NCBI GenBank assembly: GCA_903839035.1
Contig: CAIMAQ010000016.1
Location: 1-55,255, forward strand
From: an uncultured Opitutia bacterium
GTDB taxonomy: Bacteria; Verrucomicrobiota; Verrucomicrobiia; Opitutales; Opitutaceae
Direction: 5' to 3'
Length of the DNA stretch: 55,255 bases
The notes below the pieces were generated by a model, which had not been told where the DNA came from, ran no database searches, and was given only the letters and a program-made list of their open reading frames with translations. Made by a program: the position numbers and the translations under genes. Of this stretch, positions 1 to 55,255 are shown in pieces. Within the stretch, counting starts at the first letter, position 1. Every line of letters starts with the position of its first letter.

Positions 1-391
1 GCACAAAACCCGGCTGCAGGCAGAACTCCGGGTCCGCCTCAAACTGGATGATCCGGCGGATGCCCTTGATCAGCGGGTTCGACGCGAGTTTGGCGAGCGC
101 CTCCTCCGCGCCGTCACCCTTCTCCAGCGGCGCCCACGGCACGATGCCGCGGAGGCGCGGGTCCACCTTCGCCACTTCCGTCACCCAGTCCGCCTCCTCC
201 TGAAACAGCGCGAAGTCCGCCTCGCACTGCAGGAACACCATCTTCGCGACCGCCACCGGGCCGCACGCCTTGCGGTAATCCTCGATCAGGTGGTCCTGGT
301 TGAGCATCGGCACGCTCGCCAGCCACGGATAGCGCAGGCGCTTGAGGTCCCAGAGGTGCAGGTGGGTATCAACGACGGGGAAGGAGGGCAT
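1..391 (-). CDS. Amidohydrolase family 2 (lactonase-type), partial
   Basis: Seen: the reading frame runs off the left edge, so only the N-terminal 130 residues are present. It starts at an ATG (complement of 389-391) with MPSFPVVDTHLHLWDLKRL, where the DTHLHLW motif is the first metal-binding His-x-His of the amidohydrolase TIM barrel. The following RYPWL and later residues VDPRLRGIVPWAPLE are typical of the COG3618 group. Family knowledge: this group includes L-fuconolactonase, L-rhamnono-lactonase and related sugar-lactone hydrolases, cytoplasmic enzymes that open aldonolactones. Context: it is upstream, on the same strand, of nothing in this window but precedes the minus-strand set of dehydrogenases at 501-3565 in map order. 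Inference: a sugar lactonase in an oxidative sugar pathway. The exact substrate cannot be read from the fragment. Confidence 0.8.
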   Translation of the reverse strand, partial: MPSFPVVDTHLHLWDLKRLRYPWLASVPMLNQDHLIEDYRKACGPVAVAKMVFLQCEADFALFQEEADWVTEVAKVDPRLRGIVPWAPLEKGDGAEEALAKLASNPLIKGIRRIIQFEADPEFCLQPGFV

Positions 392-393
392 AC

Positions 394-485
394 GGGGTTA
401 GGGTTAGGGGTAATGGGTTATAGGTTATGGGCGGAGACGAGTCAGAGGCAATTTCCTATCACCGTTAACCCATCACCCATGACCC
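394..485. repeat. Degenerate heptamer inverted repeat
   Basis: A G-rich run at 394-430 made of period-7 units such as GGTTAGG, GGTAATG, GGTTATA and GGTTATG faces a C-rich run at 455-485 that reads roughly as its complement. The two arms could pair around a loop of about 25 nt. The element fills the spacer between the amidohydrolase start and the next gene's end. It belongs to the same style as the (CCCATCR)n repeats seen elsewhere in the window. Confidence 0.65.
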
Positions 486-500
486 GCGGCGCTCAGTAGC

Positions 501-1460
501 TCACTTGTTCACTTGGTTTTTGAACGGCTCGCCGCGCAGGCCGCGGACGACTTCCTCGCCGGCGAGCTGCTGCAGGCGCGGGATGCTGCTCTCGCTGTAC
601 CAGGCGACGTGCGAGGTGAGCAGCGCGTTCGGGGCGGCGAAGAGCGGGTGATCCTTCTCCACCGGTTCCTTCTCGTAAACGTCGACGCCCAGCCCGGCGA
701 TCGTGCCGGCCTTCAGCGCCGCCGCGGCCGCGGCCGTGTCCACCAGCGGGCCGCGCGCCGTGTTCACCACGATCGCGGTCTTCTTCATCTGCGTGAGCCG
801 CTCTGCACTGACAAAATGCTTCGTCTCCGCCGTCGCCGGCAGGTGCAGCGAAAGCACGTCCGCCCGCGCAAAGAGGGCGTCCATTTCCACCTTCTCCACC
901 CCCGCCGCCTTCATCACCTCGGCGGTGACGTACGGGTCGTAGGCGATGCGCTGGCAGCCGAAACCGGCCATCATCTCGTGCGCCGTGCGCGCGATCCGGC
1001 CGAAACCCGCCGTGGCGAACGTGGACGCATGCAGCGCCGGCATCGGGCGGTCTGGCGTGATCTTCCACGTGCCGCTGCGGAGCCGCGAGTCGATCTGCGG
1101 CAGCTGGCGGACCAGCGCGAGCGCGAGCGACACCGCGTGCTCGGCGACTTCGCGCACGCCGTAATCCGGGATGTTGCAGACGGCGATGCCCTTGGCCTTC
1201 GCCGCCACGAGGTCGACGTTGTCCACACCGATACCGTACCGAACGATCACCTTGCAGCGCGTCAGCGTCGCGATGACCGCCGCAGTGATCGGTGCCCACT
1301 GCACGAGGAGCGCATCCATGTCCTTCGCGGCCGCGATCACCTCGTCCGCGGTCTTGCACTGGGCGACCACCAGTTCGGCACCGGCGGCGGCGAGGGTCGT
1401 CTCTTCGTGGCGAAGATTCGGGAATCCGTGATCAGTGACAAGGACGCGAGGTTTGGGCAT
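501..1460 (-). CDS. D-2-hydroxyacid dehydrogenase (CtBP/SerA-like)
   Basis: A 319-residue protein with the two-domain layout of NAD-dependent D-2-hydroxyacid dehydrogenases: N-terminal substrate domain, then a Rossmann domain entered at VRYGIGVDNVD. The catalytic set is visible: Arg in NTARGPLVD, Glu in DVYEKEP and His in TSHVAWYSE. The last motif resembles the C-terminal-binding-protein/phosphoglycerate-dehydrogenase-like branch. Odd point: the dinucleotide loop reads AGFGRIA, so the third glycine of GxGxxG is alanine. Start is the ATG at 1460; no good ribosome-binding site is seen. It is separated from the SDR upstream (1681-2508) by a repeat-filled spacer, so it may not be in the same transcript. 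Likely role: reduction or oxidation of a 2-keto/2-hydroxy acid from sugar breakdown. Substrate unknown. Confidence 0.88.
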   Translation of the reverse strand: MPKPRVLVTDHGFPNLRHEETTLAAAGAELVVAQCKTADEVIAAAKDMDALLVQWAPITAAVIATLTRCKVIVRYGIGVDNVDLVAAKAKGIAVCNIPDYGVREVAEHAVSLALALVRQLPQIDSRLRSGTWKITPDRPMPALHASTFATAGFGRIARTAHEMMAGFGCQRIAYDPYVTAEVMKAAGVEKVEMDALFARADVLSLHLPATAETKHFVSAERLTQMKKTAIVVNTARGPLVDTAAAAAALKAGTIAGLGVDVYEKEPVEKDHPLFAAPNALLTSHVAWYSESSIPRLQQLAGEEVVRGLRGEPFKNQVNK

Positions 1461-1514
1461 GGGGAAAATTTTTACCGCGAAGGACGCAAAGAACGCGAAG
1501 TTGGATCAGCATAA

Positions 1515-1633
1515 TTTCACGCAGAGACGCAGAGACGCGGAGACGCAGAGATCGAGGCAGAACCTGGAAAAAACGGCAAAGTTCTGATCCGGCAAAACAT
1601 GCAGGCCTCTGCGTCCCGGCGTCTCTGCGTGAG
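1515..1633. repeat. Period-8 ACGCAGAG inverted repeat
   Basis: The left arm (1515-1550) carries tandem ACGCAGAG-like octamers beginning TTTCACGCAGAG. The right arm (1606-1633) is CCTCTGCGTCCCGGCGTCTC followed by TGCGTGAG and is close to its reverse complement. The same family recurs between prpC and prpD (44071-44143). The spacer 1461-1680 holds nothing else recognisable. Confidence 0.75.
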
Positions 1634-1680
1634 TTCATTAGTTGGCGATGGGACAGCATCAGAATGGGTAACGTTGTTAA

Positions 1681-2508
1681 TTATTTTGTCCCCGCAATCT
1701 TCGCGGTCTGCCCCAGCCCCTCGGGCCCGAGGCCGTTGTAACCGCCGTCCACCGGCAGGTCGGTGCCGGTGATGAACGATGCGTCGTCGCTCAGCAGGAA
1801 CAGCACGGGCCCGGCGATCTCGATGGGATGACCCATGCGCGCGAGCATGTGGAACTGGCCCCAGATCGGATCCCAGGTCGCGCGGTCGTTGTTGGCGGCC
1901 TTGTCCACCTCGCGCGTCCAGATCCAGCCGGGGCTGACGCTGTTGACGCGCACCTTGTACGGCACGAGGTCGAGGGCGGCGCAGCGCGTGAGCTGGGCCA
2001 CCGCGCCCTTGGCGGTGTTGTACGTCCAGCGGTTCGGCTGGGCGATCCAGGCGGAGATGCTGGAAACATTCACGATGGCGCCGCCGCCGTTCTTTTTCAT
2101 CGGCTCGGCGACCAGCTGCGTGAGCAGCGCAAAGGCGAACGGCCCGACGTTGAACGACCGCTCGAAGTCCTCCCGCGTCGCCTCAAGGCCCTTCGCGATG
2201 AACGAAAACGCGTTGTTCACCAGGCAGTCGATCCGACCGAACTTCGCGAGCACGTCGGCCACGAGCGACCGGCAGAATTTCTCGTCCGCCATGTCGCCGG
2301 CGAGGATGAGCGGGGAGAATCCGGCGGCGGCAAACGCCGCACGGCCGGCTTCGGCGTCGGCCGGCAGGCCGGTCACGGCGACGGACGCGCCCTCGCGCAG
2401 GAGCTCGAGCGCGATGGCGTGGCCGATGCCGTTGGTGCCACCGGTCACGAGGGCGACCTTGCCCTTGAACCGGTTCGGGATCGGGGTGCGGGTGGGGCTT
2501 TTGATCAT
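1681..2508 (-). CDS. SDR family oxidoreductase
   Basis: A 275-residue classical short-chain dehydrogenase. The cofactor motif TGGTNGIG is near residue 22, the structural motif is NNAF rather than NNAG, and the catalytic Ser (NVSSIS) and Tyr-x-x-x-Lys (YNTAK) are all in place. The C-terminus has the usual FLLSDDASFITGTDLPVDGGY. Start is the ATG at 2508. It lies 40 bp downstream of the zinc alcohol dehydrogenase on the same strand, so the two probably share a transcript. Family members oxidise sugars, sugar acids or 2-keto-3-deoxy acids; with a lactonase-type hydrolase nearby, a sugar or keto-deoxy-acid dehydrogenase is the best guess. Cytoplasmic, no leader. Confidence 0.88.
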   Translation of the reverse strand: MIKSPTRTPIPNRFKGKVALVTGGTNGIGHAIALELLREGASVAVTGLPADAEAGRAAFAAAGFSPLILAGDMADEKFCRSLVADVLAKFGRIDCLVNNAFSFIAKGLEATREDFERSFNVGPFAFALLTQLVAEPMKKNGGGAIVNVSSISAWIAQPNRWTYNTAKGAVAQLTRCAALDLVPYKVRVNSVSPGWIWTREVDKAANNDRATWDPIWGQFHMLARMGHPIEIAGPVLFLLSDDASFITGTDLPVDGGYNGLGPEGLGQTAKIAGTK

Positions 2509-2548
2509 GGGGTAAGAGAGGTAGGGCGGGACCGCTGGGCCCGCCGGT

Positions 2549-3565
2549 TCACGGACAGATGACCGCCTTGATGTCGTGGCCCTTGGCGGCGAGCATGCGC
2601 TGGAAGGCGGTGACGCCCTCCTCGAGGGGAAAACGCTGCACCCACGAGAGCGCGTCCACCTGGCCCGAGGCCATCAGCTGCAGCGCGTGGGCCAACTCCT
2701 CGATCTTCGCCGCGTAGGTGCCGAGCACCTGTTTCTCGGGCAGCGTGACGTTGTAGGAATCGATGGTAACGGTGTTCTCGTGCAGGCCGATCCACACGGT
2801 CACGCCGCCGGGGCGCAGCGCCTCGAGCGAGGTCTTCTTCGTGGCCGACGCGCCGACCGCGTCCACCACGATGTCCGCGCCCTCGCCGCCGGTCAGCTCC
2901 TGCAGGACCTTCGCCGGATCCTGCTCGCGGGAATTGATCACGCCCGCGGCGCCGAGCTTCTTCGCGACGGCCAGCCGCTCGGGGCTGAGGTCGGCGACAT
3001 ACACCTTCGAGCCGCGCAGCACCTGCAGCGCCTGCTGGGAAAACAACCCGATCGGGCCCGCGCCGATGACGAGCACCGTCGCCGCCGGATAATTCTTCGT
3101 GAGATTCACGATGTGAATACCGTTCGCCAGCGGCTCGGCCAGCGAGGCGGCCTCGGCGGGGAGATTCTCGGGCCACGGGATCAGGCAGCGCGCGGGGACG
3201 TTGACGTACTCTGCAAACGCGCCCGGGCGGTGCATGCCAAAGATCTGGCGGTGCGCACAGAGATGCGTGTCGCCGCGCGTGCAGCGCACGCACTTACCGC
3301 AGGGCACGAGCGAGTTGCTCACGACGCGCGCGCCTATTTTCACGCTGGTTACGTCCGTCCCGAGCTCGGCGACCGTACCGCAAAATTCATGACCCATCAC
3401 CAGCGGCGGCGGACGGCGCGGGCTGTGGTTCTTGAACGACTCGAGTTCGCTCCCGCACACGCCGCACGCCGCGACCTTCAGCCGGACCTCGTCGGGCTTC
3501 GGCGACGCGACGTCTTGTTCGCGGATTTCCAGTTGGTCGAAGGCCGGGTAATTCAGGACGCGCAT
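2549..3565 (-). CDS. Zinc-dependent alcohol/polyol dehydrogenase (MDR)
   Basis: A 338-residue medium-chain dehydrogenase. I chose the ATG at 3565 (MRVLNYPAFDQLEIREQ) because the conserved fold starts there; the frame stays open upstream to 3844 but only across the end of the neighbouring gene. Catalytic zinc ligands are visible in CGVCGSE, GHEF and the Glu of LAEPLANG. The structural zinc site is CGKCVRCTRGDTHLC with four cysteines. The NAD(P) loop is VIGAGPIG. Family members oxidise sorbitol, threonine, galactitol and similar polyols. It lies between the AGE epimerase (73 bp upstream) and the SDR (40 bp downstream), which suggests one sugar-catabolic operon. Exact substrate not readable. Confidence 0.88.
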   Translation of the reverse strand: MRVLNYPAFDQLEIREQDVASPKPDEVRLKVAACGVCGSELESFKNHSPRRPPPLVMGHEFCGTVAELGTDVTSVKIGARVVSNSLVPCGKCVRCTRGDTHLCAHRQIFGMHRPGAFAEYVNVPARCLIPWPENLPAEAASLAEPLANGIHIVNLTKNYPAATVLVIGAGPIGLFSQQALQVLRGSKVYVADLSPERLAVAKKLGAAGVINSREQDPAKVLQELTGGEGADIVVDAVGASATKKTSLEALRPGGVTVWIGLHENTVTIDSYNVTLPEKQVLGTYAAKIEELAHALQLMASGQVDALSWVQRFPLEEGVTAFQRMLAAKGHDIKAVICP

Positions 3566-3638
3566 GGGAGGTTTTCTGGGGTGCCCGCCCCCGCTCGCGA
3601 AGGCAAGGCGAAGCCGCATGAAAATTCGCGCGGCCCGA

Positions 3639-4832
3639 TCATTTCGGCTCCGCCAGCAGCCGCGCACAGTACCATTGCATCCGCGGCAGGTGGAACGGGC
3701 CCTTCCAGGTGCCGCCCTTGAGCTGCGACGACACGCTCCCGTCGCGGTGCAGGTAGCCGTACCACTCGCCATGCTCCCGGTCGGGAAAATGCGCCTGGGC
3801 CCAGTCGTGCGCGAGGGTGTGCCACTCCGCGTATTTCGCGTCACCGGTCATTCGCCAGGCGAGGAGCGTGGCGATGATCGCCTCGTTTTGCGGCCACCAG
3901 AACTTCATGTCGTGCCAGTACTCCTGCTGCGGCCGGCCGAGGACATCGGCGTGGTAGAGGATGCCGCCGTGTTCGCGGTCCCAGCCGCGCGCCCACATCC
4001 AGTCGAGAATGGTCAGGCCGAGCCGCTGCAGCCGGGCGTCGCCCTGACGCAGCCGCGCCTCGTGGAGGATGAACCAGGCTGCCTCGATGGCGTGGCCGGG
4101 GTTCAGCTGGCGGCCGTCAAAGTGGTCCGCAAGAAATTCCCCGCCCGCCCCCGTGACCTCGAGCAGCGCCTGCAAGTCCGGCTTCAGGAAATCGCGCTCG
4201 ATCTCGCCGATGGCGCGGTCGATCCACTCCGTGCAGGTCGCGCCGCCAGCGCGGATGTCGCCGAGCAGGGCGCGCAGTTCCTGGGCGGTGACGATCGTGA
4301 TCATCCGCGTAGCCAGGCCCTGCATCGGCCGCGTCAACGCGTCCGTCTTTGGCGCGATCAGGCCGGGGGTGTAACTGTAATGCAGGAAGGTTTCCCAGGC
4401 CCGCCGGGCGTCGTCCGCGGCGCGCGCCTCACCCGTCGCCTTCGCGTAGGCGGCAAACCCGATGGCCGCAAACGTCTCGCTGTACACGTAGCGCCGCATC
4501 CGCAGCGGCCGGCCCTCGCGGGTAACGGTGAAGTACATCTTGCCGCCCGGGCCGTAGGCGTGGTGCCGGAGAAAATCGATGCATGAGCCCGCAAACCCGA
4601 GCCACTCCGGCCGCGGTTCGACCGTGTTGTAGGCGGTCGCATACATCCAGGCCGCGCGGCCCTGGAACCAGATGGACTTGTCGGTCTCAATGACTGCGCC
4701 GTCGCGGCCCAGCCCGGTAATGATGCCGCCGTGCTCGCGGTCCCAGCCATTTTTCAACCAGAACGGTAGCACGTCCCGGGTCAGGCCGTCCCGGTAGGTC
4801 GCCATCAGTGCATCGCGTCGTTGCGGGGTCAT
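3639..4832 (-). CDS. AGE family epimerase/isomerase
   Basis: A 397-residue (alpha/alpha)6-barrel protein of the N-acylglucosamine 2-epimerase superfamily, full length for that family. Diagnostic segments are WDREHGG, seen twice (near residues 30 and 285), ADHFDGRQLNPGHAIEAAW with the conserved His, FWWPQNEAI, and the C-terminal KGGTWKGPFHLPR. Members interconvert N-acetylglucosamine/N-acetylmannosamine, mannose/glucose or cellobiose. No signal peptide, so cytoplasmic. It is the first gene of the minus-strand run 4832 to 1681. The upstream spacer is full of repeats and no promoter could be picked out. Substrate could be a free aldose rather than an amino sugar. Confidence 0.88.
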   Translation of the reverse strand: MTPQRRDALMATYRDGLTRDVLPFWLKNGWDREHGGIITGLGRDGAVIETDKSIWFQGRAAWMYATAYNTVEPRPEWLGFAGSCIDFLRHHAYGPGGKMYFTVTREGRPLRMRRYVYSETFAAIGFAAYAKATGEARAADDARRAWETFLHYSYTPGLIAPKTDALTRPMQGLATRMITIVTAQELRALLGDIRAGGATCTEWIDRAIGEIERDFLKPDLQALLEVTGAGGEFLADHFDGRQLNPGHAIEAAWFILHEARLRQGDARLQRLGLTILDWMWARGWDREHGGILYHADVLGRPQQEYWHDMKFWWPQNEAIIATLLAWRMTGDAKYAEWHTLAHDWAQAHFPDREHGEWYGYLHRDGSVSSQLKGGTWKGPFHLPRMQWYCARLLAEPK

Positions 4833-4890
4833 GAGAGGACTGGCAGCTTGCGGCGAAAAGCCCGCGGGCGTCAGGCCTTTTCTGGGAGTT

Positions 4891-5037
4891 GGTCACCACG
4901 GAACACCCGAACGGCACGAAAGCCGGATTCCCGTTGGATTGACCACGGAACACACGGAGGACACGGAAACATAAAAAACATAGCCCAGCAGGTGACTGCT
5001 TTCTCAGATCATTCCGTGTCCTCCGTGTGTTCCGTGG
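4891..5037. repeat. CACGGAA-type repeat with perfect 26-bp inverted arms
   Basis: The gene-free stretch 4833-5205 (373 bp) is mainly repeat. A first arm-like segment (about 4893-4921) reads ACCACGGAACACCCGAACGG. A second arm at 4943-4968 (CCACGGAACACACGGAGG then ACACGGAA) is exactly complementary to 5012-5037, leaving a 43-nt loop. The rest of the spacer (5038-5205) shows no gene; it must contain the promoter of the plus-strand gene at 5206 but no clear -35/-10 pair was identified. Confidence 0.8.
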
Positions 5038-5205
5038 GCCAAAATCCGCCGGGCCGCCCTTGGTGTGTTTCGTTGATTTCGTGCTGACCCACCCCATCCC
5101 TCCCGCCGGTGGTCGCCGGTCACGCTGATTGGTAAATAATCACCCGCGACACGGGTCGCGCTTGTGTTTTGGGGTGAAAACATCTTTCGCGTTAGGCGCT
5201 TTTCC

Positions 5206-7530
5206 ATGAGTTCCGCCACCCACCCCGTTGCTGCGTTGAACATCCGCAGCGTGACCTATCCCGCCGCCGGCCAGCCGGTCGAGCAGACCGCCGCCGAGGA
5301 GCTCGCCCGCTTTGCCGGCGTCTTCGCGACCGCCGCCACCCGTCCCGGCAAGGGCGTGAACGTCGCGCTCGCGACCCGCAAGTGGGCCCGCATCCCAGGC
5401 CTCCCGGCCACGGGCACCTGGCTCTGGCTGCGCATCACGGATGCCGGCGCCGGTGAAATCGTCGCCAGCGAGCCCGCCTACCTGTTCGCCGCCGTCCGCC
5501 TGCTCGCCAACGGCCTGACCAACGTCTCCCGCGCCAAGCTCGAGCGCGGCCTGCTGATCAAGGCCGCCTTCGACCTCAACCGCCCGATCTCCGACGCCGC
5601 CCTCACGCAGTACTGGCGCACCGCGCGCAACTTCGACCCCGAGCAGTACATCGCGACGCTCGCCGAGAGCGGCTTTACCCACCTCGAGGTCAACGGCCTC
5701 CAGGCGCACATGCCGTTCGAGGATACCGTCCAGTCGGAATATTATCCCCAGTTCTACACCTACAGCCCCGGCTTCAACCACTTCATCGACACGCCCCTGA
5801 CGCAGGGCCTGTGGCCCGTGCATTACCTCGAGGCCAACCTCAACAACCTCGTCAAGCTCGCCGGCCTCGGCCGCAAGTACGGCCTCAAACCCGGCGTGTG
5901 CATGTTCGAGCCGCGCACGCTGCCCGAGCGCTTCTTCACCCGTTACCCGACGCTCCGCGGCGCCCGCGTGGACCATCCGTTCCGTTCCCGCCTCCCGCGC
6001 TACTGCCTCGCCCAGGACCACCCCGTCACGAAGCAGCACTACCGCGCCGCCATCCAGGCCCTGCTGAAAAACGTCCCCGACCTCAGCTACATGTCGGTGT
6101 GGACCAATGACAGCGGCGCCGGCTTCGAGCACACCGGCTCCCTCTACGTCGGCCGCAACGGCGGCCCGTACATGATCCGCGAGTGGCGCAACCACGACAA
6201 GGTCGCCCAGGCCGCCGGCGAAAGCATCGTCCGCTACCTCCGCAATCTCCAGACCGCCGCCGCCGAGCTCAACCCCGACTTCGACGTCATCCTCCGCATC
6301 GAGCCGTTCAAGCTCGAGCAGGACCATATCAAGGCCGGCATGGGCAACCACGTTACCTGGGAGGCGCCCTCGCTTCTCGTCCGCGGCTACCACCTGCCCT
6401 ACACGCACCCGCGCTACCCCGAGATGGGCGGCGTCGCCAGCAGCGCGCTCCACCCGGAGCTCGATGCCAGCGAGAAGGTCGTGCTCAAGGATTCCCGCGC
6501 CCATGGCGTCGAACCGCTGCTTTACTACTCCGCCGGCACGATGGCGAACTACGAGCCGCTGATCGGCCTGCCGTATCCGCGCATGCTGCACCGCAAGCTC
6601 GCCTCGATGCGCGAGACCGGCCTCAAGCGCATCAGCGCCCTCGGCGGCCTCGCCAACACCACCGCCACGCCGTACTGGCCCAATCCCGCCATCCTCGCCG
6701 CCGGCCAGTTCACGCCGAAGCTGTCCGTGGATGAGGTCCTCCTCGCCACCGCGCAGCGTTTCGTCGGCGCCAAGCACGCCCCGAGCCTCGTCGCCGCGTG
6801 GGATGACTTTGAAACCGCCATGAGCTGGCAGCCGCCCGTGCCGCTGTTCACCGGCTTCGGTTTCTGCTGGCAGCGCACCTTCGACCGCCCGTACGTGCCC
6901 GACATCGAGGCCATCCCGCTGAAGGAGCGCGCCTATTACGAGCGCCACGGCTGCTTCCAGCACAACAACCCCGGGATCAATGATCTCGGCAAGGATGTGC
7001 TCTTTGAGCTCGTCACCCGCGAGTACGGCGCGAAGGCCTACGCGGCCTTTGATAAGAATGTCGTCCCGCGCCTCGAGAAACTCCTCGCGAAACTCACCGC
7101 GCTCGTCGCCCGCACCGGCGGCGACACCACGGCTCACGCCGTGTTCACCGACTTGCTCGACCGCGCCCGCGCCTACCTGGCGTGGTGCCGCTCACTCCGC
7201 ATGGTCTGCGCCTGGTGCGCCCACGTCTACGGCTACCTTGAGAGCAAGACGGCCGCCGAGAAAAAGAAGCATGAGAAACTCCTGCAGGCGGCCATTGACC
7301 TCGAACTCGCCAACACCGCCGACCTCATCGCGCTACTCGAAAGCGGCCGCACCGAGGTGATGATCACGTCCGCCGTCGGCAACAACACGTTCTTCTACGG
7401 CGAAGACCTGCCCAAGCTGCTGCGCGAAAAGATCCGGGTGATGAACAAATACCGGAACCACAAGCCGCGCATCGACAAGGGCATCCTCTGGCGCCCCATC
7501 CCCGGCGCCGTCTGGCCGAAATTTGACTGA
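5206..7530 (+). CDS. Glycoside hydrolase-like protein of unassigned family
   Basis: A 774-residue cytoplasmic-looking protein without a leader. I start it at the ATG at 5206 (MSSATHPVAALNI); the upstream extension to 5164 looks non-coding. The first 130 residues (TAAEELARF, then LFAAVRLLANGL) resemble the small alpha/beta domain found before GH20 and GH67 barrels. A TIM-barrel-like domain follows (FDPEQYIATLAESGFTHLEV). Possible catalytic acids lie in MSVWTNDSGAGFEH and ILRIEPFKLEQD. The last 180 residues are helical. I do not recognise the family. Neighbours are an AraC regulator and sugar genes, so a role in oligosaccharide cleavage is inferred, not shown. It converges on the AraC gene across a strong hairpin. 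Confidence 0.7.
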   Translation: MSSATHPVAALNIRSVTYPAAGQPVEQTAAEELARFAGVFATAATRPGKGVNVALATRKWARIPGLPATGTWLWLRITDAGAGEIVASEPAYLFAAVRLLANGLTNVSRAKLERGLLIKAAFDLNRPISDAALTQYWRTARNFDPEQYIATLAESGFTHLEVNGLQAHMPFEDTVQSEYYPQFYTYSPGFNHFIDTPLTQGLWPVHYLEANLNNLVKLAGLGRKYGLKPGVCMFEPRTLPERFFTRYPTLRGARVDHPFRSRLPRYCLAQDHPVTKQHYRAAIQALLKNVPDLSYMSVWTNDSGAGFEHTGSLYVGRNGGPYMIREWRNHDKVAQAAGESIVRYLRNLQTAAAELNPDFDVILRIEPFKLEQDHIKAGMGNHVTWEAPSLLVRGYHLPYTHPRYPEMGGVASSALHPELDASEKVVLKDSRAHGVEPLLYYSAGTMANYEPLIGLPYPRMLHRKLASMRETGLKRISALGGLANTTATPYWPNPAILAAGQFTPKLSVDEVLLATAQRFVGAKHAPSLVAAWDDFETAMSWQPPVPLFTGFGFCWQRTFDRPYVPDIEAIPLKERAYYERHGCFQHNNPGINDLGKDVLFELVTREYGAKAYAAFDKNVVPRLEKLLAKLTALVARTGGDTTAHAVFTDLLDRARAYLAWCRSLRMVCAWCAHVYGYLESKTAAEKKKHEKLLQAAIDLELANTADLIALLESGRTEVMITSAVGNNTFFYGEDLPKLLREKIRVMNKYRNHKPRIDKGILWRPIPGAVWPKFD

Positions 7531-7551
7531 GCCGGGCCGGCCGGCCCCGGC

Positions 7552-7612
7552 GGAGAGGGGAGATGGGAGATAGGGGTTCGAGCCCATCTCCTATCTCCCA
7601 TCTCCCCTCTCC
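7552..7612. terminator. Perfect 23-bp hairpin between convergent genes
   Basis: Positions 7552-7574 and 7590-7612 are exact reverse complements (23 bp, 15-nt loop). The arms are built from heptamers of the CTCCCAT/GGGAGAT type. It lies between the ends of the plus-strand gene at 7530 and the minus-strand gene at 7634, where it could stop transcription from both sides, though no long T run follows. It is also a member of the period-7 repeat group. Confidence 0.6.
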
Positions 7613-7633
7613 GAATTCAACGCAGCGGAATTC

Positions 7634-8485
7634 CTATCCGCCCCTGACTTTGCGGCGGAACTCCGACGGCGTCAGGCCGGTGACCTGCTTGAACGCCTTC
7701 GAGAAATGGAAGACGTCGCAGAACTCCAGTTCCTCCGCCAACTGCTTGAGCGTGCGGTCGCCGTGGTAGATCGCCGACTGCGCGCGATCGATGCGCCGGC
7801 GCTTTTGAAATTGGCCCGGTGACACGCCCATGCGAGCGGCGAACTGCTTCCGGAAGTTCTCGTAGCTCAACCCCACCGCCCGCGCCACCTGCTGGGGCTT
7901 CGACCAGCCCTTCACCGCCGGGCCACCGAGCAACCGCTGGCTCTCCGCCAGCCAGCCCGCATCCGCAAGGTTGTGCGCGTCCGCATCCCGCACCGCCAGC
8001 AGCGCCGCCATCGTGTCGAGCCAGCGGCCCAGGGTGCGCAGGGCCGCCGCCGGGCCCTGGCTATCCTCCGGCGACACCGCCTCCTCCAGGGAACGGGCCC
8101 AGAATTCCACCGGTTCCGCGCGCCAGACCGGCCGCGCGGGATCGAGCAGCCCACCCCGGCGCCAAAGGTCAAACTGCGGCCCATCAAACACGATGTAGCT
8201 GTGCCGCCACGGCTTGCCGGGCTTCGGGCCATAGGCATGCGCCACCTCGGGAAAAATCAGCACCACATCGCCCGCCGCCAGGTCGCGGCGCAGGCCGCTG
8301 GCATCGGCATAATAGCCTTCCCCTGCGAGCATGTAGACCAGGGCGTAGCTTCCCAAAACACGCATCGCCGTCTGATCAATGCCTGGGGTGTTCTCCAGGG
8401 TGCCGGCCAGCTGCAATCCCCCGACCCCTGTCGGCAGCGGACTTTCCAGCCAGGGACGGGCGCGGAAACTATCGGTTGAGGCCAT
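7634..8485 (-). CDS. AraC family transcriptional regulator
   Basis: A 283-residue regulator with an N-terminal cupin-like sensor domain (GSYALVYMLAGEGYYAD, then GDVVLIFPEVAHAYGP) and a C-terminal pair of helix-turn-helix motifs from about residue 185. The second motif reads LAEELEFCDVFHFSKAFKQV and ends with the family signature TGLTPSEFRRK. Such sensors bind a sugar or related small molecule. Start is the ATG at 8485. It is divergent from the dioxygenase gene at 8559, with 73 bp between the two starts, so it probably controls that promoter, itself, or the neighbouring sugar genes. Ligand unknown. Confidence 0.92.
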   Translation of the reverse strand: MASTDSFRARPWLESPLPTGVGGLQLAGTLENTPGIDQTAMRVLGSYALVYMLAGEGYYADASGLRRDLAAGDVVLIFPEVAHAYGPKPGKPWRHSYIVFDGPQFDLWRRGGLLDPARPVWRAEPVEFWARSLEEAVSPEDSQGPAAALRTLGRWLDTMAALLAVRDADAHNLADAGWLAESQRLLGGPAVKGWSKPQQVARAVGLSYENFRKQFAARMGVSPGQFQKRRRIDRAQSAIYHGDRTLKQLAEELEFCDVFHFSKAFKQVTGLTPSEFRRKVRGG

Positions 8486-8558
8486 GACTCCCAGAAATTA
8501 CATTCCTTTTCCCAGATCAACCATATTGCGATTTGCCGATAGCGTGTACCTTAGGGTC

Positions 8559-9479
8559 ATGAGCACAGCTACTCTGCCCCAGATTTATTCCTATGGCCAC
8601 GCCCTCGATATGGACGACGGCAAGTTCGGCCTGCTGCGTGACTCATCCGACGCCGCGACCGATTTTCCCGAACTCCGCCGTCGCTTCGCGGCGGAGGGCT
8701 ACCTGTACATGAAGGGTTATCTGGAGAGGGAAAAAGTGCTCGAGGCCCGGGCCGCCCTCACCTCCCGCCTCGCCGCCAGCGGCACGCTCGACCCGGCGTA
8801 TCCCCATACCGAGGCCGTCGTGAAAAAGGACGCCGGCTACATCTTCCAGCCCGACCTCACCACCGGCAATGAGCCTGTGCAGAAATTGCTCTATTCCGGC
8901 CGGCTGACCGATTTTTACCGGAAGTTCTACGACGAGGAGATCCGCCACTACGACTTCACCTGGCTGCGCGCCATCGGGCCCGGCAAGGGCACGAATCCCC
9001 ACTGCGACCTCCCCTACATGGGCCGCGGCACGCACAAGCACATGACCTGCTGGCTGCCGTACGGTGACGTCTCGTTCGAACTCGGCGGCCTGATGGTGCT
9101 CGAGGACTCGTTCAAGCGCATGGACCTGCTGGAGAAGTACGTTTACCGCGACGTCGATGCCTTCTGTGAAAACAAGGCCGCCGAGGTCGCCAAGGTGAAG
9201 GAGGGCAAGTGGGCCTTCACCGGCACGCTCTCGCACAACCCGCCCGCCGTCCGCAACAAGTTCGGCGGCCGCTGGCTCACCGCCGAATACCAGGCGGGCG
9301 ACTTCCTCACCTTCGGCATGTTCACCGTGCACGCGTCGCTCGACAACCGCACCCCGAACCGCCTCCGCATCTCCAGTGACACCCGCTACCAGCGCGCCTC
9401 CGAGCCCATCGACGAGCGCTGGATCGGCGTCAACCCCCCCGCCCACGGCCCCAACGGCAAACGCGGGCTGATCTGCTGA
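8559..9479 (+). CDS. Phytanoyl-CoA dioxygenase (PhyH) family protein
   Basis: A 306-residue Fe(II)/2-oxoglutarate-dependent oxygenase-like protein. I chose the ATG at 8559 (MSTATLPQIYSYG) because the longer frame from 8379 runs across the divergent AraC gene. The iron triad is visible as His-x-Asp in NPHCDLPYMG and the distal His in FTVHASLDN, followed by RLRISSDTRY, whose Arg would hold 2-oxoglutarate. The N-terminal part FAAEGYLYMKGYLERE is typical of PhyH proteins. Bacterial members hydroxylate varied small molecules, and the substrate cannot be predicted. Divergent from the AraC regulator, which may control it. The ferritin-like gene 102 bp downstream may belong to the same unit. Confidence 0.88.
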   Translation: MSTATLPQIYSYGHALDMDDGKFGLLRDSSDAATDFPELRRRFAAEGYLYMKGYLEREKVLEARAALTSRLAASGTLDPAYPHTEAVVKKDAGYIFQPDLTTGNEPVQKLLYSGRLTDFYRKFYDEEIRHYDFTWLRAIGPGKGTNPHCDLPYMGRGTHKHMTCWLPYGDVSFELGGLMVLEDSFKRMDLLEKYVYRDVDAFCENKAAEVAKVKEGKWAFTGTLSHNPPAVRNKFGGRWLTAEYQAGDFLTFGMFTVHASLDNRTPNRLRISSDTRYQRASEPIDERWIGVNPPAHGPNGKRGLIC

Positions 9480-9494
9480 ACCGCCCCATTCTTC

Positions 9495-9565
9495 TCATTC
9501 TTCGCTGCGCTCAGAATGACAAGGCATTGGTTCGAAACCTATCGCCTACCACCCATCGCCCCTCG
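9495..9565. repeat. Short hairpin repeat plus four heptamers
   Basis: The spacer between the dioxygenase and the ferritin-like gene holds a small hairpin (TCATTCT 9495-9501 paired with AGAATGA 9513-9519, loop CGCTGCG-type), a motif common between genes in many bacteria. Four period-7 units follow: CCTATCG, CCTACCA, CCCATCG, CCCCTCG (9538-9565). These end 16 bp before the chosen start codon at 9582. Confidence 0.6.
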
Positions 9566-9581
9566 CCTCCCTTCCGTTCCC

Positions 9582-10904
9582 ATGACCTCCACTTCCACTC
9601 CCGCCCGCCCCGCCACCCCCGCCGCCAGCCGCATGGCCGCGGTCAGCGAAATGACGCGTCTCATCCGCCTCCTCTTCGAGGTCGAGCGGGAGTTCGTCCG
9701 CACTGCGTCCACGCTGGTCTACCGCGTCGGCGAGCCGGAGCTGAAATACCTCCTCTGCCAGCACATCTGGGAATCCGCCGGCCACGCGCGCTTCCTGCGC
9801 GAGCGCGGACGCGAGCTCACGGGCTTCGGCACGACCGAAACCGTGCGCGACAGTATCCGCCGCCTGTTTAACGAGGCCGTCGGGACCAACACCGCCAATC
9901 CGCTTGTCCTCACCGCCGGTTTCTACGAGGTCCTGAAACCTGCGCTGCTCGCCGCCTACCGGCACTATCTCAAGGTCACCGACCACCTCGCCGATTGGCC
10001 TTCGAAGAAGCTCGTCGAGGAATTCATCGCTGATGAGGAGCGTCATCTCCGCGAGATCACGCCGCACCTGAAGGGCGTGGACGCCCGCGAATGGAAACTC
10101 CACCTCACGCAGGGCCTCGACGATCTCGGCGGCTGGCTCGGCCAGGAAACCCGGCTGCCCCTCGCGGCCAGCTACGTCTGGCAGGGTGAGCAGGCTCCCT
10201 ACACGCATCCCGCCACGTGCAGCCGCGGCAAGTATCCGCTCTGCTCCGGGGTGTTCGGCTTTGACCCGAAGGAGGACCCGATCGTCCGCCCGTGGCTCAC
10301 CGACCCGAAGACCGACGCGCGTGTGATCCGACTGATGGTTTACGTCTGGCTGATGATGGAACTCGATGCGGTGGACTACCTGGCGACCGTGTTTTTCGAG
10401 ACGCCGGCGGCGCCGTTTGACCTGCACTTCGATCTCGCGCGCCACCTGTGGGACGAGTCGCGCCACAGCCAGTTCGGCTTCCGCCAGCTGCCAAAACTCG
10501 GCGTGGACCTCATGACCGTCGAGCACTCGCTCGACCTCTACAACATCCTCATCCAGATGCCGCCGCACGAGCGCTACGCGATGATGACAATGGAGTTCGA
10601 GGCCGGCAGCTTCCCGACCAAGGCGCTGGTGATGGACCGCGTTCGCGAGCTGAACGACTTCGAAGCTGACACGCTCCTGGCCTTCGATCGCAACGACGAG
10701 CAGAACCACGTCCGCTTCGGCCACCGCTGGCTGCCCGAGATGATGGCGCTGTTCGGCGAAAAGCGCCCCGTCGAGGAATTCGTCAAGGCCACGCAGGAGA
10801 AATTCAAGCAGTACGCCACCATCTACGGCGGCAAGGTCCCGCACTCGCTGCCCACCGCCGCCCGCCTCACCGGCGAGAAGATCCTGAAGCTGGCCGGGGT
10901 TTGA
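9582..10904 (+). CDS. Ferritin-like (DUF455-type) protein, putative di-iron
   Basis: A 440-residue helical protein. I chose the ATG at 9582 (MTSTSTPARPATP); the frame extends to 9516, but that stretch is heptamer repeat. Iron-ligand-like Glu/His motifs occur four times: WESAGHARF, ADEERHLRE, WDESRHSQF and NDEQNHVRF, with partner acids in FEVEREF and MMELDAVDY. This suggests two ferritin-like four-helix bundles in one chain. An N-terminal stretch rich in Thr, Pro and Ala is probably disordered. Proteins annotated DUF455 have this kind of E-x-x-H pattern, but their role is poorly known. It follows a non-haem iron dioxygenase gene, so a shared oxidative pathway is possible. No leader; cytoplasmic. 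Confidence 0.7.
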   Translation: MTSTSTPARPATPAASRMAAVSEMTRLIRLLFEVEREFVRTASTLVYRVGEPELKYLLCQHIWESAGHARFLRERGRELTGFGTTETVRDSIRRLFNEAVGTNTANPLVLTAGFYEVLKPALLAAYRHYLKVTDHLADWPSKKLVEEFIADEERHLREITPHLKGVDAREWKLHLTQGLDDLGGWLGQETRLPLAASYVWQGEQAPYTHPATCSRGKYPLCSGVFGFDPKEDPIVRPWLTDPKTDARVIRLMVYVWLMMELDAVDYLATVFFETPAAPFDLHFDLARHLWDESRHSQFGFRQLPKLGVDLMTVEHSLDLYNILIQMPPHERYAMMTMEFEAGSFPTKALVMDRVRELNDFEADTLLAFDRNDEQNHVRFGHRWLPEMMALFGEKRPVEEFVKATQEKFKQYATIYGGKVPHSLPTAARLTGEKILKLAGV

Positions 10905-10909
10905 GGTGG

Positions 10910-11074
10910 GTTGCGCGCTCGCGCGCAACGTCCGGAGGCGGGCGGGGTCTTCGACGCGCCAGGTGGTCATCGCGAGACCGGTTGCGGGCGTGGCGATCCA
11001 TCCGGATGGATTGCCGCGTCAGCTAGCGCCTCCTCGCAATGACAATCCAAGGCGGGTCGAAGACCCGCCCTACC
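10910..11074. repeat. Composite hairpin repeat cluster
   Basis: The 240-bp spacer after the ferritin-like gene is built from palindromes. GTTGCGCGC (10910-10918) pairs with GCGCGCAAC (10921-10929). An imperfect copy of a GGTAGGGCGGGTC-type hairpin sits at about 10936-10960, and an inverted copy (GGCGGGTC-GAA-GACCCGCC) at 11051-11069 followed by CTACC. Between them, 10966-11043 is a long palindrome running from GTCATCGCGAG to CTCGCAATGAC with a central ATCCATCCGGATGGAT. A related GGTAGGGCG hairpin pair is found inside the mutase gene at 52612-52694. Confidence 0.75.
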
Positions 11075-11144
11075 CCTAAACCCCTGAATGTTCGGACGCT
11101 CACCGCTTGTCAGCGTGCGGCGCCTGCTTTTCCCTGATCGCCGC

Positions 11145-13214
11145 ATGTTCCCCTCCTTGTTGTGCCGCGTGGCGCTTGTCTGCTGTCTGCCGCTGGCCGC
11201 CCACGCCAACAGCCTGGTTTCGCTGCAAACCACCGAGCTTACCCCTGCGGCCGCCAGCGAAGTGATTCGGGCCTCGGCGCGCCCGGCCTATAACCTGGGG
11301 GCGCAGGAACTCGGCGCCACGTTGCAGCCCATCGCATCCGCCGAGCAGGATGACGCCCGGTTCGTGCTGGCGCACGATGCCGCCGGTCAGGCCGTGTTCT
11401 TGCGCCGGGACGCCAAGACCAACTGGGAGCCCCGGGCCGTGCCACCCTTTCCGCTGCTGCCCGTGGCCCAGTCCGTCGGCCAGTCCCATGTATTCTTCGT
11501 CTCGCCCGACCCCGCGGCCGGGCAACTCCGGCTCGTCGCCTACCACACAATCACCAACACTTGGGCTGTCCTCGGCACCTGGCCACTGGTCGGCACGGTC
11601 GAAACAGCCGCACCTTCGCCCAATGGCTTTGTCGTCTCGACCCGCGATCCGGCCGGGAAGCTGCATTACACCCAGGCCGAGCTCATTTCCTCCAAACGCG
11701 GGCTCAAGGTCGTCGATTACGCCGTCATCGCCACCTACCTCTGTGTCGTCGCCGGCATCGGCTTGTATTTCTATCTCACCGGCAAGAAGGACCCGGCCAA
11801 CTTCTTCGTCGCCGGCCGCCGCATCCCGTGGTGGGCCGCCGGGCTCTCGCTCTACGCCACCGGCACGAGCGCCATCAGCTACCTCGCCATCCCCGCCAAA
11901 TCCTACGCCACCAACTGGCTCTACCTCGCGCAGAACGTCATCACCTTCGTCGGCTCGATCTACGTCGCCTTCGTGATCGTCCCGCTCGTCCGGCGGCTGA
12001 ACCTCATTTCCGTCTACCAGTACCTCGAGATGCGCTTCCACCCCACCGTGCGCATGATGGCCTCGCTGATCTGCATCGTGCAGCACCTGGCCGGCCGCAT
12101 GAGCGTGGTCTTGCTGCTGCCCGCGCTCGCACTGTCCGCCGTCACCGGCATTGGCCTGACCACGACCGTGCTTGTCATGGGCGTCATCACGACCCTCTAC
12201 ACCTTTCTCGGCGGCATGAAGGCCGTCATCTGGACCGATGTGCTCCAGGTCTTCGTCATGATCGGCGGCGCGCTCTTCGCCATGACCTGGATGATCCATG
12301 GCGCCGGCGGGCTCGGCGCGGTGGTGCACACCGCGCTCGCGGACCACAAGACCCACATGTTTGACTGGAGCTTCGACTTCTCGATTCCGAACGTCTGGAC
12401 CTACGTCCTCCTGCTCATCGTCGGCACCCTCACGTGGCCGCAGGACCAGGTCATGACCCAGCGCGTGCTCTCGACCAAGGACGACAAGGCCGCCCGCAGC
12501 TCGCTGTTCATGCTCACAGCCATCGCGCTGCCCGGCAGCTTCCTGTTCTTCGGCCTCGGGACCGTCCTCTACGCCTACTACAAGGCCCATCCGGCCAACC
12601 TCAACCCGCTGCTCACGACCGACCAGATTTTCCCGCAGTTCATCGCCTCCGACCTGCCGGCGGGCGTCACCGGCCTGATCATTGCGGGCATCTTCGCCGC
12701 GTCCATGGCCACGCTCAGTTCCAACATCAATTCCATCGCGACGCTCGTCTCGGTGGATTTCTACGAGCGCTATGCCAAACGCCCCACGCCCGCCAAGAGC
12801 GTGCGCCTCGCCGAGTGGACCACGCTGCTCACCGGGGCGGCCGGCACGGCCCTCGCCCTGTACCTGTCGACCCTCGATATCCGGTCGCTCTGGGACAAGT
12901 TCATCGAGCTGATGGCCCTGCTCGGCGGCGGTTTCTCGGGCATCTACGCGCTCGGCATGTTCACGCGGCGCGCCAACTGGCAGGGCTGCGTCATCGGCAT
13001 CATCGCGAGCATCGTCTTTACGGTGCTCACCAAGTTCTACACCCCCCTCCACGTGCTGATGTACGCCGTCGTCTCCACCAGCGCCTGCATGATCTTCGGC
13101 TACCTCGGCAGCCTCTTTTTCCCTGCACCCACCCAATCCCTCCGCGGCCTCACCATCTTTGACCAGGTCAAAGGCGGCGTGCCAACCGACCCGGCCCAGC
13201 TCCGGGCCCATTGA
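11145..13214 (+). CDS. Sodium/solute symporter (SSS) with exported N-terminal domain
   Basis: A 689-residue protein. I chose the ATG at 11145, which gives a clean signal peptide (MFPSLLCRVALVCCLPLAAH). Residues 23-185 form an extracytoplasmic domain whose SHVFFVS and LRLVAYHTITNTWAVLGTWP look like one or two kelch-propeller blades. From about residue 187 (LKVVDYAVIATYLCVVAGI) it is a typical SSS permease with GRRIPWWAAGLSLYATGTSAISYL, GLTTTVLVMGVITTLYTFLGG and IFAASMATLSSNINSIATL. The permease uses the Na+ gradient to import a sugar or organic acid. Known relatives fuse a complete NanM-like mutarotase propeller to the permease, so this looks like a shortened version. The Gfo/Idh gene starts 4 bp after its stop, a likely operon partner. 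Confidence 0.88.
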   Translation: MFPSLLCRVALVCCLPLAAHANSLVSLQTTELTPAAASEVIRASARPAYNLGAQELGATLQPIASAEQDDARFVLAHDAAGQAVFLRRDAKTNWEPRAVPPFPLLPVAQSVGQSHVFFVSPDPAAGQLRLVAYHTITNTWAVLGTWPLVGTVETAAPSPNGFVVSTRDPAGKLHYTQAELISSKRGLKVVDYAVIATYLCVVAGIGLYFYLTGKKDPANFFVAGRRIPWWAAGLSLYATGTSAISYLAIPAKSYATNWLYLAQNVITFVGSIYVAFVIVPLVRRLNLISVYQYLEMRFHPTVRMMASLICIVQHLAGRMSVVLLLPALALSAVTGIGLTTTVLVMGVITTLYTFLGGMKAVIWTDVLQVFVMIGGALFAMTWMIHGAGGLGAVVHTALADHKTHMFDWSFDFSIPNVWTYVLLLIVGTLTWPQDQVMTQRVLSTKDDKAARSSLFMLTAIALPGSFLFFGLGTVLYAYYKAHPANLNPLLTTDQIFPQFIASDLPAGVTGLIIAGIFAASMATLSSNINSIATLVSVDFYERYAKRPTPAKSVRLAEWTTLLTGAAGTALALYLSTLDIRSLWDKFIELMALLGGGFSGIYALGMFTRRANWQGCVIGIIASIVFTVLTKFYTPLHVLMYAVVSTSACMIFGYLGSLFFPAPTQSLRGLTIFDQVKGGVPTDPAQLRAH

Positions 13215-13218
13215 CCTC

Positions 13219-14316
13219 ATGAATAAAACCTATCGCGTCGTCCTCGTCGGCACCGGTGGCATCGGTGACGCCCATGTGCGCGCCGTCTCCACCCTGCCCG
13301 GCCGTGTCCAACTTGTCGCCGCCTGCGACATCGACGCCAAGCGCGCCCAGGACTTCTGCACGCGCTCCGGGATTCCCACCGCCTACACGGACTACGCGGC
13401 GATGCTCAAGACCGAGCGCCCCGACCTCGTGCTCATCGCCGCCCCGCCCGCCCTGCACGCCGACATGAGCATCGCCGCGATGGAGGCCGGTGCCTGGGCC
13501 CTGTGCGAGAAGCCCCTCTGCTCCTCGCTCGCCGAGCTCGACCGCATCCAGGCCGCGGAAAAACGCACGGGCCGGTTCACCGCCAGCGTGTTCCAGATGC
13601 GTTTCGCTTCCTCGAACGTCCACGTGCGCTCGCTGCTCAACGCCGGCCGCTTCGGCCGCCCGCTCGTCGCCATCTGCCACACGCTGTGGTACCGTGACGC
13701 CGCCTATTACGCCGTGCCGTGGCGCGGCAAGTGGGCCACGGAGTTCGGCGGGCCGACCGCCAGCCAGGGCATCCACACCATGGACCACCTGCTCCACCTC
13801 ATGGGCGAATGGGCCGAGGTGCGCGCCGTCATCGACAACCTGTACCATAAGATCGAGGTCGAGGACCTCTCGATGGCCCACGTGAAGTTCGCCAACGGCG
13901 CCCGCGCTTCGATCGTCAACAGCACCGTGTCCCCGCGCCAGGAAACCTACCTCCGGCTCGACTGCGAGCGCGCCACCGTCGAGCTCACCCACCTCTACGC
14001 CTACAAGCAGGAAAACTGGAAATGCACCCCGGTTGACCCCGTCGCCGACGCCCCGCTGATGGCGGCGTGGAACCAGTTCCCGCCCGACGTGGGCTCAACC
14101 CACGGGGCCCAGCTCGAGAGCGTGGTCGCGTCCATGGACGCCAACACCCCGCCCGCCACTGGCGGCATCGCCGCCCGCGGGACGATCGAGTTCCTCACCG
14201 CCCTGTACAAATCCGCCTTCACTGGCGCCCCGGTCACCCGCGGCTCGATTAAGCCCGGCGACCCGTTCTATTCCGCCCTTCACGGCGGCATGGCGACGAA
14301 GGGCATGACCCAGTAA
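13219..14316 (+). CDS. Gfo/Idh/MocA family oxidoreductase
   Basis: A 365-residue sugar oxidoreductase. The start is the ATG at 13219 (MNKTYRVVLVGTGGIGDAH), 4 bp after the symporter stop. It has the N-terminal Rossmann motif VGTGGIG, the family motif CEKPLCSS (Lys of the EKP motif, near residue 97), and the C-terminal alpha/beta domain with GGPTASQGIHTMDHLLHLMG carrying the conserved Asp/His region. These enzymes oxidise or reduce sugars, inositol or amino sugars with NAD(P). Coupling to the symporter suggests it acts on the imported compound. Cytoplasmic, substrate unknown. Confidence 0.92.
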   Translation: MNKTYRVVLVGTGGIGDAHVRAVSTLPGRVQLVAACDIDAKRAQDFCTRSGIPTAYTDYAAMLKTERPDLVLIAAPPALHADMSIAAMEAGAWALCEKPLCSSLAELDRIQAAEKRTGRFTASVFQMRFASSNVHVRSLLNAGRFGRPLVAICHTLWYRDAAYYAVPWRGKWATEFGGPTASQGIHTMDHLLHLMGEWAEVRAVIDNLYHKIEVEDLSMAHVKFANGARASIVNSTVSPRQETYLRLDCERATVELTHLYAYKQENWKCTPVDPVADAPLMAAWNQFPPDVGSTHGAQLESVVASMDANTPPATGGIAARGTIEFLTALYKSAFTGAPVTRGSIKPGDPFYSALHGGMATKGMTQ

Positions 14317-14364
14317 ACGCTTGCCAAGCAGCCCGGGCCGGGTGGTCCGTTGCTGCACGCATCC

Positions 14365-16125
14365 ATGGCCACCCTTTCCTCGCCTCTCGACCAAAAAACC
14401 CTGATCGGCTACCTCTGGGCCGCCCGCCGCCGCTTCCGCGGCGGCCTGGCCCTCGTGCTCCTGCGCAGTCTGGCGGCCGCTCCGACCACGCTTCTGATCC
14501 AGAAGATCGTGGACAAGCCCCTGCAGGAAAAAAACATCCAGGGCGTCATCCACTACAGCATCTATTTCGTCATCTTCCTGCTGTTCCACTACGGCTTCTC
14601 GGTCTGGGGCGCCAAGTCCCTCGCCAAGACCACCACCGAGCTGATGGTCGACATGCGCAGCCGCATCTTCTTCCGGCTCCAATTTCTCAGCTTCAGCTAC
14701 CTCGACGGCCAGAAGACCGGCCGCCTGCTGTCGAAATACGCCTTCGACACCCAGAAGGTCGAGGGCCTGGTCTACACCGTCCTCAACCAGCTCCTGCCCA
14801 ATCTCCTCATGGGCATCTGCATCCTGGGCATCCTCGCCTACATGAATTGGTTCCTGCTGCTCGTGCTGCTGCTGGTGATCCCGGTCTATGCCACGGCCAA
14901 GTTCATGTTTTTCAGCCACATCAAGCGGGCCAATAACGAAAATCGCCTCGCCCAGGAGCGTCTGACCGGCACCGCCTCCGAGTACATCTCCGCCCTCCGG
15001 CTCGTGCGCAGCTTCGGCGAGGAGGCCCAGGCCGAGCGCGAACTCGACCGCAGCAGCGAGTCCTTCGCCCGCAGCCGCGTCTCCCAGTCCTACGTCAACG
15101 CCCTCTTCGGCACCTACGTCTACGTCGGCATGCAGCTGCTCTCCCTCATCGTCATCGCCGGCGGCTCCGTCCTCGCCATCCAGGGCAAACTCACCATCGG
15201 CACCCTCTTCGCCTTCATGGCGGGCTTCGGCTACATCCTCACCCCCGTCCACATGTTCATCGGCATGAGCGAGCCGTATTTCGCCGCCCAGGAGGGCTAC
15301 GACAGCATCAAGGAGCTCATCGACTCGAAGTACGTCGAGACCTGGCACGGCAAGCGCCGCGAGGACCGCATCCGCGGCGACATCGTGTACGAGAACGTCT
15401 CGTTCTTCTACCCGTCCGCCCCTGATAAAATCGTCATCAAGGACCTCAACCTCACCATCAAGCCCGGCGAGCACCTCGCCTTCGTCGGCCCGTCCGGCTC
15501 CGGCAAGAGCACCCTCGCGAACCTCCTCCTCGGCCTCTACGCCCCCACCAGCGGCCGCATCCTCATCGACGGCGTGCCGCAGTCCGAGTGGGACATGCGC
15601 TGGATCCGCCGCCAGTTGGCCGTCGTCATGCAGGAAAGCATCCTCCTTTCCGGCTCCGTCGGGGAAAACATCCGCTTCGCCAAGCCCGACGCGTCCGACG
15701 CCGAGATCCGCGCCGCCGCCAAGCTGGCCAACGCCGAGGAGTTCATCCTCAAGATGCCCGAGGGCTTCAAGACCCCCGTCGGCGAACGCGGCGTCGCCCT
15801 CTCCGGCGGCCAGCGCCAGCGTATCGCCATCGCCCGCTCCGTCCTGCGCAACCCGCCCGTCCTCATCCTCGACGAGGCCACCTCCGCCCTCGACTACGAG
15901 AGCGAGCGCCTCATCCAGGAGGCCCTCGAGCGCCTCGCCCAGGGCCGCACCGTTATCACCATCGCCCACCGCCTGAGTACGATCAAGAACGCCGACCGCA
16001 TCGTCGTGCTCCACAACGGCAAGATCGTGGAACAGGGCGGCTACCGTGAGCTCGTCCAGCGCGGCGGGGTGTTCGCCGACCTCATTTCCGCCCAGTCCGA
16101 CACCGAGGAATTTCTTAAAACCTGA
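14365..16125 (+). CDS. ABC exporter, ATPase fused to permease (MsbA-like)
   Basis: A 586-residue half-transporter. A TTG at 14350 extends the frame, but the ATG at 14365 (MATLSSPLDQKTLIGYLW) is preferred. Six membrane helices occupy residues 1-320 (for example VIHYSIYFVIFLLFHYGF). The nucleotide-binding domain follows with Walker A GPSGSGKST, signature LSGGQRQRIAIARS, Walker B VLILDEATSALD and H-loop IAHRLSTI. Full length for a homodimeric type IV exporter of lipids or drugs; sequence cannot tell which. It begins 48 bp after the Gfo/Idh gene and may be transcribed with it. Inner membrane. Confidence 0.95.
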   Translation: MATLSSPLDQKTLIGYLWAARRRFRGGLALVLLRSLAAAPTTLLIQKIVDKPLQEKNIQGVIHYSIYFVIFLLFHYGFSVWGAKSLAKTTTELMVDMRSRIFFRLQFLSFSYLDGQKTGRLLSKYAFDTQKVEGLVYTVLNQLLPNLLMGICILGILAYMNWFLLLVLLLVIPVYATAKFMFFSHIKRANNENRLAQERLTGTASEYISALRLVRSFGEEAQAERELDRSSESFARSRVSQSYVNALFGTYVYVGMQLLSLIVIAGGSVLAIQGKLTIGTLFAFMAGFGYILTPVHMFIGMSEPYFAAQEGYDSIKELIDSKYVETWHGKRREDRIRGDIVYENVSFFYPSAPDKIVIKDLNLTIKPGEHLAFVGPSGSGKSTLANLLLGLYAPTSGRILIDGVPQSEWDMRWIRRQLAVVMQESILLSGSVGENIRFAKPDASDAEIRAAAKLANAEEFILKMPEGFKTPVGERGVALSGGQRQRIAIARSVLRNPPVLILDEATSALDYESERLIQEALERLAQGRTVITIAHRLSTIKNADRIVVLHNGKIVEQGGYRELVQRGGVFADLISAQSDTEEFLKT

Positions 16126-16215
16126 TTTTGACTGCCACGCCAAGGGATGGCACCCATTGGCTGGGCACGGGTCACACCACCGTCCCCCTTCTCCTCCTCC
16201 TTCACCCCCTTCCCC

Positions 16216-16725
16216 ATGAAATCCCTGCTCGTCCTCTTCCTGCTCACCGCCGCCACCGCCTTCGCCGAGTCGCCTTTCCCCGGCCTCAAGATCGTCATGA
16301 CGCCCGAGGAGTACGCCCGTGCCGGCCTGGACGGTCTCACGCCCGACCAGCTCAGCGTGATTGATGCCGCCATCGTCCGCCACTACCTGCGCACCGTGAA
16401 GGTCGAGGCCACGCAGCAGGCGGAGCAGCTCACGCAGCAGGCCCTGACCGAGGAACGCGACAAGAGCTTTCTTTCCCGCGTGGGCCTCCCGGACATCAGC
16501 CTGAGCCAGGACTGGAAGTCCCTGCCCAGCGTCAAGGCCCGCTGCACCGGCTGGGCCACCGGCAACAGCTTCAAGCTCGACAACGACCAGGTCTGGGAAG
16601 GCGTGGAGCCCATCCGCATGGAACTCTCCGGCCGCGAAATCGAGATCCAGCCGCGCCCCAATGGCGGCTTTGCCCTCGTCGTGGATGGCAAGAACACCAC
16701 GATGCGCGTGATCCGCGTCAAATAA
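16216..16725 (+). CDS. Secreted protein of unknown function
   Basis: A 169-residue protein with a clear signal peptide (MKSLLVLFLLTAATAFA, cleavage before ESPFPG). I chose the ATG at 16216; the frame upstream to 16147 lies in a low-complexity spacer. The mature part has a helical segment (LTPDQLSVIDAAIVRHYL, then a run rich in Gln and Glu) and a beta-rich C-terminal half (WKSLPSVKARCTGWATGNSF, then FALVVDGKNTTMRVIRV). The phrase 'MTPEEYARAGLDGLTPDQLSVID' style of segment recurs in secreted verrucomicrobial proteins I cannot name. Function not assigned. Confidence 0.6.
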   Translation: MKSLLVLFLLTAATAFAESPFPGLKIVMTPEEYARAGLDGLTPDQLSVIDAAIVRHYLRTVKVEATQQAEQLTQQALTEERDKSFLSRVGLPDISLSQDWKSLPSVKARCTGWATGNSFKLDNDQVWEGVEPIRMELSGREIEIQPRPNGGFALVVDGKNTTMRVIRVK

Positions 16726-16955
16726 CCCGCCGGGATTGGGTTCGAAAATCCGTTTGACCAGGGATTGGCCGGAACCGCCACGCGGGCCGGCGGAGCCGCC
16801 CCGCATGAATCCCTGCGGTGGCAAAGCCGGGCCTGTGCGAGGCCTGCTCCGCTTCCGCTGCGGCCTCCTGTAAAAACAAATTCAAGATTGGTTGATCGAA
16901 ATTCCGTGTTCGCTCCGCCCCGGTATTCTGTGGTTGGATTCCGGCTTCATTCTCC

Positions 16956-17819
16956 ATGCTCACGCTTTCGCTCAATTCCCTCTCCGTTGACCTGCTGAAT
17001 CCCGCCGACGCGCGCGATCGGGCCCGCATGGGTACCCGTTATTGCTGGGGTGGTTACATCTGGCAGGTGAATGACGAGCACGCCGGTCCCCTGCTGTCCG
17101 GGCCCGAGTACCCGGCGGAGCTGTCCCCCACGCCCTTCAACGGCCAGGGCGCCCCCGAGTCCTTTCGCCACGCCGAGTTCGGCTCCGACAAGCCCCTCAT
17201 CCTCGAAAACGGCCGCGGTTTCATCATCGGCATCGGCGAGGTCGCACCCGGCAACGGCGATGACCTCGTCGTGACCAAGCCCTGCTCGTGGTCCGTCACC
17301 CGCAGCGCCGCCGCAATTGATTTCTACACCGTGCAGGCCGGCGGAAAATACGGCTGCCGGCTCAGCCGCCGCATCGCCCTCGAGGGCCGCTCGCTCACGT
17401 CCTTCACCAAGATCGTCAACACCGGCACCGTCCCGTTGCCCGTGCACTGGTTCGCCCACCCGTTCTTCGCGCTCACCGACGGCCTGATCAGCTGCGGCCT
17501 GCCGCGAAGCTGGGACATGGCCGAAAACCCCGGCTTCGGTTTCGACGGCGAGCGCCGGCTCGGGATGCTGCGCCGGTTCAAGGACAAGCTGGACGGCCAT
17601 TTCCAGCAACTGGTCGTCGGCCCGAAAACCCCGCTGCGCGCGGCCGTGTCGCATCCGCGCCTGAGCAAGGTCTTCTTCTCGACGGATTTCACGCCCGACC
17701 AGTGCCCCGTCTGGGGCAACAGCAACACTTGGTCCATCGAGCCCTACATCATGGCCGCGCTCGCCCCCGGCGCGACCCGCAGCTGGACCCTGACGTACGA
17801 GTTCGGCGCGGTGATGTGA
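16956..17819 (+). CDS. Aldose 1-epimerase-like (galactose mutarotase fold) protein
   Basis: A 287-residue protein starting at the ATG at 16956 (MLTLSLNSLSVDLLNP). It has the beta-sandwich pattern of the galactose-mutarotase superfamily: YCWGGYIWQVND, FRHAEFGSDKPLILENGRGF, then a central TKIVNTGTVPLPVHWFAHPFF with the candidate catalytic His, and a candidate acidic residue in WSIEPYIMAAL near the C-terminus. No leader, so cytoplasmic. It may convert anomers of a sugar entering the pathway. The 230-bp spacer upstream contains an A/T-rich stretch (about 16872-16905) that could hold its promoter, but no convincing hexamers. Confidence 0.75.
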   Translation: MLTLSLNSLSVDLLNPADARDRARMGTRYCWGGYIWQVNDEHAGPLLSGPEYPAELSPTPFNGQGAPESFRHAEFGSDKPLILENGRGFIIGIGEVAPGNGDDLVVTKPCSWSVTRSAAAIDFYTVQAGGKYGCRLSRRIALEGRSLTSFTKIVNTGTVPLPVHWFAHPFFALTDGLISCGLPRSWDMAENPGFGFDGERRLGMLRRFKDKLDGHFQQLVVGPKTPLRAAVSHPRLSKVFFSTDFTPDQCPVWGNSNTWSIEPYIMAALAPGATRSWTLTYEFGAVM

Positions 17820-17850
17820 GGGCGGGGCCCGGCACCTCCATCGGGGATCA

Positions 17851-17877
17851 ATGGGGAGGCGGCGCCCTCGCTGCGTC
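17851..17877. repeat. Copy 1 of 27-bp repeat flanking the GH43 gene
   Basis: ATGGGGAGGCGGCGCCCTCG and the next 7 bases match copy 2 at 18810-18836 at 24 of 27 positions. The unit folds on itself (GACGCGGCG against CGCCGCGTC in copy 2). The two copies are in the same orientation on either side of the gene at 17881-18780. Confidence 0.7.
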
Positions 17878-17880
17878 TTC

Positions 17881-18780
17881 CTAACCCACCAGCTCCAACC
17901 CGTCCTTCGTCTCGCGCACGGGGATGAATTTCGCCCGCTCCGCCCCCACCTGGTTTGGGGTGTGCAGCGCCATCATCAGTTCCCCGTCGAAGGTGTGAAA
18001 CAGCATCGGGTGCCCGGCATCCGTGGCGATCAACGGCGCGGGCGCCTGCAACCACGGACCCGTCACTTCGCCATTCGTGCTACGCGCCACGCCGGTGAGA
18101 TAGCCACCTTTGCCGAAGCTCGACCAGAGCATCAGCAGCACCCCCGACGGCAACCGGTGCAGCCACGGCCCGTCCGTCACGCGGTAGCCGGAGAATTTTT
18201 CCAAGGTCTGCGGCAAACTCCACGCCGCCTCGCTCGCGCGAAACAGCCGCCGCGACGCCCCCGCCGCCCGACGCAGGTCCGGTGTGAGCTCAACCGCGTG
18301 CATCTCGCCGTCGGTCACCTGCACCCACTCCCGCACAAATACCAGCCAGGGTGTCCCATGCGCGTCCACATGCAGCGTGCCATCGATGCTCAACCATCCT
18401 GGCGGCGTGATCGGGCCGTTCGCCAGCGGCGTGAACGGCCCCGCCGGCGTGTCGGCCATGTAGATGCGCGTATACCGCCGCTCCGGCTTGGTGAGCTCGG
18501 TCCCGTGCATGAACGTGCCGAACAAATACCAGCGTCCACGATACTCCTGCACTTCAGGCGCCCAGAAATGCGTGGCGCCCACCGGACCGGCGGCCGGCGC
18601 CAGCACCGGCTGCGGTTCGCTCCAGGTCTTCAGGTCCCGGCTCGTCCGCATCACAAAGCCGCCGTGCGCCGCTTCGCCAAAACCACTCGTGCCAAACAGC
18701 CGGTACTGCCGGGTCGCCTCATCCGCCACGATGAAAGGGTCGCGGATCTGGATGTAAGGCAGTGGCGTGTCAGCGCTCAC
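17881..18780 (-). CDS. Glycoside hydrolase family 43-like protein
   Basis: A 299-residue five-bladed-propeller protein starting at a GTG (18780; MSADTPLPYIQIRDPFIV). The general-base Asp is in IRDPFIV, HFWAPEV matches the GH43 signature, and the pKa-modulating Asp is in WLSIDGTLHVD. The expected catalytic Glu (usually in an EGP motif) is replaced by Asp in VTDGPWLHR. This Asp variant may mark a known subfamily or an altered activity. No signal peptide, so likely intracellular. Family activities include arabinofuranosidase, arabinanase and xylosidase. It is last in the minus-strand arabinan locus, 97 bp beyond the S51 gene and separated from it by a repeat. Confidence 0.85.
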   Translation of the reverse strand: MSADTPLPYIQIRDPFIVADEATRQYRLFGTSGFGEAAHGGFVMRTSRDLKTWSEPQPVLAPAAGPVGATHFWAPEVQEYRGRWYLFGTFMHGTELTKPERRYTRIYMADTPAGPFTPLANGPITPPGWLSIDGTLHVDAHGTPWLVFVREWVQVTDGEMHAVELTPDLRRAAGASRRLFRASEAAWSLPQTLEKFSGYRVTDGPWLHRLPSGVLLMLWSSFGKGGYLTGVARSTNGEVTGPWLQAPAPLIATDAGHPMLFHTFDGELMMALHTPNQVGAERAKFIPVRETKDGLELVG

Positions 18781-18809
18781 AATTGATGGGGGTGGATCGG
18801 CACTCTGAC

Positions 18810-18836
18810 ATGGGGACGCGGCGCCCCCGCCGCGTC
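18810..18836. repeat. Copy 2 of 27-bp repeat flanking the GH43 gene
   Basis: Direct partner of the copy at 17851-17877. It contains a 9-bp stem (GACGCGGCG with CGCCGCGTC). It lies in the spacer just upstream of the GH43 start and downstream of the S51 stop. Confidence 0.7.
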
Positions 18837-18877
18837 GACGTTTATCCGCAGAGCAGGGACCGCGAACTTTCGGCGGA

Positions 18878-19729
18878 TCAGGCCTTCGCAGCCACCAGCG
18901 CCGTCAGTTCCGGCACCGGGCCTTCCTTCAACTCCCGGTGTTCGCCGCCATGATAGTAAAAGGCCGGACCATGCTCGATCGTCACCTGGCCGGCGTGCAG
19001 GCGGGCCACCGCGCCGTTGCCGATACCCAGCACCGTCTCGCCGGGATTCAGCCGGCAGTAGACCTTGATCTTGTTCACCCGGGCGCCGTAGTCGGGGTCA
19101 TTCGCCCGCGGATGATGCGGGTTGACCACCGTCGGCCACACGCCGAGGGCGGACCGCGTCGGCACGTCCACCACGGGAAAGTCATTCGTGCAGCCAATGT
19201 TGATCCCGGCGACATTCGAGCCGGCGCTCGAGCCGTTGTACGGCACGCCCGCCAGCACCCGCTCGCGCAAGATGTCGAGCTGGCCGCTCTCGTAGAGCGT
19301 GCGCAGCAGCAGGAAGGTCTCGCCGCCGCTGAGGAAAAACGCCTCGGCCTCGGCAATCTTGCGCAGCGCCGCGGCGCCCTCCCAGTGGTGCAGCGACTCG
19401 ACCGCGTAATTGTCCCCGGCAAACAGCGCCCCCAGCTTTTTCTCGTCCGCATCGCGCCGCGACGGTTCGGAGGCGTGCAGGACCAGCAGGATCTTCTTCC
19501 GCGCGCCGTACTGCAGCCGGTGCGCCGCGCTTACGGCCGCGGTGAGCTTGCCGTCCTTCGTGATCGTGCCGCCGCTGATCATCACGCTCGCCCCGGGGGT
19601 CGTGTGAAAATTCGGCCCGGCCGGAAACAGGCCGTCCTTGGTCATCTCCGCGCGCAGGGCGCCCGGGAGCGTGACGGCGGCCCCGGCGAGGGCGGCGGTC
19701 TTGAGGAAGGTGCGGCGAGTCGTGTTCAC
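18878..19729 (-). CDS. Tat-exported peptidase family S51 (dipeptidase E/cyanophycinase-like)
   Basis: A 283-residue protein. I chose the GTG at 19729 because it overlaps the M28 stop by 4 nt (GTGA) and gives a perfect Tat leader: MNTTRRTFLKTAALAGAAV, then TLPGALRAE. The nucleophile Ser lies in PYNGSSAGSNVAG and the FFLSGGETFLLL segment precedes it, both typical of S51. Family members cut Asp-X dipeptides or cyanophycin-like polymers. Export to the periplasm, and translation coupled to an M28 peptidase and a GH127, suggest it acts on peptides released from a glycosylated protein or on a periplasmic peptide store. That role is inference. Confidence 0.82.
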   Translation of the reverse strand: MNTTRRTFLKTAALAGAAVTLPGALRAEMTKDGLFPAGPNFHTTPGASVMISGGTITKDGKLTAAVSAAHRLQYGARKKILLVLHASEPSRRDADEKKLGALFAGDNYAVESLHHWEGAAALRKIAEAEAFFLSGGETFLLLRTLYESGQLDILRERVLAGVPYNGSSAGSNVAGINIGCTNDFPVVDVPTRSALGVWPTVVNPHHPRANDPDYGARVNKIKVYCRLNPGETVLGIGNGAVARLHAGQVTIEHGPAFYYHGGEHRELKEGPVPELTALVAAKA

Positions 19730-21267
19730 GGCTTTTTCGGTTCCGAGGCTACAGCCGGAAACGGCCAAAGGCCAATCCCCTTCATTCGGGTTTCCAGGTC
19801 ATATTTCCGGAACAGCACCGCCGTCTCGGCCGCGGTGCGGCGCGTCGTGGCCAGCCCGGGCTCGTTCGCCAGCCGGTACACCAACGCCGCGATCGTGGCC
19901 GTTGATTCCGGGATCAGGCGCGGATCCACCTTCTCCACCGTGTCGGCGAAGTCGTGGTAATAGCGCACCACATCGGGCTCGATGCGGCCGCCGAGGGTGA
20001 CCGACGGGATGCCCTCCAGCTGGAAGGACGTGTGGTCGCTGCCGAACCAGTTGATGTTGCTGACGCCCAGCTTGAGTTTGCGCGCCCCCAGCGAGGCGTC
20101 AAAGCGCTCGAGCACCGGCACCAGCTCGTCGTAGCCCAGCGAGTTCACCGAGAGCGGGAACCCCACCATGTCGAGATTGAGCATCGCCGCCACCGGCCGG
20201 CCCTTCATCGCCGGCGCATGGAACCGCGAGCCCCAGAGTCCCTCCTCCTCGCCGTTGAACCAGACGAGCTCGATCGTGCGGAGATTCTCCCGGGCGTGCG
20301 CCTGCAGCACTTTCGCCAGCGCGTAGAGCTGCGCCGTGCCGAGCCCGTTGTCCATCGCGCCCTGCCCGAGGTCCCACGAATCAAAATGGGCGCCGACCAC
20401 AATCGTGTCCGCTGTGCGCCCGGGAAAGGTCACCACGAGGTTCGCCGTCTCGACAGGCGTGCAGTGCGACCGGGTGAGCATACTCACTTTCACCACCACG
20501 CCCCGCTTGAGCAGCCGGCCCATCCAGAGCCCCTCCTCCTGCGTGATGCCGAAAACCGGGATGCGCAGCGGGATGCCGTTGAACGAGCCCGTGCGCGCGA
20601 GCAGCTGGCCGCCCGCCACGCGGTCAATAAAAAGGATGCCCCGCAGCCCGTGCTGGACCGCCGCGGTCTCGTACTGGCCGCGCGGCACGGTGGTGTTGGC
20701 CGCCAGCAGGCCGATCTTGCCCGCCGCATTGAGCCCCGCGAAGTCCGCCTCGCGGCCGTCGTGGATGTCGACCACCTCGGCCTCGAACCGCTCGTGCGGC
20801 TGCGTGTAGCTGAGCGACGTAAACCGCAGTTTGCGCTTCACCGGCGCCAGCATCTCGGCCTCGTCGTCCCCGCGGACCCAGCCCGGCATCGTGAAGGGCT
20901 CGAGCCGTGCCGTGATGCCCAACGCCTTCAGCTCGGTCACCGTACGCTCCAGTGCGCCGCGATTGTTGACGCTGCCGGTCAGCCGCCCGCCAAAATCATC
21001 GCAGAGCCGCGTGAGAAACTCCGTCCCGGCCCTGTCCGCCAGCGCGTCCGCCACCAGGGCATCCTGTACCGCCGGCACCGGCTGTGCCGCCGCCCGGGGC
21101 CCCAGGGCCAACAACCCGGCCAGTAAAATCGCCCGGCCCGGCCTCCCGCCAAAAAAGCTCTTTTCACCTATTAAGTGAAAACCTCCGCGCGCCCGCCAGC
21201 CGCCGTCGTTTTCACTTAATGGGTGAAAAAGACTCCCGGCGGGGAAGGAACGGGGAAGATTCATCAT
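19726..21267 (-). CDS. Exported zinc peptidase family M28
   Basis: A 513-residue protein in a frame opened by ATGATGA, where its two ATGs (21267, 21264) overlap the GH127 stop. Zinc ligands and catalytic residues are visible: HFDSWD, the Asp of GAMDNG, GEEEGLWGS, NLDMVG and YYHDFADT. A PA-like domain insert lies around residues 150-260. The secretion segment RAILLAGLLALGPRAAAQ begins unusually late, about residue 46. The first 40 residues encode two inverted palindromes (21161-21229), so either the leader has a long N-region or the true start is a non-ATG codon nearer the hydrophobic part. Family members are aminopeptidases or carboxypeptidases. Coupled to GH127 upstream and S51 downstream. 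Confidence 0.88.
   Translation of the reverse strand: MMNLPRSFPAGSLFHPLSENDGGWRARGGFHLIGEKSFFGGRPGRAILLAGLLALGPRAAAQPVPAVQDALVADALADRAGTEFLTRLCDDFGGRLTGSVNNRGALERTVTELKALGITARLEPFTMPGWVRGDDEAEMLAPVKRKLRFTSLSYTQPHERFEAEVVDIHDGREADFAGLNAAGKIGLLAANTTVPRGQYETAAVQHGLRGILFIDRVAGGQLLARTGSFNGIPLRIPVFGITQEEGLWMGRLLKRGVVVKVSMLTRSHCTPVETANLVVTFPGRTADTIVVGAHFDSWDLGQGAMDNGLGTAQLYALAKVLQAHARENLRTIELVWFNGEEEGLWGSRFHAPAMKGRPVAAMLNLDMVGFPLSVNSLGYDELVPVLERFDASLGARKLKLGVSNINWFGSDHTSFQLEGIPSVTLGGRIEPDVVRYYHDFADTVEKVDPRLIPESTATIAALVYRLANEPGLATTRRTAAETAVLFRKYDLETRMKGIGLWPFPAVASEPKKP
21161..21229. repeat. Pair of inverted 21-bp palindromes in the 5' end of the M28 gene
   Basis: Each 21-mer is TTTTCAC-N7-GTGAAAA: copy 1 at 21161-21181, copy 2 at 21209-21229. 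Copy 2 is the reverse complement of copy 1 with one mismatch (20/21). Centres are 48 bp apart with a GC-rich 27-bp spacer. Their base composition differs sharply from the surroundings. They could be an operator pair, a recombination site or a small mobile repeat. Confidence 0.8.
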
Positions 21268-23198
21268 TCGCGGATCCAGACACGCATCTCGCCTTCCCCG
21301 CGGTTGTTCCAGAGGCAGTAGGGCACGGCCCTGATGGTCGCGGGGGTCGTGGTCGGTTCCGCGGTGGAATAGAGTTCGTTGCCGGAGGCCTGGACCCGCT
21401 GGCCCGGGCCTTCGATGACCATCGCCCCGCCGAGGAGTCCCGCCTCGAAGCGCGCCGTGAGCGGCGCGCTCTTGGGGAGGCGCAACTGGCCGAGCTGCGC
21501 GCCGTTGTCCGCCTGCTCGACGCAGAACACCATCGGACCGCGCTGCAGCGCGACACAGCCGGCGTCATGGTGCACCGCGGGGTGCGCCCGGATGCGCTGG
21601 ATCGGCATCGGGAAATCAAGCGTGACCACGTCGCCCGCGCGCCACTCGCGGGCGAGGGAGAGGTAGCCGTCACAGACCTTGGCCGCGAAATCCACCGCCG
21701 TGCCGTTGAGCTTCGCCGTCGGGGCGGTGCACCAGCCCGGCAGCCGCAGCCGCAGGGTGAACGTAACCGGCTGCGCCGGCGACACCTCGAGCTTCACCGC
21801 ACCGTCCCAGGGATAGTCGGTGTGCAGCGCGAAATTCGTCTTCTTTCCGCCCATCGTGGCCTCGAGCCGGCAGTCGGCGTAGAGGTGCACCGCCAGCCCG
21901 TCGGGCAACACGGAGTGCGTGTGGTAGCCGAGCGAGGTGAGCGTGCGCGCGATGTTCGGCGGGCAGCAGGCGCAGCCGAACCACGGCACGCGCTGGGTCT
22001 TGATGTAGTGCTGGTCGTAACGGCGCTTCGCCTCGGCGGGGCGCATTTCCAGCGGGTTGACGTAGAAGAACGTCTTTCCATCCAGCGCCATGCCGGCGAG
22101 GACGTTATTGTAGAGCGCCCGCTCCATTACGTCGGCGTACGTGCCGCGGAGCTGGAGATCGAGCATCCGGCGCGCCCAGAACACGAGGCCAATGCCCGCG
22201 CAGCTCTCGGCGTAGGCGCGGTCGTTGGGCAGGTCGTAGCGCTCGGCGAATTTCTCGCCCATCCACTCGGAGCCGATACCGCCCGTGATGTAGAGGTGGT
22301 AGCGCGTGAGGTTGTCCCAGAGCGTCTCGCAGGACTTCCGCAGTGATTCGTCCGGCAGCGCCAGCGCCAGGTCGGCCATCGCCGTCGCGAGGTACATCAT
22401 CCGCACCGAGTGCCCAACCGGGTCCACCAGGTCGCGCACCGGCCGCGAGCCCTGCAGGTAATCCCAGCCGTCGGCGTGAAAATAAACGGGCAGCTTCTCG
22501 AACTTCAGCCGCTGCAGCTCCTCCTCGTAATACAACGGCGCCACGCCGCGCTGGTTGATGAAATACGCGGCGAGCTGCGCGTACCGCTTCTCTCCGGTGG
22601 CCCGCGCGAGCTTCACCAACGCGAGCTCGACTTCCTCGTGGCCGCAATAGCCCGGGATCTGCCCCGCGCCCAGGCCGAAGGTGCGTTCGATCATGTCCGC
22701 CAGCTTGCAGACGATGGCCAGCAGCGTGCGCTTGCCCGTCGCCTCGAAGTGCGCGACGCCCGCCTCGATGAAATGCCCGGCGATGTACAGTTCGTGGTAC
22801 TCGAACAGGTTCGCCCACTTCATGTGCGGCTCCTTGAGTTGGATGTAGGTGTCGAGGTAGCCGTCGGGCTGCTGCGCCTTGCCGATCGTGGCGATGATCC
22901 CGTCGAGCTCGGCTTCAAGCGCCGCATCCGGGTGCGTCGCGAGGCCGAACGAGGCGGCCTCGATCCACTTGGCGAGATCGGAGTCCTGGAACCAGTAGCC
23001 ATGGAACTTCCCCGCCTTCTCGCCGGCGGCGATCTGGAAGTTGTTCACCGTGCCGCTGCGCTCGGCGCCGGGCACGCGGTCGTTCAACGCCTCCCACTGG
23101 AAGGGAATGACGACGTCGCGCACGAGCTGCGCGCGGCCGGCGAGGAAGCCACGTTCAAAGCGGATCTTGGGAAGGGCAAGGCAGGTGGGGCTGGTCAT
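21264..23198 (-). CDS. GH127 beta-L-arabinofuranosidase (DUF1680)
   Basis: A 644-residue protein, normal length for GH127, starting at the ATG at 23198. Diagnostic parts: QPDGYLDTYIQL, GYCGHEEVELALVKL, ITGGIGS with the nearby Glu of YAESCAGIGLVFWARRM, and the zinc-site cysteines in FGCACCPPNIART. The C-terminus is beta-sandwich. Characterised members release L-arabinose from beta-L-arabinofuranosyl chains, including those on hydroxyproline. No signal peptide, so it probably acts on imported oligosaccharides. The start is 19 bp after the GH51 stop and its own stop overlaps the M28 start (ATGATGA), so GH51, GH127, M28 and S51 should be one transcript. Confidence 0.93.
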   Translation of the reverse strand: MTSPTCLALPKIRFERGFLAGRAQLVRDVVIPFQWEALNDRVPGAERSGTVNNFQIAAGEKAGKFHGYWFQDSDLAKWIEAASFGLATHPDAALEAELDGIIATIGKAQQPDGYLDTYIQLKEPHMKWANLFEYHELYIAGHFIEAGVAHFEATGKRTLLAIVCKLADMIERTFGLGAGQIPGYCGHEEVELALVKLARATGEKRYAQLAAYFINQRGVAPLYYEEELQRLKFEKLPVYFHADGWDYLQGSRPVRDLVDPVGHSVRMMYLATAMADLALALPDESLRKSCETLWDNLTRYHLYITGGIGSEWMGEKFAERYDLPNDRAYAESCAGIGLVFWARRMLDLQLRGTYADVMERALYNNVLAGMALDGKTFFYVNPLEMRPAEAKRRYDQHYIKTQRVPWFGCACCPPNIARTLTSLGYHTHSVLPDGLAVHLYADCRLEATMGGKKTNFALHTDYPWDGAVKLEVSPAQPVTFTLRLRLPGWCTAPTAKLNGTAVDFAAKVCDGYLSLAREWRAGDVVTLDFPMPIQRIRAHPAVHHDAGCVALQRGPMVFCVEQADNGAQLGQLRLPKSAPLTARFEAGLLGGAMVIEGPGQRVQASGNELYSTAEPTTTPATIRAVPYCLWNNRGEGEMRVWIRE

Positions 23199-23217
23199 GC
23201 GGGGAAAACCAAGCGGG

Positions 23218-24729
23218 TCAGTTCGCGAAGCGGAACGCGGCGACGGAGCCGGGCGGCAGCGTGGCGGAGACGGTCGAACCCTTCACGGTGACGCCGCCGA
23301 GCGGCTGCGCGACCACGGCGTCGGGCCGGTCGAAGGTGTTGCAGGTATCGAGCACCGGCGCGGTGACCACCTGGGCGGTGAACCCGGCGATGGCACCGCC
23401 CGCGAGGGTCAGCTCAAGCTCCACGGGCGACTCGGCGTCGGTGTTGCAGACGGTGACGTTGACCGCGCCGGCCGCGTCGAGCGAGGCCGTCGCGGACACG
23501 GCGGGATAGTCGATCCCGGTGTGCGAGAGGGTTTTCGCGGTGCTCTCGACGCGCAGCCGCCGGGCGCCCTGATGCGCGGCGTAAAGGGCAAACACATGCC
23601 ACGTTGGCGTGAGGACGAGGCGGCCGCCGCCCTCCTCGGTGAGCGCCACGGCCTGCAGGACGTTGACGGTCTGGGCGAGGTTCGCGATGCGGACGCGTTC
23701 GCAGTGGTTGATGAAGATGTTGAGGTTGAGCGCGGCGAGCACCGCGTCGCGCACCGTCTGCTGCTGGTAGAGGAAGCCGGGGTTCGTGCCGGGCTCGGGC
23801 GCATACCAGGAGCCCCACTCGTCCACGACGAGCGCGGTGGTCTCCTTCGGATCGTAGCGGTCCATCACCGCGCGGTGGCCGCGGACCAGCTCGTCCATCT
23901 TCCAGCCGAGGGCCATGACGTCCTTCCAGCCGGTGAGATCGAAACCCGTCGCGGGATGCGCGGGCGGCCATGGGATTTCGCCGGGGACGGTGTAATAATG
24001 CAGCGACAACCCCTGCAGCATCGGCCCGCCGATCGGGCCCTTGAACGCCTCGCGCATCATCACCTCGGTCCAGTGGTAGTCGTCGTTCCGCGCGCCGCTG
24101 GCCACGCGGTAGATCTTCGCGTCGGGAAAGTCGCGGGTGTACGTGGCGAAGCGGCGGTACTCGTGGGCGTAATACTCCGCGGTCATGTTGCCGCCGCAGC
24201 CCCAGGTCTCGTTGCCCACGCCCCAGAGCCGCACCTGCCACGGTGCGGCGCGCCCGTTGGCCACGCGCTCATCGGCCAGCGTGCCGGCGGCGGCGTTGCA
24301 GTACTCGACCCACTCGCGCAGCTCGCGCGGCGAGCCGCTGCCGACGTTGCCGGCGAGGTAGGGTTCGCAGCCGATCTGCTCGCACAGGTCGAGGAACTCG
24401 TGCGTGCCGACGGCATTGTCGTCGATCACGCCACCCCAGTACGCGTTGATGCGGCGGGGTCGCTTTTCGCGCGGGCCGATGCCCTCGCGCCAGTGGTAGT
24501 CGTCGGCAAAGCAGCCGCCCGGCCACCGGAGGTTGGGCACGCGGATCTGCTTCAGCACGACCACGAGGTCGTTGCGCCAGCCGCGGGTGTTCGGCACCGG
24601 GGACTGCTCGCCAACCCAGAGGCCGTCGTAAATGCAGCGGCCGAGGTGCTCCGAAAAATGTCCGAAGATATGCGGGTCGATCACCGGCCCGGCGGGGTCG
24701 GTATGGATGGAAAGCTTAACCGGGGGCAT
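23218..24729 (-). CDS. GH51 alpha-L-arabinofuranosidase
   Basis: A 503-residue protein of usual GH51 length. Start is the ATG at 24729. The acid/base Glu is in RLWGVGNETWGCGG and the nucleophile Glu in ALVVDEWGSWYAPE; the N-terminal IDPHIFGHFSEHLGRCIYDG and LRWPGGCFADDYHW are classic for GH51 A enzymes. The C-terminal beta domain runs from about residue 375. It removes alpha-L-arabinofuranosyl side chains from arabinan, arabinoxylan or arabinogalactan fragments. No leader; intracellular. First of the coupled GH51-GH127-M28-S51 set. Confidence 0.95.
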   Translation of the reverse strand: MPPVKLSIHTDPAGPVIDPHIFGHFSEHLGRCIYDGLWVGEQSPVPNTRGWRNDLVVVLKQIRVPNLRWPGGCFADDYHWREGIGPREKRPRRINAYWGGVIDDNAVGTHEFLDLCEQIGCEPYLAGNVGSGSPRELREWVEYCNAAAGTLADERVANGRAAPWQVRLWGVGNETWGCGGNMTAEYYAHEYRRFATYTRDFPDAKIYRVASGARNDDYHWTEVMMREAFKGPIGGPMLQGLSLHYYTVPGEIPWPPAHPATGFDLTGWKDVMALGWKMDELVRGHRAVMDRYDPKETTALVVDEWGSWYAPEPGTNPGFLYQQQTVRDAVLAALNLNIFINHCERVRIANLAQTVNVLQAVALTEEGGGRLVLTPTWHVFALYAAHQGARRLRVESTAKTLSHTGIDYPAVSATASLDAAGAVNVTVCNTDAESPVELELTLAGGAIAGFTAQVVTAPVLDTCNTFDRPDAVVAQPLGGVTVKGSTVSATLPPGSVAAFRFAN

Positions 24730-24789
24730 GTGGTTTTTGGACTCGAAGTTCGCCGTTCGCAGATCGGGTTTCGGACTTCAGGGCTAAAC

Positions 24790-24810
24790 GTTGAATGTTA
24801 GATGTTGGGC
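24790..24810. repeat. Three degenerate heptamers
   Basis: GTTGAAT, GTTAGAT and GTTGGGC stand in tandem in the 94-bp spacer between the toroid protein stop and the GH51 start. A short inverted pair (GAAGTTCGCCG and GTTCGCAG region, 24745-24765) is next to it. Same period as other repeats in the window. Confidence 0.45.
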
Positions 24811-24823
24811 ATTCACGGGGCCG

Positions 24824-26725
24824 TCACGGCAACACGCGCTCGGTGATCGTCAGCGTGTTGAAATCGAGCACGCGCTGCAGGCGACCATGGCTGATGGTCA
24901 GCTGGCGCGAGCCTTTTTCCGCATTAAGGTACGGGCCTTCGAAGAGTTTCCACTTCGCGTAATCGAGCGGCGAGCCGTCCACCACCGGGGCCTGCCCGTA
25001 CGTGACGACGATCTCCCGGCCGCGCAGGGTCCTCAGCTTCACGGTCGGCACGGGCTCGAGGCTGAATGTCAGCGGCAGCGCGATGATGGCGGCCTTGAAC
25101 GCGGCGAAGTCCCTGAACTCGTCCTCGCTCGCCGCCTGCACGATCGTGCCGTTCTTGACGTGCGGGCTCTGGAGCAGCGTGTCCCCGGTGATGGTGCGCT
25201 CCCACTTGTAGCCGGCCGTGGAGGACAGCTGGTGGTAGCCGCGGAACGGGGTCAGCCCATAGGGCGCAAGCGGCCGGTAGGCCAGGTACGCGCGACCACC
25301 GCGGGCGAAAATCCAGCCGGATTTGTCCTCGGAAAAATCAACGAGATCCTTGGAGAAAAAGCCGTTGACCTGGGGGTGCCGGATCCCGGGCGGGATGTTG
25401 TAGAGGGCGACGACGGTATCGCGGTCCTGGAACACTTGCTCGTAGGGTGATGCGCCCAGGATCTTGTCGGGTTCGTCATACGACGGTTTTCCCTCGGCCG
25501 CCAGGTTGGGAATCATCGCCTCCGGATAGGCCGTGAACGAACCCTGCATGTCGTCCGGCGAGGAGTACGGGTGATTGGAAAACAATGTCGGGTGTTTGCC
25601 GCGGGGGTCCGGGACGGCCCAGGTGACGTCCCAGACGTGGGTCTGGATCGGATCCGCGCGGCCACCTTGGAAGGAGCCGACGGCGTAGTCCCGGCGCATG
25701 TAGCTGGTCTTGTAGATCGGCGCCAGAAGGAGGTCGCTGTAGCGCCAGCGGCGGCGGGAGCGCTTGAGGTCGCGCTGCACGTAGTCGCCTTCGCGATCGA
25801 CGGCGATCCGGTAGATCACCTCCGGAACCTGATAGTTCTTCGCCGCCACCATGAAATACAACCCGAAGCCGCCGTAGCTCGCCGGCGACGGGGTGTTGCC
25901 AAACAGCAGCCAGCTGTAGAACGACGCGTGGTCGTTCCACCGTTCCATCACCGGCGTCTCGGTCGTGCGCGCATTCGGGCCGCGCAGGACTCCGTTCAGC
26001 GTGTTCGCGGCGAGATCAGCGAACAGCCAGTCCAGGGTCATGTGTCCGCGCTGCCGCATCGCCGGGTCCCGGGCCCAGGTGGACAGATACAACATCGGAA
26101 TGGCGTATTCGGTGATGTAGCCGGTCGGGTTGAACTCGCCCTGGCCAACCGTGGTCATGAGGTCCATCCAGTGGATGAGATACTCGCGCGCCTCGGCGAG
26201 ATTCTCGGCCGAGCTCTTGCCCGTGTACCAGGTCTCTGCCGGTTCATCCGGATACAGGTCCGCCATCAGGTAAAGCGAGGCGTAGTACATCGCCCAGTGG
26301 TTCTCGGTGTCGCCGCGCAACTGCATCGTGGTGCGCCAGGCGCGGCGGATGGCCGCCTGGGCCTCCGGCGAGAGGAGATCCCGCCCGGTGTAGGCCACGC
26401 AAACCACTGGAAACATCCAGAACGGGCCGGTGCCCGGCTCCTTCATCAGCTCGATGACTCGGGCCGAACACGCGGCGATGTCCTCGTGCCGCACGAGCTT
26501 GGTCGCGATCGCGGCCATGTCCATGGTCGCAGGCTGGTCCACCTTCACCAGGCTGTTCCGCCAGGTAATCGCCTCGTCAATGCGGTTGAAATATTGCTCG
26601 CGGCGGACGCTGGCATCCTGGACCACCGCCGTCGAAGGCGGCGGGGCCGTGAAGGCCGGCTGGGCCTGGACGGCGGCCGGGACGGCGAGGATCAACCCGA
26701 GGGAAAAAGGGAGGAGGGTTTTCAT
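24824..26725 (-). CDS. Exported (alpha/alpha)-toroid-like protein, paralog A
   Basis: A 633-residue protein starting at the ATG at 26725 with a signal peptide (MKTLLPFSLGLILAVPAAVQ). The N-terminal two-thirds is helical, with RGDTENHWAMYYASLYL (about 137-153), KSSAENLAEAREYLIHWM and GYITEYAIPMLYLSTWA. Asn/His/Tyr clusters of this kind form active sites in toroid polysaccharide lyases, but I cannot place it in a named family. The last third is beta-rich (GWIFARGGRAYLAYRP). It shares all these motifs with the protein at 33974-35905. It follows an Asp-box propeller by 16 bp. A polysaccharide lyase or glycan-binding enzyme in the periplasm is the inferred role. Confidence 0.7.
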   Translation of the reverse strand: MKTLLPFSLGLILAVPAAVQAQPAFTAPPPSTAVVQDASVRREQYFNRIDEAITWRNSLVKVDQPATMDMAAIATKLVRHEDIAACSARVIELMKEPGTGPFWMFPVVCVAYTGRDLLSPEAQAAIRRAWRTTMQLRGDTENHWAMYYASLYLMADLYPDEPAETWYTGKSSAENLAEAREYLIHWMDLMTTVGQGEFNPTGYITEYAIPMLYLSTWARDPAMRQRGHMTLDWLFADLAANTLNGVLRGPNARTTETPVMERWNDHASFYSWLLFGNTPSPASYGGFGLYFMVAAKNYQVPEVIYRIAVDREGDYVQRDLKRSRRRWRYSDLLLAPIYKTSYMRRDYAVGSFQGGRADPIQTHVWDVTWAVPDPRGKHPTLFSNHPYSSPDDMQGSFTAYPEAMIPNLAAEGKPSYDEPDKILGASPYEQVFQDRDTVVALYNIPPGIRHPQVNGFFSKDLVDFSEDKSGWIFARGGRAYLAYRPLAPYGLTPFRGYHQLSSTAGYKWERTITGDTLLQSPHVKNGTIVQAASEDEFRDFAAFKAAIIALPLTFSLEPVPTVKLRTLRGREIVVTYGQAPVVDGSPLDYAKWKLFEGPYLNAEKGSRQLTISHGRLQRVLDFNTLTITERVLP

Positions 26726-26741
26726 GGCGGAGAATCGCGGG

Positions 26742-27758
26742 TTAGTGGGTTGAAACCGGCAGGAAGACGAAGGAGCTGATATCGGAGTTCTCCAAGCCTT
26801 GGCGTTGCCAGGTGTGTCCGAAGTCATCCGAGGTAAACAGGGCTTCGCCGGTGACCCCCGCGTAGAGCCGGCCGGAATCAGGCTCAACGGCCAGGCGCTT
26901 GACCCGGTGCCGCTCCGGCAGCCCGGCGTTACGGTCCACCCAGGATTCACCGCCGTCCTCGGACGTCAGCAAACCGTGCGCCCAGCCGCCGATGGCGAGA
27001 CGCCGCGGGTTCGTCGGATCGAAGATCACGCAGTAAAGCGCCCCGCGGTCAGGGACGCCAGCCAGCCGTTGCCAGGTCCGGCCGCCATTCCGCGAGGTCC
27101 AGGCTCCGTTGCTCTGGGTCACCGCGACCCAAAACCGGGGGTCGTGGGGCGATTGCTGCAGGTCATCCACCGTCGTGTCGGTCGGCAGCACCTGCCGCCA
27201 GCTTTTCGCCCCATCCTCGGTCAGGTAAATGCCCGACTCGCACCCCGCGAGGACCCGGCCGGCCTGCGTGTGGTCGACCTGGACAACCTGGGCGTACTTG
27301 CCGCGCTCTGGCAGACCGTGTTCGCCGCGCTGCCAGGTCTGGCCGCGGTCGTGCGAGACCCCAATGCCATCGGGCAGGGCCAGGTAGAGGTTGTCCGGCG
27401 CACCGGGATCAACCGTCACCTGCAACGGTTCGGTCATGTCCCAGCTGGTGGTGATGCGCCAGGTTGCCCCCCCGTCGAGGCTGCGCCAGCAGCCGTTGTT
27501 CGCCGCCGTGTAGATCACCCGGTGATCGCGCGGGTCAAACGCGACACTGCGGATGCTCGTGTCATTATAACCGAGGTGCTGCCACCCACCCTGCCCGTCG
27601 CGCCGGAACAGTCCGTTCATGGTCACGATCTTCGAGCCGATGACGTAGCCCTTGTTGAACCCGGCGGTGAGGTAGAGGTCGTGCCGCGGCGCGGGGGCCG
27701 CGACGATCGCTCCGGCGAGCAGCGTGAAAAGAACGAGGGAGGCGGTGGATTTGCTCAT
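26742..27758 (-). CDS. Exported Asp-box (BNR/sortilin-type) beta-propeller, paralog A
   Basis: A 338-residue protein starting at the ATG at 27758 with a signal peptide (MSKSTASLVLFTLLAGAIVA). Six Asp-box motifs of the S-x-D-x-G-x-T-W type are visible: SLDGGATW, SHDRGQTW, TEDGAKSW, SRNGGRTW, SEDGGESW and SDDFGHTW, spaced 40-50 residues, as in sialidase-like or VPS10-like propellers. Catalytic residues of true sialidases were not recognised. First gene of the minus-strand arabinan locus, with the toroid protein 16 bp downstream. A second such pair is at 32973-35905. It may bind or cleave a glycan. Confidence 0.82.
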   Translation of the reverse strand: MSKSTASLVLFTLLAGAIVAAPAPRHDLYLTAGFNKGYVIGSKIVTMNGLFRRDGQGGWQHLGYNDTSIRSVAFDPRDHRVIYTAANNGCWRSLDGGATWRITTSWDMTEPLQVTVDPGAPDNLYLALPDGIGVSHDRGQTWQRGEHGLPERGKYAQVVQVDHTQAGRVLAGCESGIYLTEDGAKSWRQVLPTDTTVDDLQQSPHDPRFWVAVTQSNGAWTSRNGGRTWQRLAGVPDRGALYCVIFDPTNPRRLAIGGWAHGLLTSEDGGESWVDRNAGLPERHRVKRLAVEPDSGRLYAGVTGEALFTSDDFGHTWQRQGLENSDISSFVFLPVSTH

Positions 27759-27822
27759 GGCGGGAAATCGGATTTCTGGAATTGCGGCGGGGCGAGGGAC
27801 CGGACAATGGTCCGGCACCCCG

Positions 27823-28350
27823 ATGAAACTATCCTGGAGATTGTGTGCTTTGCTGGCGTTGCTCCTGACCTCGGCCCGCGCGGGTGCCCCCTCGCCCGAC
27901 CAGCGGCTCGCGGCGCTCGGCCTCTCCCTGCCGGCGGTGCCGGCGGCCGTCGCCAACTACGTGCCAGCGGTGCGGAGCGGCCCCCTGGTATTTCTCGCCG
28001 GACAGCTCCCGCGCGGGAGCGACGGCAAAGTGATTGTCGGCAAGGTCGGCCGGGATTGCACCGCGGCCGAGGCCGAGGCCGCCGCGCGCACCTGCGCGTT
28101 GCAGCTGCTGGCCGCGCTGAAGGCCGAGATCGGCGACCTCGCCCGGGTGAAACGCATTGTGCGCGTGGGCGGATTTGTGAACTGCACCCCCGACTTCACC
28201 GCCCAACCCCAGGTCATCAACGGCGCCTCCGACCTGCTGGTCGCGGTCTTCGGCGAGCGCGGCCGTCACGCCCGCGCCGCCGTGGGAGTCGCCTCCCTGC
28301 CCGCCGGCGCACCCGTCGAGATCGAGCTGGTCGCGGAAATCATGGACTGA
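27823..28350 (+). CDS. Exported RidA/YjgF family protein
   Basis: A 175-residue protein. The ATG at 27823 gives a signal peptide (MKLSWRLCALLALLLTSARA), unusual for RidA, which is normally cytoplasmic. The RidA fold is clear: FLAGQLPRGSDGKVIVGKVG, then ALKAEIGDLARVKRIVRVGG, and VGVASLPAGAPVEIELVAEI. The Arg that deaminates imines in archetypal RidA (in a V-x-x-RLP context) is Ser here, so it may belong to an Arg-lacking Rid subgroup. It is divergent from the Asp-box gene (64 bp, with a small CCGGAC-AATG-GTCCGG hairpin) and converges, 11 bp apart, on an exported PLP enzyme whose reactive imine products it could handle. Confidence 0.82.
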   Translation: MKLSWRLCALLALLLTSARAGAPSPDQRLAALGLSLPAVPAAVANYVPAVRSGPLVFLAGQLPRGSDGKVIVGKVGRDCTAAEAEAAARTCALQLLAALKAEIGDLARVKRIVRVGGFVNCTPDFTAQPQVINGASDLLVAVFGERGRHARAAVGVASLPAGAPVEIELVAEIMD

Positions 28351-28361
28351 CGCGGCCATCG

Positions 28362-29657
28362 TCAGGCTTTCGCCAGCACCTCGCCCACCGCCCCGACCAG
28401 TCGGTCGCACTCCTCGCGGGAGTTGAAGAGGTGCGTGGAGACGCGGATGGCGTCGAGGCCGACCTCCGCCACCGGGCGGGTGCGCAGGTGGTGGTCCGCC
28501 AGCAGGCGCTCAAAGATTTTCCCGTAGGCCAGCTTGGGCGAACGGAAGGTGACGATCGAGCCGCACAGCGCCGGATCGGCGGGCGTCAGGATCTCGACGC
28601 TGTCAATCTTCTGCAGGCCGGCCCGCACCTGGTCGGCCAGCGCGTGGCCGCGGGCGGCGATGCGGTCGCGGCCGATCTCGTTCTGGAACCGCATCGCCTC
28701 GGCCAGCGCCAGCACGGAGGCGGCGTTGCGCGTGCCGTATTCAAAGCGGTGCGCGCCCTGCGAATAGACAAACGGGCCGGGATTGTTCAGGTCCACGTCG
28801 ATGCTCGAGTAGGCCCCGACCTGTCGCGGAATGATCTGGTCCATCTTGGAGCCGCGGATCCAGAGCAGGCCGGTCTCATGCGGCCCGCCGATCCACTTGT
28901 GCCCGCTCGTGGCAAACGAGTCGCAGCCCAGCGTCGCCATGTTCACCGGGATCATGCCGGCCGACTGCGCCCCATCCACGTGAAACCAGGCATGGTGCTT
29001 TTCCGCGAGCTTCCCGATCTCCTGGACCGGCATGATAATGCCGGTGGGCGACGTGATGTGGGACACCTGGATGACCCGCGTCCGGTGCGTGATCAGGGCG
29101 GCGATCCGCTCGAGGTTCCCCGCCGCGCTGAGCGGGTCGGGTTCGAAGGTCTTGACGACGATGCCGTCGGTGCGCTGGCGGTTGAGCCAGGGAAAGGAGC
29201 CGCCCGGGTGCGCATGGGAATCGAGGATGACCTCGTCCGCGGCCTGCAGCTCGATCCCGGTCGCCACGACGCAGTTGCCCTCGGTGGCGTTGCGCACGAA
29301 ACACACGCTGTCCGTCTTCGCACTGAGATACTGGGCGACAATGACGCGGGCCTGTGCAAAAAAATCGTGCCCGGTCTCCACCCGCTCCTGCAGCTGCCGG
29401 CTGGCGACCGTGTACATGTCGAGCACGCGGCGCGACGCCGGTCCCAGTCCGCCGGTGTTGAAGTAGGTCCGCCGCGGCGTCATCGGGAACTGCGCGCGCA
29501 CCTCCCGCCAGAAGGCCTCGGGGTTCGCCTCATCCCACATCGGCAGGCCGTTCGAGGAATCGGGCTCGACCTCCATGCCGGGCAGTGAACGGGCGGTGAT
29601 CAGGCCGAGGGCGCCGAGGCCCATGCTGCGAAGGAAGGTTTTGCGGTCGAGGTTCAT
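28362..29657 (-). CDS. Exported class V aminotransferase-like PLP enzyme
   Basis: A 431-residue protein with a Tat-like leader (MNLDRKTFLRSMGLGALGL; RK rather than RR). The fold is class V aminotransferase/isopenicillin-N-epimerase-like: TYFNTGGLGPASRRVLDMY, the PLP Asp in WFHVDGAQSAG, and the PLP Lys in FATSGHKWIGGPHETG. The substrate-side Arg is probably in GLDAIRVSTHLFNS. Family activities include desulfurase, epimerase and lyase reactions on amino acids. It starts inside the stop of the PmoA gene (ATGA overlap at 29654-29657), so it is last in the five-gene minus operon. Export of a PLP enzyme is unusual because it needs cofactor loading before Tat transport. Confidence 0.85.
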   Translation of the reverse strand: MNLDRKTFLRSMGLGALGLITARSLPGMEVEPDSSNGLPMWDEANPEAFWREVRAQFPMTPRRTYFNTGGLGPASRRVLDMYTVASRQLQERVETGHDFFAQARVIVAQYLSAKTDSVCFVRNATEGNCVVATGIELQAADEVILDSHAHPGGSFPWLNRQRTDGIVVKTFEPDPLSAAGNLERIAALITHRTRVIQVSHITSPTGIIMPVQEIGKLAEKHHAWFHVDGAQSAGMIPVNMATLGCDSFATSGHKWIGGPHETGLLWIRGSKMDQIIPRQVGAYSSIDVDLNNPGPFVYSQGAHRFEYGTRNAASVLALAEAMRFQNEIGRDRIAARGHALADQVRAGLQKIDSVEILTPADPALCGSIVTFRSPKLAYGKIFERLLADHHLRTRPVAEVGLDAIRVSTHLFNSREECDRLVGAVGEVLAKA

Positions 29658-30514
29658 GGGGCGGCGAAGGTGAGGGTGTGGTCGATCTCGAGCGCCGCGT
29701 TCGCGGCCAGCGTCAGGTTCTGGTCAAACTGCACCGGGAAGGCCGCCAGCGGATAGCCGCGGCGGACAAACCAGTGGAGCGGGCCGGGGTTGTTTTCGAA
29801 GCGGATGATAACCCGCCGGAGTGTTTCGTCCAGCTGTCCGTGCCATTCCATCCAGCGCGCGGGAGCGCCATGCACCGCCGCCACGCCCTCCAGTCCGCCC
29901 TCGGCGATGATCTTGATCGTCGGGTCGAGGTGGTCGTCGAGCAGCTCGCGCGCCCCGCGAAATTGCAGGCCGGTGTAGTGCGAGCCGGGCTTGCCGCCGA
30001 CGGAATGCGCGTTGCCGAGCTCCAGGGCCCGGCCGCTCGCGTTCACCAGGCGTGCCCGCCAGTGGAGCGCCCAGGATTGGGCCGTGAAGTTCACCGTGAT
30101 CGTGATGGCGCGCTCCTCGCGGAAAAACAGTTCCTTTGGCGTGCGCCACTCGAGCGTGTGCGCGAGGGTCGCAGTGTTCCCCGCCGCCTCGAGCTTCGTC
30201 CACGCCACGTGGCGCTGCTCGCCGTGGTCGTCACGCCACTGGTAACCATCCGCCGGCAGGCAGGTGGGACCGCCCCAGAAATTAAAGCCGGACACATGGT
30301 TCAGCGTGAACGCCAGCGCGTGATGCCAGGGGTGGTCGTTCGGGCGGAAATTGGTGAGCGTGTCGCCCGCCAGCGAGTTGAGCGGGTGAAAATAGGGCTT
30401 GGGCGACTCCTTGTGCGCCTCGCCGGAAACGTAGACATAGCGGCAGAGCAATTGCTCGCCCGCGAAGAGCGTGACGGCCTTGCCGGCCTCGTGCTGGAGT
30501 CGAAGTGTGCTCAT
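29654..30514 (-). CDS. PmoA family protein (DUF6807-type)
   Basis: A 286-residue protein starting at the ATG at 30514, whose ATGA overlaps the stop of the GH78 gene. Typical parts: YFHPLNSLAGDTLTNFRPNDHPWHHALAF, FWGGPTCLP, and HSVGGKPGSHYTGLQFRGAR. These match the widely distributed 'methane oxygenase PmoA' annotation (PF14100), which in Bacteroidota and Verrucomicrobiota is not linked to methane and usually sits in carbohydrate loci. The conserved His pairs (DHPWHH) suggest a metal or sugar site. No leader. Function unproven; a role in processing rhamnosidase products is inferred from the coupling. Confidence 0.82.
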   Translation of the reverse strand: MSTLRLQHEAGKAVTLFAGEQLLCRYVYVSGEAHKESPKPYFHPLNSLAGDTLTNFRPNDHPWHHALAFTLNHVSGFNFWGGPTCLPADGYQWRDDHGEQRHVAWTKLEAAGNTATLAHTLEWRTPKELFFREERAITITVNFTAQSWALHWRARLVNASGRALELGNAHSVGGKPGSHYTGLQFRGARELLDDHLDPTIKIIAEGGLEGVAAVHGAPARWMEWHGQLDETLRRVIIRFENNPGPLHWFVRRGYPLAAFPVQFDQNLTLAANAALEIDHTLTFAAP

Positions 30515-32952
30515 GAAAGGGCAAACGCCTCCGCGAATTTGCCGCCGGCGAACGAGCGCTCGGCCCCGCCGGGCGCGGCCACCACGACTTCCATCCCGGC
30601 GGGTGCCGTGATGGTGAGGTGGAATTTCCCGTCGGCGACGCGCCACGCCACCTCGATCAGGCCGCGCGGGGTGCAGACGCTGCCGGTGGCATGCGCGAGG
30701 CCGCAGCGGTGCGGCGCGACGCGCGCCCGGGCAAAACCGGGTTCCGTCGCCGTCACGCCGAGGATCCGCTGCTGGAACTCGAGCACCGGGTGCGCGCTCC
30801 ACGCGTGGCAGAGCGAGCGCCAGTAGCTGTTCTCCTCGACGAAGGTCGAGAGGCCGTAACCGACCGACTCGTGCCACGGGCCGAGGTGCTTGGGCATGTC
30901 GTCGGCGCGGCCGGACTTCGCCAGCGCGGCAAAACCCGTGTGCAGCCAGAAGAAGGAGCCTGGCGCGAGTTTCGGGTCGTTCGGGAATCGCTGCATCACG
31001 ATCGCGCGTTCGCGCTCGCCGGCCAGGCCCGCGACAATCGCCCAGGCGTTGCCGTACTGGCTGACCTCGGGACCGCCGGGGCGGTCAAAGTAGAGACCCT
31101 CGGACTCCGACCAGAACAGCGCGTGGGCCTTGCGGCGGAGGTCGTCCGCCTCGCGCGTGAGCGTGTCGGCCTCGGCCGGGCCGCCCAACGCGCGGACCAG
31201 CAGCGCGGCCTCGTCGAGGGCGTTGATGTACTGCGCGGAATGGATGCAGGTCGTGCCGGTGTCGGCGCCCGCCACGACGCCGCGCGGCCACCACGGGCAC
31301 CAGTCGGTGATGTTCCAGAACGGCAGCTTCGCCGGCAGGCCGGCCTCGTCGGTGTGCCGGCGGTACCAGTCGAGCACCGCCCGCACGCCGGGGAGCAAAT
31401 CCTGCACGGTCGCGCGGTCGCCGGTGCAATAAAAGTAGTCCTTGATGTTCGTGATCCAGTGGATGCTCCACGCCGGGATGATCTGCACCAGCCGCGAGGG
31501 AAACCGCGCCTGCGTCAGACCGTCGGACAGCCGCGACCAGTCGAAGTGATAGAGCGCCTGGCGGCTCAGCCGGTAATCGCCCGTTGTCAGCATGCCCAGC
31601 TTCGAGGTGATCATCGTGTCCCCCGCGTACTGCATCTGCTCGTAATGCGGGCAGTCCTCGAACGTCTCGTGCGAGCACATGCGCATCGTGTGCAGGCCGA
31701 CCTGCCAGATGCGGTCGAGCGCGGGATCGGAGGACTGAAACGTCGCCGCGATGCGGTACGGATACGCCGTGAAGCGATGCTGGATGGCGCGCAGCGTGAG
31801 CGGGGTCGCGCCGACCTTGATCTGCAGGCCGATGTAGCGGAACGCGCGCCAGTGCAGCGGCTCGAAGGTCTCGTCGCGGCCCGACGGCTCCCAGATGTCG
31901 CCCCACCCGGTCACCTCGCCGCGGCGGTCAAAGGTCCAGCCGCGGCTCTCGTCGGCGAAATGCGACGCGAGGTTCGCCAGCGACTGCTGCTTGCCCAGGA
32001 GCTTCGCGCCGGGCGTGTCCCAGCGCAGCCGCAGCGCCTCGGCGTAGCGCAGGCGGACTTCGCTGCCCGCGCCGCCGGAAACCTCGAGGTGGGGGAACGC
32101 CGTCGTGAGGATCTTGGTGTCGAGCACCAGGCTCACCGTGGTGTTCGCCGGCAGGGTCAGCGGCGCGCCGCGCTCGAGCAGCGCCGACCACGGCGCCGGC
32201 ACCGCCGCGCCACCGGCGAGAAACGCGTCGGCAAATTTCTCCGGCGCGCCCTCCTCCAGCATCGGCACCATGCGCGGCAGCAGGCCGTACGGGCTGGCGG
32301 GATCGCGGCGGTTTTCCAGTCGCTCCGCCTTGAACAGCAAATGCGCCGCAGGCCAGGCCGTGTCGTCGAACTCCGGCGTGTTCCAGCCGACCGGGATCAG
32401 GCTCGCGACCCGGTGCTCAAAGTAACCGAGGTAACCCTCGAAGGTCGTGTGCTCGTTTTGGAAACGGTGCGCCTGGTCCACGGCCACCTTCCACGCCGCA
32501 TCCGTGCGCAGTTCGGTGATCATCCCGCCCGCCTTCGTCTGCAGCGCACCCTCGAGCACAATGCCGCCGGTGTAGGTCAGCACCGAGCACGGCGGACCGA
32601 GCAGCGCCGGGCGGTGCGCCACGCGCGACATGTCGAGCACGAGCGCCGCGAGGACGTTGCGGCCGCGGCGCAGGTGCGGCGCGAGGTCGAACGTCTCGTA
32701 GAAATGGTGGTTCACGTCGCCCTTCGCCGGGCCGCGGCCGAGGCACGTGCCGTTGCAGAAAAACAGGTAACGGCTGTCGGCCGACACGTGGACGGTGAGC
32801 GACACCGCCGCGGGATCCGCGACCTCAAACGGGCGCCGGAAATAGCGCACCTGGTAGTGCGAGGGCGTTGCGGCCTCGGGCGGCGGCGCGGAGTGCGAGC
32901 CCTCGGCGGACCAGATCCAGTGGGCGGAATTGACGAAGGGTTTTTCGGACAC
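30511..32952 (-). CDS. GH78-like alpha-L-rhamnosidase
   Basis: An 813-residue protein. No ATG is available near the fold start; I chose the GTG at 32952 (MSEKPFVNSAHWIWSAEG), 20 bp after the propeller stop. N-terminal beta-sandwich domains (residues 1-400) are followed by an (alpha/alpha)6 barrel. The GH78 active-site block reads HETFEDCPHYEQMQYAGDT, where Asp and Glu are candidates for the acid and base. Later barrel parts are FPSRLVQIIPAWSIHWITNI and a C-terminal beta domain. No signal peptide, so it would cut rhamnosides inside the cell. Its stop overlaps the PmoA start (ATGA). Released rhamnose could feed the pathways to propionate. Confidence 0.88.
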   Translation of the reverse strand: MSEKPFVNSAHWIWSAEGSHSAPPPEAATPSHYQVRYFRRPFEVADPAAVSLTVHVSADSRYLFFCNGTCLGRGPAKGDVNHHFYETFDLAPHLRRGRNVLAALVLDMSRVAHRPALLGPPCSVLTYTGGIVLEGALQTKAGGMITELRTDAAWKVAVDQAHRFQNEHTTFEGYLGYFEHRVASLIPVGWNTPEFDDTAWPAAHLLFKAERLENRRDPASPYGLLPRMVPMLEEGAPEKFADAFLAGGAAVPAPWSALLERGAPLTLPANTTVSLVLDTKILTTAFPHLEVSGGAGSEVRLRYAEALRLRWDTPGAKLLGKQQSLANLASHFADESRGWTFDRRGEVTGWGDIWEPSGRDETFEPLHWRAFRYIGLQIKVGATPLTLRAIQHRFTAYPYRIAATFQSSDPALDRIWQVGLHTMRMCSHETFEDCPHYEQMQYAGDTMITSKLGMLTTGDYRLSRQALYHFDWSRLSDGLTQARFPSRLVQIIPAWSIHWITNIKDYFYCTGDRATVQDLLPGVRAVLDWYRRHTDEAGLPAKLPFWNITDWCPWWPRGVVAGADTGTTCIHSAQYINALDEAALLVRALGGPAEADTLTREADDLRRKAHALFWSESEGLYFDRPGGPEVSQYGNAWAIVAGLAGERERAIVMQRFPNDPKLAPGSFFWLHTGFAALAKSGRADDMPKHLGPWHESVGYGLSTFVEENSYWRSLCHAWSAHPVLEFQQRILGVTATEPGFARARVAPHRCGLAHATGSVCTPRGLIEVAWRVADGKFHLTITAPAGMEVVVAAPGGAERSFAGGKFAEAFALS

Positions 32953-32972
32953 AGGGAAAAAATTCCGCGGAC

Positions 32973-33977
32973 TCAGGGCGCCGGCGGCAGGAAAACGAGG
33001 TCGAAGGCATAGGCCCCGTACAGGCCGCCGTCGCGCCAAGTGCGGCCGAGGTCGTCGGAGTAGTAGGTGCCCTCCTCAAAGGTCGAGGCCCAGAGGCGGC
33101 CCTTCACATCCGGATCGAAGGCCAGCACAAAGACATTTTTCGCCGGCAGGCCCGCCGTGCGGTCCGCCCAGGTCCGGCCACCATCCGCCGAGACCCGCAC
33201 GCCGATTCCCCAGCCACCGACCGCCAGTTGCGTCGCGGTGTGCGGCGAGATCGCCGCGGCATAGAGGTTCGCCGTGGCCGAGCCGGGATCGGCCGCCGTC
33301 CAGCTCTGGCCGCCATCGCGGGAGAGCCACGCCCCGCGACCCTGCGTGCCGGCGAGCAACAGCTTCGGGTCCGCGGCACTCTGCGCGAGCCGCAGCACGC
33401 TCACGGCCGGAAATGCGGTGCGCGCCCACGTGACCGCGCCGTCGTGTGAGGCGTAGACGCCGTCCTCCGTGCCCAGCAGCACGTGGCCGCCCGACGCGGG
33501 GTCGGTGAGGATCGTCTGGCAATAAAGCCGGGCGAGACCCTGCTGCGCGAGCTGCCACGAGGCCCCGCCGTCCGTGGACCGCAGCGGCCCCCACGCCGTC
33601 GCGGCGTAGGCGTGCGCCGGGTTCGCGTGGTCAAACACGATGGCGCGGACATCCGCGACCTCCCATCCCGTGGTCTTACGCCAGGTCTTGCCGCCATCGG
33701 TGGTACGGACCACGCCATCCGCACTCGCGAGCAGCAGGCTGGCCGGGTTGACCGGACTGGTGGCGAGACTGGTGACCCCGAGGATGCGCGGGCCAAAGTT
33801 GGTCCATTGCCCGTCCGCCTGCCGGAGATAGAGTCCGGAATCCAGCGGCGTTGAGGAATTTTTCTGCGCCTTGGTCATGGACACCGCCGCATAGAACCGG
33901 CTCACCGGCGCGGCCGGTGCGGCCGCAATGCCGGCGACGAGAGCGAGGACAAGAAACCGGCTGAGGCGGGAGCTCAT
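32973..33977 (-). CDS. Exported Asp-box beta-propeller, paralog B
   Basis: A 334-residue protein starting at the ATG at 33977, overlapping the stop of paralog-B toroid (ATGA). Signal peptide: MSSRLSRFLVLALVAGIAAA. Asp boxes: TTDGGKTW, STDGGASW, SHDGAVTW, SRDGGQSW, SADGGRTW and SDDLGRTW, the same number and spacing as the protein at 26742-27758. The block AAAISPHTATQLAVGGWGIG matches YCVIFDPTNPRRLAIGGWAH in paralog A. It ends with the same FVFLP/LVFLP type of tail. Predicted periplasmic or surface glycan-interacting propeller; activity unknown. Confidence 0.82.
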   Translation of the reverse strand: MSSRLSRFLVLALVAGIAAAPAAPVSRFYAAVSMTKAQKNSSTPLDSGLYLRQADGQWTNFGPRILGVTSLATSPVNPASLLLASADGVVRTTDGGKTWRKTTGWEVADVRAIVFDHANPAHAYAATAWGPLRSTDGGASWQLAQQGLARLYCQTILTDPASGGHVLLGTEDGVYASHDGAVTWARTAFPAVSVLRLAQSAADPKLLLAGTQGRGAWLSRDGGQSWTAADPGSATANLYAAAISPHTATQLAVGGWGIGVRVSADGGRTWADRTAGLPAKNVFVLAFDPDVKGRLWASTFEEGTYYSDDLGRTWRDGGLYGAYAFDLVFLPPAP

Positions 33978-35905
33978 GGCTGGGCGGGGACGGCGGATTC
34001 CTGGCGGGCGTTGTGGATGAAATCGAGGAAGAGACGCTCCGCGCCATGGGCGATTTCCAGCTGTTGGCTGCCGCGGGTCGCGTGGCCGAACGGGCTTTCG
34101 AACAGCGGCCAGTTGGCAAAGTCCACGGCCTGTCCGTTGACCGTGGGCGTCGCGCCGTAACGGGCATGGATCACCGTGCCGTCGAGCGAGGTGAACGTGG
34201 CCTCCGGTTGCGCGGCCGTGGTGAAAGTCAGCGGCAGCGCGCGTACTGCGGTCTTGAAGGCCTCGTAGCTGGCAAAGGCGCGGGCCGGCGCGACCTGCAC
34301 GACATAGCCGTTCTTCAGCGCCGGGCTCACATAACAGCGGTGGCCGGTGCCCCACTTCGCGAAGTCCGTGCTGATGAATCCCCCGGCGCCGTGCGCCAGC
34401 AGGCCGGTCCAGTCATTGGGTTTCCATTCCCCGGCGGCAAACGGCCGGTAGGCGATGTAGGCGGGACCACCCTGGGCAAAAATCCAGCCCGAGGCATCCT
34501 CCTCGGTGTGCGTGAGGTCGCGGGAAAAAAACATCGTCACCAGCGGGAAGCGCGTGCCCGGCGGAATATCATAGAGGGCGATGAGAGCCGGGCCGTGCTG
34601 GTACACCTGCTCGAACGGCGAGCCGCTCGGGAGTTTGTCCGGCGTGTCGTAGTCGGCCTTGGACCGCGCGATCAGATTGGTGATGGTATCCCAGTCACCG
34701 CCGAAGAACATCGTCCCCTCCAGCGGCGACGAGTAGGGCTGCACCCCGAAGAACGTATTGGCCGCCTGCGCCGCAGGCCGGTCGGTGCGCCAGAGCAGGT
34801 TCCAAGTCTGCTGCTGGATCGGCTGGAGCAGGCCGCCCTGCGTGGAGCCCAGGATGAAATCCTGGTCCACATAGCTGTATTTGTAGACCGGGATCGTCCG
34901 CTTGTCCCCGATCACAAAGGATTCCGGTCCGGCGTTGCGGAGCCGCCAGCGGGTGCGCTTGAGCTCGCGCTCGACATAGGGCTGGGCCCGGTCGCGGGCA
35001 ATGCGCTCCAGGATCGGCGGCGGCGTGTAGCCGCTCAGGGCCAGGATCTGCACCGTGCCGTTCGGCTGGCGTTCCCCAAAGCCAAAGAGCAGCCAGCCGA
35101 GCGCCAGGGAGGGCGTCAGCCCGGGCGCGACGATCTGCCGCGGGTAAACCCGGCTGTGCGCCCCGCCATAATAACCGTCGAGCGTCTCCACCGCGTAATC
35201 ATAGAAGATGTAGTCGAGCAGCAGGTGCGCCCGCTGGCGAAACGCCGCGTCCTGCGCCCAGCCGGACAGCAGGGCGAGACCGGTCGCGTACTCCTCGATG
35301 TAATTGGGTGAATCGTATTCCCCCTGGCCGAAGGACGTCGTCACTTCCATCCAGTGCTCGAGATAGCTGCGGGCCTCGGCCATGTTTTCCGCGGAGGATT
35401 TGCCGTTGAACCATTTCTCCGGCCCGGCGCCGGGATAGGTCTGGGCCGCCAGGTAAAGGGACGAATAGTAAAGGACCCAGTGGTTCTCCGTGTCGCCCCG
35501 GCTCGGCCAGTAGGTCCGCCAGAGCTCCGCGATGCGGGCCCGGCTCGGGGCGTCCAGGCCTTGGTCGCCCGCCATCATGAGCGTGACCATGGGAAACATC
35601 CAAAACATGTTTCCATCGGCTTTCACGGCCAGGATCTTCGTCAGGCGCGCCAGGGCCGCCTCCCGCTTTTCGCCGCGTTGCAGGCAGGCGGCGACATCAT
35701 AGTGGCCCCCCTTGGTCGGATCCGCGGGGTCGAGGGCGGCGATCGAGCTGGCAATGACGCTCTGCTGGCGCTCCTCAAAGCGCCGGGCAATATCAGCGTC
35801 CGACAGCGAAACCCCCTTTTCCCCCTCCCGGGCCAACAAGGCGCCGACGGACAGCATCAGGACCAAAACCATGATGCAGGGCCTCTTTACCTTTGTGGGG
35901 ATCAT
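33974..35905 (-). CDS. Exported (alpha/alpha)-toroid-like protein, paralog B
   Basis: A 643-residue protein. A TTG at 35923 extends the frame, but the ATG at 35905 gives MIPTKVKRPCIMVLVLMLSV, a good leader. It shares with paralog A: RGDTENHWVLYYSSLYL (about 136-152), KSSAENMAEARSYLEHWM, YIEEYATGLALLSGWA, ELKRTRWRLRNA, and the C-terminal GWIFAQGGPAYIAYRP. The segment GGAHSRVYPRQ, with a possible catalytic His/Tyr, differs from paralog A. First gene of the operon that continues with propeller B, GH78, PmoA and the PLP enzyme. I infer a periplasmic lyase- or hydrolase-like enzyme acting on a rhamnose-containing polymer. Confidence 0.7.
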   Translation of the reverse strand: MIPTKVKRPCIMVLVLMLSVGALLAREGEKGVSLSDADIARRFEERQQSVIASSIAALDPADPTKGGHYDVAACLQRGEKREAALARLTKILAVKADGNMFWMFPMVTLMMAGDQGLDAPSRARIAELWRTYWPSRGDTENHWVLYYSSLYLAAQTYPGAGPEKWFNGKSSAENMAEARSYLEHWMEVTTSFGQGEYDSPNYIEEYATGLALLSGWAQDAAFRQRAHLLLDYIFYDYAVETLDGYYGGAHSRVYPRQIVAPGLTPSLALGWLLFGFGERQPNGTVQILALSGYTPPPILERIARDRAQPYVERELKRTRWRLRNAGPESFVIGDKRTIPVYKYSYVDQDFILGSTQGGLLQPIQQQTWNLLWRTDRPAAQAANTFFGVQPYSSPLEGTMFFGGDWDTITNLIARSKADYDTPDKLPSGSPFEQVYQHGPALIALYDIPPGTRFPLVTMFFSRDLTHTEEDASGWIFAQGGPAYIAYRPFAAGEWKPNDWTGLLAHGAGGFISTDFAKWGTGHRCYVSPALKNGYVVQVAPARAFASYEAFKTAVRALPLTFTTAAQPEATFTSLDGTVIHARYGATPTVNGQAVDFANWPLFESPFGHATRGSQQLEIAHGAERLFLDFIHNARQESAVPAQP

Positions 35906-35994
35906 ATAATGAGATTGTCTCAAGTAAGAGAGCGTTCAGCATGAATCCGCTCTATTCAGCATTTCAACCAGCATTTTCCCTGAAATTTCAATTT

Positions 35995-36861
35995 ATGCCC
36001 CGCTCCAAAAAACACCCCTCCCCCCGCCTCGTCCAATGCGCGACCGCCTGGTCGATGATCGCCTATCCCACCGCCAAGCGCGAGTGGTCGCTCGAGCGCA
36101 AAATGAAGGAAATCAAGGCCGCCGGTTTTGACGGCGTCGCCGCCTGGGCGAACGCCGAGGTCAAGGCCCTCGCGGACAAATACCGCCTGAAAATCATGGG
36201 TGGCTTCGACGGCTCCAGCGTGACGAAGGCCCGGAAGCAGATCATCGAGCAGCGCGACAACGGCACACGCTACATGAATGTGCAGCTGCTGGACCACGAC
36301 ACGCCCCCCGCCGTCGCCGCCAAGCTGGCGGTGAAACTCATCGCGCTCTCCGACGAACTCGGCGTCAACGTCCACATCGAGACCCACCGAGACACCGCCA
36401 CGGAAACCCCGGAGAAATACGACGAGATCCAGAAGCTTTTTCAGAGGGCCACGGGCCGCCTGATGCCCACGACCTGGGACCACTCGCACTTCGCGGTTTC
36501 CAAGCACCTGCTGCCCGCCGTTTATTCGAAACGCCTGCTGGCCTGGCCCAAGCTGATCCAGCACTCCCACCTCTTCCACCTGCGGCCGTTCAACAGCCAG
36601 CACTGCCAGATCCCGGTGACCAATGGCAAAGGCAAGCTCACCCCCGAGTTCAAGGACTACCTGGCCTTCGTCGAGGACCTCTTCACCCTCTGGCTGCAGG
36701 GCCCGGAACCCCGCGGCGAACTCTATGTTTGCCCCGAACTCGGCATGAGCCACGGCTACCACGTCAGCACCGAGCCGCATGCCTGGCCGGACGCCATCCG
36801 CGCCCGCAAGGAATACGCCGGCGCCTGGCGGCGGGCCCTGGTCCGCGCCAAGAAGAAGTAA
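35995..36861 (+). CDS. Sugar phosphate isomerase/epimerase-type TIM barrel
   Basis: A 288-residue protein from the ATG at 35995 (MPRSKKHPSPRLVQCATAW). An in-frame ATG at 35941 would add 18 residues, but that part looks like regulatory DNA with TGAAATTTCA (35981-35990) just before 35995. The fold is xylose-isomerase-like: MKEIKAAGFDGVAAW, VNVHIETHRDTATETP with a metal-type Glu/His, and MPTTWDHSHFAVSKHL with Asp and His. Family members isomerise or epimerise sugars and inositols. It is divergent from the toroid-B operon and upstream of the LacI gene, which may control it. Confidence 0.78.
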   Translation: MPRSKKHPSPRLVQCATAWSMIAYPTAKREWSLERKMKEIKAAGFDGVAAWANAEVKALADKYRLKIMGGFDGSSVTKARKQIIEQRDNGTRYMNVQLLDHDTPPAVAAKLAVKLIALSDELGVNVHIETHRDTATETPEKYDEIQKLFQRATGRLMPTTWDHSHFAVSKHLLPAVYSKRLLAWPKLIQHSHLFHLRPFNSQHCQIPVTNGKGKLTPEFKDYLAFVEDLFTLWLQGPEPRGELYVCPELGMSHGYHVSTEPHAWPDAIRARKEYAGAWRRALVRAKKK

Positions 36862-36862
36862 T

Positions 36863-36953
36863 TTTCAGGCGGGTTCCATGGGATTCAGGCGGGGCCCGGC
36901 CAGCCTGAATACCCTTGACGGGGCGTCATGATTTTCAGAATTTTTTTCTGAAA
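36863..36953. promoter_or_regulatory. Phased TTCAGG motifs and promoter of the LacI gene
   Basis: TTCAGG(CGGG) stands at 36864 and 36884, and its complement CCTGAA at 36904, exactly 20 bp apart. ATTCAGGC (36883-36890) can also pair with GCCTGAAT (36903-36910) as a hairpin behind the isomerase gene. Downstream, TTTCAG (36933-36938) and CTGAAA (36948-36953) form an inverted repeat. It overlaps a possible promoter (TTGACG at 36915-36920, CAGAAT at 36936-36941, 15-nt spacing). It may be an autoregulatory site. Confidence 0.45.
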
Positions 36954-36975
36954 CTTTCACGGCGTACCCCCTGCC

Positions 36976-38016
36976 ATGCTCATTGCCGATATTGCCCTCC
37001 GGGCCAAGGTCTCCCCTGCCACGGTCTCCCGCGTAATTAATCAGCCGCACCTCGTCGCACCTGACCGGCTCGCCCGCGTCCAGGCGGTCATGACGGCGGT
37101 CAATTACGTCCCCACCCCCCTACATCGCCGCCGCGGTCCCAAGTCCCGGCTGGCCGCCCCCAAGAAGATCGCCGTGTGGTTCGTCGGCGCGAGAAAGACC
37201 TCCAGCCTCAATTGGTTTCAGGATCAATTGCTTCAGGTTCAGCCTTCTAACGAACGTCAGCGCATTGAGTTAAGCGTTATATTTACCGACACTCCGGATG
37301 ATTTTCCCCGCGCGCTCGCCGAGCGCCAGGTGGATGGCGTCATCATTCAGGGCATGGAGCCCGCAGCCTCAAGCATGCAAAAACTGGCGGGTCTGCCTCA
37401 CGTTTGGTTCATGACCCGGCGCACCGCTGCGTACCCCGGCGATTATGTCGAGCCGGACAACGAGCTCAACGGCCGCCTTGCCGCCGATTACCTGCACAGC
37501 CGCGGTCACAAGACACTGGCGGTCATCTCGACGGATCCGGCCTACAGTGCCGTGGCCTGGCGCGTGAAATCATTTGGGGAACGGGCCAAGGAACTTGGCC
37601 TCACCGTCCACAACATTCTCGGAAAAGCCCGGCCAGGAGTGAGTTACCTAGAAATTGCCCCGCTGCATGAGGAGAGTGACTGGCTCGTGCGCCGCATGAT
37701 GCAGACTTCTCCCCGCCCCACCGGCCTGTACATGCCCGTCGATCATTTTTGCGGCTCCCTTTTCCGTTCCATGCGCCAGGCCGGACTGAAGTCCGAGCGG
37801 GATTTCGAGGCCGTGCTTGGGAACTACAATCCCGTCATTTACCACAATCTCGACCACCTGCCCGCCGCGTTGAACATCAACCTGCCGACTTTGGTGCGAA
37901 AAGTCGTCGATCACCTCGTCTGGCGCATCGAGAACCCGACCGCGATTGGCCGGGTCGGCGTCACCATTGCACCCACCATGGTGGCCATGTCCCAGTCCAA
38001 GCCGTTGATTGCCTGA
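36976..38016 (+). CDS. LacI family transcriptional regulator
   Basis: A 346-residue regulator from the ATG at 36976. The helix-turn-helix is at the extreme N-terminus (IADIALRAKVSPATVSRVIN), followed by the hinge region RVQAVMTAVNYVPTPLHRRR and a periplasmic-binding-protein-like ligand domain (VDGVIIQGMEP, then YVEPDNELNGRLAADYLHSRGHKTLAVIS). The hinge lacks the usual AR(S/G)L, which may affect how it opens the operator. It is adjacent to the TonB receptor, whose upstream region has a CG-centred palindrome typical of LacI operators (38181-38192). Local base composition around 37200-37300 is more A/T-rich than neighbours. Ligand unknown, probably a sugar. Confidence 0.93.
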   Translation: MLIADIALRAKVSPATVSRVINQPHLVAPDRLARVQAVMTAVNYVPTPLHRRRGPKSRLAAPKKIAVWFVGARKTSSLNWFQDQLLQVQPSNERQRIELSVIFTDTPDDFPRALAERQVDGVIIQGMEPAASSMQKLAGLPHVWFMTRRTAAYPGDYVEPDNELNGRLAADYLHSRGHKTLAVISTDPAYSAVAWRVKSFGERAKELGLTVHNILGKARPGVSYLEIAPLHEESDWLVRRMMQTSPRPTGLYMPVDHFCGSLFRSMRQAGLKSERDFEAVLGNYNPVIYHNLDHLPAALNINLPTLVRKVVDHLVWRIENPTAIGRVGVTIAPTMVAMSQSKPLIA

Positions 38017-38180
38017 AAAATCATAAAAGTCGCGCTTGCTAATGTCCGGGGGTTTTCATGCTCTTTACGTCGTTTTCACCGGTATCCACCCCACATGATC
38101 GGTTCCCACCCCACGCTGACATTCATTCCACCGACGCTGGACTGATGTCACCCAACTGATCCCCCCACTTTCCCGACTTT

Positions 38181-38192
38181 TGAACCGGTTCA
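38181..38192. promoter_or_regulatory. Candidate LacI-type operator upstream of the TonB receptor
   Basis: TGAACCGGTTCA is a perfect 12-bp palindrome with the central CG pair usual in LacI-family operators. It is 44 bp upstream of the receptor start and 165 bp after the LacI gene. The remaining spacer (38017-38236) is A/C-rich without a clear promoter. Confidence 0.55.
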
Positions 38193-38236
38193 CACCGGGT
38201 CAAAACCGGAAACTACAAACCACCCCCATACAACGA

Positions 38237-41200
38237 ATGAACTCAGTACCCAGCTACCAAATGCACAGGGCCAGCAAATACCTGGTCTCCTGTTTGGCTG
38301 CATTGGTCGCAGTTTCGGCTCCTAATTTGCGAGCCCAAGCTGCTACCACGACCAAGACCACCACGACGACCACGGCCGCTCCCCTCGCTACAGACGAAGG
38401 TGTGACGACCCTGTCGAAGTTCACGGTCAACTCCGACAAAGACAACGGCTACCTGAAGACCAACTCCGCCACGGCCACCCGTATCGGCATGGAAGTTCAG
38501 CGTACGCCCCTCGCGATCGAAATTAAGTCGGCCGAGTTCCTCGCGGACACGAACACGCAGTCCCTCACGGACATCCTGCGCTACACGTCCTCCGGTTCCG
38601 GTGACAATTCGTTCTCGTCGGCCCGCCCGGCCAACGGCGCCACGCCCGTGGGTACCTTCACGATGCGCGGTTTCCAAGTTAACACGTACCTGCGCAACGG
38701 CGTGAAGCGTTATACCGCCTTCACCCTCGATAGCACGGAGCGTGTTGAAATCGTCAAGGGCCCCGCGGCCCTCTTCTTCGGCAACGGCGCCCCCGGCGGT
38801 GTTATCAATTACATCACCAAGCAGCCCGTGTTCGCCAAGATCCCGACGACCCTGTCCTACATCACGGGCACGGACCATAAGCACAAATACGTCATCGATC
38901 ACAACACGATGTTCTCGTCCAAGGCTGCCATGCGCATCATTGTGGCCGATGAAAACAGCGGTGGTCAGCGCAAGTTCGAATACACCAAGATGGACATGTT
39001 GCTCGGGTCCCTCGCGATCGTACCGTTCGAGAGCGGCAAGCTCCGCATCACGACCGAGGCGGAATACCAGAACCTGAAGTACAACAACACCCGTTCGACG
39101 GAGTGGTTCTACCCGCAGGCCTGGTTTGATGCCTACGCCAACACCGTGGCCAATCCGTCCGCCGCCTCCTTGGTGGCCCTCGAGTTGGGTGCGCAAGGCA
39201 ACGGCGTCAACTTCGGTGTGAACGCCCTCGGCAGCGCCGGCGCGGCCACCCAGATGGCTGCCCGTTACAACATCATCGGTGGTTACGGCAACTGGGGTAA
39301 CGACAATCGCGTCGCTTCCAACAACTACACCCTGCCCAATTACACCAAGGTCGAGCGTGGCGCCTATTACTTGGATGCCAACGGCAACAAGATCCACGAC
39401 ACCGGCTTCAACTGGGATGCGCGCGGCGCCATGCAAAAGGACGCTGTGAACACCGTCGACATCACCGTCGAAATGTCACCGTTTGACTGGGTTGACGGCC
39501 GTTACGTTGTCACCAGCGACAACAACCGCTATGACTCGATTGAAGGCGGTTATTCGCCCTATGCTGACGGTCGCACGTTCAGCTCCTTCGGCGGCGTCGG
39601 CGGTAACAGCTCCGGCTACTACCTCCGTTCCTGGGACCACCAGTTCGACATGATCCTCAAGAAGGACTTCTGGGGCATCAAGAACAAGCTGCTCATCGGC
39701 GGCACCTTCCGCGAGGCCATGCAGCAGTACAACGCGCAGGCGTTCACGTACTACGGCCAGATCCCCGGCGCCAGCAACGGTGTCGCGAATCCCGGCGGTA
39801 TCTACACCGGCGGCTCGAACACCCTGGGCAATCAGCCCCACGTGCCGGTCAACCAAGTTGTGCGTGACCGCTTCGGCGCCATCAAGACCCTTCCCACGAT
39901 CTTCTTGAACTGGGATCCGGGTTATGAAGTTCAGCCGGACATCAAGCCCCTGTTCGTCATCGACCGTAACGAGCTCGACGGTTACTACTACCAAGAGCAG
40001 GCCGGTTATGTGAACTACCAGGGCCAGCTGCTCGATGACCGCCTGACGGTCCTCGCCGGCGTCCGCCGCGAAATGCACCGGGACAGCGGCCAGTACCTCA
40101 CGGACAACTTCCCGTGGGTTTCGCCCCCGCCGTCCGCCTACTACGATACGACGACCTACCTGCCGAGCTACTACGGCTATGATCCGGCGTACTCCGCCGA
40201 CTTCGGTGGTAATCACTCCCGTATCGCCGGCACCGCTTGGATGGTCGGTCTCTCGTACCAGGTGAAGAAAGACATCAACGTCTACATCTCCACGAGCAAG
40301 ATCTACAACCGCAACGGTGCGACGAACGCGGGCGGCTTCTCCCCGCTGTCGCCCCCGCAGTGGTTCGCCGCGGCGCAGGCCTACCTTGGCTCGCTCCCCG
40401 GTGGCAACGCCGCGAATCCGTTCGTCTACCGCGGCGCGACGCTCACCAGCGTGTCTGACCTGATCAACGCGCTGCACGCCAGCGGCGCTGACGTCCTGAT
40501 CAAGCCCGAGACGGGTCGTAACACCGAAATCGGTGTCAAGACCTCCCTCTGGGATGACAAGCTCGTCGGCACCCTGTCGTTCTTCCACATGTACCGCGTC
40601 AACCGCCGCGTGGACGATGGTACCGCCAACAACAACGAACCGCTCGATTTCGCGAACAACTACCAGTACTTCGGTGCTCCTGGTGCGTTTGTGAATCCGA
40701 CCGGCTTCAACTTCTCCGGCGCTCGCCTGCTCCGCTGGCGCACCGTTGGTCAGAAGGACGTGGTTGAGGGTGGTGACTTCGAAGTCACTTGGTCCCCGAT
40801 CAAGAACTTCCAGTCCGTCGTTAATGGCGCCTGGCTGTGGACCGCGAAGACGGACAATGCCCCGACGGTCAACAAGCCCGGTTCCGCTGCTTACGCGGCG
40901 TACAACCTCAGCACGGTTGCCGGCAACAACGCGAAGGTCGCCTCGGACATCTACTACGGCGCCCGTCTCGAGAACGTTCCGGAATTCCGCCTGAACACGT
41001 TCAGCAAGTACACCATCACCGACGGTCTCTTCCACGGCCTCTCCCTGGCCCTGGGTACCCGTTACTCGTCCAAGATGGTTATCTCGCGTGACGTGACGTG
41101 GAATCCGCTCGGTGGCGGCTTCCAGTCCGGCAACTACTTCGTGTTCGACGCGAACGTTGCCTACCCCTGGGAACTCATGGGCTACAAGCTCACCTCCACC

Positions 41201-41299
41201 ATCAGCGTGCAGAACTTGACCGACAAGCTGTACTTCGAAGGTGGCGTTGTGGCCTCCCCTGGTCGCCAGGTGTTCATCACGAACAAGCTTAGCTTCTAA
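38237..41299 (+). CDS. TonB-dependent outer-membrane receptor
   Basis: A 1020-residue receptor. The ATG at 38237 (MNSVPSYQMHRASKYLVSCL) gives a signal peptide ending near NLRAQA; a second ATG at 38261 would also fit. A Thr-rich linker (TTTKTTTTTTAA) precedes the plug domain: TRIGMEVQRTPLAIEIKSAEFL, then DSTERVEIVKGPAALFFGNG and APGGVINYITKQP. The C-terminal 22-strand barrel ends in the usual aromatic residue (VFITNKLSF). The Thr/Ala linker and plug style are typical of Opitutaceae receptors. It uses more T-ending codons (GGT, CGT, GTT) than its neighbours, suggesting strong expression. Probably imports an oligosaccharide under control of the adjacent LacI. No SusD partner is present. Confidence 0.93.
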   Translation: MNSVPSYQMHRASKYLVSCLAALVAVSAPNLRAQAATTTKTTTTTTAAPLATDEGVTTLSKFTVNSDKDNGYLKTNSATATRIGMEVQRTPLAIEIKSAEFLADTNTQSLTDILRYTSSGSGDNSFSSARPANGATPVGTFTMRGFQVNTYLRNGVKRYTAFTLDSTERVEIVKGPAALFFGNGAPGGVINYITKQPVFAKIPTTLSYITGTDHKHKYVIDHNTMFSSKAAMRIIVADENSGGQRKFEYTKMDMLLGSLAIVPFESGKLRITTEAEYQNLKYNNTRSTEWFYPQAWFDAYANTVANPSAASLVALELGAQGNGVNFGVNALGSAGAATQMAARYNIIGGYGNWGNDNRVASNNYTLPNYTKVERGAYYLDANGNKIHDTGFNWDARGAMQKDAVNTVDITVEMSPFDWVDGRYVVTSDNNRYDSIEGGYSPYADGRTFSSFGGVGGNSSGYYLRSWDHQFDMILKKDFWGIKNKLLIGGTFREAMQQYNAQAFTYYGQIPGASNGVANPGGIYTGGSNTLGNQPHVPVNQVVRDRFGAIKTLPTIFLNWDPGYEVQPDIKPLFVIDRNELDGYYYQEQAGYVNYQGQLLDDRLTVLAGVRREMHRDSGQYLTDNFPWVSPPPSAYYDTTTYLPSYYGYDPAYSADFGGNHSRIAGTAWMVGLSYQVKKDINVYISTSKIYNRNGATNAGGFSPLSPPQWFAAAQAYLGSLPGGNAANPFVYRGATLTSVSDLINALHASGADVLIKPETGRNTEIGVKTSLWDDKLVGTLSFFHMYRVNRRVDDGTANNNEPLDFANNYQYFGAPGAFVNPTGFNFSGARLLRWRTVGQKDVVEGGDFEVTWSPIKNFQSVVNGAWLWTAKTDNAPTVNKPGSAAYAAYNLSTVAGNNAKVASDIYYGARLENVPEFRLNTFSKYTITDGLFHGLSLALGTRYSSKMVISRDVTWNPLGGGFQSGNYFVFDANVAYPWELMGYKLTSTISVQNLTDKLYFEGGVVASPGRQVFITNKLSF

Positions 41300-41327
41300 G
41301 CTGGCAGCTTAACTGTCGCCTTACTTC

Positions 41328-41365
41328 AAAGGGCGGAGACGAAAGTCTCCGCCCTTTTTCTTTTT
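41328..41365 (+). terminator. Rho-independent terminator after the TonB receptor
   Basis: AAAGGGCGGAGAC (41328-41340), loop GAAA, then GTCTCCGCCCTTT (41345-41357) make a perfect 13-bp stem followed by TTCTTTTT. The GAAA tetraloop and T tract make it the clearest intrinsic terminator in the window, 28 bp after the receptor stop. Confidence 0.92.
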
Positions 41366-41452
41366 GCCGATTGGACGGGCCTGGCGCCAAATGGAGGGAA
41401 TGCGCTGTCCCGACTGGCCGGCCCGTTTCCCTTCTCGCGCGTATCACCTTTC

Positions 41453-41938
41453 GTGCAACCTCCTTCCCCTCCGTCTTTCTGGCAGCGACGACTCATCCGG
41501 CCCGTCCGGTCCCTGCTCACCCATGGCGTTACCCCGGATAAGATCGCCCTCACTTTCGCCGTGGGCACGGCCTGCTCGCTGCTGCCTTTCCTCGGCTTCA
41601 CGTCACTGCTGAACCTCGGGGTCGGTCTCTGGCTGCGTCTCAACCAGCCCATCCTGCAGACGCTGAACCAGCTGCTGGGCCCCTTGCAGCTCGGGCTCAT
41701 CCTGGTCTACGTGCGGATCGGCGAAAAAATCTGGGGCTCACCCCCCATGCCGCTCTCGGTCCCCACGCTCATCCATTCCTTCCGGGACAGCCCCGCGGCG
41801 TTTCTCCAGCGGTTTGGCTGGACCGGCGTCCACGCCGCCACTGCGTGGCTGATCAGCGTGCCGATCATTGTCGGCAGCCTTTATTATTCCCTGCGCCCCA
41901 TGATGCGGAAATTTTCCCGGCAGCCGGCCACCGGCTGA
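41453..41938 (+). CDS. DUF2062 family membrane protein
   Basis: A 161-residue protein starting at a GTG (41453; MQPPSPPSFWQRRLIRPV). The DUF2062 pattern is evident: LLTHGVTPDKIALTFAVGTA, LLPFLGFTSLLNLGVGLWLR, LNQPILQTLNQLLGPLQLGL, then a hydrophobic C-terminal helix (TAWLISVPIIVGSLYYSL) ending in basic residues. Three membrane segments, inner membrane. Function unknown in the family. It stands alone between the receptor terminator and prpB. Confidence 0.82.
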   Translation: MQPPSPPSFWQRRLIRPVRSLLTHGVTPDKIALTFAVGTACSLLPFLGFTSLLNLGVGLWLRLNQPILQTLNQLLGPLQLGLILVYVRIGEKIWGSPPMPLSVPTLIHSFRDSPAAFLQRFGWTGVHAATAWLISVPIIVGSLYYSLRPMMRKFSRQPATG

Positions 41939-42048
41939 TTTCCCCGTCGGTTCCGCCCGTCCGCCTCGTTTCGGCCCGGCACTCGACACTGCCCGCCATT
42001 CCCGCCAGCTTGTTTTCCTCGTCCCCCGGACAGTCCTTTCCTTTCAGC

Positions 42049-42879
42049 ATGAATCCCGGCTTACAGTTCCGTGAAGCGCTCAAGGCGGAAAAACCCCTGC
42101 AGATCGCCGGCGTGATCAACGCCTATGCCGCGCTGCTCGCCCAGCGGGCCGGCTTCCGCGCCCTCTACCTTTCCGGTGCCGGCGTCGCCAATCATTCCTG
42201 CGGTCTGCCCGATATCGGTGAAACCGACCTCACGGACGTCCTGCCTGACGTCCACCGGATTGTCCGCAGCGGGAACCTTCCCCTGCTCGTGGACATCGAC
42301 ACCGGCTGGGGGGATCCCGGCGCCGCCGTGCATGCAATGTCCGGTGCTGGCGCCGCGGGGGTTCACCTCGAGGATCAGGTCCCGGCCAAGCTCTGCGGGC
42401 ATCTGCCCGGCAAACAACTCGTTCCCACCGCCGAAATGGTCGCGCGCGTGCAGGCCGCAGTGAAGGGCCGGTCGAACCCGGACTTCGTCATCATGGCCCG
42501 GACCGACGCGGCCGCGGTCGAGGGCCTGCCCGCCGCGATCGCCCGCGCCCAAGCTTACGTCTTGGCCGGCGCCGACATGATTTTTGCCGAGGCCCTCACC
42601 ACGCTCGAGGACTACCGCCAATTTGCGGCCGCGCTAAAAGTCCCCGTGCTCGCCAATCTCACCGAGTTTGGTCGGACCCCCCTGTTCACCCTCGACGAGC
42701 TGCGCCCGACCGGCATCGCCATGGCCCTCTATCCGCTTTCCGCCTCGCGCGCCGCGGCGGCCGCATCGCTGGAGGTTTTCCAGGCGATCCGGAAGGACGG
42801 CACGCAAAAAACCGTGGTCGGAAAGATGCAGTCCCGCGCCGACCTCTACGATATCCTCGGTTACAAGCCGAAGGGGTAA
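42049..42879 (+). CDS. prpB: Methylisocitrate lyase PrpB
   Basis: A 276-residue enzyme from the ATG at 42049 ([20 protein letters not shown]); the frame upstream to 41845 overlaps the DUF2062 gene and is not used. It carries the PrpB motifs [30 protein letters not shown], and the catalytic loop [21 protein letters not shown] with the essential Cys. It splits 2-methylisocitrate into pyruvate and succinate, the last step of the methylcitrate cycle for propionyl-CoA. First gene of prpB-prpC-prpD; prpC starts 13 bp downstream. No PrpR-type activator lies nearby. Confidence 0.93.
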
Positions 42880-42892
42880 CCCAAGTTGCACC

Positions 42893-44068
42893 ATGAGCTC
42901 GGACTCCACGCCGCTTCCGGCCCCCCGGGCCAAGAAGTCCGTCGCCCTCTCCGGCATCATTGCGGGCAACACCGCCATTTGCACGGTCGGCCAGTCGGGC
43001 AATGACCTGCACTACCGCGGCTACGACATCGCCGACCTCGCCCACGGCGCCTCCTTTGAGGAAGTCGCCCACCTGCTGATTCACGAACGCCTACCCAACG
43101 CCGCCGAACTCGCCGTCTACCGGTCCAAACTCATCCGCCTCCGCGGCCTTCCTCCCGGCCTGTGCTCCGTGCTGGAACAGATCCCCAAACACGCCCACCC
43201 GATGGACGTGCTCCGCGCCGGCTGCTCCATGCTCGGCACTCTCGAACCGGAGATCCTGCCCGAGTCCGGCGCCGGCGCCGCCTCCGCCCCGGGGGCGCGC
43301 GAACTCGCCGACCGCCTCGTCGCGGTGTTTCCGTCCTTGCTGCTCTACTGGCATCACTTCGTCCAGAGCGGCACCCGCATCGCCGTGGAGACCGCCGATT
43401 CCTCCGTTGCCGCGCATTTTCTCAACCTGCTGCACCAGCGTGCGCCGACCCCGGCGCAGGTCCGCGCCCTCGACCAGTCCCTCATCCTTTACGCCGAGCA
43501 CGAGTTCAACGCCTCGACCTTCGCCGCCCGGGTCATCGCCGGCACCGGCTCCGATTTTTATTCCGCCATCACCGGCGCCATCGGCGCCCTGCGCGGCCCT
43601 CGGCACGGCGGGGCCAATGAGGTCGCCCTCGAGATCCAGCAGCGCTACCGCACCCCCGCCGAGGCCGAGGCGGACATTCGCGCACGTGTCGCCCGGCGCG
43701 AAATTGTCATCGGTTTTGGCCACCCGGTCTACACCACCGGTGACCCGCGCAATCCGGTCATCAAGGAAATCGCCCGGCAGCTTTGCACCGCGGCCGGGGA
43801 CCTGAACCCCTTCAACATCGCCGAGCGGATTGAAGCCCTCCTCTGGAACGAGAAGCGGATGTTCCCCAACCTCGATTGGTACAGTGCCGTCGCCTACCGC
43901 GAGCTGGGCGTGCCCACCGCCATGTTCACCCCGCTCTTTGTCATGGCCCGCACCGCCGGCTGGGCCGCCCACATCGCCGAGCAACGCATCGACGGAAAAA
44001 TCATCCGCCCGGGCGCAACCTACACCGGCCCGGAGAACCGGCCGTTCGTGCCCCTCTCGCAAAGATAA
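42893..44068 (+). CDS. prpC: 2-methylcitrate synthase PrpC (citrate synthase family)
   Basis: A 391-residue type II-like citrate synthase from the ATG at 42893. Active-site blocks: [17 protein letters not shown] (first His), [16 protein letters not shown] (second His) and [15 protein letters not shown], followed by the Asp region in [14 protein letters not shown]. The [12 protein letters not shown] block and its place between prpB and prpD favour methylcitrate synthase (propionyl-CoA plus oxaloacetate) over housekeeping citrate synthase. A short Ala/Gly-rich insert ([16 protein letters not shown]) is seen near residue 125. The spacer to prpD holds an 80-bp hairpin repeat, which may lower downstream expression. 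Confidence 0.9.
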
Positions 44069-44070
44069 AT

Positions 44071-44143
44071 TCCTCACGCAGAGTCGCAAAGACGCTGAGC
44101 CCATCATCTCTCCTCTGCGTCTCCGCGCCTCTGCGTGAACTCC
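44071..44143. repeat. ACGCAGAG-family inverted repeat between prpC and prpD
   Basis: The left arm begins TCCTCACGCAGAGTCGCAAA (44071 on) and the right arm is CCTCTGCGTCTCCGCGCCTC followed by TGCGTGAACTCC (to 44143). The same family as 1515-1633. It ends 5 bp before the prpD start codon. Confidence 0.72.
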
Positions 44144-44148
44144 TCCCC

Positions 44149-45627
44149 ATGTCCGCTCCCATTTCCAACGTCCGCCCACCGCCGGATGCCCTGCTGACCG
44201 CGATCGCCGATTACGCACTCAGTGCGCCGATCACCAGCGCCGAGGCCCTCGACACGGCCCGCTGGTGCCTCGCTGACACCCTGGCCTGTGGCATCCTGGC
44301 CCTGGCCTACCCCGCCTGCACCAAACTCCTCGGCCCCGTCGTGCCAGGGACCACGATCCTGCACGGCGCCCGCGTCCCGGGCACCGGTTACGAACTCGAT
44401 CCCGTCCAGGCCGCCTTCAACCTCGGCACCATCGTCCGTTGGCTCGACTTCAACGACACCTGGCTCGCCGCCGAATGGGGCCACCCCTCCGACAACCTCG
44501 GCGCCATTCTCTCCGTCGCCGACTGGCTCAGCCGCCAGCAGGCCTCAGGCGTCGAGCCCGCCGCCTTCCAATCGAAATTCCCCAATCGTAATTCGAAAAT
44601 CACCATGCACGACGTTCTCGTCGCAATGGTGAAGGCCCATGAAATCCAGGGCATCCTCGCCCTCGATAATTCCTTCAACCGCGTCGGGCTCGACCACGTC
44701 CTCCTCGTCCGCGTCGCCTCCACCGCCGTCGTCACGGCCATGCTGGGCGGCTCGCGCGAGCAGGTCATCAACGCCGTCTCCCACGCCTGGCTCGACGGCT
44801 CCGCCCTCCGTACTTACCGCCACGCCCCCAACACCGGCTCGCGCAAGTCCTGGGCCGCCGGCGACGCCACCAGCCGCGCCGTCCGCCTAGCCCTGATCTC
44901 CCTGACCGGCGAGATGGGTTATCCTTCCGTCCTCAGCGCGAAGACCTGGGGGTTTCAGGACGTCTCGTTCAAGGGCAAACCCGTCACCCTCGCCCGCCCG
45001 CTCGGCAGCTACGTGATGGAGAACATCCTCTTCAAGATTTCCTTCCCCGCCGAGTTTCACGCCCAAACCGCCGTCGAGTGCGCCCTGCAGCTGCATCCGC
45101 TCGTGAAAAGCCGCCTCGGCGAGGTCACGCGCATCGAGCTGACCACCCACGAGTCGGCCATCCGCATCATCGACAAGACCGGTCCGCTCCATAATCCGGC
45201 CGACCGCGACCACTGCCTCCAGTACATGACCGCCATCGGCCTGATCTTCGGTGACCTTACCGCCGATCACTACGAGGACTCGGTTGCCGCCGACCCACGC
45301 ATTGACGCCCTGCGCGCCAAGATGACCGTCACCGAGGATAAGCAGTACTCACAGGACTACCTCGACCCCGACAAGCGTTCCATCGCCAACGCCGTCCAGG
45401 TGTTTTTCTCGGACGGATCGAAAACCGCCAGGATCGCGGTGGAATACCCCATCGGCCACCGTCGCCGCCGCGGGGACGGCATTCCCCTGCTCCAGCAAAA
45501 GGCCCGGGCCGCCTTCGCCGCCCATTTTGGGCCGGCCAAATCGGACCGGCAGATAGCTCTCTTCACTGACCGCGCCAGGCTTGAGACCATGCCCGTCCAC
45601 GAATTTGTCAGCCAGTTCACGAAATGA
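44149..45627 (+). CDS. prpD: 2-methylcitrate dehydratase PrpD (MmgE/PrpD family)
   Basis: A 492-residue protein from the ATG at 44149 ([16 protein letters not shown]), the usual length plus a small insert. Strongly conserved PrpD blocks: [59 protein letters not shown], and [30 protein letters not shown]. It dehydrates 2-methylcitrate. Odd point: residues about 140-151 ([12 protein letters not shown]) between VEP and ITMHDVL are absent from the PrpD pattern I know and correspond to an A/T-rich stretch (44568-44601), apparently a repeat captured in frame. The insert lies in a loop just before the conserved block, so the enzyme may still work. Confidence 0.92.
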
Positions 45628-45637
45628 CGCCCCGCGC

Positions 45638-46000
45638 ATGAGCCGCTCCGCCCAAACGGTCTTCGCGTTCGGTCTCTATCTGGCCGCCGTCGGACTCGCG
45701 CTGATCCTGTTTCCCAACCCGCTGTTCGCCGTTCTCCGGTTGCCCGCCAGCCACGAGATCTGGCCCCGCGTCGTCGGGGTGCTGGCGCTCGTCCTGGCCC
45801 ATTACTACACGCAGGCGGCCCGCCATGAGGTGGTGGCGTTCTTCCGCTGGACCATCTCGGCCCGGCTCATGGTCTTTGTTGTCTTCGGGCTGTTCGTTTT
45901 CTTCGGCCTGGCCCCGCTCCCCTTGGCCCTGCTCGGGACCGTGGACCTCGCGGCCGCCCTCTGGACGGCCTGGGCGCTGCGCCCGTCGCCGGTCAATTGA
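45638..46000 (+). CDS. Small membrane protein, four helices
   Basis: A 120-residue protein starting at the ATG at 45638 (MSRSAQTVFAFGLYLAAVGL), 10 bp after prpD, so probably cotranscribed. Four hydrophobic segments: residues 7-25, 40-60, 75-95 and 98-115. The short phrase LRLPASHEIWPRVVGVLAL recurs in small membrane proteins I cannot name. Function unknown; link to propionate metabolism rests only on position. Confidence 0.72.
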   Translation: MSRSAQTVFAFGLYLAAVGLALILFPNPLFAVLRLPASHEIWPRVVGVLALVLAHYYTQAARHEVVAFFRWTISARLMVFVVFGLFVFFGLAPLPLALLGTVDLAAALWTAWALRPSPVN

Positions 46001-46036
46001 GCCCGCCCACCCTCGTGGGCGAGGCCGTCCCGGGGT

Positions 46037-46450
46037 TCACGCGGACGCTTTATTCAGCGCTGCAGCCACCACGCCCAGCAGCACCGTGGCGAGGCCGCCA
46101 AAGCAGACCTGCTTGACCGCCACCGACAGCCCGACGGGCTGCACGGCATAGTAGATCAGGAATCCGGGCACGCAGGCCGCGAGCGCGAACCACACGCCGA
46201 AACGGACGCCCTGGCCGAGCCAGGGTTTGTCGGTCTCCCGTCCGCGCCGGTAGATCGCCGTGACGCTCACGGCGATGAGCGCATGGGCCAGCAACATGGC
46301 GGGAAAATGCCGCTGCGCATCCGCCTCCTTGCGCATCAACGCGGGTTGCGCGTCGTAAGCCGCTTTCAGGAGCACGCCGTGTACCACGAAATCAAACGCC
46401 ATCGAGGCGACAAACAAGACCACGACCGAGATCAGGAACTGCTTCTTCAT
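46037..46450 (-). CDS. Uncharacterised four-helix membrane protein
   Basis: A 137-residue protein starting at the ATG at 46450 (MKKQFLISVVVLFVASMAFD). Four membrane segments; conserved-looking features are FVVHGVLLKAAYD (His and Tyr in or after helix 1), IYRRGRE in a loop and VPGFLIYYAVQPVGLSVAVKQ. Proteins with this layout are common but unnamed. It points against the prp genes and its start faces asnS. The 299-bp spacer 46451-46749 has GC-rich palindromic stretches (for example around 46555-46585 and 46670-46690), probably the promoters of this gene and asnS, without confident hexamers. Confidence 0.7.
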   Translation of the reverse strand: MKKQFLISVVVLFVASMAFDFVVHGVLLKAAYDAQPALMRKEADAQRHFPAMLLAHALIAVSVTAIYRRGRETDKPWLGQGVRFGVWFALAACVPGFLIYYAVQPVGLSVAVKQVCFGGLATVLLGVVAAALNKASA

Positions 46451-46749
46451 GGGGGTAACGAGGGGTTGAGTCTCACGCCCGCCGGGTTTGGCGGGCACGC
46501 CCGACCTTGCCGCAAAACACCGGCTGAGACAAGCCGGCTCTCCCGCAAATTGGACGTACCCCCGCGGCGAACCCGCGGCTGGTTTCACGCCCATAGCCTG
46601 CTCCAAACCCAAATCCATCTCCGGTAAAAACGCCGTCATCCCGGTTCGACGCCAAACCGCAAAAAATACCCGCCGCGGGGTAATCACCCCATCCGGTTTC
46701 CGGATTTGCCAGCTGCGCGCCGGGCGGCTTGGCTGAGGCCTTACCCAAC

Positions 46750-48147
<1,398 letters not shown>

Positions 48148-48160
48148 GCGCCTTAGGTGG

Positions 48161-48226
48161 TCGCCGATTTCCCCATCGGCGAGTGGCACCCGCACGACGG
48201 ACATGCGTCGGTCTGGAAACCGACGC
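48161..48226. terminator. Two tandem hairpins between convergent asnS and MFS genes
   Basis: TCGCCGAT (48161-48168) pairs with ATCGGCGA (48175-48182); GCGTCGGT (48205-48212) pairs with ACCGACGC (48219-48226). Both stems are 8 bp with 6-nt loops. No T run follows, so they may be a bidirectional terminator or a repeat element. Confidence 0.55.
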
Positions 48227-48244
48227 CCACCGAAGAAATATCCG

Positions 48245-49468
48245 TCACTTCGCCGGCGACTTCCGGCGCGCCACGAGCAGTAGCGCAAAAACCACCGCCA
48301 GCACCACTGGCAGGACCGCGACCCGCCCGAGCGTCTCCAAGCCGGCCGCCGCCTGGATCTGCATCCATTGCGCTCCCTCCAGGCTCTCGGCCGTGTGCCC
48401 GGCTGGCAGACGGGCCGCGATGCCGGTGTCAAACACCCGGCCCATGACCGGCAGCACAAAGCTCACGCTCAACATGCCGGCTCCGCCCATGATCGCGAGG
48501 CCCAGCGCTCCCGTCCGAGGAAAGTTCTCGCTCACGAAACCGAGCATCGTCGGCCAGAAGAAGCACACGCCAAGGGCAAACACCGTGGCCGCGCCGAACA
48601 GCATGCCACCGCTCGCGCGGCTCATCGCGAACAGGCCCAGCCCGCTGAGGATCGCGCTCACCAATAGCATGCCCGGCGGCGACAGCCGGTGTACAAACAC
48701 GCCGGCAAATTGCCGGCCCACCGCCATCAGCCCCGTGATCCACACCAGCATCAGGATACCCGACACACCGGCGTTGGTCAGGATGTTCGGGATCCACTGC
48801 CCCGGCCCGAGTTCCGTCGCCGCCGTCAGCAGCATGCACGCCACCATCAGCAGGAACGCCGGCCGCAGGCACGCGGCAAACATCGCGCCCGTCGACACAC
48901 CCGAAGTCACCCGCTCCGTCCGGGGGAAAACCTGTCCTCGGAACGCCCAGCCATAAATCGCGAGGGGCACGAGCATACTGGCAAACTGCACCTGCCAGCC
49001 GAGCCCGGCCCGGCCGAAGGCAAAGGCCAATAGCCCACCGATGACAATGCCGCCAGGAAACCAGACGTGGAAATGATTCAGCCGGGTGGTCTTGTCCTGC
49101 GGATAGAGCGTAGCGATGAGCGGGTTGCACGCGGCTTCCACCGAGCCGTTCGCAATGCCGAAAATCAGCGTCCCCGCGTACAGGCTCCAATAGTCCCAGG
49201 CGAAAATCGTCAGCAGGATGCCCACCAGATGGCCCGCCCAAGCGAGGCCGACGATGCGGCCCAGACCCAGCGTGTCACACAGCGGGCCGCCAAACATCAT
49301 CGCCAGCGTGAAGCCCCAGAAAGCCGTGCCGTTGATCCAGCCGATCTGCTCGTGGGTGAGGTGAAACTGCGCGGCCCACGCTCCGGCGGCCTCGCCGCGG
49401 AGCGCAAAACTCATGGCTGTGACAATCAAGGCGGCACAACTTGCCGTAAACAGACGCTGGGCATTCAT
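48245..49468 (-). CDS. MFS transporter
   Basis: A 407-residue transporter from the ATG at 49468 (MNAQRLFTASCAALIVTAMS); the longer frame upstream is spacer. Twelve hydrophobic segments are present. The loop after helix 2 is MMFGGPLCDTLGLGRIVGLA, a weak version of the MFS motif. NHFHVWFPGGIVIGGLLAFAFG and FWPTMLGFVSENFPRTGALG resemble the FHS/fucose-permease-like sugar transporters. It probably imports a sugar; the exact substrate is unknown. Inner membrane. Transcribed away from the acyl-CoA dehydrogenase gene's end, 200 bp of repeat apart. Confidence 0.85.
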   Translation of the reverse strand: MNAQRLFTASCAALIVTAMSFALRGEAAGAWAAQFHLTHEQIGWINGTAFWGFTLAMMFGGPLCDTLGLGRIVGLAWAGHLVGILLTIFAWDYWSLYAGTLIFGIANGSVEAACNPLIATLYPQDKTTRLNHFHVWFPGGIVIGGLLAFAFGRAGLGWQVQFASMLVPLAIYGWAFRGQVFPRTERVTSGVSTGAMFAACLRPAFLLMVACMLLTAATELGPGQWIPNILTNAGVSGILMLVWITGLMAVGRQFAGVFVHRLSPPGMLLVSAILSGLGLFAMSRASGGMLFGAATVFALGVCFFWPTMLGFVSENFPRTGALGLAIMGGAGMLSVSFVLPVMGRVFDTGIAARLPAGHTAESLEGAQWMQIQAAAGLETLGRVAVLPVVLAVVFALLLVARRKSPAK

Positions 49469-49580
49469 AGGCTGGAGGAGGGGGGTTGGGGCCGGCGACC
49501 GGCCGGCTTCGGAAGGAAAGCCCCGACACTCAAACCGTGAAGCAGGGAGGTTGTCGAAGTGGAAAGCAGAAGCCGGAGAT

Positions 49581-49660
49581 TTAAGCCGGAAGCCAGGAAC
49601 CCCGCAGAAACGCTCGGAGGCCTTGTTCCTGGTTTCCTCGCTTCTTGGTTTACGGCTTAA
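49581..49660. repeat. AAGCCAGGAAC-type inverted repeat
   Basis: The left arm TTAAGCCGGAAGCCAGGAAC (49581-49600) faces GTTCCTGGTTTCCTCGCTTC, then TTGGTTTACGGCTTAA (49625-49660). The outer ends (TTAAGCCG/CGGCTTAA type) and inner ends (CCAGGAAC/GTTCCTGG) pair. It fills the 200-bp spacer 49469-49668. Confidence 0.65.
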
Positions 49661-49668
49661 AAAACCGC

Positions 49669-50865
49669 CTACTTCCTCGCTGCCGGATCCGCCAATCCGT
49701 ACGTTTCCTCCGCCGCCTTGAGCAGCGTCCGGCTGATGATCAGCCGCTGCACCTCGCTCGAGCCCTCCCCGATCTCGCAAAGCCGGGCATCCCGCCACAT
49801 GCGCTCGACGAAGGTGTCCCGTGTATAACCCCAGCCGCCGCAGATCTGCAGCGAGCGGTTGCAGGCGCGCGAGGCGGCCTCCGACGCGTACAATTTCGCA
49901 AACGACCCCTCGAGGGTGAATTTCTGCCCGCGCGCATGCATCACGCAGGGCTGCAGCAGCAGCGCCTCCGCCGCCCGCAACTCCACCTCGCAGTCGGCGA
50001 GCATGAACTGCAACGCCTGGAACTCCGCAATGCGCTTCCCGAACTGCCGGCGCGAGAGCATCCGCTGTTTCGCAATCTCCACCGCCGCACGGCCCAGCCC
50101 GATGGCCATTGCCGCGATGCCCAGCCGCCCCGAGTCGAGGCAGGCGAGCGCCGCGTGCTGGCCCTTGCCGCGCTGGCCGACCAGTTCGCCTTTCACCTGC
50201 TTGAGGTAGAACTCACTCGTGTTGCTCGCGCGCACCCCGGCCGTCTTCACCTTCCGCACTTTTTCCGTGTGCGCGCTGTTGATCCAGAACGCGGAAAATT
50301 CCTTTTTTCCCTTCTCATCCCGGCCCGTGATGGCCATCACGATCATCCGGTCCGAGTGGTTGCCCATCGTGATGTAAAGCTTGTGACCGTTCAGCTCCCA
50401 CGTGCCGTCGGGCAGCAGCGTGGCGGTCGTCTCGACGCCGCCGGTGTCCGAACCCGCATTCGGCTCGGTCAGCGCCCACGCCACCATCCAATCGCCGTTC
50501 AGCACGCTGGGAAAAATTTTCTGCTTCAGCTCGTCACTCGCGTAGCCCAGCGGATGCCCAACGCAGAGCGCGTTGTGCGCCGCCATGTTCATCGCGAACG
50601 CCCCGCAGTGCCGCGCAATCTCCTCGATCGCCAGGCAAAAGCAGAGGATCGAGAGCTGCTGGCCGCCCACGGCTTTCGGGGCGAGCATGCCCATCAGGCC
50701 GGCCTTCCCGGCGGCGGTGAACAACGCGCGGGGCAATTCTTCCTTTTCCTCCCAGTCGGCGGCGAACGGGACGATTTCCTTCTGACAGAACACGGCGGTC
50801 TTTTTCAGGAACTCGATCTCCGCCGGCTGGAGGAAATCATGGTAGAGTGAATTGGGGTGTAACAT
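49669..50865 (-). CDS. Acyl-CoA dehydrogenase
   Basis: A 398-residue flavoenzyme of standard length from the ATG at 50865. FAD/substrate motifs: WALTEPNAGSDTGGVETTA, the C-terminal LQICGGWGYTRDTFVERMWRDA and CEIGEGSSEVQRLIISRTLL, where the Glu of IGEGSSE is the expected catalytic base of short-chain enzymes. It would oxidise a short or branched acyl-CoA such as isobutyryl-, isovaleryl- or butyryl-CoA. It is divergent from the mutase pair (156 bp between starts), and with the nearby MccB-like carboxylase suggests branched-chain amino acid or short acyl-CoA catabolism. Confidence 0.93.
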   Translation of the reverse strand: MLHPNSLYHDFLQPAEIEFLKKTAVFCQKEIVPFAADWEEKEELPRALFTAAGKAGLMGMLAPKAVGGQQLSILCFCLAIEEIARHCGAFAMNMAAHNALCVGHPLGYASDELKQKIFPSVLNGDWMVAWALTEPNAGSDTGGVETTATLLPDGTWELNGHKLYITMGNHSDRMIVMAITGRDEKGKKEFSAFWINSAHTEKVRKVKTAGVRASNTSEFYLKQVKGELVGQRGKGQHAALACLDSGRLGIAAMAIGLGRAAVEIAKQRMLSRRQFGKRIAEFQALQFMLADCEVELRAAEALLLQPCVMHARGQKFTLEGSFAKLYASEAASRACNRSLQICGGWGYTRDTFVERMWRDARLCEIGEGSSEVQRLIISRTLLKAAEETYGLADPAARK

Positions 50866-51021
50866 GGGAGTGACCCCAGTTTACGGGTGTCCGCACCACT
50901 CGCGCAAGCCGGCCCCGGGCTCCGCACCCCATTTACGCCAAAAGGATGAATTCGGGGCCCGCCCGGCGTTCCAGCTGCTCGGCGGTTGCGCCCGGCTGGT
51001 TCCCCCTTAGGTTTGAGTCGC

Positions 51022-52245
51022 ATGCCTGCCGCCCCGAAACCCCGGTCCATGGCACCGCTCCGCATCCTCACCGCCGTGCCCATCTGCGACGGCCATGACA
51101 GCGCCGTGAGCACCATTAACATGGAACTCGCCCGCCACGGCTTCGAGGTCATCTACCTCGGCTACCACTGCCCCGTCAGCACCATCGTCCGCGCCGCGAT
51201 CCAGGAGGATATCCACGTCGTCGGCATCAGCTCCTACAACGGCGGCCATATCGTCTTCTTCAAGGAGGTCGTGGATCAGCTTCGGGCGTTGGGCGCCGGC
51301 GATGTTCCCCTCTTCGGCGGCGGAGGCGGCACCATCACGAAGGCCGACGAGCGCGTCATGCAGCGCCAGGGCACCGACCGGATCTTCCACGCCGGCACCC
51401 CGCTCGACGGCATCATGGCCCTCATCCGCAAGGAATACGGCCGCACCCTGAAACCCAATACCAAGCTCCGCGGCGACCGCGCGCTCGCCCGGGCGATCAC
51501 CCTTGCCGAACAGAATCCAACCCATCGCCCATCACCCATCGCCCATCACCCGCCGCAAAAGCGCACCCGCGCTTTTGTGGTCGGTGTCGCCGGCCCCGGC
51601 GGCGCGGGCAAATCCACCCTCATTGACGAGCTCACATCCCGCTTTCTCCGCCAAAACCCCGCCGGCCGCATCGCCATCCTCGCCAACGATCCCTCCCACC
51701 CTGACACCGGCGGTGCCATCCTCGGCGACCGCGTCTCGATGATTTATGCGCAGGACGACCGCGTGTTCTTCCGTTCCCTCGCCACCCGCGGCAGCCTCAC
51801 CGGCCTCTCCGCCGCCGCCCCCGCGGCCATCGAGATCCTGCGCGCCAGCGGCGAGTTTGACCTCATCCTCGTCGAGTCCGTCGGCATCGGCCAAGAGAGC
51901 GATCCGTTCGGCCTCTTCGGCAAAAAACACCGGCTCGTTGACGCCATGCTCTTCGTCCTCGCGCCCTACTACGGCGGACGCCTCCAGTTGCAGAAGATCG
52001 GCCTGCTCAACGGCGCCGACCTCGTCGCCATCAACAAGTGCGACCATCCCATGGCCCACACCGCCCGCGCCGAGATCGCCGCCCGCCTCGCTGCCAACGG
52101 CAAGGGCCAGCGCCTCTTTGGCACCGTCGCCGCCAAACACCACGACCCCGGCGTGGACACCCTCTACGCCGCCCTCGCCGAGCTCGGCCACCTGAAAGTC
52201 ACCCCCGGCGGCGAAAAACCCTGCCAACTGGAGGTCGCGCCATGA
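51022..52245 (+). CDS. IcmF-type B12-binding domain fused to G-protein chaperone (split mutase, part 1)
   Basis: A 407-residue protein; the start is the ATG at 51022 (MPAAPKPRSMAPLRIL), with 51049 as alternative. Residues 10-145 are a cobalamin-binding domain: the ligand His is in AVPICDGHDSAVS, then VVGISSYNGGH and LFGGGGGTI. Residues 180-400 are a MeaB-like GTPase: Walker A GPGGAGKST, switch DPSHPDTGGAILGDRVSM, VESVGIGQ and NKCD. This is the N-terminal half of IcmF, which normally continues into the mutase. The joint between the two domains is (CCCATCR)4 repeat (residues 167-177, THRPSPIAHHP). The stop overlaps the ATG of a 23-codon mini-ORF. Together with the next genes it should convert isobutyryl- or butyryl-CoA, and the G domain protects or loads the cofactor. 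Confidence 0.88.
   Translation: MPAAPKPRSMAPLRILTAVPICDGHDSAVSTINMELARHGFEVIYLGYHCPVSTIVRAAIQEDIHVVGISSYNGGHIVFFKEVVDQLRALGAGDVPLFGGGGGTITKADERVMQRQGTDRIFHAGTPLDGIMALIRKEYGRTLKPNTKLRGDRALARAITLAEQNPTHRPSPIAHHPPQKRTRAFVVGVAGPGGAGKSTLIDELTSRFLRQNPAGRIAILANDPSHPDTGGAILGDRVSMIYAQDDRVFFRSLATRGSLTGLSAAAPAAIEILRASGEFDLILVESVGIGQESDPFGLFGKKHRLVDAMLFVLAPYYGGRLQLQKIGLLNGADLVAINKCDHPMAHTARAEIAARLAANGKGQRLFGTVAAKHHDPGVDTLYAALAELGHLKVTPGGEKPCQLEVAP
51521..51551. repeat. Four perfect CCCATCR heptamers inside the B12/G-domain joint
   Basis: CCCATCG, CCCATCA, CCCATCG, CCCATCA, then CCC. They are in frame and encode THRPSPIAHHP, the same peptide as the mini-ORF at 52242-52313 encodes from its own copy. Confidence 0.9.
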
Positions 52246-52313
52246 CTGCCGTCTCCACCCATCGCCCATCACCTATCGCCCATCTCCTTGGCGGCACCGG
52301 AGGTGCCGCATGA
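52242..52313 (+). CDS. 23-codon mini-ORF bridging the split mutase genes
   Basis: ATG at 52242 overlaps the stop of the B12/G-protein gene (ATGA), and its own TGA (52311-52313) overlaps the ATG of the mutase gene (ATGA). The peptide begins MTAVSTHRPSPIAHLL and is mostly heptamer-repeat translation, followed by GGTGGAA. The three frames step by one each time, so ribosomes could pass from gene to gene by re-initiation. Whether the peptide is made or matters is unknown; it may only be a spacer. Confidence 0.5.
   Translation: MTAVSTHRPSPIAHLLGGTGGAA
52258..52285. repeat. Four CCCATCR-type heptamers at the G-domain/mutase joint
   Basis: CCCATCG, CCCATCA, CCTATCG, CCCATCT in tandem, between the stop of the G-protein gene and the mutase start. 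A second copy of the repeat at 51521-51551. Confidence 0.88.
52291..52309 (+). promoter_or_regulatory. Hairpin enclosing the mutase ribosome-binding site
   Basis: GCGGCACC (52291-52298), loop GGA, GGTGCCGC (52302-52309) is a perfect 8-bp stem that ends one base before the ATG at 52310. The Shine-Dalgarno-like GGAGG (52299-52303) is in the loop and the upper stem, so folding would hide it. Ribosomes translating the mini-ORF would melt it. Confidence 0.6.
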
Positions 52314-54148
52314 GTTCCCTGGGCAAAATCGCCGACGCCGTCGACGCCTACAACGCCCACGTCGCCACCGAGGTGGCCCGGGCACGTACGGATATTGCCT
52401 TCGCCGCCGACCTCCGGGCCCGCTGGGCGAAGATCCGCGCCGGCATCGAGACCACCCACTCCCCCACCGGCACGCCGCTCCCGCGCCTCGCCCTCCCGCC
52501 CACCGACGAACCCGGCGCCATCGCCGAATACCTCCTCGGCCAGGGCCTGCCCGGCGAGTTCCCCTACGCCAACGCCGCGTACCGCGAAATGTACCTCGAC
52601 CGGGATTCTGAGGTAGGGCGCGTTATCCCTAACGCGCCAGTTGGAGCCGAGTCCAAGGACCAAACCCGGCGGGTTAAGGATAACCCGCCCCACCCGCAGA
52701 CCCCCGTCAGCGAGGAGCCCATGCGCCTGTTCGCCGGCCTCGGGCTCGCCGAGGACACCAACGCTCGCTTCCACTACCTCGGCAAGCACCAGAAAAGTCT
52801 CCGCCTCTCCACCGCCTTCGACGGCCCCACGCTCTACGGCCTCGACTCCGACCATGAGGGCGTGCTCGGCAAGGTCGGCGAGGGCGGCGTGGCGATTGAT
52901 ACCGTCGAGGACATGACCCGGCTCTTCGCCGGCTTCGACCTCACGCGCAAGGACGCCTCCGTCTCGATGACGATGAACGCCCCCGCGCCGGTCATTCTCG
53001 CGATGTTCATCGCGTCTGCGAAGCGCCGCTTCGGTCCCGATTGCGTGCCGAACCTCCGCGGCACCATCCAGGCCGACATGCTCAAGGAGGTGCAGGCGCA
53101 GAACGAGGTCATCTTCCCAATCGACGCCTCCCTGCGCTTCCTCTGCGACATGATCGAGTGGTGCGTGCCCAACATGCCGCGCTGGTATCCCGTCAGCATC
53201 TCCGGTTACCACATCGCCGAGGCCGGGGCTACGCCCGTGCAGCAGGCCGCGTTCACGCTCTCCAACGGCTTCACCTACCTTGAGTTGCTTCGGGCCCGCG
53301 GTGCCGACGTCAACGCGATCGGCCCGCGCCTCTCCTTCTTTTTGGACTGCGGTCTCGACGTGGAATACCTCGTCCTCGGCCGCGTCTGCCGCCGCCTCTG
53401 GGCCATCGGCATGCGTGACGCCTTTGGCGCCAACACCAAGGCGCAGGTCCTGAAGCTCCACACGCAGACGAGCGGCCGCTCGCTCATCGCCGCCGAGTTC
53501 CAGAACAACCTCACCCGCACCGCCGTCGAGCTGATGCTGGCGTACCTGAACTACACCAATTCCTGCCACTCCAACTCCGCCGACGAGCCGTTCACCACGC
53601 CCACCGCGAAGTATGCCACCCTCGCCTCGCACGGCCAGTCGATCATCATGGAGGAGTCCGGCGTGTTTAAGCACACGATGAACCTCCTCGGTGGCTCCCC
53701 CGGCCTGCTCCAGCTCGAGCGCCAGGTCGAGGCCGGCATCCTCGCCGTGTTTCGCGAGATGGACACCCTGGGCGGCGTCCTCGCCGCGCAGGAGCAGCGC
53801 TACCAGCGCAGCAAGATCCAGGAAGCCGGCCACGCGTACGAGCAGCAGATCTACTCTGGGAAACGTCCCATCATCGGACTCAACAAGTACATCACCGATG
53901 AGCCCATGCCGAGCGTCCCCCTGGCCCGCACGTCACCGAAGAAACAGCACCTGCAAGTCGAGCGCCTCCGCGCCTTCAAAAAGAAGCACGCCAAGTCCGC
54001 CCCCGCCGCCCTGCAGAAGCTGGAAAACGTCGCCCGCGCCAACGGCAACGTCTTCGCCGAGCTGATCAACACCGTCGAAGTCTGTTCCCTCGGCCAGATC
54101 ACCGCATGCCTGACCAACGTGGTCGGAAAATTCCGCCCCATGGTCTGA
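52310..54148 (+). CDS. B12-dependent acyl-CoA mutase catalytic subunit, IcmF-type (split mutase, part 2)
   Basis: A 612-residue protein from the ATG at 52310 with GGAGG 6 nt upstream. Residues 1-100 match the IcmF linker (KIADAVDAYNAHVATEVARA). The TIM barrel begins at EEPMRLFAGLGLAEDTNARF and has STAFDGPTLYGLDSD, VSMTMNAPAPVILAMFI, VSISGYHIAEAGATP and QTSGRSLIAAEFQNN. At the position of methylmalonyl-CoA mutase Arg207 it has Gln (QAQNEVIFP), as in isobutyryl-CoA mutases; the residue matching MCM Tyr89 seems to be Tyr (NAAYREM), unlike the Phe of ICM. So the substrate may be isobutyryl/butyryl-CoA or something else. Residues 101-129 are a palindromic repeat inserted in frame. The B12 domain comes from the gene upstream. 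Confidence 0.88.
   Translation: MSSLGKIADAVDAYNAHVATEVARARTDIAFAADLRARWAKIRAGIETTHSPTGTPLPRLALPPTDEPGAIAEYLLGQGLPGEFPYANAAYREMYLDRDSEVGRVIPNAPVGAESKDQTRRVKDNPPHPQTPVSEEPMRLFAGLGLAEDTNARFHYLGKHQKSLRLSTAFDGPTLYGLDSDHEGVLGKVGEGGVAIDTVEDMTRLFAGFDLTRKDASVSMTMNAPAPVILAMFIASAKRRFGPDCVPNLRGTIQADMLKEVQAQNEVIFPIDASLRFLCDMIEWCVPNMPRWYPVSISGYHIAEAGATPVQQAAFTLSNGFTYLELLRARGADVNAIGPRLSFFLDCGLDVEYLVLGRVCRRLWAIGMRDAFGANTKAQVLKLHTQTSGRSLIAAEFQNNLTRTAVELMLAYLNYTNSCHSNSADEPFTTPTAKYATLASHGQSIIMEESGVFKHTMNLLGGSPGLLQLERQVEAGILAVFREMDTLGGVLAAQEQRYQRSKIQEAGHAYEQQIYSGKRPIIGLNKYITDEPMPSVPLARTSPKKQHLQVERLRAFKKKHAKSAPAALQKLENVARANGNVFAELINTVEVCSLGQITACLTNVVGKFRPMV
52612..52694. repeat. 83-bp palindromic repeat inside the mutase gene
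   Basis: Hairpin 1 GGCGCGTT-ATCCCT-AACGCGCC (52617-52638) preceded by GGTAG; hairpin 2 GGCGGGTT-AAGGAT-AACCCGCC (52668-52689) followed by CCACC. The second is an inverted near-copy of the first, separated by 29 nt. Related hairpins are at about 10936-11074. It is translated as residues 101-128 and falls between the linker and the first barrel strand. Confidence 0.85.
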
Positions 54149-54154
54149 TTTCCT

Positions 54155-54523
54155 ATGCGCAATTTCATGTTCACGCTTATCCTGCTTCTTGGCAGTGCGT
54201 GTTCGTACGATAAGCCGCGCGTTCAAGTGGGACTCTGGGCTGCAGAAATCAACGGGGCGAAGGTTGAGGTCGAAATAGTCACCAACGCCGACGGCAGACA
54301 TGACTTGCTGACTGCACGAGTGAACGGGGTTGCCACCCATTACCGGGGCACGTTTGACGGTGACCACTTCGATGGACGACAGCCCGTGCCATCAGGGTCG
54401 TCTTATCGCAAAAATTTGGGGGCGTGGACAATTGCAGAAATCAATCGAGAGGGTGACCTCGTGTGCAAAATGCTCATCACCTCTCAGATTCCCCCAGATA
54501 CAATTCTGCAGAAAACGAAGTAG
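54155..54523 (+). CDS. Small putative lipoprotein
   Basis: A 122-residue protein, ATG at 54155, 6 bp after the mutase stop. The N-terminus MRNFMFTLILLLGSACSYDK is a lipoprotein signal with lipobox GSAC. The mature part is beta-rich (RVQVGLWAAEINGAKVEVEI, then VNGVATHYRGTFDGDHFDG). No family recognised. Its base composition is clearly less GC-rich than the genes on both sides and it has no obvious link to acyl-CoA metabolism, which hints at late insertion between the mutase and carboxylase genes. Confidence 0.65.
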   Translation: MRNFMFTLILLLGSACSYDKPRVQVGLWAAEINGAKVEVEIVTNADGRHDLLTARVNGVATHYRGTFDGDHFDGRQPVPSGSSYRKNLGAWTIAEINREGDLVCKMLITSQIPPDTILQKTK

Positions 54524-54527
54524 CTCG

Positions 54528-55255
54528 ATGAAATCCCCAACCCCACCTTCTTCCAACCCCCTCCTCGACCGCTGCCACGAAGTCGCGCAGCAGGAGGCAG
54601 TCCTCCGCGAGGGCGGCGGACCCGACGGACTCGCCCGCCAGCACAAGCTTGGCCGGCTCTTCGCCCGCGAGCGAATCGCCGGGCTCATCGACGACCCGGC
54701 GTCCTTCCTCGAAACCGGGCTCTGGGCCGCAAACGGCATGTACCTCGACTGGGGCAAGTTTCCGGCCGCGGGCGTCGTCACCGGCATCGCCGACGTCGCG
54801 GGCCATCCGTGCATGATCGTCGCGAACGACGCCACGGTGAAGGCGGGGGCGTTTGTCCCGATGACGTGCAAGAAGCTCCTCCGCGCGCAACGCATCGCCT
54901 TTGAGTGCAACCTGCCGCTGGTCTACCTGGTGGACTCCGCTGGCGTGTTCCTGCCGATGCAGGACGAGATTTTTCCGGACGAGGACGACTTCGGCCGCAT
55001 CTTCCGCAACAACGCCGTCATCTCCGCCGCGGGCATTCCGCAATACGCCGCCATCATGGGCAACTGCGTCGCCGGCGGCGCCTACCTGCCCGTCCTCTGC
55101 GACAAGATCCTCATGACCGAGGGCAGCGGCCTCTACCTCGCCGGCCCGCAGCTTGTGAAGGCCGCCATCGGTCAGGAAACTGACACCGAAACCCTCGGCG
55201 GCGCCGCGATGCATGCGGAGATTTCCGGCACCGTGGATTTCAAGGAGAAGGACGA
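54528..55255 (+). CDS. Acyl-CoA carboxylase beta subunit (MccB-like), partial
   Basis: The first 242 residues of a carboxyltransferase, cut by the right edge. Start is the ATG at 54528, 4 bp after the lipoprotein stop. Typical blocks: HKLGRLFARERIAGLIDDPA, MIVANDATVKAGAFVPMTCKK, LPLVYLVDSAGVFLPMQDEIFP, DDFGRIFRNNAVISAAGIPQ, CVAGGAYLPVL and LAGPQLVKAAIGQETDTETLGG. The LPMQDEIFPDEDDFGRIF block is closest to 3-methylcrotonyl-CoA carboxylase, though propionyl- or geranyl-CoA enzymes are related. It transfers CO2 from biotin to the acyl-CoA. The biotin-carboxylase partner would be expected downstream. Fits with the acyl-CoA dehydrogenase and mutase next door. Confidence 0.9.
   Translation, partial: MKSPTPPSSNPLLDRCHEVAQQEAVLREGGGPDGLARQHKLGRLFARERIAGLIDDPASFLETGLWAANGMYLDWGKFPAAGVVTGIADVAGHPCMIVANDATVKAGAFVPMTCKKLLRAQRIAFECNLPLVYLVDSAGVFLPMQDEIFPDEDDFGRIFRNNAVISAAGIPQYAAIMGNCVAGGAYLPVLCDKILMTEGSGLYLAGPQLVKAAIGQETDTETLGGAAMHAEISGTVDFKEKD

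Follow-up and report, generated by a model that had tools for sequence, protein, structure and literature searches.

Why a relative of the B12-dependent mutase IcmF, an enzyme known elsewhere as one long chain, should appear as two proteins (P1 and P2) at positions 51022–54148 of a 55,255-nucleotide stretch from an uncultured Opitutia bacterium (contig CAIMAQ010000016.1; the whole stretch is hereafter the window), and whether the repeats lying at its domain joints had any part in the division, are the questions raised by this locus.

Domains of the gene pair

The two genes, their domains, and the neighbouring genes are:

49669–50865, minus strand: acyl-CoA dehydrogenase, divergent neighbour of the pair (Pfam)
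51022–52245, plus strand: P1, B12-binding domain fused to a MeaB-type G domain, 407 aa (Pfam, IcmF match, model)
51064–51396, plus strand: B12-binding domain, P1 residues 15–125 (Pfam)
51484–52098, plus strand: G domain (MeaB), P1 residues 155–359 (Pfam; P-loop, NKxD, switch III Q322 and K325)
52310–54148, plus strand: P2, acyl-CoA mutase subunit, 612 aa (Pfam MM_CoA_mutase, IcmF match, model)
52310–52582, plus strand: N-terminal part of P2, residues about 1–91, homologous to the linker of IcmF (hhalign)
52721–54127, plus strand: mutase barrel, P2 residues 138–606 (Pfam MM_CoA_mutase)
54528–55253, plus strand: carboxyl transferase, truncated where the window stops (Pfam)

As an earlier note on this DNA had reported, with correct coordinates, the parts of IcmF are present in the same order in two genes, and the cut is located between the G domain and the linker. 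In structure alignments the P1 model covers IcmF residues 21–429 (Z 44–45) and the P2 model, which is only of fair quality (mean pLDDT 71, with residues 99–142 below 50), covers residues 447–1092 (Z 34.9). The best solved relative of both proteins is the C. metallidurans IcmF (E 1.2e-63 for P1 and 4.9e-121 for P2), and both miss the 1500-bit cut-off of the NCBIfam IcmF family NF045497 (278.4 and 516.1 bits, respectively).

Relatives were collected by scanning genome contigs with two peptide patterns derived from the Opitutaceae, and the best 80 of the 129 loci found were kept. The conservation alignments comprised 68 (P1) and 62 (P2) of these 80 loci plus the window, after the removal of broken or cut frames, loci without a start codon at the expected place, and duplicates. 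The DGH motif of P1 (D23, G24, and H25), together with the P-loop, NKxD, Q322, and K325, is invariant in all 69 rows, as are F141, A169, and Q264 of P2 in all 63 rows. Based on alignment to the solved IcmF, Q322 and K325 match Q341 and K344 (residue names from PMC10481361), the switch III glutamine and lysine required for GTPase activity (PMC10481361). Ratios of dN/dS (NG86) were 0.22–0.24 for P1 against three relatives and 0.08–0.18 for P2. F141 and Q264 align with the Phe/Gln substrate pair of IcmF, which we take to be F598 and Q742.

The N-terminal segment of P2 (residues 4–91) matches the IcmF linker with an hhalign probability of 97.5 (E 7.8e-12), and its first helix (residues 4–28) also matches (E 4.9e-5). 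Two other sources were considered for this N-terminus. The C-terminal arm of MeaB was rejected, with an hhalign probability of 2% (a weak negative, with a MeaB set of 15 rows, several of them cut short). The N-terminus of the unfused mutases is a weak candidate, for which the probability was 94.9 over the whole segment but 0.1 over the first 56 residues.

Repeats at the joints

The repeats and the short frame between the two genes are:

51521–51548, plus strand: in-frame (CCCATCR)4 array of four exact copies at the B12/G joint
52242–52313, plus strand: putative 23-codon mini-ORF joining the P1 and P2 genes
52258–52285, plus strand: CCCATCR-type array between the genes, four copies with two departures
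52613–52693, plus strand: paired REP (GTAG and two inverted hairpins) at the linker/barrel joint, read in frame in P2

The putative mini-ORF contains the second array and overlaps both genes, with its ATG on the P1 stop and its TGA on the P2 start (ATGA in each case). A three-unit CCCATCR pattern, allowing up to three mismatches, had eight matches in the window, five of them in the P1/P2 region, compared to 0.08 expected from shuffles. The REP hairpins (52617–52638 and 52668–52689) occur on both strands (four matches vs 0.03 expected); GTAG directly precedes the first (52613–52616), while the second has GTGG instead, and at this site P2 exceeds its closest relative by about 31 aa. Searching the window's genome for REP copies gave seven hits with E no higher than 0.01, of which six were partial (27–39 bases), and two Y1_Tnp genes in that genome, candidates for a RAYT tyrosine transposase, score over the cut-off. 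GTAG-tagged REPs, some inside genes, have been described, with Opitutus terrae named as rich in GTAG repeats (PMC3733652). The window element shares the GTAG, the hairpin, the inverted pair, and the in-frame location with these, with no essential difference from the published elements; here the repeats recur at the domain joints of one gene pair.

After filters, the count of repeats at joints took in 23 of the 24 Opitutaceae loci and 47 of the 56 others. Amongst the Opitutaceae, the joints are where hairpins and tandem arrays cluster, and the repeats differ between species, bearing out the earlier suggestion that the joints tolerate repeats. A repeat at every joint, also noted earlier, holds for the window (two CCCATCR arrays and the paired REP) but not as a rule, with only the window and one other of the 23 Opitutaceae loci (L054) having a repeat at all three joints. 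For the 47 non-Opitutaceae loci, hairpins occurred at the B12/G and linker/barrel joints about as often as expected (one and one seen; 0.9 and 0.7 expected) and tandem arrays were enriched at the B12/G joint only (33 vs 0.6 expected). The repeats appear to be later, repeated arrivals in flexible joints.

Age and origin of the split

The earlier note had proposed that repeats, on entering the joints, drove the fission of the gene. A fused icmF gene broken by repeat insertion in this lineage would fit the repeats at all three joints of the window and the attraction of the joints for repeats in the Opitutaceae, but all eight relatives examined are split, and both the CCCATCR arrays and the P2 palindrome are missing from all eight, the very outcome that the earlier note had named as refuting its proposal. 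In five of them the genes overlap by four bases as ATGA, leaving no room for an array between them. The four-base overlap recurs in 32 of 75 loci, and a sample of 387 genomes from the phylum contained no fused gene over the IcmF family cut-off (nor did 14 control genomes). Repeat-driven fission is exceedingly improbable: the repeats did not cause the split because the split is old and common to many verrucomicrobial genomes, going back to the ancestor of this clade. Events ran opposite to the proposed course, the split coming first and the repeats afterwards. It is also very improbable that frameshifting or read-through still yields one continuous chain, or that the split is an assembly error. 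The genes adjoin, often with ATGA, but the two frames differ, the spacing ranges from −4 to more than 1000 bases, the split is kept in many independent assemblies, and one genome (a metagenome bin) has the P1 gene, in a single copy, and the P2 gene on different contigs. Amongst the best 80 of the 129 relatives, the mutase lies within the stretch in 73 loci and the same cut is present in all 73, and is therefore not a sequencing slip; of the other seven, six have a stop after the G domain and one (L074) runs off its contig.

The Opitutaceae-derived scan patterns say little about other phyla, which were covered by ten plasmid records. Six of these have a fused IcmF, a positive control that the frame test detects fusions, three have all parts separate, and the last (L182, Sinorhizobium medicae) has B12 and G domains in one frame beside a separate mutase. 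Other S. medicae records show this match as two pieces, with two genes listed at the match in an annotated record, and the single frame is treated as a strain-level difference. Within the genus of the window's genome, the pair is absent from 4 of 12 genomes, and amongst five loci looked up by genome, one (L116) belongs to a genome in which no mutase was found.

In the trees of both P1 and P2 the split form is sister to the fused IcmF, not nested inside it. On balance we lean towards the pair having kept a stage that preceded IcmF, in which the B12 and G domains were joined first and the mutase later. The sister clades in both trees point this way, as do the unfused relatives falling outside and the fewest events being required, though the trees included seven IcmF rows and few outgroups, have long branches, place two of the five outgroup rows on the wrong side in one case, and do not fix the root or the polarity. 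One old fission of a fused IcmF, unrelated to the present repeats, is a real possibility, if a somewhat doubtful one. The first helix of P2 matches the IcmF linker and not the MeaB C-terminus or the N-termini of unfused mutases, as if the linker had stayed with the mutase, but the small MeaB comparison set, with several rows cut short, makes for a weak negative, and given the sister position, with the unfused mutases outside, fission needs one more event than the opposite history. Building on a pre-IcmF stage, we tentatively suggest that the verrucomicrobial pair may be a surviving step on the path to IcmF. Capture of the chaperone by the B12 domain would have come first, resulting in a dissociable loading subunit able to pair G domain with G domain, load adenosylcobalamin while away from the barrel, and dock on a mutase dimer afterwards, with the fused IcmF as the later, tethered version.

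The proposed enzyme and known systems

P1 and P2 probably constitute one two-subunit enzyme of the isobutyryl-CoA mutase type, with a B12 subunit that has its own G-protein chaperone. P1 would be the cobalamin subunit with the chaperone attached, and P2 would supply the substrate barrel along with the linker. An adenosyltransferase, for which a gene was found in the window's genome, would pass adenosylcobalamin to P1, the G domain of P1 would gate cofactor loading, and the B12 domain would dock on a P2 dimer, the docked pair isomerising a short branched acyl-CoA (isobutyryl/n-butyryl or isovaleryl/pivalyl).

The closest comparison is with IcmF (C. metallidurans, PDB 4xc6 and others), which shares the domain order, the linker homology, the F/Q active-site pair, the switch III Q and K, and the B12 and GTP motifs, but is one chain, with a barrel insertion of about 20 residues that P2 does not have. 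The linker of the two-chain form is shorter, and because of this the dimer interface of IcmF may not be kept. HCM (PDB 4r3u), a two-subunit acyl-CoA mutase, likewise has separate barrel and B12 subunits, but its B12 subunit is without the G domain carried by P1. At two signature places HCM has Ile and Asp, presumably I90 and D117, where P2 has F141 and A169. ICM (IcmA/IcmB) also consists of separate barrel and B12 subunits, the latter not known to carry a G domain. Methylmalonyl-CoA mutase with MeaB/MMAA has G-protein-assisted cobalamin loading like that proposed for P1, but the chaperone is standalone, and the substrate pair of the human enzyme is Tyr (Y89) and Arg (which we assume to be R207), in contrast to Phe and Gln in P2.

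A search of a limited set of papers returned no description of a two-subunit mutase with a G-domain-bearing B12 subunit. Two chaperone layouts have been published, the standalone MeaB/MMAA and the complete fusion in IcmF, and papers from 2023 present IcmF as the notable exception and ask what benefit the fusion has (PMC10481361, PMC9974510). A chaperone joined to the B12 domain with the barrel left free is a layout between these two, and homologous one-chain and two-chain enzymes make the question of benefit testable. Gene pairs of this kind fall below the IcmF family cut-off and probably go under the name methylmalonyl-CoA mutase.

In favour of the proposed enzyme, the pair has acyl-CoA genes as neighbours. 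Amongst the best 80 of the 129 relatives, those in the 24 Opitutaceae loci include the dehydrogenase (12 loci), the carboxyl transferase (13), and AtuA (7), and an SDR neighbours the pair in 48 of the 56 non-Opitutaceae loci.

A two-gene relative of IcmF

The gene pair comprises two proteins, P1 and P2, which together make up the split form:

51022-52245, P1, 407 aa: B12-binding domain and MeaB-type G domain
52310-54148, P2, 612 aa: N-terminal segment, then a methylmalonyl-CoA-mutase-family barrel

Cracan 2010 is reportedly the paper that gave IcmF, the single-chain B12-G-linker-mutase enzyme, its name. Among solved structures, the IcmF of C. metallidurans is the top match of both P1 and P2, and each half scores highest in NCBIfam against the IcmF model, with scores (278.4 bits for P1 and 516.1 for P2) below its cut-off of 1500 bits. 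The AlphaFold model of P1 (mean pLDDT 87.2) aligns with 4xc6 over IcmF residues 21-429 (Z 44.2, 384 residues aligned, 3.0 Å) and with 4xc8 (Z 45.0), and that of P2 (mean pLDDT 71.3) aligns with 5cjt over IcmF residues 447-1092 (Z 34.9, 551 aligned, 3.1 Å). The two models thus align with adjoining parts of IcmF. The division falls after the G domain and ahead of the linker, which stays with P2, where residues 4-91 are its homologue (hhalign probability 97.5, E 7.8e-12). The structure and linker alignments bear out the earlier note's reading that the IcmF domain order is kept but broken into two genes.

In the metagenome bin G412, the sole P1 lies inside its contig (G412:C49:148441-149562) and the sole close mutase (G412:C45:1032-2801) about 1 kb from the end of another contig of 13.7 kb, with unrelated genes in the tested ORFs around both. 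Provided that the bin is sound, P1 and P2 must act as separate chains. In the window, an ORF of 122 aa that begins like a lipoprotein and has no Pfam match lies between P2 and the carboxyl transferase gene (54155-54523), and a 119-aa ORF occupies the equivalent place in L043, the related locus of genome G009.

Predicted function

Residues F141, A169, and Q264 of P2 are invariant in 63/63 rows and match the Phe/Ala/Gln of IcmF; they are unlike the residues of MCM (Tyr/Arg) and HCM (Ile/Asp). In P1, the DGH cobalamin motif, the P-loop, NKxD, and the switch III residues Q322 and K325 are invariant in 69/69 rows; the latter two are counterparts of IcmF Q341 and K344, which the accessible text of PMC10481361 gives as required for GTPase activity. 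An adenosyltransferase is present in the window's genome, and no second mutase or second MeaB was found there. Many stretches end early, and within this limit the neighbors include a carboxyl transferase (13/24), an acyl-CoA dehydrogenase (12/24), and AtuA (7/24) at Opitutaceae loci, and a short-chain dehydrogenase at 48 of 56 loci elsewhere. These genes suit a role in branched-chain or isovaleryl/isobutyryl-CoA breakdown; both substrate and assembly are inferred. A literature search, with many subscription papers outside its reach, found no description of a two-gene B12-G plus mutase layout.

Age and ancestry of the split

A close P2 occurs in eight of the 38 genomes searched (seven from the window's genus and one from its family). 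Each of the eight encodes P1 and P2 as separate genes, which overlap by four bases (ATGA) in five and are 61, 43, and 17 bases apart in the others. A scan found no CCCATCR array in any of these eight gene pairs, and the 31-residue insert of the window's P2 is absent from all of them; L043, one of the eight, carries a REP-like pair (REP, the paired GTAG palindrome inside P2) at the B12/G joint and, between the genes, an array of a different seven-base unit. The repeats came after the split. The earlier note had proposed that repeat entry drove the fission, naming as contrary evidence the same split in close relatives lacking the repeats; this was looked for and found in all eight, and the proposal fails.

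In a wider scan of genome contigs (best 80 of 129 relatives, all Verrucomicrobiota by record title), the mutase was in the same stretch at 73/80 loci, each time in a separate frame, and the genes overlapped by four bases at 32/75. P1-type matches occurred in 15 of 387 sampled genomes of the phylum (the G part alone in one), and no match in any of the 387 exceeded the IcmF cut-off. Purifying selection acts on both genes (NG86 dN/dS against three relatives, 0.22-0.24 for P1 and 0.08-0.18 for P2). The plasmid record L182, from Sinorhizobium medicae, holds B12 and MeaB domains in one frame (3935-5407), and the corresponding match is in two pieces in other records of the species.

In a mutase tree of 59 rows (including 34 split and 7 fused IcmF), split (100/99) and fused IcmF (100/100) sequences form sister clades whose shared node has support of 100/100; HCM, MCM, and unfused plasmid mutases branch outside them, though branches are long and two of the five outgroup rows fall on the wrong side. 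The B12 plus G tree (35 rows, including 21 split and 7 IcmF), also with long branches, again places split (97/95) and IcmF (100/99) as sisters. As sister clades, the split form is not derived from within IcmF. The common ancestor may have been split or fused; a split one requires the fewest events and is favored on that ground. The first helix of P2, which resembles the linker and among the segments compared has its counterpart in IcmF alone, can be read either way.

Repeats at the joints

The repeats that the earlier note described in the gene pair, two arrays of CCCATCR and a paired palindrome, are real and exceed chance. Both kinds are scattered across the window's genome, with 52 matches to the heptamer pattern versus 8 for a backward control and seven to the REP stretch, itself counted. 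GTAG REPs, some within genes, and their abundance in Opitutus terrae are already published, according to the accessible part of PMC3733652.

Relative to the rate in domains, hairpins at 23 Opitutaceae loci were enriched (seen/expected) at the B12/G joint (8/0.57), between the genes (5/0.41), and at the linker/barrel joint (7/0.23), as were tandem arrays (5/0.14, 7/0.10, and 1/0.06, respectively). Some joint repeat was present at 15 of these loci, differing from species to species; in other families (47 loci), only tandem arrays at B12/G were enriched. A palindrome at the linker/barrel joint, present in five loci, requires four changes of state on the tree, of which three or more fall on well-supported branches, and clusters no more than shuffled labels (108/500 as low), which indicates gain or loss several times at one place. 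Flexible joints that tolerate repeats are the simple explanation of the enrichment.

The P1 stop and the P2 start both read ATGA, and a small frame connects them:

52242-52313, mini-ORF, 72 bases, 23 codons: overlaps the P1 stop and P2 start and spans the between-gene repeat

The corresponding spacing (1 mod 3) occurs at 11 of 14 gapped Opitutaceae loci (binomial p 7e-4, inflated because insertions share ancestry), nine of them with the frame open back to the P1 stop, and at 17 of 25 in other families, with 11 open. As a lead rather than a result, surviving insertions may have kept translational coupling via a small relay frame.

Elsewhere in the window, four ACGCAGAG copies (1519-1551) are followed about 55 bases on by three reverse-complement copies (1607-1630), a palindrome made from tandem arrays, and GGAGATG copies opposite CCCATCT copies (7552-7571 and 7583-7612) form a further inverted pair of arrays. 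In the window's genome, the adenosyltransferase match is followed 27 bases on by a REP match (G000:C46:81782-82342). The stretch of P2 encoded by the REP has 20 matching places in all in the search of the 38 genomes, six of them with stops; one of the 20 lies in frame within the carboxyl transferase gene that neighbors the pair in G009:

L043 about 12970-13089 (G009:C30:208969-209088): REP-stretch match in the G009 carboxyl transferase gene, in that gene's frame
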